Shown piece after piece: positions 1 to 33,071 of a stretch of DNA of 33,071 nucleotides. The notes beneath the pieces are model-generated. The model was not told the DNA's origin. It searched no databases and saw only the letters and a list, made by a program, of their open reading frames with translations. Source of the stretch: a virus; the IMG/VR virus record IMGVR_UViG_3300031227_000232, positions 1-33,071 of that record, one strand, 5' to 3'. The number at the start of each line of letters is the position of its first letter. Positions within the stretch are counted from its first letter, which is position 1. Position numbers and translations under genes: made by a program.

Positions 1-2
1 AA

Positions 3-161
3 ATAAATTATAAATCTTTAGTAAATGCTTGTTCACATATTAAGACAGCAAAGGGTATATCTACTAAGGATTTCATTAAAATGGGAATTGAACAAGTTTG
101 CATGCCGGAAGATTTGCCTGAAAATGCCTACGTATTAGTCCATTACAAGGAGGAATCATGA
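3..161 (+). CDS. 3' end of an unknown protein, cut by the window edge
   Basis: An open frame enters from the left edge and stops at TGA 159-161. It gives 52 readable codons ending in LVHYKEES. There is no recognisable domain. The stop overlaps the start of the next gene (ATG 158-160), the coupled arrangement used throughout this window, which supports it as a real gene end. The start and the N-terminal part lie outside the window, so no function can be given. Confidence 0.6.
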   Translation: MNYKSLVNACSHIKTAKGISTKDFIKMGIEQVCMPEDLPENAYVLVHYKEES

Positions 162-391
162 ATTTGTATATATTGAGTAATAAAAAATCTGTGGGTTGGG
201 ATTGTATTACTTCTATGTTAATGGCTGCGTCTTCCAGAAAAGAAGCTATTAAAGCTTCATTGAAAGAAGCAGAGCAAAACACAAGCTATACTTGGGCAAA
301 AAAGGAAGACATAAAAACTGAGCGTATAGGAATTTATCAAGGGAAACGAACAACCCCATTTGTACTTTTGCGACATGTTTTTTATGGATAA
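158..391 (+). CDS. Small unknown phage protein (77 aa)
   Basis: ATG 158 is preceded by a strong AAGGAGG site (148-154) and overlaps the upstream stop. The product begins MNLYILSNKKSVGWD and has the mid motif SRKEAIKAS and late motif YTWAKKEDIKTERIG. This layout (short beta strand, an EA-rich helix, then a W-x-x-x-x-D-I segment) resembles a family of small uncharacterised phage proteins. I know no biochemical role for that family. The broken 25-codon ORF at 21933 begins the same way and may be a truncated relative. The family link is from memory and moderate. Confidence 0.7.
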   Translation: MNLYILSNKKSVGWDCITSMLMAASSRKEAIKASLKEAEQNTSYTWAKKEDIKTERIGIYQGKRTTPFVLLRHVFYG

Positions 392-414
392 TAAACAAAA
401 TAAGGAGAAATAAA

Positions 415-708
415 ATGAAAGTTTATGTAGACAAGGCAAGGGAAGTTGTAACAAGACAAGAATGTACTAAACTCAAGTGTGACTTGTGTGGCTCTATTGC
501 GGAATATCCACAAAACGAAGCCTGGGAATGGGGTGGGGCTGGGACTGCCAGAGGAAACCTTGAATACCACTGGTCTATGGATGGCGAATACACTCCATAC
601 AGACATGATTTATGTTTTATGTGTGCTCAAGCTCTTGGGGATGCAATAATTAATCGACAGGCAGCATTGCTTGAGTTGATTGGTCGTGAATCTGAAGAGG
701 AAGAATAA
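415..708 (+). CDS. Small putative zinc-binding protein (97 aa)
   Basis: ATG 415 follows AAGGAGAAATAAA. The protein has two C-x2-C pairs about 45 residues apart, CDLC near residue 20 and CFMC near residue 65, which would fit one structural zinc site. Between them is a Gly/Trp-rich stretch (EWGGAG) and an HDLCF motif. The C-terminus is short and acidic. Nothing identifies a partner. It sits three bases upstream of the sigma-like gene and is probably co-transcribed with it. A zinc-ribbon role in binding nucleic acid or protein is only inference. Confidence 0.7.
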   Translation: MKVYVDKAREVVTRQECTKLKCDLCGSIAEYPQNEAWEWGGAGTARGNLEYHWSMDGEYTPYRHDLCFMCAQALGDAIINRQAALLELIGRESEEEE

Positions 709-711
709 ATA

Positions 712-1209
712 ATGTCAAAAAATTCTTATGATGATATTAGTGGATTAGTACGCTCATTGGCTTCCGGTTATTCAATCAAGACGGGTTTGGCCTTGGATGA
801 GTGTTTGTGGGCAGCAAATTCAGGATTTTCGAGTGCCCTGAAAAATTTCAATCCTCAAAAAAGTTCTCTTTCTACATGGGCATACATAAAAGTACAAAGC
901 AGTCTTTCGGAATACAAAAAGAATCAAGATAAAAAGCAAGTAAATTTGGCCAGAACAACTGTGTTTAACGAGAAAACAATGAGTTCCGAGGATTCTAAAT
1001 TTGATTTGCGTGATTTCTTATTTGAGTTATCCGATGATGCCAAAACATTAGTCAAATTGGCTGTAGAGAATACTTCGGAAACATTTTCTCTTGGAAGGAA
1101 ACAGAAGCGGTTGAGGAAGGAGATGTTTCTTGAAATAGCAAAAAAATTGCAGTGGACAAAGATTCGTATAGCTAATTCTTTCGTAGAGATAAGAGAGGCT
1201 CTCGTTTGA
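712..1209 (+). CDS. Sigma-70-like protein (165 aa)
   Basis: Residues about 28-65 read like sigma-70 region 2: an acidic DECLWAA helix, GFSSALKNFNP, then S-T-W-A-Y-I-K, matching the family pattern of L-x-x-A-x-x-x-F-D-P followed by FSTYAxxWI. The C-terminal part has a basic stretch (GRKQKRLRKE) and a helix pair that could be a region-4-like HTH (ITKIRIA-type), but this is weaker. At 165 aa it is about the size of minimal ECF or phage sigma factors. It starts two bases after the zinc protein and its TGA overlaps the helicase ATG at 1209. It could redirect host RNA polymerase to phage promoters; that role is inferred. Confidence 0.5.
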   Translation: MSKNSYDDISGLVRSLASGYSIKTGLALDECLWAANSGFSSALKNFNPQKSSLSTWAYIKVQSSLSEYKKNQDKKQVNLARTTVFNEKTMSSEDSKFDLRDFLFELSDDAKTLVKLAVENTSETFSLGRKQKRLRKEMFLEIAKKLQWTKIRIANSFVEIREALV

Positions 1210-2546
1210 TGGAGTTATTGGGATTTCAAAAAGAATGTATTGAGAAAATCATTCAATTTAATGGGCGGTCGCTAATAGCCGCTGAGATGGGCTTGGGGAA
1301 GACTATTGTGGCTTTATATTGGGCTAAGGCTAATCCCCAAGTATTCCCTATGATTGTGCTGTGTCCGGCTGTGGTGAAGTATCACTGGGAGAATGAAGCT
1401 AAGGCCGCGGGATTGACTACAACGGTCCTTGAGGGACAAACGGTATATGAAGCAGCAAAAGAGCAGATAATAATCCTCAATTATGACATTCTTCGATTTT
1501 GGGTGGATAAGTTGCGCAGCTTAAAGCCAAATACAGTTGTTATTGATGAGAGTCAAAATTTGCAGGATTCCCGAACTAAGAAAACCAAGGCTACTAAAAA
1601 ACTATGTAAGGGGATTTCAAATATATTGGCATTAAGTGGAACTCCGTTAAATAGGCCCATTGAATTTTTTTCGACTTTGAACATATTATGGCCCTTTGAT
1701 TTTTCGTCACGATGGACGTATTGTCATCGGTATTGTGATCCGAAGCACAGACCTTGGGGATGGGAATTTAAGGGAGCTACAAATACAAAAGAATTACATG
1801 AGAAGTTGGTAGAAAAGGGAATGCTCCGGTACCGGACTTGCGACGTAATGAAGGATATGCCATTAAAAACTAGGTGTGTTAACACAATACCCCTGACAAA
1901 TCCTAATGAGTATCGACAAGCAACTGATAATTTTAGAGAGTGGCTACAAAAGAGGAATCCAAAAGGAGCTAAGAGAGCACTCAAAGCGGAAGCTATGACG
2001 AAAATAGGTTATTTGTTGCGGTTGTCGGCTAGATTGAAAATGCAATATGTGATAGACTGGGCAAACGAATTTTTAGCTAATTCTGATGAAAAACTAGTTT
2101 TATTCGCTATTCATAAACAGATGATAACCGGATTGAAAGAGGGTATTAAAGCAAAGTCGGTCGTGGTTGATGGTAGTATTATTGGACCAAAACGATTTGA
2201 AAACATAGAACAGTTTCAAAATGATAAAAAGACCCGCTTATTTATTGGTAATATCAAAGCAGCTTCAACGGGCATTACCCTTACAGCAGCTAATTATTTG
2301 GCTGTGTGTGAGTTACCTTGGCAACCGGCCACTTTGTTACAAGTTGAAAAACGAATACATCGTATTGGAACTACGAAACCTTGTTGGATATACTATTTAA
2401 TTGCGAAAGATACTTTGGAATCTAAGTTGTGTTCAGTTTTGCAAGAGAAACAAAAAGTAATGTCGGCTATAATAGACGGTGGAGAGCAGGAAACAGATTT
2501 GGATATTTACAGTCAATTAACTAGGGATTTATTGAAAGGAAAATAA
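1209..2546 (+). CDS. SNF2/SF2-family DNA helicase-like ATPase
   Basis: The motifs fit an SF2 ATPase of the SNF2/SMARCAL1 type. Walker A MGLGKT is at residues 27-32, motif II is DESQ at 113-116, and motif III is LSGTPLNR. The second RecA lobe has the late motifs STGITLTAANY and Q-x-x-K-R-I-H-R-I-G. At 445 aa it is a minimal two-lobe protein without accessory domains. TTG 1206 could be read as a start, but ATG 1209 overlaps the upstream TGA and is preferred. SNF2-like proteins occur in many phage replication modules, where they may remodel forks or remove bound proteins; the exact job here is inferred. Confidence 0.9.
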   Translation: MELLGFQKECIEKIIQFNGRSLIAAEMGLGKTIVALYWAKANPQVFPMIVLCPAVVKYHWENEAKAAGLTTTVLEGQTVYEAAKEQIIILNYDILRFWVDKLRSLKPNTVVIDESQNLQDSRTKKTKATKKLCKGISNILALSGTPLNRPIEFFSTLNILWPFDFSSRWTYCHRYCDPKHRPWGWEFKGATNTKELHEKLVEKGMLRYRTCDVMKDMPLKTRCVNTIPLTNPNEYRQATDNFREWLQKRNPKGAKRALKAEAMTKIGYLLRLSARLKMQYVIDWANEFLANSDEKLVLFAIHKQMITGLKEGIKAKSVVVDGSIIGPKRFENIEQFQNDKKTRLFIGNIKAASTGITLTAANYLAVCELPWQPATLLQVEKRIHRIGTTKPCWIYYLIAKDTLESKLCSVLQEKQKVMSAIIDGGEQETDLDIYSQLTRDLLKGK

Positions 2547-2549
2547 CTG

Positions 2550-3422
2550 ATGATTCAAGAATTCTTAGAACAGCAACGAATAGAATACTTTGAAGAAGGT
2601 GAGCATCATCATGTTAGAGAAGGTTGGATCGGCGTAGATTGTCCATATTGTGGATCAACAGAATGTCACATGGGAATTAATATTGATCGAGCTTATTCTG
2701 TTTGTTGGAAGTGTGGTCCTCATTCTTTGTTGAAATTGCTTGTAGATTTGACGGGACAACCTTGGTCGGTATGTAAGGAAGTCATAAAGTCTATTCAAAA
2801 GCGTCCTGGAACAGATCAGGAATTAAAACAAACAGGTACTTTGAAAATACCAAGTGGTGTTGGGTCTTTGGAATATGCTCATCTTAAATATCTCATTAAG
2901 AGGGGATTTGATCCTGTAATAACTGAAAAGTTATGGGGAGTTAAAGGAATAAGTCTTTCAAGTCGATTAGCTTGGCGATTGTGGATTCCTATTTATTATC
3001 GAGGAGAATTGGTTAGTTGGACTACTAGAGACATTAATGACAATTCTGGATTGCGATATATATCAGCTTCAAAAGATGAAGAAAAAATACCACATAAGAA
3101 TCTTTTATATGGAGAAGACTTAGCTCATCATGCAATAATTATCCATGAAGGGCCATTAGACGCTTGGAAGACTGGTCCTGGAGGTGTAGCTATAATGGGA
3201 TTATTGTGGACTCCGGCTCAGTTTCAAAAGATGATACAATATCCAGTTAGAGTAGTGTGTTTTGATAATGAAATAGAAGCTCAGAAACGAGCCGATAAGT
3301 TGGCGAATGAGTTAAAGTGTTATCCTGGTGAGACACATATTATACAAATTGAGTCGGGAGAAGACGTTGCTGCGGCTAGTGAAGAAGAGGTTGCAGAAAT
3401 TAGAGATTGTTTTTTAGTTTAG
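2550..3422 (+). CDS. DNA primase (CHC2 zinc finger plus TOPRIM)
   Basis: An N-terminal zinc finger is formed by CPYC (residues 31-34) and CWKC (52-55), like the CHC2-type finger of DnaG and T7 gp4 primases. A TOPRIM core follows, with the catalytic glutamate at E200 in HEGPLDAW and an acidic D239-x-E241 motif in VVCFDNE. At 290 aa it is shorter than DnaG because it has no helicase-binding C-terminal domain. It would make RNA primers on ssDNA for lagging-strand synthesis. ATG 2550 lies three bases after the helicase stop. The DnaB-like helicase is encoded separately at 6606. Confidence 0.85.
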   Translation: MIQEFLEQQRIEYFEEGEHHHVREGWIGVDCPYCGSTECHMGINIDRAYSVCWKCGPHSLLKLLVDLTGQPWSVCKEVIKSIQKRPGTDQELKQTGTLKIPSGVGSLEYAHLKYLIKRGFDPVITEKLWGVKGISLSSRLAWRLWIPIYYRGELVSWTTRDINDNSGLRYISASKDEEKIPHKNLLYGEDLAHHAIIIHEGPLDAWKTGPGGVAIMGLLWTPAQFQKMIQYPVRVVCFDNEIEAQKRADKLANELKCYPGETHIIQIESGEDVAAASEEEVAEIRDCFLV

Positions 3423-3439
3423 AAAAGGGAATTATAAAA

Positions 3440-4771
3440 GTGAAAGTAAAATACATAGAAGTTATTGGAGCTGGGTACGTTGGCCTTGTTACAGCGGCTT
3501 GTTTGGCTGATAAAGGTCATTATGTGATGTGTGTTGATACTGATGAAGAAAAAATCAAATTATTAAAAGATGGTATTATTCCAATACATGAGCCGGGATT
3601 GAAAGAATTGATTGTTGAAAATCAAAAACAAGGTCGTTTGCTTTTTTCATCAAATTTCAAATTTATGTTAATGAATCCTGATTTTATTTATCTCGCAGTG
3701 GGCACACCGTCAAATGAAGATGGTTCTGTAAATCTTTCTTATCTGAAATCGGCGGCAATCTCAGTAGCTCAACGATTATGTGCAAAAACCATTATTATCT
3801 GCAAGAGTACCGTTCCTGTGGGTACGAATAAAATGCTCGCAGAATTGATTGATTCCCACACTGATGTTCCATTTGAAGTCGTAAGTAATCCCGAATTTCT
3901 TAAAGAGGGATCAGCTATTGATGATTTCAATAATCCTGATAGGGTTGTGATTGGTAGTCGGAGTTCAGCGGCTTCAGACAGGGTTGAAGAATTGAATGAT
4001 TTTGAAAATGGTTCCGTTTATAAAGTTATTAAAGCATTCCCGGAATCAGCCGAATTGATAAAGTATGCCTCTAATGCTATGCTTGCTTCTAGGATTAGTT
4101 TTATTAACGAGATTTCTAATCTGTGTGAACATTGTGGGGCTGATATTGATGAGGTTAAAGAGGGTATTGGGGCTGATAAGCGAATAGGTGGAGCATTTTT
4201 GAACCCAGGTGTAGGTTATGGGGGTTCGTGTTTCCCAAAAGATATTCAAGGTTTAGCACAAATGGGAAATGAAAATAATATTATTCTAAGAACAGTAGCG
4301 GCAATATTTGACGCCAATGAACTACAAAAACGGGTGATGTATGTTAAACTTTATAGTTATTTTCGGGATAATTTGTACAATAAACGAATCGCTATTTGGG
4401 GATTGGCTTTCAAACCTGAAACAGATGATATACGAGAAGCTCCGGCTTTATCATTGATTAATACTTTGTTAGACGTTGGTGTAACAGTAGTTGTGCATGA
4501 CCCAGAGGCAATGGACAATGTCCGGGCGATTTATGGTGATAAGTTGATTTATTGCAATAATAAAGAGGATGCCTTGGATAATGCCGATGCTTTAGTGATT
4601 ATGACAGAGTGGGATGATTATAAATGGAGTCAATTTCTGGAAATGAAAAACAGAATGAAAAAGCCGGTAGTGTTTGATGGCCGAAATATCTATAAACCCT
4701 CTGTAGCGAAGATGGGTGGTCTTACTTATATCAGTATGGGTCGAAAATCTGTTAATGTAGAGGAAAAATAG
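3440..4771 (+). CDS. ugd: UDP-glucose 6-dehydrogenase
   Basis: This enzyme oxidises UDP-glucose to UDP-glucuronate with two NAD+. The N-terminus has a Rossmann NAD site (VIGAGYVGLV), the middle has the family motif SNPEFLKEGSA, and the catalytic cysteine is C264 in GYGGSCFPKD. The C-terminal nucleotide-binding domain includes WGLAFKPETDD. The length, 443 aa, is normal and the gene looks intact. An earlier in-frame TTG (3407) exists, but GTG 3440 sits 9 bases after AAAAGGGA and gives the normal Rossmann start, so I chose it. It is the only sugar-metabolism gene here and lies inside a replication operon. It may serve surface polysaccharide change or DNA base glycosylation; both are inference. 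Confidence 0.93.
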   Translation: MKVKYIEVIGAGYVGLVTAACLADKGHYVMCVDTDEEKIKLLKDGIIPIHEPGLKELIVENQKQGRLLFSSNFKFMLMNPDFIYLAVGTPSNEDGSVNLSYLKSAAISVAQRLCAKTIIICKSTVPVGTNKMLAELIDSHTDVPFEVVSNPEFLKEGSAIDDFNNPDRVVIGSRSSAASDRVEELNDFENGSVYKVIKAFPESAELIKYASNAMLASRISFINEISNLCEHCGADIDEVKEGIGADKRIGGAFLNPGVGYGGSCFPKDIQGLAQMGNENNIILRTVAAIFDANELQKRVMYVKLYSYFRDNLYNKRIAIWGLAFKPETDDIREAPALSLINTLLDVGVTVVVHDPEAMDNVRAIYGDKLIYCNNKEDALDNADALVIMTEWDDYKWSQFLEMKNRMKKPVVFDGRNIYKPSVAKMGGLTYISMGRKSVNVEEK

Positions 4772-4800
4772 AAAAATCATACTTCTTATCGTACAAAGTA

Positions 4801-4830
4801 ACTCCATACGATAATAATTGGAGTATTTTT
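4801..4830 (+). terminator. Rho-independent terminator after ugd
   Basis: ACTCCA (4801-4806) pairs with TGGAGT (4819-4824) around a 12-nt AT-rich loop, followed by ATTTTT. The stem is short, so termination may be partial. It falls 30 bases after the ugd stop and marks the end of the first operon. Confidence 0.6.
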
Positions 4831-4866
4831 GTCAGGTAAACTGAAATTCAATAACGGAGAAAAATC

Positions 4867-5052
4867 ATGCTAGGTAAATTTCTGTATCACGGGGGAGCAA
4901 TAGTATCAGCATTTTCTTTTGGATGCGTGTTGCTAAGTCTCGCTGATATTCGGATGTTGATTACATTTTTAGTCTGTTTTTTGGGCGGTTTATTGGCTCA
5001 TACCGTGGGTGTGTTGTTATTGAATAAGGAATTGAATGATGAAAATTTATAA
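4867..5052 (+). CDS. Small membrane protein (61 aa)
   Basis: ATG 4867 follows ACGGAGAAAAATC. Two hydrophobic segments, about residues 8-26 and 30-52, are separated by a short polar turn (ADIR). The tail is charged (NKELNDENL), which suggests an inner-membrane hairpin. No family is recognised. It stands alone between a terminator and the structured RNA unit. Small membrane proteins of this sort in phages are often exclusion or lysis-timing factors, but nothing in the sequence proves that. Confidence 0.65.
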   Translation: MLGKFLYHGGAIVSAFSFGCVLLSLADIRMLITFLVCFLGGLLAHTVGVLLLNKELNDENL

Positions 5053-5066
5053 ATACGAGACTTAGA

Positions 5067-5092
5067 CCATTTTCCCGGCGATGGGAAAATGG
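5067..5092 (+). other. Perfect 10-bp inverted repeat
   Basis: CCATTTTCCC (5067-5076) and GGGAAAATGG (5083-5092) are perfectly complementary around the loop GGCGAT. No T-run follows, so this is not a standard terminator. It could protect the 3' end of the membrane-protein mRNA or be a protein-binding site just upstream of the next promoter. Confidence 0.6.
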
Positions 5093-5143
5093 TAGACAAA
5101 TGAATACTTGATAGTATTGACCAATATGGTTAAAAAGTAACTA

Positions 5144-5172
5144 TTTATCCAAAAGCGTACATGTGGTATAAT
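5144..5172 (+). promoter_or_regulatory. Extended -10 promoter for the structured RNA
   Basis: A perfect TATAAT (5167-5172) is preceded by TG-n at 5164-5166, the extended -10 form. The -35 position 17 bp upstream (TTTATC, 5144-5149) is weak, as is usual for extended -10 promoters. Transcription would begin near 5179. Confidence 0.65.
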
Positions 5173-5228
5173 TACTTTCTCGTACACCGTATTAGAGTCC
5201 CGGTGCTAATAGCAGGAGCAAAAGACGT

Positions 5229-5303
5229 ATGAAGACAACTGTTTGTGAAAATAAATTAATTATAGAAACATTCACTTTTGGTTGTAGTGTATGTCTTTTG
5301 TAA
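5229..5303 (+). CDS. Possible 24-aa peptide inside the structured RNA
   Basis: ATG 5229 has an AGGAG (5213-5217) 11 bases upstream and the ORF ends at TAA 5301-5303, directly before the terminator stem. The peptide has 24 residues with three cysteines and a hydrophobic end (FGCSVCLL). It might be a small protein or a leader peptide. The two ends of the ORF pair with each other in the RNA rod, which argues for RNA function. Either or both may be real. Confidence 0.3.
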   Translation: MKTTVCENKLIIETFTFGCSVCLL

Positions 5304-5340
5304 AGTCCCCAAGGACTCTAAAACTTGGGGACTTTTTTTT
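5304..5340 (+). terminator. Strong rho-independent terminator of the structured RNA
   Basis: GTCCCCAAG (5305-5313) pairs perfectly with CTTGGGGAC (5324-5332), followed by eight T residues (5333-5340). The loop contains GACTCTAAAA, most of which is complementary to the loop of hairpin 1 in the same RNA. Confidence 0.9.
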
Positions 5341-5389
5341 ACAAAGGATGTTAATTATACTACAAAACAATCAATTCGGAGGTTTTCCC

Positions 5390-6457
5390 ATGCCTAAAAG
5401 TAACTACTTTCGACTACCAAACTGCTGGACAGACATAACTCACGACATAACGTCTTTGTCTGAATTAAAGGTTATTGAGTATGTATTACGACATACTTGG
5501 GGATTTGACGAATATGAAAAGCCTAAGAGAATAACAATAAATGAGTTCATTATGGGCCGGAAAAAAAGAGATGGGAGTAGGATGGACAAAGGTACAGGAT
5601 TATCTGAACCTTCTGTGATAAGAGGATTAAAAAAAGCAGTAGAAAATGGTTACTTAGAAGTCGAGTTGGACGGAAGGGATATGGCACGAAAAAAGAAGTT
5701 TTATTATCTAAGAATGGCAAAAAAAGATGAACCATCAAAAGTTAAGTCCAGACCTAAAGAAGTGACAGTTAGCTCTAAAGAAATGATAGTCAGACCTAAA
5801 GAAACGTTAGTTGGCTCTAAAGAAACGTTAGATCGTACAGAGAAAGACACTATAAAGAAAGACACTATAGAAAGAAACTTAATAGATAACTATTTGTCGA
5901 ACCCTCCCGGGCCCGACGAAGTTACTGTAGTTTTTAATAAGTCTTTGAAAAATAATAAGTCTGCGGAAAAAAAGACGAAGTCTACAACTCCTTCTAAATT
6001 TGATATAAGAGCCGCCAAGAAACTTCACAAAATAGTATCCTCTTACATAACCATAAACTGCCGTTCAAAAATAAGTGAGTGGTCAAAACATTTTCGGTTA
6101 ATGAGAGAATATGATAAAGTACCGGCTCCTAAAATTAAAGAGGCATTATTGTGGTTTGAGAAAAATATAGGAAAACTCTACGTTCCCGAGTGTTTTTCAG
6201 GAAAGTCTTTTCGGGAGGATTATAACGATGGAAAAATCCAAGCTGCTATGATTCGAGAGAAGGAAGATGAAAAAAGAATACAGAAAAAGAAGAATATGGC
6301 GAGTGGTGATGTTTATTACGGGGATATTAACGTAAGGTACGTGCAGAGTAAGTATTTCACCAAACACGGATTTGGGCCTGCAAATCAAAAACAACTTGAT
6401 GAGGTATTGGTAGAAATGGGATATTCTCCCGGTGCTGTGCCTTCTAGTAAGATTTAA
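5390..6457 (+). CDS. O-like replication initiator protein
   Basis: The N-terminal 110 residues form a winged-helix of the phage replication protein O type: LPNCWTDITHDI, LSELKVIEYVLRHTWGF, then LSEPSVIRGLKKAVENGYL. A Lys/Glu-rich repetitive linker follows (about residues 115-165), encoded by tandem iterons, then a C-terminal domain that would contact the helicase or loader. An in-frame start exists at 5291, but it lies inside the terminator; ATG 5390 has GGAGG 7 bases upstream. The DnaB-like helicase is next downstream, the classic initiator-helicase order. The length is 355 aa. Confidence 0.8.
   Translation: MPKSNYFRLPNCWTDITHDITSLSELKVIEYVLRHTWGFDEYEKPKRITINEFIMGRKKRDGSRMDKGTGLSEPSVIRGLKKAVENGYLEVELDGRDMARKKKFYYLRMAKKDEPSKVKSRPKEVTVSSKEMIVRPKETLVGSKETLDRTEKDTIKKDTIERNLIDNYLSNPPGPDEVTVVFNKSLKNNKSAEKKTKSTTPSKFDIRAAKKLHKIVSSYITINCRSKISEWSKHFRLMREYDKVPAPKIKEALLWFEKNIGKLYVPECFSGKSFREDYNDGKIQAAMIREKEDEKRIQKKKNMASGDVYYGDINVRYVQSKYFTKHGFGPANQKQLDEVLVEMGYSPGAVPSSKI
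5750..5833 (+). repeat. Four tandem 21-bp iterons (likely replication origin)
   Basis: Four units of exactly 21 bp at 5750, 5771, 5792 and 5813 share the core CTAAAGAA, with alternating AGACCTAAAGAA and (A/G)GCTCTAAAGAA forms. They lie in frame in the linker of the initiator gene and encode an RPKE/SKE repeat. Phage lambda has its origin iterons in the same place, inside gene O between the DNA-binding and helicase-binding domains. The origin role is inferred from that parallel. Confidence 0.7.
5841..5870 (+). repeat. Two tandem 15-bp A-rich repeats beside the iterons
   Basis: AGAAAGACACTATA occurs at 5841-5854 and again at 5856-5869, with a 15-bp period. The purine/A-rich strand bias directly after the iterons resembles the AT-rich unwinding region that follows the lambda iterons. 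The repeats encode KDTIKKDTIERN in the initiator. Confidence 0.6.
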
Positions 6458-6489
6458 TAAAAGTTATTCAACGTAGAACGTCTTAAATT

Positions 6490-6518
6490 GGCCCTAGAAG
6501 GGCCTAGAATGTTTTTTT
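6490..6518 (+). terminator. Possible weak terminator between initiator and helicase genes
   Basis: GGCCC (6490-6494) pairs with GGGCC (6500-6504) around TAGAA. A run of seven T begins 7 bases later (6512-6518), so spacing is poor and read-through is likely. A second small hairpin, GCCTC-TCA-GAGGC (6569-6581), lies in the leader of the helicase gene. Confidence 0.4.
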
Positions 6519-6605
6519 CGACTCAGAGTACCAAAAAAGTAAAGTAACGCACTGTAGGCCCCTTAACGGCCTCTCAGAGGCGGATAACGAGATAAGGATG
6601 GATGT

Positions 6606-7994
6606 ATGAAGCACAAGAAGTACGATGGGAGTGATTCACGTCGAATACTCTCCGCTATGATTACAGATGCGACGGTTTGTGCTAGAATTGGGAGTAAGTG
6701 GGAAAATGTTGGACTTTTTGCTAGTAGAACGGAGAATTTGATAGCTAAGTGGGCTATAAAGTATCATCAAAAGTATGGAATAGCTATTAGGGAGAATATT
6801 GAAACATCGTTTGAGAATTGGGCAGATGGTGGGCGAGTAAGAGAAGAAACTGTAGAATCTGTAGGGAAATTGCTTGACTTTTTGAGTGAGGAGTATGATA
6901 AGGAGGAATCTCAGTCAGTTGAATATATCTTAGACATGGCCGGTCGGTTATTCAATAAGGTACGTCTTAAACAGACTTTGATGGCGGCAGAGAGTGAAAT
7001 AGACGATAATGAAGTTGAGGAGGCCCAGGATCGAATAGCTGAGTTTCGGAAAGTTGAGCTTGGTGTTGGGAGTGTTTTCAAGCCTGGACAAGATTTAGAA
7101 GAATGGAAGGAGGCTCTCGATAATTCTGCTTTGGAGCAATTGGTTAAATACCCCAAAGGAGTGGGTAAGTTTTTTTGGGGGGAATTTGGACGTGATTGCT
7201 TTGTGTCATTTGTGGGGGCGTCAGGTTCTGGTAAATCTTGGTGGTTATTAGATTTGGGATATAGGGGAGCTAGACAGCGGAAAAGAGTAGCTTTCTTTGA
7301 AATTGGAGATATGTCCAAAAATCAAGTTATTCGTAGATTGGGTCAACGGGCTTTACGTAGACCTCGGTATGATCGGATTTGTAGTATACCAACTTCTTTG
7401 GTGCATGATGAGGAGGGGGTTGATACAGATGATACTATTATAACAGAAGATCGGATGCTTTCTGCTATCACTCCGAAAAAGTCTTTGGATGCGTGGGAAA
7501 AAATTCAGCGAAAAAAGGACTTATTTAGGTTGTCGTGTCATCCGAATAGTAGTATAAATATGGAAGGGATTGAATCTATATTACAAGATTGGATTAGTGG
7601 TGGATGGGTTCCTGATATTATCATAATTGATTATGCTGACTTATTAGCTCCTCCGAGGGGTATACAAGAGGAACGAGCACAAATAAATCATAATTGGAAA
7701 CGAATGAGGAGGATGTCTCAGGAATATCATTGTTTGTTGGCCACGGCTACTCAGGCTGATGCAAAAAGTTATGAAAAGGGATTGTTGCGTAGAAAAAATT
7801 TCACTGATGATCGTAGGAAAATAGATCATACGACGGCGATGGTAGCTTTGAATATGACTGATTCTGAGAAAAATAGAGGTATTACTCGTTTGAATTGGTG
7901 GAAACGTCGTGATGAGGGGTATATAGAAACCCAACAATGTAAGATTGCGGGGAGTTTTTCTGTTGGATGCCCTATAATTTTGTCTTGTTTTTGA
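6606..7994 (+). CDS. DnaB-like replicative helicase
   Basis: This is a 462-aa RecA-fold helicase of the DnaB/T7 gp4 type. Residues 1-150 are helical and fit an N-terminal collar domain. Walker A is GASGSGKS with K210, and Walker B is IIIIDYADLL with D342. Later motifs include ATATQAD and the basic LNWWKRRDEG. The insert between Walker A and B is long. It would form a ring that unwinds the fork and contacts the primase (2550). It starts 148 bp after the initiator, with GATAAGGATGG upstream. The C-terminus ends abruptly in a Cys/Phe-rich tail but no frameshift is visible. Confidence 0.8.
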   Translation: MKHKKYDGSDSRRILSAMITDATVCARIGSKWENVGLFASRTENLIAKWAIKYHQKYGIAIRENIETSFENWADGGRVREETVESVGKLLDFLSEEYDKEESQSVEYILDMAGRLFNKVRLKQTLMAAESEIDDNEVEEAQDRIAEFRKVELGVGSVFKPGQDLEEWKEALDNSALEQLVKYPKGVGKFFWGEFGRDCFVSFVGASGSGKSWWLLDLGYRGARQRKRVAFFEIGDMSKNQVIRRLGQRALRRPRYDRICSIPTSLVHDEEGVDTDDTIITEDRMLSAITPKKSLDAWEKIQRKKDLFRLSCHPNSSINMEGIESILQDWISGGWVPDIIIIDYADLLAPPRGIQEERAQINHNWKRMRRMSQEYHCLLATATQADAKSYEKGLLRRKNFTDDRRKIDHTTAMVALNMTDSEKNRGITRLNWWKRRDEGYIETQQCKIAGSFSVGCPIILSCF

Positions 7995-8100
7995 GAAAAT
8001 ATCAACTATTTTGATAAAATTTCCATTTTTTGTGACAATTGAGTCGGTTTTTAACAGATAATAGTGTAGAGGATTTGTTTTAGGGAAAGGAGTTAGAATA

Positions 8101-8454
8101 ATGGGAACAATTACAGGATGGACGAATTATCCATTTGTGGAACTGGGGGATACTCCACAGCAGTCTGGACCGTTACGAGAGTGTGAAGCATTGACTTATG
8201 ATGGAAATAAGTATTCTGAGGTACTTGTTGCTGGATGTATTTTTTATATGAAAATATTTTATGTTTTTCCAACAAGGAATGCTTGTCTTAGAGAAGTAAA
8301 TTGGGTAAGTCACAAGTGGGCAAGTTCTTTGCCCAGACCATCATGGACACATGAGGATTATAAGATTAATTCTTTGCCAATAATTAAGAATCCATCCAAA
8401 GTTGTGGATTTTTTATTGAGTATTTTGAGATTTGGAGAAGATAAGGATGATTAA
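8101..8454 (+). CDS. Unknown protein (117 aa)
   Basis: ATG 8101 follows GGAAAGGAGTTAGAATA, a strong site. The protein is mixed alpha/beta with many aromatic residues (YMKIFYVF; three Trp in the middle third) and an acidic end. It has no known motif. It is separated from the helicase by 106 bp that hold no clear promoter or terminator. I cannot assign a role. Confidence 0.65.
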   Translation: MGTITGWTNYPFVELGDTPQQSGPLRECEALTYDGNKYSEVLVAGCIFYMKIFYVFPTRNACLREVNWVSHKWASSLPRPSWTHEDYKINSLPIIKNPSKVVDFLLSILRFGEDKDD

Positions 8455-8500
8455 GTTGAGGATTTAATTATTTCTCGTCGTGGCAGTGGGAGTCCTCGAC
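8455..8500 (+). other. Hairpin directly after the 117-aa gene
   Basis: GTTGAGGAT (8455-8463) pairs with GTCCTCGAC (8492-8500) as 9 bp with two G-U pairs, around a 28-nt loop. The following TTTCTCCTTCTTCC is pyrimidine-rich but not a true T-run. It may be a weak terminator or processing signal upstream of the tRNA-like genes. Confidence 0.35.
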
Positions 8501-8549
8501 TTTCTCCTTCTTCCATTGTCCGGCGGGATTATTTTGAAAGGTAATAGAA

Positions 8550-8678
8550 ATGAATGTTCAAAAATTGTATGAATATGTTCGGGAATTTTTTTGTGATACT
8601 TCCCGATTGGCCGAGGATACTAAGGCTGATTTAGAGTGGATTAAAGAAGAGATTGATATTCTGTTAGATACACTTTAA
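8550..8678 (+). CDS. Small unknown protein (42 aa)
   Basis: ATG 8550 follows TTGAAAGGTAATAGAA. The predicted product is one long amphipathic, acidic helix (sequence near the end: DLEWIKEEIDILLDTL). No family is recognised. The spacing from its ribosome site and its position between gene and tRNA-like sequence support a real small gene. Confidence 0.5.
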   Translation: MNVQKLYEYVREFFCDTSRLAEDTKADLEWIKEEIDILLDTL

Positions 8679-8699
8679 TTGCAAAGGAATGAGATTATT

Positions 8700-8849
8700 C
8701 AGGGTGTGGCGAAAATGGAAGACGTACATATAAGGAAGTATCCATAATAGTTTGGTGTTCAGAATTATATGATTGATGGTGGAAACTGCCAATCAGCAGA
8801 TGAACAAGTCCATAAAAATCCCATGCAGGTTCAAATCCTGCCATCCTGA
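8700..8849 (+). tRNA. tRNA-Leu-like gene with a large insertion
   Basis: The ends form a tRNA cloverleaf: acceptor CAGGGTG (8700-8706) pairs 7/7 (one G-U) with CATCCTG (8842-8848), and the T arm is GCAGG-TTCAAAT-CCTGC (8825-8841). The D arm, TGGCGAAAATGGAAGACG, has the GG and arrangement typical of tRNA-Leu. Between D and T arms there are 99 nt instead of about 32. CATATAA (8728-8734) can pair with TTATATG (8765-8771), and an 11-bp helix with one mismatch and a GGAA loop lies at 8769-8795. No anticodon can be assigned. It may be an intron-bearing, decayed or repurposed tRNA. Confidence 0.5.
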
Positions 8850-8892
8850 TTTATTGTTTGTTTTATTGATTTTTTTTTGAAAGGAAATAGAT

Positions 8893-9066
8893 ATGATAGA
8901 TATGTTTGCAGTTGAGCCCCATTTGTCAGATGGTATGACAGGCCGTAAGACGGGTCCATTTTCAACGCGAGAGCAGGCGGAGGAGGCTGGATTGTGTATG
9001 TTAGGTCTGCAAAATGGTTGTGCTGTGATTTGTGGATTTAGGATTATTGTTGAGAAAAAAGAGTAA
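8893..9066 (+). CDS. Small unknown protein (57 aa)
   Basis: ATG 8893 follows TTGAAAGGAAATAGAT. The product contains GPFSTREQAEEAG, a Ser-Thr-Arg-x-x-Ala segment also seen in the 78-aa protein at 14077 (FSTREQAREH) and common in small phage proteins. No function is known. It lies between the two tRNA-like genes. Confidence 0.55.
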   Translation: MIDMFAVEPHLSDGMTGRKTGPFSTREQAEEAGLCMLGLQNGCAVICGFRIIVEKKE

Positions 9067-9068
9067 GT

Positions 9069-9135
9069 TGCTTGATTACGATAATCTGATCCGTTAAAGT
9101 CGGAATAAAGGATAACTCAGTGAAATAATCAAGCA
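9069..9135 (+). other. Folded leader directly 5' of the second tRNA-like gene
   Basis: TGCTTGATTA (9069-9078) pairs perfectly with TAATCAAGCA (9126-9135), closing a 47-nt interior in which CTGA/TCAG and TCCG/CGGA can also pair. The next base, 9136, is the first of the tRNA acceptor stem. It could be a processing or regulatory element. I do not recognise the family. Confidence 0.45.
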
Positions 9136-9214
9136 CTCCCGGTAGCATAAGTGGGAATGCGACCCTCGTTATTATTATAGAGGGATTATGTGGGTTCGAA
9201 TCCCATCCGGGTGG
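9136..9214 (+). tRNA. tRNA-like gene with a 12-nt anticodon loop
   Basis: The cloverleaf is almost canonical. Acceptor CTCCCGG (9136-9142) pairs with CCGGGTG (9207-9213) except for one T-T mismatch. The D arm is GCAT-AAGTGGGA-ATGC, the variable loop ATTAT, and the T arm GTGGG-TTCGAAT-CCCAT (9190-9206). The anticodon stem is CCCTC/GAGGG (9163-9167, 9180-9184), but the loop GTTATTATTATA has 12 nt instead of 7. The anticodon is therefore uncertain; TTA occurs three times in the loop. It may be inactive, or a modified or decoy tRNA. Confidence 0.6.
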
Positions 9215-9260
9215 TTTTGGGGAAAGAAGAATTGTTTTTAGTTTTATAAGGAGTTTTGTG

Positions 9261-10028
9261 ATGCAGGTTTTAAGAGAAGGCGCGGTTAGGTTGTTGGTAG
9301 GTTTGGGATTCGCTACGGCGGGGACGTGGAACGATCAAAGATTGCTTCAAAAATTGAAAGAGGTTGTAATGTTGGTTGAAATTGATGATACTATGTTGAA
9401 AGAGTATGATGGTTCTAGTGGATCGCGTTATTTGTTACAATGTTTGATTGATACTCAAGAGGATGTTGAGCTTGTAAATTCATTGGATGATGTATGGGAG
9501 GAAGTTGACGTGGCTAGTGAGCAAGAGGAAGTTGTTTCCGATTTTATTGATGATGAAGAAATTGAAATGGGCATAGATAACGAAGATGAGTTTGATGATG
9601 AAGAGGATGATTTTATTGACGACGACGAAGATGATGAGTTAGATGAGTATTTGGGTGAGGGAGCAGAGATTGAGGACGACGTAGAAGAGGTTGAAGTAGA
9701 AGTAGAAGTAATTGAGGACGAAACAGCGGAAGTTGTTGAGCCGCCGTCATTGATTGAGACTACAGTGATTCCACGACAAAAGGCTAAGCGTCGTAAGTCT
9801 TTTGAGCGTGTATCGGGTATAAAGATATTAAAGACTCGTCCATTTTGTGCTGGGGTTGTGATTCGTCGAAGAGGGCTGACTGCGGGAATTACATCAGAGA
9901 TGGTTAATGAGGTTGATGTGATGATGGATCGGAAAAAGAAAAATCCGACAACTTCTAAGACGTGTTTGTCGGCGGCATGGCACGCAATTAGAGGTTTTAT
10001 GCAGAATGAGATTAAGGAGGAAAAATGA
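9261..10028 (+). CDS. Acidic unknown protein (255 aa)
   Basis: AAGGAG (9248-9253) is 7 bases from ATG 9261, which is preferred over GTG 9258. The N-terminal 80 residues look globular and helical. A very acidic Asp/Glu-rich linker spans about residues 84-155. The C-terminal 80 residues are basic (QKAKRRKSFERV, VIRRRGL) and may bind DNA or RNA. The combination of an acidic linker and a basic domain is compatible with a nucleic-acid mimic or chaperone, but no family is recognised. Confidence 0.75.
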   Translation: MQVLREGAVRLLVGLGFATAGTWNDQRLLQKLKEVVMLVEIDDTMLKEYDGSSGSRYLLQCLIDTQEDVELVNSLDDVWEEVDVASEQEEVVSDFIDDEEIEMGIDNEDEFDDEEDDFIDDDEDDELDEYLGEGAEIEDDVEEVEVEVEVIEDETAEVVEPPSLIETTVIPRQKAKRRKSFERVSGIKILKTRPFCAGVVIRRRGLTAGITSEMVNEVDVMMDRKKKNPTTSKTCLSAAWHAIRGFMQNEIKEEK

Positions 10029-10177
10029 TGAAAGATTTATCTCCATATGAAGAGGCTTGGTTAATTATTAGTAAAACAGAAGAGGGGGCAATTTTGTTGG
10101 CAAATATGATTGTTTCTCTTTCCGATGCTATTGATAGAATTAATGTGCTTGAGCAAATTAAAAAGGATTTGATATGA
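10028..10177 (+). CDS. Small unknown protein (49 aa)
   Basis: AAGGAGG (10014-10020) is placed well for ATG 10028, which overlaps the upstream TGA; ATG 10025 is an alternative. The protein is a short helical peptide (SPYEEAWLII near the start and an Ile/Leu-rich helix at the end). Its stop overlaps the next start as ATGA. No function is recognised. Confidence 0.55.
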   Translation: MKDLSPYEEAWLIISKTEEGAILLANMIVSLSDAIDRINVLEQIKKDLI

Positions 10178-10839
10178 GTCGAATATCTGAAATGAAGAAC
10201 AAGTTGAATGATGCTCCGACTGATATTTTGTCGGTGCTTGCTGGTGGTCTATTAAAAACAGGTGATTTTATAAATCAGTTGGGTTATTCTACTGCTGATT
10301 TTTATTTTACCAAAGCAATAGGAGATAATCGAGGTGAGTGGGATGATTCAGTACATCAATGGGCATTGTCAGATTTGATTGAGAAAGAGGAAGTTCAGTG
10401 GCAGTATGATGAGCATCTCAATGTTTGTTATGCGTTGAAAGACACTTGGTTAAAAGAAGAGTGTGGGGAAGATTCGTTTTCTCTTATTCGTATTGAGAAA
10501 TTTCTTAAAAAGATATCAAATTTAATTGCAATTCCTATTTTGGATAAGGATGGGAATTTTAATGTTCCAAGACCAAGAGATGTGAATCAGAGGAGTTGGG
10601 ATTTGCTTTCTTTTAATATATGTGAGATTAGTAATAAAAAGGGAGATGATTGTCGAAACATATATTGTGATGGAGAAAAAGTAATTGTGTTGGATTATCA
10701 TTTTGTTGTGGGGGTGGAGGGGAAAGATAAAACTACTATTGAGTTTGTTTGGCCGGAAATTGAATCAAACCCAGAAAAAGTAGCGGAAGCTGTATTAACT
10801 TTATTGAAAGAAGAACAAAATGAAGATAAACAGAGTTAA
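10174..10839 (+). CDS. Unknown protein (221 aa)
   Basis: ATG 10174 follows AAAAGGATTTGAT. The product is acidic and mixed alpha/beta, with an N-terminal helical half and a beta-rich C-terminal half (KVIVLDYHFVVGV, IEFVWPEIE). It overlaps the clamp gene by 20 bp, so translation is likely coupled, which hints at a role in replication. I recognise no motif. Confidence 0.7.
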   Translation: MSRISEMKNKLNDAPTDILSVLAGGLLKTGDFINQLGYSTADFYFTKAIGDNRGEWDDSVHQWALSDLIEKEEVQWQYDEHLNVCYALKDTWLKEECGEDSFSLIRIEKFLKKISNLIAIPILDKDGNFNVPRPRDVNQRSWDLLSFNICEISNKKGDDCRNIYCDGEKVIVLDYHFVVGVEGKDKTTIEFVWPEIESNPEKVAEAVLTLLKEEQNEDKQS

Positions 10840-11827
10840 ATTTTTGAAGCAATTGAAAAGTGTGTCAGCCGGATTGGCAGCTTTAGAAGTTCTGGAACAA
10901 CAAAGCACTTGTTTTGTGTTTCAGGATGGTAAAGTCAAAACATTCAATGACGAAGTTGCTTGTGTGTCTGATTCTCTTCTGAGTATGGAGGGAGCTATTC
11001 AATCTAAATTTTTGTTAGCTTTGTTGAATAAGTTGACTGAGGAAGAAATTGATATTGAGTTAGACGAGTCTAAAAATGAGTTAGTTGTTAAGGGAAAGCG
11101 AAGGTGGGCAGAGCTTAAAATGGAGCAGTCTATTCTCTTGCCGGTCGATAGTGTTGAAAAGCCTAAAGAATGGCAACCATTGAATGAAGATTTTGTTGAT
11201 GCGGTTTCCGTTGTTTCTCATTGTGCGAGTAAGGACAATTCTAAATTTGTATTGACTTGCATACAGATAGAACCTGATTGCATTATTGCTTGTGATGATT
11301 CTCAAGTTTGTCGGTATTCTGTTAAGACGGGCATAACGAAATCCATACTGATTCGACAAGAGGCATTGAAACGTATTGTAGGTCTGGATATGGTGGAATT
11401 GGCCGAGACAGAAAATTGGATTCATTTTAGGAATAAAAGGGGTTTGAGTTTGTCTTGTCGTTTGTACATGGATGAGTATCTTGATGTATCTGATATTTTC
11501 AAAGAAGAACCTACTGAGGAAATTAGTTTTCCAGAGGATTTAGAGGATGTCGTTAAAAAGGCTGAAATTTTTTCTTCTGGAGAGGGATGTATTTGTGTTG
11601 AGTTGAAAAATAACAAGATGCGAGTGACTGGTCAGGGGGAGAGTGGGAAGTATGTGGAGCAGAAAAAGGTTTTATACGATGGGAAATCGTTAAAATTTCA
11701 GATTGATTCGAAGTTGTTATTAGAGATTATCAACAGAAAAAGTGTGTGTAGAGTTGCAAAGGATCGGTTGTTTGTTGTGTCCGATAAGTGGAAGTATGTG
11801 GCTTCTACGGTTTTGAAAGATAATTAA
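10820..11827 (+). CDS. dnaN: DNA sliding clamp (DnaN-like beta subunit)
   Basis: The 335-aa protein shows the three-repeat pattern of bacterial beta clamps: an N-terminal KINRVKFLKQLKSV strand-helix, a middle repeat with IACDDSQVCRYSV in place of the family's TDGHRL segment, and a C-terminal repeat with FQIDSKLLLEII. The length is slightly below DnaN (about 365 aa). As a dimeric ring it would hold the polymerase on DNA, loaded by the AAA+ protein at 15912. It overlaps the previous gene by 20 bp and lies two bases before the exonuclease gene. Divergence from host clamps is considerable, so this is a family-level call. Confidence 0.7.
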   Translation: MKINRVKFLKQLKSVSAGLAALEVLEQQSTCFVFQDGKVKTFNDEVACVSDSLLSMEGAIQSKFLLALLNKLTEEEIDIELDESKNELVVKGKRRWAELKMEQSILLPVDSVEKPKEWQPLNEDFVDAVSVVSHCASKDNSKFVLTCIQIEPDCIIACDDSQVCRYSVKTGITKSILIRQEALKRIVGLDMVELAETENWIHFRNKRGLSLSCRLYMDEYLDVSDIFKEEPTEEISFPEDLEDVVKKAEIFSSGEGCICVELKNNKMRVTGQGESGKYVEQKKVLYDGKSLKFQIDSKLLLEIINRKSVCRVAKDRLFVVSDKWKYVASTVLKDN

Positions 11828-11828
11828 A

Positions 11829-13013
11829 ATGGGTTTTTGTTGTCTAAAAACAGATTCAAAAAAACATGTTAGTACAAGACCATCTTGTGGTGCATGTGGT
11901 TTGTCTCGAAAATGTGTATCTCCTAAAATGAAGCCTATGGGTTTGGGCAAAAAGGAAATACTCATAGTGGGAGGTACGCCGGGACATCGTGAAGATAATG
12001 AAGGTATTCAAGTAGCTGGTGTGTCTGGTTTGTTTTTGACTAATACTTTGGCTAAGTTGGGAATTGATTGTTTTGGTGATTGTTGGTATACCAACGCTGT
12101 CCTTTGTAAGACTGGGAATGTGAAGAATCAATCGAAGTACGTTGATTTTTGCCGTCCTACTTTGTTGAAGACAATAAAAGAGTTGAAGCCTAAAGTCATA
12201 ATTTTGTTGGGTAATCTTGCGGTAAAATCATTAATAGCTCATACGTGGGGAAAAAATAAAGTAGGGTCTGTTGCGAGGTGGGCCGGTTTTCAGATACCTT
12301 GTCGGGAATATGATGCTTGGATTTGTCCTACTTATGAACCATTTTTTGTTAAACAAGAGGACCATCCAGCTTTAGATTTATTGTTTATGCAACATATCCA
12401 AAAAGCTGTTGAATTAAAAGGGCGTCCCTGGAATGGTAATGTGCCGGATTATGGTAAAGATGTGGAGTGTATTTATGAGGCAGACAAGGCTGCTAAAATA
12501 CTGCGAAAAATGATTAAGAGGGGTGGTAGAGTAGCTTTTGATTATGAAACCAATATGTTGCAGCCTTACGCGAAGGAAGCTCAGATTTTCAGTTGTTCGG
12601 TGTGTTGGGAGGGGAAGAAGACCATATCATTTCCGTGGCATGGTGAAGCAATAAAAGTTATGGGAGAATTGTTGCGGAGTTCTCTGAAAAAAATTGTGTG
12701 GAATTTGAAGATGGAAAAGGTTTGGTCAGAAAGGGAATTTGGTTTTGAGGTTAATAATTGGTTATGGGATGGAATGATAGCGGAGCATGTTATTGATAAT
12801 CGTCCGGGTCTAACTGGGTTGAAGACCCATGCGTTTCTTAGGATAGGACAACCAATATATGATGATGGAGTGAGTGAGTTTTTTAGGACGAAAAGACCTA
12901 ATACTCCGAATAGAATAGATCAAGCCGATTTGGGACGAGTGTTGAAGTATGGTGGCATGGATGCTTTGCTAACTTTTAAGATAGCTAAACAACATTTTAA
13001 GGAGATATTGTGA
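11829..13013 (+). CDS. Family-4 uracil-DNA glycosylase fused to a Pol I-type 3'-5' exonuclease
   Basis: Residues 1-190 match family-4 (Fe-S) UDG: CGAC (C20, C23), GGTPGHREDNEG in place of the GEAPGxxED motif, YTNAVLCKTGN, C108 before a P-x-V-I-I-L-L-G strand. C158 may be the fourth Fe-S ligand, but this is unproven. Residues 230-394 are a DnaQ-like exonuclease: D238-x-E240 in FDYETN, and Y-x3-D ending at D378 in YGGMDALL. The polymerase domain that normally follows is absent and encoded at 14316. UDG fused to a phage polymerase is known from SPO1-type phages. The protein would remove uracil and proofread during replication. Confidence 0.85.
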   Translation: MGFCCLKTDSKKHVSTRPSCGACGLSRKCVSPKMKPMGLGKKEILIVGGTPGHREDNEGIQVAGVSGLFLTNTLAKLGIDCFGDCWYTNAVLCKTGNVKNQSKYVDFCRPTLLKTIKELKPKVIILLGNLAVKSLIAHTWGKNKVGSVARWAGFQIPCREYDAWICPTYEPFFVKQEDHPALDLLFMQHIQKAVELKGRPWNGNVPDYGKDVECIYEADKAAKILRKMIKRGGRVAFDYETNMLQPYAKEAQIFSCSVCWEGKKTISFPWHGEAIKVMGELLRSSLKKIVWNLKMEKVWSEREFGFEVNNWLWDGMIAEHVIDNRPGLTGLKTHAFLRIGQPIYDDGVSEFFRTKRPNTPNRIDQADLGRVLKYGGMDALLTFKIAKQHFKEIL

Positions 13014-13708
13014 TTACACAAGGGGATTTAAGTGTTTGGGGATTTGAGTTATATCAAGGTGATTGTCTTGGTGTGATGAAAAATATGCTTGATAATTCAG
13101 TGGACATGGTTTTGACAGACCCTCCATATAATATTGCTAGAAAGAATAATTTTAAGACAATGGGAAGGTCGGGCATTGATTTTGGAGAGTGGGATAAGAA
13201 TGTTGATCTGTTTAGTTATATAGATGAGTGTTATAGGTTATTAAGAAAAAACGGCTCGTTTGTTGTGTTTAATGATTGGAAAAATCTTGGGGATATAGTT
13301 AAATATGCTGAAAAATTAGGGTTTGTGACGAAGGATTTATTAAGATTTGAGAAGACTAATCCAATGCCGAGAAATAGAGAACGTCGTTATGTAACTGATT
13401 ATGAATGTGGTATTTGGTTCGTAATGCCAAAAGCTAAATGGATTTTTAATAGGCAACATGACAAGTATCAGCGTCCAAAGTTTGTGTATTCTATTGATAG
13501 GGGTTTTCATCCTACTCAAAAAAGTCTGAGGTTGATGGAGGATTTAGTTAGAATACATACTAATGAAGGTCATATTGTTTTTGATCCATTTATGGGCAGT
13601 GGCACAACTGGAGTAGCTTGTTTGAAATTAAATCGAGATTTTGTTGGGGTTGAATTGGATGAGGGGTATTTTAAGACAGCTAAGAAGCGGATCGAGGGGG
13701 TGTTATAA
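13010..13708 (+). CDS. Beta-class DNA methyltransferase (likely N6-adenine)
   Basis: Motif IV, DPPY, is in VDMVLTDPPYN (about residues 37-45), and motif I, DPFMGSGTTGVAC, is near residue 185. Motif IV before motif I is the beta-class order of CcrM and HinfI. The length, 232 aa, is normal. The start is GTG 13010, overlapping the exonuclease stop, with AAGGAGA just upstream. No restriction enzyme is nearby, so it is an orphan enzyme, probably protecting phage DNA. The first 30 residues (GFELYQGDCL) are nearly identical to the damaged methyltransferase at 20298. It interrupts what would be one polA gene. Confidence 0.85.
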   Translation: MITQGDLSVWGFELYQGDCLGVMKNMLDNSVDMVLTDPPYNIARKNNFKTMGRSGIDFGEWDKNVDLFSYIDECYRLLRKNGSFVVFNDWKNLGDIVKYAEKLGFVTKDLLRFEKTNPMPRNRERRYVTDYECGIWFVMPKAKWIFNRQHDKYQRPKFVYSIDRGFHPTQKSLRLMEDLVRIHTNEGHIVFDPFMGSGTTGVACLKLNRDFVGVELDEGYFKTAKKRIEGVL

Positions 13709-13806
13709 TGCAAAAAACATGGTCGGAAAAGACTTTTGGTTTTGAAGTTGGGAATTGGTTATGGGATGGTATGATAGTCGAACAACATTTTGAGGAGATG
13801 GAATGA
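13708..13806 (+). pseudogene. Relic of a second 3'-5' exonuclease copy
   Basis: This 32-codon ORF, MQKTWSEKTFGFEV then NWLWDGMIVEQHFEEME, matches two separated parts of the exonuclease at 11829. Its first 25 codons match 12715-12789 (19 of 25 residues, about three quarters of bases). Its end, QHFEEME, matches the exonuclease C-terminus, QHFKEIL (from 12990). The join is at a short GATAGC direct repeat present at both places in the intact gene (12777 and 12980), as expected for a slippage deletion. It lies directly after the methyltransferase and probably makes no useful protein. Confidence 0.75.
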
Positions 13807-14075
13807 GTAAAAGATTGACAGATGTAGAAATTGATGAATTGGTAGAAGTGGTTTTAATTTTAGTAACAATGAAAATACGTGAAGGTAAGTTGATTTATGA
13901 TTTATTTCCAGGTTGGAGAGTATCTTCTGATATAGATGATTTACATCCTGATGATCGAGATGTTTTTGAATATCGTTTAGGGCTGGTTTGGATAGACAGA
14001 GCTAAAGAAGCGTTATTGCCTGAAGGTGAAATTAGGCGAGGTGATTTTGTTTATTCGGAGAAATCAAGGGATTAG
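13803..14075 (+). CDS. Unknown acidic protein (90 aa)
   Basis: ATG 13803 overlaps the TGA of the relic, with TTTTGAGGAGATGGA supplying the ribosome site. It is thus translated from the relic's old ribosome context. The product is acidic and helical with a WRVSSDIDDLHPDDRD stretch. No family is recognised. It lies between the exonuclease and polymerase genes. Confidence 0.6.
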   Translation: MSKRLTDVEIDELVEVVLILVTMKIREGKLIYDLFPGWRVSSDIDDLHPDDRDVFEYRLGLVWIDRAKEALLPEGEIRRGDFVYSEKSRD

Positions 14076-14076
14076 A

Positions 14077-14313
14077 ATGAAAAAAGAAGCATGGGCGATT
14101 GAAACAAGTAAAAATTCAGGAAATTTTATTGGTTATTTGTGGTTTAGTCATAGAATGCTAACTAATAATCCTCCTTGGCGTAGTGGTTTGGAGGTGGCTT
14201 TGTTTTCTACACGCGAACAGGCAAGAGAACATAATAAACAGGTTCGAGGACCGGCAACATTAGGACGTTATTCTTGTTCAAGAGTAACAAAAGTATCAAT
14301 TGAAATAAATTAG
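14077..14313 (+). CDS. Small unknown phage protein (78 aa)
   Basis: ATG 14077 has AAGGGA (14066-14071) upstream; an earlier in-frame ATG at 14026 lacks a site and overlaps the previous gene. The segment LFSTREQAREHNKQV followed by a final beta strand (RVTKVSIEI) is typical of a small family common in phages, whose function is unknown. It sits between polymerase pieces, in the cassette that interrupts polA. Confidence 0.65.
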   Translation: MKKEAWAIETSKNSGNFIGYLWFSHRMLTNNPPWRSGLEVALFSTREQAREHNKQVRGPATLGRYSCSRVTKVSIEIN

Positions 14314-14315
14314 TA

Positions 14316-15653
14316 ATGACAATAACATACACAACAAAAGATGCTTATGATTTATTCCATGAGGGACAGATTGCTTTCTCTCAGATGGAATCTAATGGTA
14401 TGAGGATTGATGTACCTAGGATGACTAAGACCATCAAAAAAGTAGAGAAGCGAATAATCGAATTGAGTGCTGGATTGAAAGAAGATGATGTATGGAAGTT
14501 GTGGCGACGAAGATTTGGACAAAAAACCAATATGAATAGTCGTCCACAGTTAGGTGTAGTTTTGTTTGAGGAGATGGATTATAAAATAAAGAATAGGACG
14601 AAGACTGGAAGACCTTCCGTGGATGAGACTGCTTTGTCTAAGATAAAATTGCCTTTTGTGAAGCAATATTTGGAAATAGGAAAATTAAAGAAGTTGCAGT
14701 CTACTTATTTGAAGGGCATTCAAAGCTGTGTTGTTGATGGTTATTTGCATCCATCGTTTAACTTGAACTTGGTAAAAACTTTTCGGTCTTCATCAAATTC
14801 TCCGAATTTTCAAAATATTCCCATACGAGATAAATTGATTGGGAAATTAGTCCGTAGTTGTTTCATTCCTAGAGACAATCATGTGTTAGCAGAGGTCGAT
14901 TTTTCCTCTATGGAATTTCGATGTGGGGCTTGCCACTGGAACGATCCTGAATTAGTTAAGTATGCCAGTGATCCAGAACTAGACATACACCGGGATATGG
15001 CTGCTGAGTGCTTTGCAATGCCTATAGATCAAGTAACTCCCGAAGCTAGGTTTTTTGCTAAAAATCAATTTGTATTTCCTCAATTTTATGGTAGCTATTA
15101 TGTGCCTTGTGCTAAGAATTTATGGTCTGTCATGGGTGGGTTGTCATTGAAAAATGGTCAATCGGTGAGAGATAATTTAGCAGCACAAAAGATAACAAGG
15201 ACTAATTTTGAATCACATATTAAAAAAGTAGAAGATCATTTTCATTCCAGATTTCCAGTGTGGGCAGAAAGGAAGGATGCTTGGTGGGCTGATTACATAA
15301 AGCGTGGGTGGTTTGATATGGTAACAGGATTTCGGGTGAAGGGGGTTTATACTCGTAATCAATTGATGAATTTTCCTGTACAAGGTCCAGCATTTCATGC
15401 ACTTTTATTGAGCTTGATTTTGGTTAATCGGTGGTTATTGAAAAACAAAATGAGGTCAAAAATTATAGGACAGATTCATGATTCGATAGTGTTTGATATA
15501 CACTCCGAGGAACAGGACGAGGTATTGCAGAAAACGAAACAGGTTATGACTGAGGAAATTAGAGAATTGTGGAAGTGGATTGTGGTGCCGTTAGTTGTGG
15601 ACATAGAAGTGTCTGATACTACTTGGCATGAAAAAGAAAAAATTGAAATTTAA
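14316..15653 (+). CDS. Pol I-family DNA polymerase domain, separate protein
   Basis: This 445-aa protein starts where the polymerase domain of Pol I starts (SQMESNGMRIDVPRM). Motif A is VDFSSMEF with D195. Motif B is R245-x3-K249 in ARFFAKNQFVFPQFYGS. Motif C is QIHDSIVFD with D389; the HDS form in place of HDE occurs in some phage enzymes. It has no 3'-5' exonuclease domain; that is supplied by the UDG-exonuclease at 11829, and the 5' nuclease is at 23090. The three activities of Pol I are thus three genes. The ribosome site is weak (only GAAATAAATTAGTA precedes ATG), suggesting coupling to the upstream gene. Confidence 0.9.
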   Translation: MTITYTTKDAYDLFHEGQIAFSQMESNGMRIDVPRMTKTIKKVEKRIIELSAGLKEDDVWKLWRRRFGQKTNMNSRPQLGVVLFEEMDYKIKNRTKTGRPSVDETALSKIKLPFVKQYLEIGKLKKLQSTYLKGIQSCVVDGYLHPSFNLNLVKTFRSSSNSPNFQNIPIRDKLIGKLVRSCFIPRDNHVLAEVDFSSMEFRCGACHWNDPELVKYASDPELDIHRDMAAECFAMPIDQVTPEARFFAKNQFVFPQFYGSYYVPCAKNLWSVMGGLSLKNGQSVRDNLAAQKITRTNFESHIKKVEDHFHSRFPVWAERKDAWWADYIKRGWFDMVTGFRVKGVYTRNQLMNFPVQGPAFHALLLSLILVNRWLLKNKMRSKIIGQIHDSIVFDIHSEEQDEVLQKTKQVMTEEIRELWKWIVVPLVVDIEVSDTTWHEKEKIEI

Positions 15654-15663
15654 GGGAGAACAA

Positions 15664-15891
15664 ATGAAAGAAAAATCAGAACAAAAGAAGAGGGTTGATT
15701 CTTATATAGAAAATGTATTTGTAGCATTGAACGGATTAGCAGAAGAAATGGAAAAAACAAAAGAAGCTCTTAAGAAATGGATGCAGGCTGAGTTGAAAAT
15801 ACATGATGTGGAATATGAAGAAGAAGATGACAATAAATCATTTGCGTATTGTAATAGGGATAAGCGTGGTTGTAAGAAGAGTTGCGAATAA
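15664..15891 (+). CDS. Small helical protein with Cys-rich end (75 aa)
   Basis: AAGGGAGA (15652-15659) sets the start at ATG 15664; an in-frame ATG at 15628 lies inside the polymerase gene. A long charged helix (residues 1-50) may form a coiled coil. The end has CNRDKRGCKKSC, which could bind metal. It lies between polymerase and clamp loader genes. No function is recognised. Confidence 0.6.
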   Translation: MKEKSEQKKRVDSYIENVFVALNGLAEEMEKTKEALKKWMQAELKIHDVEYEEEDDNKSFAYCNRDKRGCKKSCE

Positions 15892-15911
15892 GTAAAGAGA
15901 AAGAATAAATA

Positions 15912-16838
15912 ATGTCAATTGAACTGTGTAAAAAATATCGACCAAAATCATTTAAGCAGGTAATCGGCCAGGACGTTGTTATTTCTACGATTATTAGCCT
16001 TGGAAAGAGGAAAGTAATTCCCCATGCTATTTTGCTAACGGGTCCGAGTGGTGTCGGAAAGACAACTATTGCTAGAATACTCCGAAAAAAGTTGGGTTGT
16101 TCTGAACATGATTACAAAGAAATGGATATTGGTACGGCTAGGGGTATTGATGATGTTAGACAGTTGAAGAAAAATATGCACTTGGCTCCGATGGGGGGTA
16201 AAAGTCGTGTATATTGCTTAGACGAGATTCACAGAGCAACGGTAGATTTTTTCAATGGTGCTCTAAAGATGTTGGAGGATACTCCAGATCATGTGTACTT
16301 TATTTTATGTACAACAGACCCACAAAAATTACCAAAAACTATTATAAATCGTTGTACAGAGTTACGATTGTCGCTATTGAATCGTAATGAAATAGAGAGT
16401 CTAATAAAGGAGGTTGTGAGGAAAGAAGAGGTGGTGTTGTCGGAGGATGTTGTTGATCGGATAGCCTCAGTGGTCGAAGGGAGCCCTCGAAAAGCACTTG
16501 TGTTGTTACATTTGGTGTTGGGCATGGAAGCAAAAGAGGAACAACTTGCGGCCATTGAGGCGGGTGATTCGTCGAGGGACGCCATTGAAATTTGTCGGGC
16601 TTTGCAGAGGTCTACGGTGTCATGGGGGGAAGTGGCAAAGATTTTGAAGGGGATAGATGATTTGCAGGATAAAGCCGAGGGTATTCGTTGGTTGATTCTT
16701 TCATATTTTACTACGGTGGCATTGGGGGGAAATTTAGAAAAAGCTGAAAGAGCTTGTGCAATTATTGAGCGATTTGAAGAAAATTTTTATGATAGTAAAC
16801 GGGCTGGATTAGTAGCCGCCTGTTTTGCAGTAGTTTGA
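15912..16838 (+). CDS. AAA+ clamp loader ATPase (DnaX/RFC-like)
   Basis: The N-terminus has the clamp loader signature KKYRPKSFKQVIGQ. Walker A is GPSGVGKTT with K50, Walker B is CLDEIH with D104-E105, sensor 1 is LCTTDP, and the SRC-type arginine finger region reads INRCTEL. DnaX normally carries a four-cysteine zinc module between Walker A and B; this protein has only one cysteine there, so it is closer to an RFC small subunit or T4 gp44. The length is 308 aa. It should open and load the clamp encoded at 10820. No second subunit gene is evident, so it may act as a homo-oligomer or with host subunits. Confidence 0.85.
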   Translation: MSIELCKKYRPKSFKQVIGQDVVISTIISLGKRKVIPHAILLTGPSGVGKTTIARILRKKLGCSEHDYKEMDIGTARGIDDVRQLKKNMHLAPMGGKSRVYCLDEIHRATVDFFNGALKMLEDTPDHVYFILCTTDPQKLPKTIINRCTELRLSLLNRNEIESLIKEVVRKEEVVLSEDVVDRIASVVEGSPRKALVLLHLVLGMEAKEEQLAAIEAGDSSRDAIEICRALQRSTVSWGEVAKILKGIDDLQDKAEGIRWLILSYFTTVALGGNLEKAERACAIIERFEENFYDSKRAGLVAACFAVV

Positions 16839-16850
16839 TGAGGAAAAATT

Positions 16851-17312
16851 ATGTATTTAGGAGTATTAGAAAAACCCCACCATAAAGCTGAGTGTCAGTG
16901 TACTGAGTGTTTTGAATGGATGTCACAAGAGATAACTAGGTTACGTTGTAAATGTGAGGATATGGAGGAAAGAGAAAATATGTCAGGTTCCGAACAGACT
17001 GAAGAAATTTTAACAAAAATAGAGGAAAAATTGAAGGAAAATATGTGTGAGAAAGAAAATGAAATGAATCCTTTTGTAGTTGGTTACAAGAGTTTTGATA
17101 ATGGTGTGTGTCAAATTTTGAATATACAAAAAACTTTTTTTAGAAGGTTTTATCATAATGATAAGAATCGTATAACAGAAGTGAGTGACTTAACTAGAAA
17201 GCAAGCTTTTATTTTATTATTGAGTTGGAATTGGTCTATAGAAAAAGCTTTGGAGAAAATTCCATTGCATGGCGACCATTTTTGTACTTTAGGTGGAAAG
17301 GAATTAAAATGA
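16851..17312 (+). CDS. Unknown protein with N-terminal Cys cluster (153 aa)
   Basis: The N-terminal 45 residues hold CQCTEC and later CKC, a possible metal site. A charged helix follows (about 45-70). The C-terminal half, with LNIQKTFFRRFYHND, LTRKQAFILLLSWNWSIEKAL, is clearly similar to the next gene. ATG 16851 follows TGATGAGGAAAAATT. The function is unknown. Confidence 0.65.
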   Translation: MYLGVLEKPHHKAECQCTECFEWMSQEITRLRCKCEDMEERENMSGSEQTEEILTKIEEKLKENMCEKENEMNPFVVGYKSFDNGVCQILNIQKTFFRRFYHNDKNRITEVSDLTRKQAFILLLSWNWSIEKALEKIPLHGDHFCTLGGKELK

Positions 17313-17617
17313 GTAAAGAAAAAGAAGATTTGGCAGTTGACAGTGATTTTATTATTGCTAGTCAGAAATCAGGAGATAAAATTGAACAGCTTTTAAGAGT
17401 GGGTGCGGTTTATTTTCAGAGGAATTATTATAATGATGTAGATTCGGATATAGCCGGATATTCACAAGCTATAGCATCGTATTCGTTGAGTGAGGAAGAC
17501 GCTTTTGCTGTGTTATTGGAGTGGGGTTGGTCTGTGCGGGAATCTTTGGGAAGAATCACCTTACCAAGATTGATTCGTACACCGCAGTGTTTGCAAAAGG
17601 AAAATAAAAATGAATAA
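17309..17617 (+). CDS. Unknown protein, paralogue of its upstream neighbour (102 aa)
   Basis: GGAAAGGAATT places the start at ATG 17309, overlapping the upstream stop; a longer in-frame reading from 17225 lies inside the previous gene. VYFQRNYYNDVDSD and the late EEDAFAVLLEWGWSVRESL align with the C-terminal half of the upstream protein. The pair arose by tandem duplication, with the Cys-rich N-terminus kept only in the first copy. The function is unknown. Confidence 0.7.
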   Translation: MSKEKEDLAVDSDFIIASQKSGDKIEQLLRVGAVYFQRNYYNDVDSDIAGYSQAIASYSLSEEDAFAVLLEWGWSVRESLGRITLPRLIRTPQCLQKENKNE

Positions 17618-18086
17618 AAAATCAAAAGACCCAAGTGTTGATTTACAAATCAATGAGTATCGTTTAGACACTGAGTGGAAAAAACAGGCTGAATTGTATT
17701 ACCAATATGCGGCGGAGTTGGCTGATGCTCGGAAAGAGTTAGACAGTAATAAATCTAAGCTTGAGAAGACAAAAGCCAGTTTGTATAAAATGATTAGTGC
17801 TGCTCCCGAAGTATATGGATTAAAGAAGAGTACAGAAAATGCCATTAATTCGGCAATACTGGAACAGCTTGATTATGTAGATGCCCAAGCGGCTATTATA
17901 GAGGCAAAATACAGGGTCGATATATTGGCGGCTTTACTGACTGCATTTGACCACAAGAAAAAGGCTCTTGAAAATTTGGTGCAATTGTTTTTGGCTAATT
18001 ATTTTGCAAGGCCAAGTACGTCAGAGGAAGGAAATGAAGTGATAGAGAGTCGGAAACCTGTGGGATGTCGGCAAAGGAAGGTGTAA
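17610..18086 (+). CDS. Coiled-coil protein, possibly a UvsY-like recombination mediator
   Basis: The 158-aa product is nearly all helical. It has an early segment WKKQAELYYQYAAELADAR and a late segment ALLTAFDHKKKALENLVQL. T4 UvsY has the same plan: a helical protein of about 137 aa with an early K-x-x-M-L-Y-S-K-W segment and a late ALDAIKSR helix. Its position beside the SSB gene, and in the same cluster as RecA, is what a mediator that loads recombinase onto SSB-coated DNA would have. Sequence identity is low, so this is inference. The alternative is a structural coiled-coil protein. Confidence 0.5.
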   Translation: MNKKSKDPSVDLQINEYRLDTEWKKQAELYYQYAAELADARKELDSNKSKLEKTKASLYKMISAAPEVYGLKKSTENAINSAILEQLDYVDAQAAIIEAKYRVDILAALLTAFDHKKKALENLVQLFLANYFARPSTSEEGNEVIESRKPVGCRQRKV

Positions 18087-18095
18087 GAGTAAATA

Positions 18096-18272
18096 ATGTT
18101 TACTTGGGATATGTTTAGATTTTATGTTGTAATAGTTTTGTTGTTGATGGTATTGTGTTACTTCGTAATACCGTCAATTGTATATGGGATTGTTAAAAAT
18201 GCCACGGTGGCATATTACAAGGGATTAGATTTTATTAAGAAAGAGGAAAAGAGTAATGGTAAAGAGAAGTAA
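18096..18272 (+). CDS. Small single-pass membrane protein (58 aa)
   Basis: ATG 18096 lies ten bases after the coiled-coil gene. Residues 8-32 form one strong hydrophobic segment (FYVVIVLLLMVLCYFVI), followed by a charged tail ending KKEEKSNGKEK. The ORF overlaps the SSB start by 17 bp. Only general membrane placement can be predicted. Confidence 0.55.
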   Translation: MFTWDMFRFYVVIVLLLMVLCYFVIPSIVYGIVKNATVAYYKGLDFIKKEEKSNGKEK

Positions 18273-19338
18273 GAACAAACGAAAGAGGTTGTCGGCACAA
18301 TCGGCAGTAGAGAATTCTAAGAAAGGATTTTTTAGAACGAGTGTTGATCCTGGGCCGGATACGACATTCTTCAAGTTGGAAAAGGATGTTTCCAGAAGAA
18401 TTGATGTGATTCCCTATGTGGTGAAAAGTGATGATAATCCTGAAGCCAATAAGGGGGATGATTGGTATGAGCGTACTTATTGGGTGCATAAACCTGTTGG
18501 GCCTAATAATAATTCGTATGTTTGTCCTGCAAAAACACATAATAAGCCTTGTCCTATTTGTGAGAAGGTGGAGGAGTTGTCGGATGCCGGTGAGGATAAG
18601 GTTTTGATTAACTCATTGCGTCCTAAGCGTCGTCAATTGTGGAATGTTATTGATACAGAATCTCCTGGAGAAGGTATTCAGTTGTGGGACATTAGTTATC
18701 ACCTGTTTGGCAAGGAATTGATTGATACAATTGCTAACGCCGATGAGGATGATGGTTACGAATACTTTGCCGATATTGAAGATGGTTTCACTTTGAAATT
18801 GGGTGTTGAGGCTAAGAGTTTTGATGGAAATTCTTATAGTGAAGTCAGAAATATCAATTTCAAACCGAGGAAAGAGCCTTATGCCGAGGATATTATTGAT
18901 AAGGCGATTGATTTGGATTCCATTTTAATTGTTTTAGAGTATGATAAGTTGAAGTCTATCTTTCTTCAAATCGACGAAGACAATGATGAACGTCCTGAAA
19001 AGGATGCTCCGAAGGAAGAGGAAATTCAGACTGCCGAGGATTCTGGTCTGGTTAAGGGTGATACTGTTGACCATGAGGATTTGGGTGTATGTACTATTTC
19101 TAGGGTTAGTCGAGATGGAACGTCCTTGCTTCTGAAGGATGATGGTGGAGAACTGCATAAGGCAATTTCTGTTTCGGATGTGGTTAAAATGGATGTAGAG
19201 GAGGAGGAAGAAAAACCCAAGCCTTCTGTTAAAAAGAAGAAGACTAAGAAAGCTCCACCTAAAGAAGCAGAGCCTGAAGATGAGGAATGGGATGAAGATG
19301 ATGATGACGATGATGATTGGGGTGAGGATGATGAGTAG
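18256..19338 (+). CDS. gp32-like single-stranded DNA-binding protein with extra domain
   Basis: Residues 70-110 contain H78, C90, C99 and C102, close in spacing to the H-x12-C-x9-C-x2-C zinc site of T4 gp32. The basic N-terminus (KRSKNKRKR) could give cooperativity. Residues about 265-315 (KGDTVDHEDLGVCTISRV, then LLLKDDGGELHKAI) look like a small beta barrel of the CarD/Tudor-like SH3 type, not found in gp32. The C-terminus is a highly acidic tail ending in Asp/Glu runs, typical of SSBs that recruit partners. At 360 aa it is longer than gp32 (301 aa). It would coat ssDNA at the fork and in recombination. Confidence 0.75.
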   Translation: MVKRSKNKRKRLSAQSAVENSKKGFFRTSVDPGPDTTFFKLEKDVSRRIDVIPYVVKSDDNPEANKGDDWYERTYWVHKPVGPNNNSYVCPAKTHNKPCPICEKVEELSDAGEDKVLINSLRPKRRQLWNVIDTESPGEGIQLWDISYHLFGKELIDTIANADEDDGYEYFADIEDGFTLKLGVEAKSFDGNSYSEVRNINFKPRKEPYAEDIIDKAIDLDSILIVLEYDKLKSIFLQIDEDNDERPEKDAPKEEEIQTAEDSGLVKGDTVDHEDLGVCTISRVSRDGTSLLLKDDGGELHKAISVSDVVKMDVEEEEEKPKPSVKKKKTKKAPPKEAEPEDEEWDEDDDDDDDWGEDDE

Positions 19339-19347
19339 TTAGTGATC

Positions 19348-19407
19348 GGTGGCGGTACTTTGAGCTTCTTTCCCCCTATTCTAGGCCGAAGTGCCGTCAT
19401 CTTTTTT
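19348..19407 (+). terminator. Rho-independent terminator after the SSB gene
   Basis: GGTGGCGGTACTT (19348-19360) pairs with AAGTGCCGTCATC (19389-19401) over 13 bp, with three G-U pairs, and TTTTTT follows directly (19402-19407). The 28-nt loop is pyrimidine-rich. Placed just after a highly expressed type of gene, this is convincing. Confidence 0.8.
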
Positions 19408-19433
19408 AGTTTTATTCGAAAAGGATGTATAGT

Positions 19434-20225
19434 GTGAGTAAATTAAAAGTAGATCGACGATTGAGTGTTGCTTTTTCTGATCATCATATTCCATTTCAGT
19501 CAAATCTGGCTTGTAGAATGGGCTTTAATTTTGTGAAGGATCATAAGCCCGGACTCATCCATCTCCTTGGGGATATTGGGGATTTTTACACATTATCAAA
19601 ATTCGATAAGGATGTCAGTAGAAAGGCTACACTTCAAGACGATTTGGATGCTGTGAATAGATTTTTGGCAGAGTTAAGAGATGTAGCTCCAGATGCTAAG
19701 ATTATTTACAGTGAAGGAAATCACGAATTTCGATTACGTCGTTATTTGAGAAGTGATGCAAAGGCGTTGGAGAGTTTAAGGGCTTTGAATTTGGATAAGT
19801 TGTTGGATTTTGAGAAACACAATATTCAATATGTAGAACAAGATAAGCCTTATCGAGTGGGTCCGTTGTTGTTTACGCATGGACAATTAGTTCGCAAGTG
19901 GAGTGGAGCATCGGCCAAGGCTCATTTTGAGAAGTTTGGTTGTAATGTACTTCATGGACATACTCACCGATTAGGTTCTTTTTATCATCGGGATGTTTCA
20001 GATCATTATGGGGCTTGGGAAAATGGGTGTATGTGTACATTAAATCCCGAGTATGTCACCGCTCCAGACTGGCAGCATGGTTGGTCGGTCATTTGGTCGC
20101 AACGGGATTATTTTCATGTAGAACAGATTTGTGTTATCAAAGGCCGATATAATTATCATGGGAAGATGGAAGGCCGCCGTAAGTTATCTCCTAGTGCTTA
20201 CTTTGATATTAAGGATTTGGGATAA
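19434..20225 (+). CDS. Calcineurin-like metallophosphoesterase
   Basis: The metal-binding motifs are in order: SDHHIPF, LGDIGDFY, EGNHEFRL, THG and HGHTH. These define a two-metal phosphoesterase. GTG 19434 has AAAAGG nine bases upstream; ATG 19425 is in frame but touches the same site and is less likely. It is a second enzyme of this class besides SbcD at 26702 and has no capping domain. Phages often encode such enzymes near SSB or RecA. The substrate (nucleotide, RNA end or protein) cannot be read from the sequence. Confidence 0.85.
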   Translation: MSKLKVDRRLSVAFSDHHIPFQSNLACRMGFNFVKDHKPGLIHLLGDIGDFYTLSKFDKDVSRKATLQDDLDAVNRFLAELRDVAPDAKIIYSEGNHEFRLRRYLRSDAKALESLRALNLDKLLDFEKHNIQYVEQDKPYRVGPLLFTHGQLVRKWSGASAKAHFEKFGCNVLHGHTHRLGSFYHRDVSDHYGAWENGCMCTLNPEYVTAPDWQHGWSVIWSQRDYFHVEQICVIKGRYNYHGKMEGRRKLSPSAYFDIKDLG

Positions 20226-20253
20226 TTCACGAAAGCATGGTAGTATTCGTGAA
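20226..20253 (+). other. Perfect 8-bp inverted repeat after the phosphoesterase gene
   Basis: TTCACGAA (20226-20233) and TTCGTGAA (20246-20253) are perfect complements around a 12-nt loop. There is no T-run. It begins immediately after the stop codon and may stabilise the mRNA or act as a weak terminator. Confidence 0.45.
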
Positions 20254-20297
20254 AATAAAATGGAATCTTATTAAAGGAAATATTAAGAATTATTTTT

Positions 20298-21065
20298 ATG
20301 TTTAATAAAATAGGAGATTTGGGTTTGCAAGGATTTGAGTTATACCAAGGTGACTGCCTTGATGTAATGAAAATTATCCCTGACCACTCGGTGGATATGA
20401 TTCTTGCAGACCCTCCTTAGCTTTATGGCACAACTGTGTGTAAGTGGGATTCAATTATACTACTAGAGCCAATGTGGGAACAGTTGAAACGAGTGATTAA
20501 ATCCAATGGTGCTATTGTTATGACAGCCAGCCAGCCGTTCACTACAACCCTTATAGCGTCTAATATGAAGATGTTTAAGTATTCTCTTGTGTGGAAGAAG
20601 TCGAAAGTGTGCCATTTTGCTCAAGCACCATATAGATTTTTAACCGAACATGAGGACATTGTTGTTTTCAGCTATGGGGGTACGTCTAAGAACGCCAAGA
20701 TTAGAATGACATACAACCCACAAGGGCTACGGGATTGTAATATAAAGTGCAAAGGTAAAGCTCATAGCGACCACAGGCCCTCAAAAATCAAACAAGCTGA
20801 TTACGTCCAGACAAAGACAGGCTACCCAAGATCTATAATAGAGGTTAAATCTGATACAGCCAAAGTCCACCCCACCCAAAAGCCAGTAGCCCTAATGGAA
20901 TATTTAATCAAGACATACACCAACGAAGGTGAGTTGGTTTTAGATTTTGCCGCTGGAAGTGGCACTACTGGAGTAGCTTGTAAGAATTTGAATAGGAATT
21001 TTATTCTTATTGAAAAAGAATCAAAATATTGTAAAATAGCGAAAGAAAGAATAAATAACGGATAA
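20298..21065 (+). pseudogene. DNA adenine methyltransferase with amber stop in its catalytic motif
   Basis: Read from ATG 20298 the frame runs to 21065 (255 codons) except for TAG at 20418-20420. The TAG falls exactly where motif IV, DPPY, should have tyrosine: the sequence reads ILADPP-stop-LYGTT. A one-base change from TAT or TAC explains it. Motif I, DFAAGSGTTGVAC, is intact near the C-terminus. The N-terminus (GFELYQGDCLDVMK) nearly equals that of the methyltransferase at 13010. The downstream part is less G/T-skewed and richer in C than neighbouring genes, suggesting recent transfer. TAG is an ordinary stop in this genome, so the gene is probably dead unless suppressed. Confidence 0.8.
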
Positions 21066-21068
21066 GAA

Positions 21069-21662
21069 ATGAAAATAAAAACGGTATTATTAGATATGGA
21101 TGGAGTGTTGGTTAATTTTGTGGCTGGTTTTTGTAAGTATCATAATATCCCAGTACCTTATGATGATCCTAATATGTATGGACAATATGATTTTTTTCCT
21201 TCAGTGGATGTTTTTCCTGCTGAATTGAAAAAGCCGTTGAAGTGTGATTTTTTTTGGTATGATCTGAAACCTATGTCGGATGCTGTTAAAATAATTAAGG
21301 TGATTAAGGATGTTTTACAATGTCGAGTTGATTTGTTGAGTGATGTTAGTAGATGTCCTGGGGCTGCTTCTGGTAAAATAATGTGGCTTGAAAAACATAG
21401 GGCTGATTTGGGATTAGAGAATGTGTCTTTGTTTTTGTTACACTCTCACCCAAAGGCCACGATAGGAGATTGTAAAGCAAGATTGGCTAAGCCAGATACT
21501 TTGTTGATTGATGATTCGGACGTGAATGTGAATGTTTATAGAGAGGCTGGTGGTCCTGCATTGTTAGTACCTAGAAAGCAAAATTCGGAGTGTAAGGATT
21601 GGCAGAGGACCGTGGAAGTTGTAGAAGAACAATTAAAACAATTGGTGAGAATTGGAGGATAG
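21069..21662 (+). CDS. HAD-family 5'(3')-nucleotidase-like phosphatase
   Basis: Motif I, LLDMDGVLVNF, supplies D9 and D11. A late acidic motif, LLIDDSDVNV, matches HAD motif IV. The spacing and a short cap region (DFFPSVDVFP) fit the 5'-deoxyribonucleotidase (NT5C) family, 197 aa. It would remove 5' phosphates from (deoxy)nucleotides, adjusting precursor pools during phage replication. It begins three bases after the methyltransferase stop. The substrate is inferred from the family. Confidence 0.75.
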   Translation: MKIKTVLLDMDGVLVNFVAGFCKYHNIPVPYDDPNMYGQYDFFPSVDVFPAELKKPLKCDFFWYDLKPMSDAVKIIKVIKDVLQCRVDLLSDVSRCPGAASGKIMWLEKHRADLGLENVSLFLLHSHPKATIGDCKARLAKPDTLLIDDSDVNVNVYREAGGPALLVPRKQNSECKDWQRTVEVVEEQLKQLVRIGG

Positions 21663-21663
21663 A

Positions 21664-21936
21664 ATGAAGTATTTATTGTTTGCTGGTACATATTATGATA
21701 GTGCTGGTGGAGCTTATGATTTAATTGATGGATCTGATTCTGTTGTTTTTTTAATAGATAAGGCTGTGTTAGGGGTGAATACCGGCATTAATGGGGTTAC
21801 AGGACTTCCTATTAATTAGTGGCATATTTTGGAAGTTGAAAAAAATCAAATTGTATTTAGGGGAGGTTTTAGATATATGGAGTATGCTGATTATGATAAA
21901 CATGGTTTTTATATAGAGAATTGGAAAGTAAGATGA
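21664..21936 (+). pseudogene. Small unknown protein gene interrupted by an amber codon
   Basis: From ATG 21664 the frame reads through 90 codons to TGA 21934-21936, with one TAG at 21817-21819 (codon 52). The part after the stop, WHILEVEKNQIVFRGGF, continues a sensible protein, so the two parts were one gene. The beginning (FAGTYYDSAGGAYDLI) and the W-H-I-L segment recall a small phage protein family in which a W-W-H/Q-I motif is usual, suggesting TGG to TAG. That family recall is from memory. The function is unknown. Confidence 0.6.
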
Positions 21937-22010
21937 ATATTTATGTAGTGGGACAAACTGTAAATCCTTGTTATGATACGTATGATGTGATGGTGATTGT
22001 AAATGATTAA
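21933..22010 (+). pseudogene. Truncated 25-codon remnant of a small phage gene
   Basis: MNIYVVGQTVNPCYDTYDVM then a stop at 22008-22010. Its start resembles the 77-aa protein at 158 (MNLYIL...) and family members with a Y-D-x-Y-D segment, but it ends where the conserved helix should begin. The RecA start codon (22003) lies inside it. It is probably a gene cut short when the RecA segment joined, though it may now act as a translation leader for RecA, which has no ribosome site of its own. Confidence 0.4.
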
Positions 22011-23097
22011 AACAAAAGATGCGGTGGATGCGTTGTTGCAAAAAAGAGAAAAAACAGCAACGGTCACATATTCAGAAGATGACCTATTGTCTACTGGTAG
22101 TACACTGCTTAATTTAGCATGTACCGGAAATCCTAATGGTGGGTTTTTTAAGGGACATTATTTTCAGATTGTGGGTGATAGTACAAGTGGTAAGACGTTT
22201 TTGTCTTTGACTTGTTTAGCTGAAGCAAATATCAATAAGCATTTCGAAGACTACCGATTCATTTTTGATGATGGTGAGGGTGGGGCTTTGATGGATCTTA
22301 CTAAGTTTTTTGGTGCGGGGGTTGCTGATAAAATAGAACCTCCTCGAATGGAAGACGGCGAGTCTGTTTATAGTAGTACACTTGAGGATTTTTACTTTCA
22401 TGTAGATGATGCTGTAAAAGAGGGAGTACCTTTCATTTATATTTTGGACAGTATGGATGCCTTGTCGAGTGTTGCCGAAGGAGCTAAATTTGAAGAACGT
22501 AAAGAAGCTAGTCGAAAAGGTAAGATTACAACGGGAATAATGACTGATGGTAAGGCTAAGATAAATTCATCTGGGTTGAGGAATGTTTTGAAGGGATTGA
22601 AAGATACCGGAAGTATTCTGATAATTATCAATCAGACAAGAGATAAGTTAGGTTTTATGGCCGGAGGTAAAACCCGAAGTGGTGGATATGCTCTAAAGTT
22701 TTATACTACTTTGGAAATTTGGTCGAAAGTTAAAGAATCTATTACGAAAGTGGTGAAGGGAAAGAAGAGGGATTTGGGTGTTGTTTGTGAGCTTGTGGTA
22801 AAGAAGAATAGAGTTACTGGAAGAACTCCATCTATAAAAGTTCCTATTTTATATTCTCATGGTATTGACGATATTGGATCATGTGTTGATTATCTAATAG
22901 AGGAAGGCACGTGGAAAAAATCTGGTACGAAAGTTGTTGCTTCTGGTCTGTTGAAAGAGGGGACCATGCAGCGAGAGACATTGATTCATAAAATAGAGGA
23001 AGATGATTTGGAGAAAAAGTTAGTAGCGTTGGTTACTAAAACTTGGAAAGATATTGAAAAGGCAAGTTGTTTGAAAAGGAAATCTAAGTATGACTGA
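22003..23097 (+). CDS. recA: RecA/UvsX-type recombinase
   Basis: Walker A is GDSTSGKTF with K64; Walker B is FIYILDSMDAL. Motif LIIINQTRDKLGF fits the L2-side strand of RecA-fold recombinases, and EGAKFEERKEASRKGK lies in the L1 region. The length, 364 aa, is normal. It would form filaments on ssDNA for strand exchange, with the SSB at 18256 and the UvsY-like protein at 17610 as partners. ATG 22003 has no clear Shine-Dalgarno and lies inside the 25-codon ORF, so translational coupling is likely. The sequence is closer in feel to phage UvsX/RecA than to bacterial RecA. Confidence 0.85.
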   Translation: MIKTKDAVDALLQKREKTATVTYSEDDLLSTGSTLLNLACTGNPNGGFFKGHYFQIVGDSTSGKTFLSLTCLAEANINKHFEDYRFIFDDGEGGALMDLTKFFGAGVADKIEPPRMEDGESVYSSTLEDFYFHVDDAVKEGVPFIYILDSMDALSSVAEGAKFEERKEASRKGKITTGIMTDGKAKINSSGLRNVLKGLKDTGSILIIINQTRDKLGFMAGGKTRSGGYALKFYTTLEIWSKVKESITKVVKGKKRDLGVVCELVVKKNRVTGRTPSIKVPILYSHGIDDIGSCVDYLIEEGTWKKSGTKVVASGLLKEGTMQRETLIHKIEEDDLEKKLVALVTKTWKDIEKASCLKRKSKYD

Positions 23098-23962
23098 TGA
23101 CAGAATAAACACCTGGTTAATACTAGATGTCAATTGTCTTGCTTATCGAGCATTGTATAGTACGGGTGATTTGTCGTATGAGGGAGCTTATACGGGTGTT
23201 TTATATGGTATTTTTAGGGATATTATCAACCTCCAAGATTTATTTAATACGAAGCAGGTTGTGTTTTGTTTTGATGCCGGGTATGATAAACGATTAGAAA
23301 TTTTTCCTGATTATAAAAAATCAAGACGAACAAAAACTCATATATTAAGCGAAGATGAGCAAGCGGCTAGAAAAGGCGTAAGAGATCAAGTTCGAGAGTT
23401 ACGAGATAATTATTTGCCTAAAATTGGTTTCCAGAATTTATTATGGCAACAGGGTTTTGAGGCGGATGACATTATAGCGTCGGTATGTTATAATATGTGG
23501 AAAGGGGACAAAATAGTTATAGTTACTACCGATCAAGATATGTATCAATTATTGTATGATAAAGATATTTGTGTGTGGAATCCTATAAGCAAGTCATTGT
23601 TGAATAGACGGGGTTTTGCTAAGAAATATGGGATACCTCCAAACAAGTGGGCAAAAGTAAAGGCTATCGGAGGTTGTTCTTCGGATGATATTCCAGGTGT
23701 ACATGGTGTTGGTGAAAAATCAGCTATAAAGTATTTGAAAGGCTTATTGAAGAAGGGCACTGAGCGATATGAATCAATTAAGAATAGCTCTTGTCTCATA
23801 GAACGGAATACTGTGTTGACTACTTTGCCTATGGCTGGAACTTTGAAATTTGAATTGAAGGAAGATAACATTAGTGAAGAATCTTGGGCAAAGGTTTTGG
23901 AAGATTGTGGTATGAGGTCATTAAGGAAAAGAGTAAAAGGCGTTAAGCCAAGGAAAAAATAA
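23090..23962 (+). CDS. 5'-3' exonuclease / flap nuclease
   Basis: The metal-binding acidic motifs of the FEN/Pol I 5' nuclease family are present in order: LILDVNCLAYRAL, VVFCFDAGYDKR, FEADDIIA and VTTDQDMYQLL. A helix-hairpin-helix region follows: GGCSSDDIPGVHGVGEKSA. At 290 aa it corresponds to the N-terminal nuclease domain of Pol I or to T5/T4 flap nucleases. It would remove RNA primers and flaps. It overlaps recA by 8 bp. It completes the set of Pol I activities split among three genes. Confidence 0.9.
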   Translation: MTDDRINTWLILDVNCLAYRALYSTGDLSYEGAYTGVLYGIFRDIINLQDLFNTKQVVFCFDAGYDKRLEIFPDYKKSRRTKTHILSEDEQAARKGVRDQVRELRDNYLPKIGFQNLLWQQGFEADDIIASVCYNMWKGDKIVIVTTDQDMYQLLYDKDICVWNPISKSLLNRRGFAKKYGIPPNKWAKVKAIGGCSSDDIPGVHGVGEKSAIKYLKGLLKKGTERYESIKNSSCLIERNTVLTTLPMAGTLKFELKEDNISEESWAKVLEDCGMRSLRKRVKGVKPRKK

Positions 23963-23963
23963 A

Positions 23964-24410
23964 ATGAAAATTGTTACTTCTGGGTGGACAACACATGCAA
24001 AAATGCCTAAGATGTGTGAGTGGATAGAAGATCAAGTTTCTTGGTTTCCACTTGTTTGTAAGCAGTTAGTAGCGATCAGCAAATTGAAAGCTGGTTGGGA
24101 TGGTGATGATGCAGATAAACCAGACGAAAGAATTATATTGTGTTCTGCTTATTCATTTTTAATAGATTTAGTTGCTGCATTACCTTCTGACACAAGTAAA
24201 CCACATGTTAATCCAACTCGAAGTGGTGGAGTTCAATTTGAGTGGGAACATGGTAATAGATATTTTGAGATTGAATTTATTGCTAATGATGAAATTCAGT
24301 GTTTCTATGGTGATTGTTGGGGAGATCGTGAAACATCCTTATTTTTTGGTCAGGACATACAATTTATTTTGAGAAGTATTAAGTTGGTAGAGGAACAAAA
24401 TAATGGGTGA
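23964..24410 (+). CDS. Conserved-looking unknown protein (148 aa)
   Basis: The product has LKAGWDGDDADKP in the first third and GGVQFEWEHGNRYFEIEF in the second. I recall this K-x-G-W-D-G plus G-G-V-Q-x-E-W pair from a widespread family of small bacterial and phage proteins with no established role. The start, ATG 23964, directly follows the nuclease stop. Membership is from memory and the function is unknown. Confidence 0.65.
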   Translation: MKIVTSGWTTHAKMPKMCEWIEDQVSWFPLVCKQLVAISKLKAGWDGDDADKPDERIILCSAYSFLIDLVAALPSDTSKPHVNPTRSGGVQFEWEHGNRYFEIEFIANDEIQCFYGDCWGDRETSLFFGQDIQFILRSIKLVEEQNNG

Positions 24411-24651
24411 TGAGAATAGGAAAGGAAGTCAAAAATTTATCTTTAGTTGGATGACGTTTAGGGGAAGACAATTACTTTTGGGTGCTCGATTTGAAGTACA
24501 AGCGGTTGGGGGAGATATAAAATGGGAAGAAACAAAAACAGGATGGTTTACTACTACATTTGATGTAACTGTTTCTGGGTCTATGGTTGTAGTTGTTCGA
24601 ACAATAGAAATATTTAGGAAATTTTTTGTAGAGGTTAATAAAGGATTATAA
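24403..24651 (+). CDS. Small unknown protein (82 aa)
   Basis: ATG 24403 overlaps the upstream stop and follows GAGGAACAAAATA. The protein is rich in beta strands (FDVTVSGSMVVVVRTIEIF) with several Trp and Phe. No motif is recognised. The coupled start and correct G/T-skewed composition support a real gene. Confidence 0.6.
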   Translation: MGDENRKGSQKFIFSWMTFRGRQLLLGARFEVQAVGGDIKWEETKTGWFTTTFDVTVSGSMVVVVRTIEIFRKFFVEVNKGL

Positions 24652-24652
24652 A

Positions 24653-24997
24653 ATGGGTAAAATTAATTCAAAGCAAAAAGGAAAAAATGGGGAACTAGAA
24701 CTTGTCCATGAAATTGAAAGGGTGTTAAAAGTTGAGGCTAGGCGGGGTCAGCAATTTTGTGGTAGTCCTGATTCTCCTGATGTAGTGGTTGCTATTCCTG
24801 GAGTTTATTGGGAGTGTAAGAGGACCGAGAGTTTATCGTTGTATAAGGCTATGGAGCAGGCTATTGATGATTGTGGTGAAGATGTGCCTATAGTAGCTCA
24901 TCGTAGGAGTCGAAAGCCTTGGTTGGTGGTTGTTCGGTTGGATGATCTTCCTAAATTAGTAACTCAAATTTATTTAACAATGGCAGAAAGAAATTAA
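24653..24997 (+). CDS. PD-(D/E)XK nuclease, probably Holliday junction resolvase-like
   Basis: The active-site plan of Hjc-type resolvases is visible: E in KGKNGELELVHEIE, D in SPDVVV, and E-x-K in YWECKRTE. The end, PIVAHRRSRKPWLVVVRLDD, fits the final strand of small phage PDDEXK resolvases. The length is 114 aa. It would cut four-way junctions made by RecA or at fork stalls. It starts after AAAGGATTATAAA. Another PDDEXK nuclease role cannot be excluded, but the recombination context favours this one. Confidence 0.75.
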   Translation: MGKINSKQKGKNGELELVHEIERVLKVEARRGQQFCGSPDSPDVVVAIPGVYWECKRTESLSLYKAMEQAIDDCGEDVPIVAHRRSRKPWLVVVRLDDLPKLVTQIYLTMAERN

Positions 24998-24998
24998 A

Positions 24999-25274
24999 AT
25001 GACTAAGTATGAATTCAAACCAGATTATAATGTTCCTCCGGGAGAAACATTTCGTGAGACAGTAGAGGAACAGGCATTGAATCAGGCGGCAGAGTGGCTT
25101 GATTTTACACATTTAGAAATGGAAGATTTGTATGCAGGAAGAATGGAGATTGATGAACAATTAGCTCAAAAATTAACTGATTATACGAAAGTGTCACAAG
25201 AATTTTGGCTAAATCGAGAGAAGAGTTATCGAGAGTTTTGTAATAGTATACCAGAACAGAATATCATGGATTGA
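24999..25274 (+). CDS. HigA-like antitoxin protein without a toxin gene
   Basis: The N-terminus (PDYNVPPGETFRETVEE) and the end (QEFWLNREKSYREF) are hallmarks of HigA/VapI-type antitoxins with an XRE HTH. In the HTH region (NQAAEWLDFTHLEMEDLYAG) the usual turn residues are changed, so DNA binding may be weak. HigB-type toxin genes normally lie directly upstream; here there is a nuclease gene instead. It may neutralise host toxins as an orphan antitoxin. That role is inferred. Confidence 0.7.
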   Translation: MTKYEFKPDYNVPPGETFRETVEEQALNQAAEWLDFTHLEMEDLYAGRMEIDEQLAQKLTDYTKVSQEFWLNREKSYREFCNSIPEQNIMD

Positions 25275-25277
25275 AAA

Positions 25278-26405
25278 ATGTTATCAAGATTAAAAATAAA
25301 TAACTTTCAAAAGCATTCAGATTTGGAAGTCAAGTTTGATGAAAAAATCACTGCCATCGTCGGGGAGTCGGATGTAGGTAAGTCTTCAATTCTAAGAGCG
25401 ATAAAATGGATTGCTTTCAACCGGCCCCGTGGTGATGGCTTCATAAAAGATGGAGAAAAGGAAGTCTCCGTCAAACTAAAGATGGATAAGAGTGTTTTAG
25501 AACGGAAGAGAGGCAAAGAAAATCTCTACATCGTGGATAAACAGAGATTAGTCGCTTTTGGGAATGACGTACCACCTCAAGTTGATGGTATTATGAATTT
25601 GGGAGAGGAGAATTTTGCCTTTCAGCATGATCCTCCTTTCTTTTTCTGTGAAACTGCCGGGGAAGTAGCTCGTCGACTTAACAAAATAGCCGATTTGGAT
25701 ATCATAGATACCGTTTCTGCTAATATAGCCTCTAAGATGAGAAAGACTAAGGCTACAAAAGAGGTAGTAGAGGAAAGATTAAAAACGGTTATTGAAGAAG
25801 TAGAGAGTCTTCAATACGTAGATCAGCTAGAAAAGGACTTATCGGTCTTAGAGATAGCAGAAGAAGAAAATCAAGCTAGGTCGACCAGAATGGCCTGTTT
25901 AAGCGACTTGATGAATGAGGCTATACTTTCTCACAAAAAAGCTAGTAGGCTCTTAAAAGCTCATTTAAGTGCCTCTGGGCTTGCAAAACGGGGAACAGAA
26001 GCTATTGAGGTCCGAGAAAGTCTTATTAGTATTCAGGATTTGGTGGAATCAGTCCAAATTGAAGAACAGAGGATGAAAGTACAAGTACCGAATTTGGGTG
26101 GTTTGTCACAATTGGTGGAGGACGTTGGTGAGCAGAGTTATCGTTTAGATCATCTCAGTAGTTTGGTTAAGTTGGTAAAAATAGAGGATAAAAAGAAGCA
26201 AAAGAAGATTCCTGATATTAGAAAATTGTCTCGATTGGTGGAGAATATCCAAAAAAATAAAAAACTTTTGAAAAATTTAGAGAATTTCGTCAATTCGGGA
26301 GTAAAATTAACAGATAATAGAGTAGAGAAAGAGTTGGTGTTGGCTGAGGAGCGATTGGAAAAGGAAATGGGTGGGTTGTGCCCGTTATGTGGTTCTGAGA
26401 TTTAG
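25278..26405 (+). CDS. sbcC: SbcC/Rad50-like N-terminal half (ATPase plus zinc hook)
   Basis: Walker A is GESDVGKSS with K35 and the Q-loop is AFQHDPPFFF. Residues 140-360 form coiled coil. The protein ends right after a zinc-hook-like CPLC (C368-C371). It therefore stops at the hook apex; the returning coiled coil and Walker B domain are missing. The matching C-terminal half lies at 29789. With SbcD (26702) it would process DNA ends and hairpins. The split is at a natural domain boundary and no frameshift is visible, so it is probably functional in two pieces. Confidence 0.8.
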   Translation: MLSRLKINNFQKHSDLEVKFDEKITAIVGESDVGKSSILRAIKWIAFNRPRGDGFIKDGEKEVSVKLKMDKSVLERKRGKENLYIVDKQRLVAFGNDVPPQVDGIMNLGEENFAFQHDPPFFFCETAGEVARRLNKIADLDIIDTVSANIASKMRKTKATKEVVEERLKTVIEEVESLQYVDQLEKDLSVLEIAEEENQARSTRMACLSDLMNEAILSHKKASRLLKAHLSASGLAKRGTEAIEVRESLISIQDLVESVQIEEQRMKVQVPNLGGLSQLVEDVGEQSYRLDHLSSLVKLVKIEDKKKQKKIPDIRKLSRLVENIQKNKKLLKNLENFVNSGVKLTDNRVEKELVLAEERLEKEMGGLCPLCGSEI

Positions 26406-26421
26406 TAAGGAGAATAGAAGT

Positions 26422-26742
26422 ATGTTTGCATTGCCATTTACACAATATTTATTGCCTAATGGTGATAAAAAGGAAATTGAGTTTATTGTTGATGGAGATA
26501 CAGAAATTAAAGCTAAGTCTATTCTTAAATATGGGTGGGTGTTTGAGGCTGAAATTTTGACTAATGGAGTTGTTAGTTTGACAATTTCAGATGGGGAAGA
26601 GGATCGAGTAATACAGGTTTGTGAAAATGGGACTACAATACCAATAGTAATAGAAAAATTGATTGATGAGGGAGATATTGAATGTCGAAAGGAGTTAAAA
26701 AATGAAGAAAAAAGAAAAACCGAAGGCAGTGCCGAGAAATAA
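26422..26742 (+). CDS. Small conserved-looking unknown protein (106 aa)
   Basis: TAAGGAGAATA sets the start at ATG 26422; an in-frame start at 26371 lies inside sbcC. The product opens with LPFTQYLLPNGDKKEIEF and has FEAEILTNGVVSLTISD, a pattern I recall from a family of small proteins widespread in phages and plasmids with no known role. The end is charged. It overlaps sbcD by 41 bp. Confidence 0.7.
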   Translation: MFALPFTQYLLPNGDKKEIEFIVDGDTEIKAKSILKYGWVFEAEILTNGVVSLTISDGEEDRVIQVCENGTTIPIVIEKLIDEGDIECRKELKNEEKRKTEGSAEK

Positions 26743-27670
26743 ACAGGTTATTGCTCTGTGTGTGTCTGATATACATCTGTCTCACAAATGCCCTGTAGCC
26801 AGATCAGCAGAACCCTCTTGGTACGATGCTATGGCTAGGGTCTTGGGCCAATTAACTGACCTTAAAGAACAATATGGAGATGTTCCTATTTTGTGTGCCG
26901 GGGATGTTTTTGATAAATGTGGAAGTTGCTCGGAAATTACCAACTTCGCAATTAAACATCTTCCACAAATGTATTGCATCAGCGGGCAGCACGATCAGAG
27001 ATACCATTCTTATGCAGACATACAAAAAACCAGTTATTGGACGTTGGTGGAAGCGGGGGTGATTGTTAATTTAGCCCCTGAGGAGTCGGTTGATATAAAA
27101 AGTGGTGATGATGAAGGTGTCAAACTAAGGTTGTGGGGATTTCCGTGGGGATATGAAGTAAAAGGGACTTCAATTTCAGAGGGGGGAGTATTGAATATTG
27201 CTATTATACATCAATATTTGTGGCGAAATAGGTGTGGATATCCCGGAGCCCCAGAAGAAAGCAATATATCGTCTTTAGGAGATAGTTTACTTGGTTTTGA
27301 TGCAGCTATTTTTGGTGATAATCACATATCGTTTACAGCCAAGACTAGAGACTGTTCTATTTTGAATCCAGGGTGTCTTATTCGTAGGAAAGCTGATGAA
27401 AAGAAATACAAACCTACCGTGGGGTTGTTATATGGGGACGCTTCTTTTGGTACCGTGAAATTAGATACCTCTGAAGATAAGTGGATAAAGATTCAGAAGG
27501 TGGACGAGAAAACAGAAGAAGATAATTTGGAATTAACGGAGTTTATGGCAGAGTTAGAAAATCTAGGAATGGATTCTTTAGATTTTAGGGAAGTAATTCT
27601 TCGATACATAAAGGATAATAAGGTGTCAGATATGACTAAGACTATTCTATTAGAATCTATGGAGGGATAA
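26702..27670 (+). CDS. sbcD: SbcD/Mre11-like nuclease
   Basis: The phosphoesterase motifs are VSDIHLSHK (D23, H25), CAGDVFD (67-71), SGQHDQR (95-98), AIIHQY and FGDNHIS. H-x-H at the last motif is reduced to N-H, as in some Mre11 relatives. At 322 aa it is shorter than bacterial SbcD (about 400 aa). It would be the nuclease partner of the split SbcC proteins, acting on ends and hairpins in replication or repair. AAGGAG (26690-26695) is 6 bases before ATG 26702, deciding the start despite the overlap. Confidence 0.8.
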   Translation: MKKKEKPKAVPRNKQVIALCVSDIHLSHKCPVARSAEPSWYDAMARVLGQLTDLKEQYGDVPILCAGDVFDKCGSCSEITNFAIKHLPQMYCISGQHDQRYHSYADIQKTSYWTLVEAGVIVNLAPEESVDIKSGDDEGVKLRLWGFPWGYEVKGTSISEGGVLNIAIIHQYLWRNRCGYPGAPEESNISSLGDSLLGFDAAIFGDNHISFTAKTRDCSILNPGCLIRRKADEKKYKPTVGLLYGDASFGTVKLDTSEDKWIKIQKVDEKTEEDNLELTEFMAELENLGMDSLDFREVILRYIKDNKVSDMTKTILLESMEG

Positions 27671-27970
27671 ATGTTCAAACAATTTTTATTTTGTGTTGTT
27701 TTATTGTTGTGTATTGGATGTTGTGAGGAAGAATTGGTTACGATTGTTTCTATAGAACCGTTGGGTAAAATTGTTGATATTCAAATAGTTCAAGGATCAT
27801 TTGGTAATAGTACAAAAACAGTTGTAAAGTGTGAAAAGGGAATGTTTTTTTTATGGGGAGCACATTCTTTGTTGTTTGGAAAAGAAGTTCAAATAGTATA
27901 CAAGTCAGATGGGTCTTCCTGGGCACAATGGGAGCCATTTGAAGCTATGTATTACATGGGAAAGAAATAA
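27671..27970 (+). CDS. Small predicted lipoprotein (99 aa)
   Basis: The N-terminus is a lipoprotein-type signal: MFKQ, a hydrophobic stretch (FLFCVVLLL), then CIGC with the likely lipidated cysteine at C17. The -3 residue is Cys instead of the usual Leu. The mature part is beta-rich, with KTVVKC and LLFGKEVQIVY. GGAGG sits just before ATG 27671. Phage lipoproteins of this size often mask receptors or block superinfection; that is a family-level analogy, not shown here. Confidence 0.7.
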   Translation: MFKQFLFCVVLLLCIGCCEEELVTIVSIEPLGKIVDIQIVQGSFGNSTKTVVKCEKGMFFLWGAHSLLFGKEVQIVYKSDGSSWAQWEPFEAMYYMGKK

Positions 27971-28356
27971 TGCCAAAATATAAAATAGAATATGTTTCTT
28001 ATTTTAGAGATTTTTCTACGGGTGATGTTGACGAAGAGGATAAAGTTGTTGTTGAGGAAACTGAGGATTTTTCATGTCCTGCACTGGCTTTACATAAGTA
28101 CACACCCGAAGTTTGGGAATGGGAATATAGTCACCGAGATGGGGGTGTGGGATGTTTGATTTGTGATGGGCCACATAAATTTAGACAATATTATTTAGCA
28201 ACGCCTATAGAAGAAAAATCTTCGGGTCAAAAACATTATGAATCTTGGATAAAGCAGCTTATATATCCTAAGGTGCCTGCCTGGGATGAGTTGGATGAAA
28301 AAGTAAGAAAGACATGGGATTTAGCTAATGAAGAAAATAAAGACTCCGTTTCCTAA
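27970..28356 (+). CDS. Unknown protein (128 aa)
   Basis: ATG 27970 overlaps the upstream TAA. The product has a C-L-I-C pair in VGCLICDGPHKF that, with the earlier Cys (SCPALAL), might bind metal, and several Trp/Tyr residues. The last 28 codons overlap the HTH gene that follows. No family is recognised. Confidence 0.6.
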   Translation: MPKYKIEYVSYFRDFSTGDVDEEDKVVVEETEDFSCPALALHKYTPEVWEWEYSHRDGGVGCLICDGPHKFRQYYLATPIEEKSSGQKHYESWIKQLIYPKVPAWDELDEKVRKTWDLANEENKDSVS

Positions 28357-28669
28357 GAGGAAGCCGTTTGGGAAAATAACAAAACCAATTGTGGATGAGG
28401 TGTGGAGACTCAGAAAAGAATACAATTACAATCAAGCTAAACTGGCTAAAATGTGTGATATTTCTAGGACGTCAGTACACTTGATTTTGTCGGGAAAATG
28501 GGCTGAGGTTGATAGACGAATATACAATGGCAAAGATAAAGAATTGAAGGGTGTTAAGTCTGAGGATATTTCTGGTTGTTGTTCTTTTGAACAAATAATC
28601 AGTAAAGCAAAGAATGTAAGGGATTTTATGTTACGAAAAACAGCAAAGGAGAATAGAGATGTCAATTGA
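28328..28669 (+). CDS. Small HTH DNA-binding protein (113 aa)
   Basis: A clear helix-turn-helix lies at about residues 35-58: NQAKLAKMCDISRTSVHLIL followed by SGKW. The N-terminus is basic and proline-rich (KTPFPKRKPFGKITKP). It could be a transcriptional regulator of nearby operons or an accessory replication protein. ATG 28328 overlaps the upstream gene by 29 bp; composition and the HTH support the reading. No operator was found. Confidence 0.65.
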   Translation: MKKIKTPFPKRKPFGKITKPIVDEVWRLRKEYNYNQAKLAKMCDISRTSVHLILSGKWAEVDRRIYNGKDKELKGVKSEDISGCCSFEQIISKAKNVRDFMLRKTAKENRDVN

Positions 28670-28907
28670 TGTAAAGCAATATGAGAAGTTGAAAGATAAT
28701 GTAGATCGACTAAGGCGGGAGGCTGATAAGGCCGAGGGTGCGTACGATCAGCTTATGGGCCAGTTGAAAGATGAGTTTGGATTTACCAATATAAAAGAAG
28801 CGGAGAAAGAGATTAAGAAATTACAAAAAGAAGTGAAAGAGAAAGAGGATGAGTTTGAGGTTCAATTAGCCGAGTTCGAAGATAAATGGGAAGAGGTGTT
28901 AGAATGA
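28659..28907 (+). CDS. Small coiled-coil protein (82 aa)
   Basis: The entire protein is a charged coiled coil with heptads (LKDNVDRLRREADKAE, then KEIKKLQKEVKEKEDEFE). AAAGGAGAATAGAG precedes ATG 28659. It lies between the two halves of SbcC, so it might bridge or extend the split coiled coil; that is only inference from location. The stop overlaps the next start. Confidence 0.7.
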   Translation: MSIDVKQYEKLKDNVDRLRREADKAEGAYDQLMGQLKDEFGFTNIKEAEKEIKKLQKEVKEKEDEFEVQLAEFEDKWEEVLE

Positions 28908-29296
28908 AAACTCAAGTTATTATGTCCCCAAGACTTATAAATCATTGTGGTATTTTAGTTTCATCAGAAGATATACAAGTTTCATTTGCTTTTGTGAGAA
29001 GATTAAAACAATTTTTTGTTTTTCCTAAAAAAGCTACAAGTTATTGGTTAGAAATTAGTAATAAACAATGGGAGGATAATAGTGGTTTATTGATGAAAGT
29101 TAGAATGGATGAGGAGGGTTTTATTGTTCATCAAGATAGAATAAATGATCCTGAGTTATCATTTTTCTTACCATTTTCTAATTTAATAAAATATTTGATT
29201 TTTCCACGATTTGGTTGGTGGACAAGACACTTGGATTTCAGGCTGAGAGAGAGTCTTGATTATAAGGTTTTTTATATTCGTCTATGGTATGAGTAG
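28904..29296 (+). CDS. Unknown protein (130 aa)
   Basis: ATG 28904 overlaps the upstream TGA; an in-frame ATG at 28886 is inside the coiled-coil gene. The sequence is hydrophobic and aromatic in patches (FAFVRRLKQFFVF, FFLPFSNLIKYLIF) without a clear membrane span. No motif is recognised. Confidence 0.6.
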   Translation: MKTQVIMSPRLINHCGILVSSEDIQVSFAFVRRLKQFFVFPKKATSYWLEISNKQWEDNSGLLMKVRMDEEGFIVHQDRINDPELSFFLPFSNLIKYLIFPRFGWWTRHLDFRLRESLDYKVFYIRLWYE

Positions 29297-29323
29297 ATAG
29301 AGTAAATGGAAAGGAGTATTAGA

Positions 29324-29524
29324 GTGACAACAGAATTATCAAAAGATGAACAGTTGGCAGAGCTTGCAAAAAGAATACCTTGGAGCTTAAGACAACTTTC
29401 TTTTTGTTATGATATTTTGGGAAGTGTTGAATTAGTGGAATCAGCTTGTAGTATTGCGAGTTGTTTTGCTATGGATGTTACAGGTGTCTCCGGTATGATT
29501 GTTGAAACATTTAAGAAAGAATAA
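29324..29524 (+). CDS. Small unknown protein (66 aa)
   Basis: AAGGAG (29311-29316) lies 7 bases before GTG 29324. ATG 29306, in frame, overlaps that ribosome site itself, so GTG is chosen. The product is helical (LSKDEQLAELAKRIPWSLRQ) with two central cysteines. No family is recognised. Confidence 0.55.
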   Translation: MTTELSKDEQLAELAKRIPWSLRQLSFCYDILGSVELVESACSIASCFAMDVTGVSGMIVETFKKE

Positions 29525-29525
29525 T

Positions 29526-29792
29526 ATGAAAATGAAAACAGAATTAGCAAAAACTGATAAAGAGTATTTAGATAAAATTTTTGATGCTTGGGATGGCTTT
29601 TGTCGTTTGGTAGATTCTGGAAATGATTTCTTTGATGTTTTTATTGCAAAAGATAATGAAGATACAGCAGATTTTGCAGTTCCGGGTTATCATTATACGA
29701 GTGGAAGTAGTGGTATTCTTATCAAAAGTCGATATGATGTCAAAACAAATAAAAGAGAATTATCTGCAATTGGTGATGGTGATAGAGTATGA
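29526..29792 (+). CDS. Small unknown protein (88 aa)
   Basis: ATG 29526 directly follows the upstream stop. The protein is acidic, with LDKIFDAWDGFCRLVDSGNDF and a Gly/Ser segment (HYTSGSSGILI). No motif is recognised. Its stop overlaps the start of the SbcC C-terminal half, so it is coupled to that gene. Confidence 0.6.
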   Translation: MKMKTELAKTDKEYLDKIFDAWDGFCRLVDSGNDFFDVFIAKDNEDTADFAVPGYHYTSGSSGILIKSRYDVKTNKRELSAIGDGDRV

Positions 29793-30376
29793 CAACATTA
29801 ACACAATATCGAGAAAAGACTACTGAGCTTCTTCTTAATCAGCAACAGGCTGTAGCAATAAAAGAAAAAGAAGAGATTGAGTTGGATCAATGTACTTGTA
29901 AGTTAATAGCCACTCAGGACGCCCAGAGCATCGCTCAGCAGGTCGCTCAGACAATACAACAGAAATTACATACACAGATAAGCAACGTCGTTACGAGGTG
30001 TCTGAATGCTGTATTTGATGATCCTTACGAGTTTGTGATAGAGTTTGAGCAGAAAAGAGGTAAAACAGAGGCTAAATTGGTATTTATTCGAGATGGTATG
30101 AGGTTGAGTAATCCTCTTGATGAGGTTGGTGGTGGTGTTATTGATGTGGCTTCATTAGCGTTACGGTTGGCGGTTATTTTGTTATCTAAGCCAAAACGAA
30201 GACGGTTGTTGATTTTGGATGAGCCATGTAAGTGTGTTAGAGGAGATCAGAATAAAGCCAGGGTGCGAGAGATGTTGTTAAAATTGTCGGAGGAGTTGGG
30301 GGTTCAGTTTGTGCTTTGTGTGGATATAGAAGCATACCCCGAATTTGCTCTAGGAAAAGTAATTGAAATAGAATGA
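29789..30376 (+). CDS. SbcC/Rad50-like C-terminal half (signature and Walker B)
   Basis: This 195-aa protein opens with a coiled coil (residues 1-70), then shows the ABC signature-like GGGVIDVASLALRL (114-127) and Walker B RLLILDEP (139-146, catalytic E145). The D-loop is replaced by CKCVRG, and the H-loop histidine is not evident (CVDIEAY). It has the parts missing from the protein at 25278 and would pair with it to make one ATPase head. The two genes are 3.4 kb apart with SbcD between them. C35 and C37 (QCTC) near the N-terminus could complete a modified zinc hook. Confidence 0.75.
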   Translation: MTTLTQYREKTTELLLNQQQAVAIKEKEEIELDQCTCKLIATQDAQSIAQQVAQTIQQKLHTQISNVVTRCLNAVFDDPYEFVIEFEQKRGKTEAKLVFIRDGMRLSNPLDEVGGGVIDVASLALRLAVILLSKPKRRRLLILDEPCKCVRGDQNKARVREMLLKLSEELGVQFVLCVDIEAYPEFALGKVIEIE

Positions 30377-30389
30377 GAGGAAAAGAAAA

Positions 30390-30680
30390 ATGGGAAGAGT
30401 AAAGTTGATGGCTGACGTAGATAAGGCTTTGGAGGCTAATAATGAGTCTTGGGAAGATATTTTACAAACAACATTAAAACCTAAAGATTTGCGAGTTTCT
30501 CTTCCAGCGGTTAAGAAGAAACGTAGGTTTGCTTTTAGGACGAAAGAATATGCTTATTTTTCTATTCAAGATAAGTCTGGTTTTTTCATAGGAGCCTCCA
30601 GGATTTCTCTGGCAGATGTACTTGGTTATCCGAATGGTATTGTTGATTATAATTTTCTAGTTGTGCATGAGATAATTTGA
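30390..30680 (+). CDS. Small unknown protein (96 aa)
   Basis: GAGAGGAAAAGAAAA precedes ATG 30390. The N-terminal half is helical and acidic, and the middle is basic (AVKKKRRFAFRTKEY). The rest is beta-rich (FFIGASRISLADVLGY). It may bind nucleic acid through the basic segment, but no family is recognised. Confidence 0.6.
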   Translation: MGRVKLMADVDKALEANNESWEDILQTTLKPKDLRVSLPAVKKKRRFAFRTKEYAYFSIQDKSGFFIGASRISLADVLGYPNGIVDYNFLVVHEII

Positions 30681-30681
30681 T

Positions 30682-30945
30682 ATGAAAACTTACGAATTTA
30701 TTTTGAAATTAGCAGGTCCGGCAATTATTGATGAGGATTTGACAAACAGATTATATGATGCCGGGTGTGATGATTGTTTTTGTGGTGGACGGTGTGGGGA
30801 GGATTGGATTCATGTATCCCGAGAAGCAGAGAATCTACAAACGGCTATTAGAACGGTTGTGAAGCAAGTAGAATCGGTTGATCCTCGATTGAAGGTGAAG
30901 TTTGTTGAGTTTGAACTTGATGAAATTTTGGAAAACATTCTTTAA
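30682..30945 (+). CDS. Small conserved-looking protein (87 aa)
   Basis: The pattern YEFILKLAGPAI, EDLTNRLYDAGCDDCF and ENLQTAIRTVVKQVESV is that of a widespread small bacterial protein family of unknown function, often found next to regulatory or toxin-type genes. Here the family's usual central loop holds four cysteines (C29, C32, C34, C38), which may give a metal site. Recognition is from memory. ATG 30682 directly follows the upstream stop. Confidence 0.65.
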   Translation: MKTYEFILKLAGPAIIDEDLTNRLYDAGCDDCFCGGRCGEDWIHVSREAENLQTAIRTVVKQVESVDPRLKVKFVEFELDEILENIL

Positions 30946-30965
30946 TTTGAAAAAGGAAAATTATT

Positions 30966-31325
30966 GTGAAGAAGACAAAGTTATTGAAAGAATTTGTTAT
31001 GGCTTTGACAGAGGGAACTATTTCAGAATTTGCTGAGAAATATAAACTAACGCCTGATGATGTATCGAAGTGGTCTCTTAGTGTGTACTATTCTCAAATA
31101 GCTGATGAGGTTTTAGATTTAATATATGTTAAAAAAGAATCAGATACAAAAAAAACCTATGGACAGATCAATAATGAAAGCTATTACAAGAATTTTAGGG
31201 ATGGAATGGAAGACGTGCGTTGGTCTGATTTAACGGAAAATGAAAAAGTAGCCTTAGACGCATCAGCGGAGGCTGTGATTGAGGCGTACAAAAAGGACCG
31301 TAAGAAAGCTAAGAAGACAATTTGA
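30966..31325 (+). CDS. Unknown protein (119 aa)
   Basis: GTG 30966 follows AAAAAGGAAAATTATT. The N-terminal third looks like a degenerate HTH (SEFAEKYKLTPDDVSKW). The C-terminus is a basic helix (AYKKDRKKAKKTI). It may bind DNA. No family is recognised. Confidence 0.6.
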   Translation: MKKTKLLKEFVMALTEGTISEFAEKYKLTPDDVSKWSLSVYYSQIADEVLDLIYVKKESDTKKTYGQINNESYYKNFRDGMEDVRWSDLTENEKVALDASAEAVIEAYKKDRKKAKKTI

Positions 31326-31336
31326 AAGGAATTGTG

Positions 31337-31711
31337 ATGGATTGCATTAACTTAAAAGAACGATATGGTAAGAAGTGGCGGGTTAAAAAAGAAATTAAAA
31401 CAAGCTCTTCTGATCCTTGGAATTTTATTGTGCCGTGTAGAATGGGACATATTTGTCCTTGGGGAGAAACTACGTTAGCCGCTTGTGTAGATAATCATCC
31501 TATTATAATCAATAGAATGAGGAAGCTTCCATTTATGAAAATGCACCAATACGGGGATAAGGGAGCTAATATATTATTTGATGTTGTGCATTTCGATGAA
31601 GTTATTGCGTTTATGAAACCATATAAAAGACGCAAATTATCAGAAGAACAAAAAGCTAACGTAATAGAAACATTAAGACAGTACAGGTTAAAAAAAGACC
31701 CATCGAAGTGA
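31337..31711 (+). CDS. Conserved-looking unknown protein (124 aa)
   Basis: AAAGGA places the start at ATG 31337 and not at the in-frame TTG 31322. The order INLKERYGKKWRV, DPWNFIVPCRMGHICPWG, FDEVIAFMKPYKRRKLS matches a family I recall from bacteria, plasmids and phages, in which an NLKERFG start, a W-x-x-I-P-C-R-x-G core and an R-R-R-x-L-S end are typical. No function is established. The stop lies inside the first of two RNA hairpins. Confidence 0.7.
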   Translation: MDCINLKERYGKKWRVKKEIKTSSSDPWNFIVPCRMGHICPWGETTLAACVDNHPIIINRMRKLPFMKMHQYGDKGANILFDVVHFDEVIAFMKPYKRRKLSEEQKANVIETLRQYRLKKDPSK

Positions 31712-31812
31712 TCATACTTTGTAGTAGAGGCCCGATGGGTTTACATGATAAAAAAGGCCCGGCGAGAGATAGCATAATAGAGGAATAATCCTTTAACAGA
31801 GGCCCGCCGGGT
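31699..31812 (+). other. Two look-alike RNA hairpins with different stems
   Basis: Hairpin A: CCCATCG (31699-31705) pairs with CGATGGG (31733-31739). Hairpin B: CCCGGCG (31758-31764) pairs with CGCCGGG (31805-31811). In both, the seven bases before the 3' stem are AGAGGCC (31726-31732 and 31798-31804), and each has a small inner hairpin (AAGT/ACTT; AGGA/TCCT). Stem sequences differ but pairing is kept, which supports RNA-level selection. A T-rich tail follows only weakly. The element overlaps the stop of the upstream gene. Confidence 0.6.
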
Positions 31813-31826
31813 ATAAAACGGCTGCA

Positions 31827-31858
31827 TATCGTCAATAATCACGATAGCGGAACTTTTT
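31827..31858 (+). terminator. Possible weak terminator upstream of the alpha-CTD-like gene
   Basis: TATCGT (31827-31832) pairs with ACGATA (31841-31846); five T residues come 7 bases later (31854-31858). Spacing is poor, so this is a weak call. Confidence 0.3.
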
Positions 31859-31908
31859 CTACGCATGGCAGATAAGCTAATCAAGTAATATACAGTAAAA
31901 GGGTTTTT

Positions 31909-32166
31909 GTGTCAATGAGAATAGTTAATCAGTTGCTTATTAAAGAATATCTCGATCTTCCGGTATCTATACTAGAAGAATATGGGATGTCATATAGTTG
32001 TCTGAATCAATTAGAAGATCGTTTTGGGGTGATTTGGTTGCGGGATTTAGTGGATTTGACGGAAGAGGATTTGCGGAAGGGGTGGTTTGGTAATTTTCGC
32101 ATAAGGATGATTCGTCGAACAATTCAGCAGTTTTTGAAAAATAGAGAAATTGACAAACGAAAATAG
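31909..32166 (+). CDS. RNA polymerase alpha-CTD-like protein (85 aa)
   Basis: The segment YSCLNQLEDRFGVIWLRDLV, then LTEEDLRKGWFGNFRIRMI, matches the alpha-CTD pattern of N-C-L-x-x-A-x-I-x-x-I-x-D-L followed by T-E-x-x-L and a helix-hairpin-helix glycine. Several residues that in E. coli contact DNA or activators are changed (R265 becomes Met, K298 becomes Phe). There is no alpha N-terminal domain, so it cannot assemble like normal alpha. GTG 31909 lies five bases after AAAAGGG; ATG 31915 is an alternative. The last codons are the first unit of the 22-bp repeat array that follows. It may bind AT-rich DNA. Confidence 0.55.
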   Translation: MSMRIVNQLLIKEYLDLPVSILEEYGMSYSCLNQLEDRFGVIWLRDLVDLTEEDLRKGWFGNFRIRMIRRTIQQFLKNREIDKRK

Positions 32167-32511
32167 AGAATTTCCTAAACCAAAATAGAGAATTTTCTAA
32201 ATCAAAATAGAGAATTTCCTAAATGAAAATAGAGAATTTCCTAAATGAAAATAGAGAATTTCCTAAATGAAAATAGAGAATTTCCTAAATCAAAATAGAG
32301 AATTTTCTAAATCAAAATAGAGAATTTCCTAAATGAAAATAGAGAATTTCCTAAATGAAAATAGAGAATTTCCTAAATCAAAATAGAGAATTTTCTAAAT
32401 CAAAATAGAGAATTTTCTAAATCAAAATAGAGAATTTCCTAAATGAAAATAGAGAATTTCCTAAATGAAAATAGAGAATTTCCTAAATGAAAATAGAGAA
32501 TTTTCTACTTT
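32138..32511 (+). repeat. Tandem 22-bp AT-rich repeat array (17 units)
   Basis: Seventeen units of exactly 22 bp with no spacers. Unit 0 (32138-32159) is the diverged 3' end of the alpha-CTD-like gene. Units 1-16 (32160-32511) share AAAATAGAGAATTT and differ only at TCC/TTC, the last base (G or C) and the end units. The AATT-centred core TAGAGAATTTTCTA is an imperfect dyad. The period is two turns of B-DNA. No ORF crosses it. It could be an iteron, partition or regulatory array. Confidence 0.9.
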
Positions 32512-32699
32512 ATCCTACCTATTTGTCTTATCCAATTAGCCTATATTGCCTATCTTAACATCCTGGACGGTAGGCGTCTTTGGCTCTTATCGACCGATCT
32601 TACCATATTGTTAATCATTTTGCAACCCCATTATCTATTTAGCCTATCTTATCTTTTCATGTATTTTCAAAAAATAGGCCATATTTTCTATTTTCAGGG
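32512..32699 (+). other. Non-coding pyrimidine-rich spacer with GCCTAT motifs
   Basis: No gene is seen on either strand. The strand bias switches from the G/T-rich coding pattern to C/T-rich. GCCTAT occurs at 32539, 32548 and 32642, and its inverse ATAGGC at 32674. GACG-GTAGG-CGTC is a small hairpin within 32569-32585. It may be part of an origin or control region with the array. Confidence 0.5.
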
Positions 32700-32728
32700 T
32701 TGACAGCATACGATACGTAGTATATTGT
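32700..32728 (+). promoter_or_regulatory. Sigma-70-type promoter with overlapping dyad
   Basis: A perfect TTGACA (32700-32705) is followed at 17 bp by TATTGT (32723-32728), or at 15 bp by TATATT. The spacer holds ATACGATACGTAGTAT, a near-palindrome centred on TACGTA that could be an operator. It faces the small genes at 32774 and 32995. Confidence 0.6.
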
Positions 32729-32773
32729 TGTTTTAGTTGGTAACAAAAATTACTTTTGAACAGGAGAAAAATA

Positions 32774-32980
32774 GTGACTGAGAAAGAGGCCAAAGACAAA
32801 CTGCCCCGGGTCCGAGTTAAAATGCCAGACACGGAATACATGGGGCAGACAAAAGGCAGAAAATGCACATTTGCTACTGTGTGTATAAATTTTTCGGCAG
32901 TAGGTCAGATTGATTTTCAAACAAGCTGGAAACAAATCGCAGATTGTGTGACCAATGATAAACCAATTGTGTACTGTTAA
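32774..32980 (+). CDS. Small unknown protein (68 aa)
   Basis: AGGAG (32762-32766) is 7 bases before GTG 32774, which is chosen over the in-frame TTG 32756. The product has a basic N-terminal third (KEAKDKLPRVRVKMP) and a later beta-rich part. It is the first gene behind the strong promoter at 32700, as expected for an early or regulatory gene. No family is recognised. Confidence 0.6.
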   Translation: MTEKEAKDKLPRVRVKMPDTEYMGQTKGRKCTFATVCINFSAVGQIDFQTSWKQIADCVTNDKPIVYC

Positions 32981-32994
32981 AAAGGAGAAAAATC

Positions 32995-33071
32995 ATGTTA
33001 CTAACAGAATTGGAAAAGCAGATTACGATCGAAAATAACTACGATGAGCCGGATATTGCCGAATTGATTGA
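32995..33071 (+). CDS. 5' end of an unknown protein, cut by the window edge
   Basis: ATG 32995 follows AAAAAGGAGAAAAATC, a strong ribosome site, and the frame stays open to the window end (25 codons, MLLTELEKQIT to DIAELI). It is too short for any functional call. Confidence 0.6.
   Translation, partial: MLLTELEKQITIENNYDEPDIAELI

Follow-up and report, generated by a model that had tools for sequence, protein, structure and literature searches.

The window analysed here, a stretch of 33,071 nucleotides, is a complete IMG/VR record of a phage, and a contig 99.7–99.9% identical to it adds 11.66 kb leftward. It encodes a replication and recombination module comprising an SNF2-type helicase, an O-like/DnaD-like initiator, a DnaB-like helicase, a clamp-like protein, UDG-exonuclease and PolA polymerase genes, a clamp loader, a RecA-like protein, a 5'-3' exonuclease and an SbcCD-like nuclease. 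After this module stand an 85-codon gene (31909–32166, plus strand; GTG start at 31909 or ATG at 31915) and, from its last codons onward, a tandem array of 22-bp units (32138–32507, plus strand); the next operon begins at ~32.7 kb behind a promoter-like site. The array sits in a 604-bp intergenic gap, the largest in the 44.7 kb readable for this phage. The left-extending contig ends at window position 20159, which places the array outside its coverage; to the right, the record ends at 33071, ~560 bp past the array, and the survey of genes on that side is limited to this stretch.

Tandem Repeats Finder (TRF) described the array as having a period of 22 bp, 16.8 copies, 94% matches and no indels, with a score of 614 (the runner-up array in the window scored 88), and a unit-by-unit listing confirmed the 17 units of exact period that had been noticed from the sequence alone. 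Unit 0 (32138–32159; AAAATAGAGAAATTGACAAACG) is divergent, at ~16/22 bases, and encodes the last residues of the 85-codon gene, as the sequence-only reading had said: K-N-R-E-I-D-K-R-K is read through it, and the TAG stop (32164–32166) falls within unit 1. Units 1–15 (32160–32489; AAAATAGAGAATTTYCTAAAYS) vary only at sites 15 (C/T), 21 (C once) and 22 (G/C), which leaves 19 of the 22 positions invariant, and their types recur in the higher-order blocks B'CAAA, BCAA and BCCAAA. The last unit, 16, is incomplete, cut at AAAATAGAGAATTTTCTA. The AATT-centred dyad proposed earlier is present in the units (TAGAGAATTTTCTA) but imperfect, with one mismatched pair in TTTTC units (five of units 1–16) and two in TTTCC units. 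The array has 22% G+C and is non-coding; only short stop-free stretches occur across 32138–32770, as one would expect from a period that 3 does not divide. Its A-tracts are phased at 11 bp, and in 120-bp windows the phasing averaged 9.4 in the array against a genome mean of 3.2 and a genome 99th percentile of 9.7. Plus-strand array RNA folds better than shuffles (z −5.3) and minus-strand RNA no better, a difference we regard as a side effect of the quasi-palindromic unit. No isolated unit copies in other parts of the phage rose above the shuffle background, and none was convincing.

The flank directly after the array (32508–32700) contains partial inverted unit copies at 32630–32640 and 32683–32696 and has the lowest GC skew in the window, about −0.33 to −0.38 at 32501–32700, with strongly positive skew elsewhere in the genome. 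It leads to a sigma-70-like promoter match ahead of the next operon (32700–32728, plus strand; TTGACA-17-TATTGT, 10/12), of a kind no rarer in shuffled sequence, and to the first gene past the array (32771–32980, plus strand; 69 aa), which is without a family match. Searches with the proteins of the genes flanking the array gave no relatives, Rfam gave no match near the array, and no enrichment of DnaA boxes was found. On the other side, the intergenic region ahead of the 85-codon gene (31712–31908) holds two strong hairpins with minus-strand T-tracts and a minus-strand promoter-like site; reading leftward on that strand from 31915 down to ~31690, TTGACA-17-TATATT (11/12) is followed by the two hairpins with tails of 6–7 T. 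These signals could possibly specify a small RNA of ~130–190 nt, for which Rfam returned no match.

The A-tract phasing and the promoter-like site 190 bp downstream would fit a transcriptional element, that is, UP-element-like, operator-type or curved DNA serving the 32700 promoter or host RNA polymerase, or a decoy for a regulator, and a set of 21-nt direct repeats from phage TLS has drawn comparison with UP elements and with stoperators (PMC11447400). The array shares AT-rich tracts with the UP-element/alpha-CTD system, and its neighbouring gene has distant alpha-CTD similarity, but no core promoter adjoins it at a suitable spacing: UP elements are situated around −40 to −60, as against 190 bp here. 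Since shuffled sequence yields no fewer promoter-like matches and convincing isolated units are absent from the rest of the genome, we consider a transcriptional role unlikely.

The 85-codon gene had been called alpha-CTD-like from the sequence alone, a description that found weak support. Its protein has no match to the PF03118 family profile and nothing above threshold in Pfam, PDB sequences or NCBIfam. Profile comparison by hhalign with an alignment of eight alpha-CTDs gave a probability of 32%, rising to 58% after the homologue described below was added, compared with 0.2% for three other phage proteins. The alignment of the Bacillus subtilis alpha-CTD beat all 1000 shuffles and ranked the protein first among window ORFs for that query; the Escherichia coli domain was less clear, with 13/1000 shuffles equally good. 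AlphaFold models, which bear on the fold check proposed earlier, were poor (pLDDT 57 from a single sequence, 53 from two) and show helices ordered as in a SAM/HhH domain, while Foldseek searches with these low-confidence models listed SAM domains, Rad51 N-terminal domains and a cyanobacterial alpha-CTD, none of them significant. Alpha-CTD contacts UP-element DNA through Arg265, Asn268, Asn294, Gly296 and Lys298. By alignment, the phage protein keeps Asn268 and Gly296 and has Ser, Trp and Phe in place of Arg265, Asn294 and Lys298. An alpha-CTD-like identity for this putatively helical, SAM/HhH-type protein is thus plausible but weak.

Relatives were gathered by a RecA search, which yielded six syntenic contigs, and by an alignment search with the SbcC-like ATPase, which yielded 80 loci. 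A homologue of the 85-codon gene was detected only in the nearest relative found by the ATPase (L023, 58%), with tblastn at E = 0.001 and phmmer at 1e-4 in both directions. This homologue lies directly after the ATPase and runs into the following gene, whose start it overlaps with its stop, and the locus has no array. In L037–L039, a true PF03118 protein is encoded directly after the same ATPase gene (32.5 bits, cut-off 23.8), again without an array. Scans for tandem repeats in the relatives' loci and in ~592 kb from nine relatives found short non-coding repeats only, nothing like 17 × 22 bp; many of the contigs are fragments, and the absence of the array holds for the sequence read. Because homologues of the gene occur without an array and no such array is found in the relatives read, gene and array are separable, and the array is, as far as seen, restricted to this lineage. 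Comparable arrays were likewise absent within the fetched flanks of other phage alpha-CTD genes (Goe8, Morrill, Marley1013 and three faecal contigs), and neither the region nor the 85-codon protein in phages, nor the exact unit in IMG/VR, returned a match.

Several further observations emerged from the same sequences. Related phages carry small alpha-CTD-like genes within their replication modules: at 10581–10880 in L037, next to a GroES-like (Cpn10) gene, in L039, and at 3630–3908 in L098, where a weaker example stands behind RecA. Phage Morrill carries a two-copy 79-bp repeat near its alpha-CTD gene, and relative G009 has ~100 copies of the 6-bp repeat CGAGAC outside ORFs of at least 80 aa (L121, 8729–9585). 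Two candidate matches to the units were set aside: a relaxed triple-unit pattern in IMG/VR led to an AT-rich contig with three short spaced copies (L005), judged unrelated, and a double-unit search of GTDB genomes led to one two-copy palindromic site in a Chloroflexota MAG (L013), attributed to chance.

The separability of gene and array bears directly on the earlier proposal that the 85-codon protein binds and coats its own array, for partition, replication or transcription-factor capture. This proposal draws on the overlap of array and gene, the AT-rich units, the distant alpha-CTD similarity of the protein and the syntenic PF03118 gene in relatives. Against it, homologues without any array, the outcome that the proposal itself had said would count against it, do occur in L023, as does the array-free syntenic PF03118 gene in L037–L039; the gene–array pair, which the proposal had suggested seeking in related phages, was not recovered in those read; three of the five DNA-contacting residues are replaced; and no partition NTPase, the enzyme that together with a small DNA-binding protein adjoins partition centromeres (parS, parC, tubC), was present among the window proteins scanned with Pfam (a subset of ORFs). 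We therefore regard self-coating as very improbable and do not place the alpha-CTD-like product first among candidate binders of the array. Its more elaborate form, in which an alpha-CTD-like protein is the dedicated binder of a self-seeded 17-unit array and recruits host RNA polymerase or organises replication, appears more doubtful still. The 3' end common to gene and array is more readily understood as the site from which the array started. The same relatives bear on a packaging or late-region signal of pac or cos type, an idea prompted by relative G002, in which a TerL-like gene, recognised by reading the sequence, follows the same ATPase by ~5.5 kb. That relative lacks an array between ATPase and TerL, however, and the window ends ahead of any terminase gene, which makes such a signal highly unlikely.

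Several near-identical direct repeats of ~17–22 bp in helical phase characterize iteron arrays, and the 22-bp array has all of these properties. Compared with 72,556 plasmids, it matched a single record, plasmid paIh5 of Arsenophonus, where the match falls on four exact 21-bp repeats (TTCCTAAATCACGATAGAAAA) that immediately precede an RPA-family initiator gene (257 bits to PF10134). Related iterons stand ahead of RPA genes in plasmids from Arsenophonus and Fukatsuia, and Wigglesworthia pWb1 has them too. The phage unit agrees with the paIh5 iteron at 17–18 of 21 bases, whereas 4000 shuffles averaged 12.4 and reached at most 17 (two shuffles at 17, none at 18), a comparison that overstates the agreement because the pair is the best match of a whole-database search between AT-rich repeats. 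Like the array, the 21-bp iterons of these insect-symbiont plasmids are head-to-tail, AT-rich units of two helical turns, and the stretch TTCCTAAATC is identical. They differ in their core, (C/T)(C/T)TAAATC(A/C)CGA, the CGA of which is kept in the five plasmid loci compared but reads AAA in the array; in number, with 3–4 main tandem copies against 17 in the phage; and in placement, upstream of the rep gene rather than downstream of an unrelated small gene. Iteron arrays also have a cognate initiator gene close by, whose product binds the units, and replication depends on the site: the window contains no RPA gene, and its O-like/DnaD-like protein is encoded 26 kb from the array, with intragenic repeats of its own, in a survey that reaches ~560 bp past the array. 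Judged by sequence, the array thus seems to resemble RPA iterons in kind, not in membership.

Two phage systems offer further comparison. In the phage/plasmid P1, the 19-bp iterons of incA belong to RepA, lie directly downstream of a gene and titrate the initiator. The array studied here shares the position directly downstream of a gene, but that gene is not RepA-like and has homologues without an array, and the P1 units are 19 bp long. Phage lambda carries its iterons within gene O, so that it too has phage iterons in a replication region, but inside the gene. This phage has a candidate of the lambda kind elsewhere: in the middle of its O-like gene (5291–6457; PHROG replication initiation O-like, 7.5e-9), imperfect 21-bp repeats at 5749–5831, 26 kb from the array, may by analogy mark an intragenic origin. 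If they do, the 22-bp array more likely serves control or another purpose.

Other features were recorded elsewhere in the window. Positions 12723–12780, in the exonuclease gene, are repeated at 13720–13777 after a methyltransferase gene (13010–13708), and a methyltransferase fragment at 13040–13125 recurs at 20331–20416, ahead of a second methyltransferase; these repeated fragments suggest insertion of the methyltransferase gene into a split PolA gene, with later copying. Window positions 7995–8070 share with L003 (10–75) an upstream element, TATTTTGATAAAATTTYCATTTTTT then ACAGATAATAG, which resembles a phage promoter that includes an A/T-rich, UP-like portion. Rfam matched a tRNA at 9136–9214 (34.4 bits) that is absent from the ARAGORN output.

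Unit 0 is coding and divergent and the gene's stop lies inside unit 1, which suggests that the array began with a tandem duplication of this gene's 3' end, in the 85-codon gene; the recurrence of unit types in blocks suggests that it then grew by multi-unit duplications. Such a history is also what a neutral satellite would have: slippage or unequal recombination could have amplified a 22-bp stretch at the gene's 3' end, leaving a functionless array whose homogeneity reflects recency. The higher-order blocks are expected from multi-unit duplication, the seed unit coincides with the 3' end of the gene itself and all relatives read are without an array, so that conservation does not show a function for it. 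Yet a non-coding array of 370 bp is conspicuous in a compact phage genome, with none comparable in the ~592 kb from nine relatives; its exact two-turn period has not suffered a single indel; and it adjoins a flank of reversed skew and a promoter-like site. We consider a neutral satellite a realistic possibility, nearly as likely as a docking site.

On balance, we tentatively interpret the locus as a lineage-specific, iteron-like, non-coding tandem array whose most likely role, held with somewhat less than even confidence, is that of a multi-copy docking site for a phage initiator or regulator. A protein-binding site is plausible by analogy, given the iteron-like architecture and the partial match to RPA plasmid iterons. 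The exact period, phased A-tracts, largest intergenic gap, reversed-skew flank, promoter-like site and paIh5 match count in favour of docking; the replacement of the invariant CG of RPA iterons by AA, the lack of an RPA gene in the window, the absence of DnaA-box enrichment and of a conserved array in relatives, and the more classical origin candidate inside the O-like gene count against it, as does the fact that near-identical units also fit recent slippage. Mechanistically, spacing by two helical turns would align identical sites along the same face of the helix and could allow cooperative protein loading, as by replication initiators on plasmid iterons; such loading might open or regulate an origin, or titrate the protein.

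Small alpha-CTD-like genes, some of them clear PF03118 members, turn up repeatedly in this group's replication modules and are worth following separately. If the array does bind an initiator, a little-known group of uncultured phages would have an iteron-type control locus that either supplements or replaces a lambda-O-type origin, and this locus would be a test case for iteron sets arising from coding sequence through tandem duplication.
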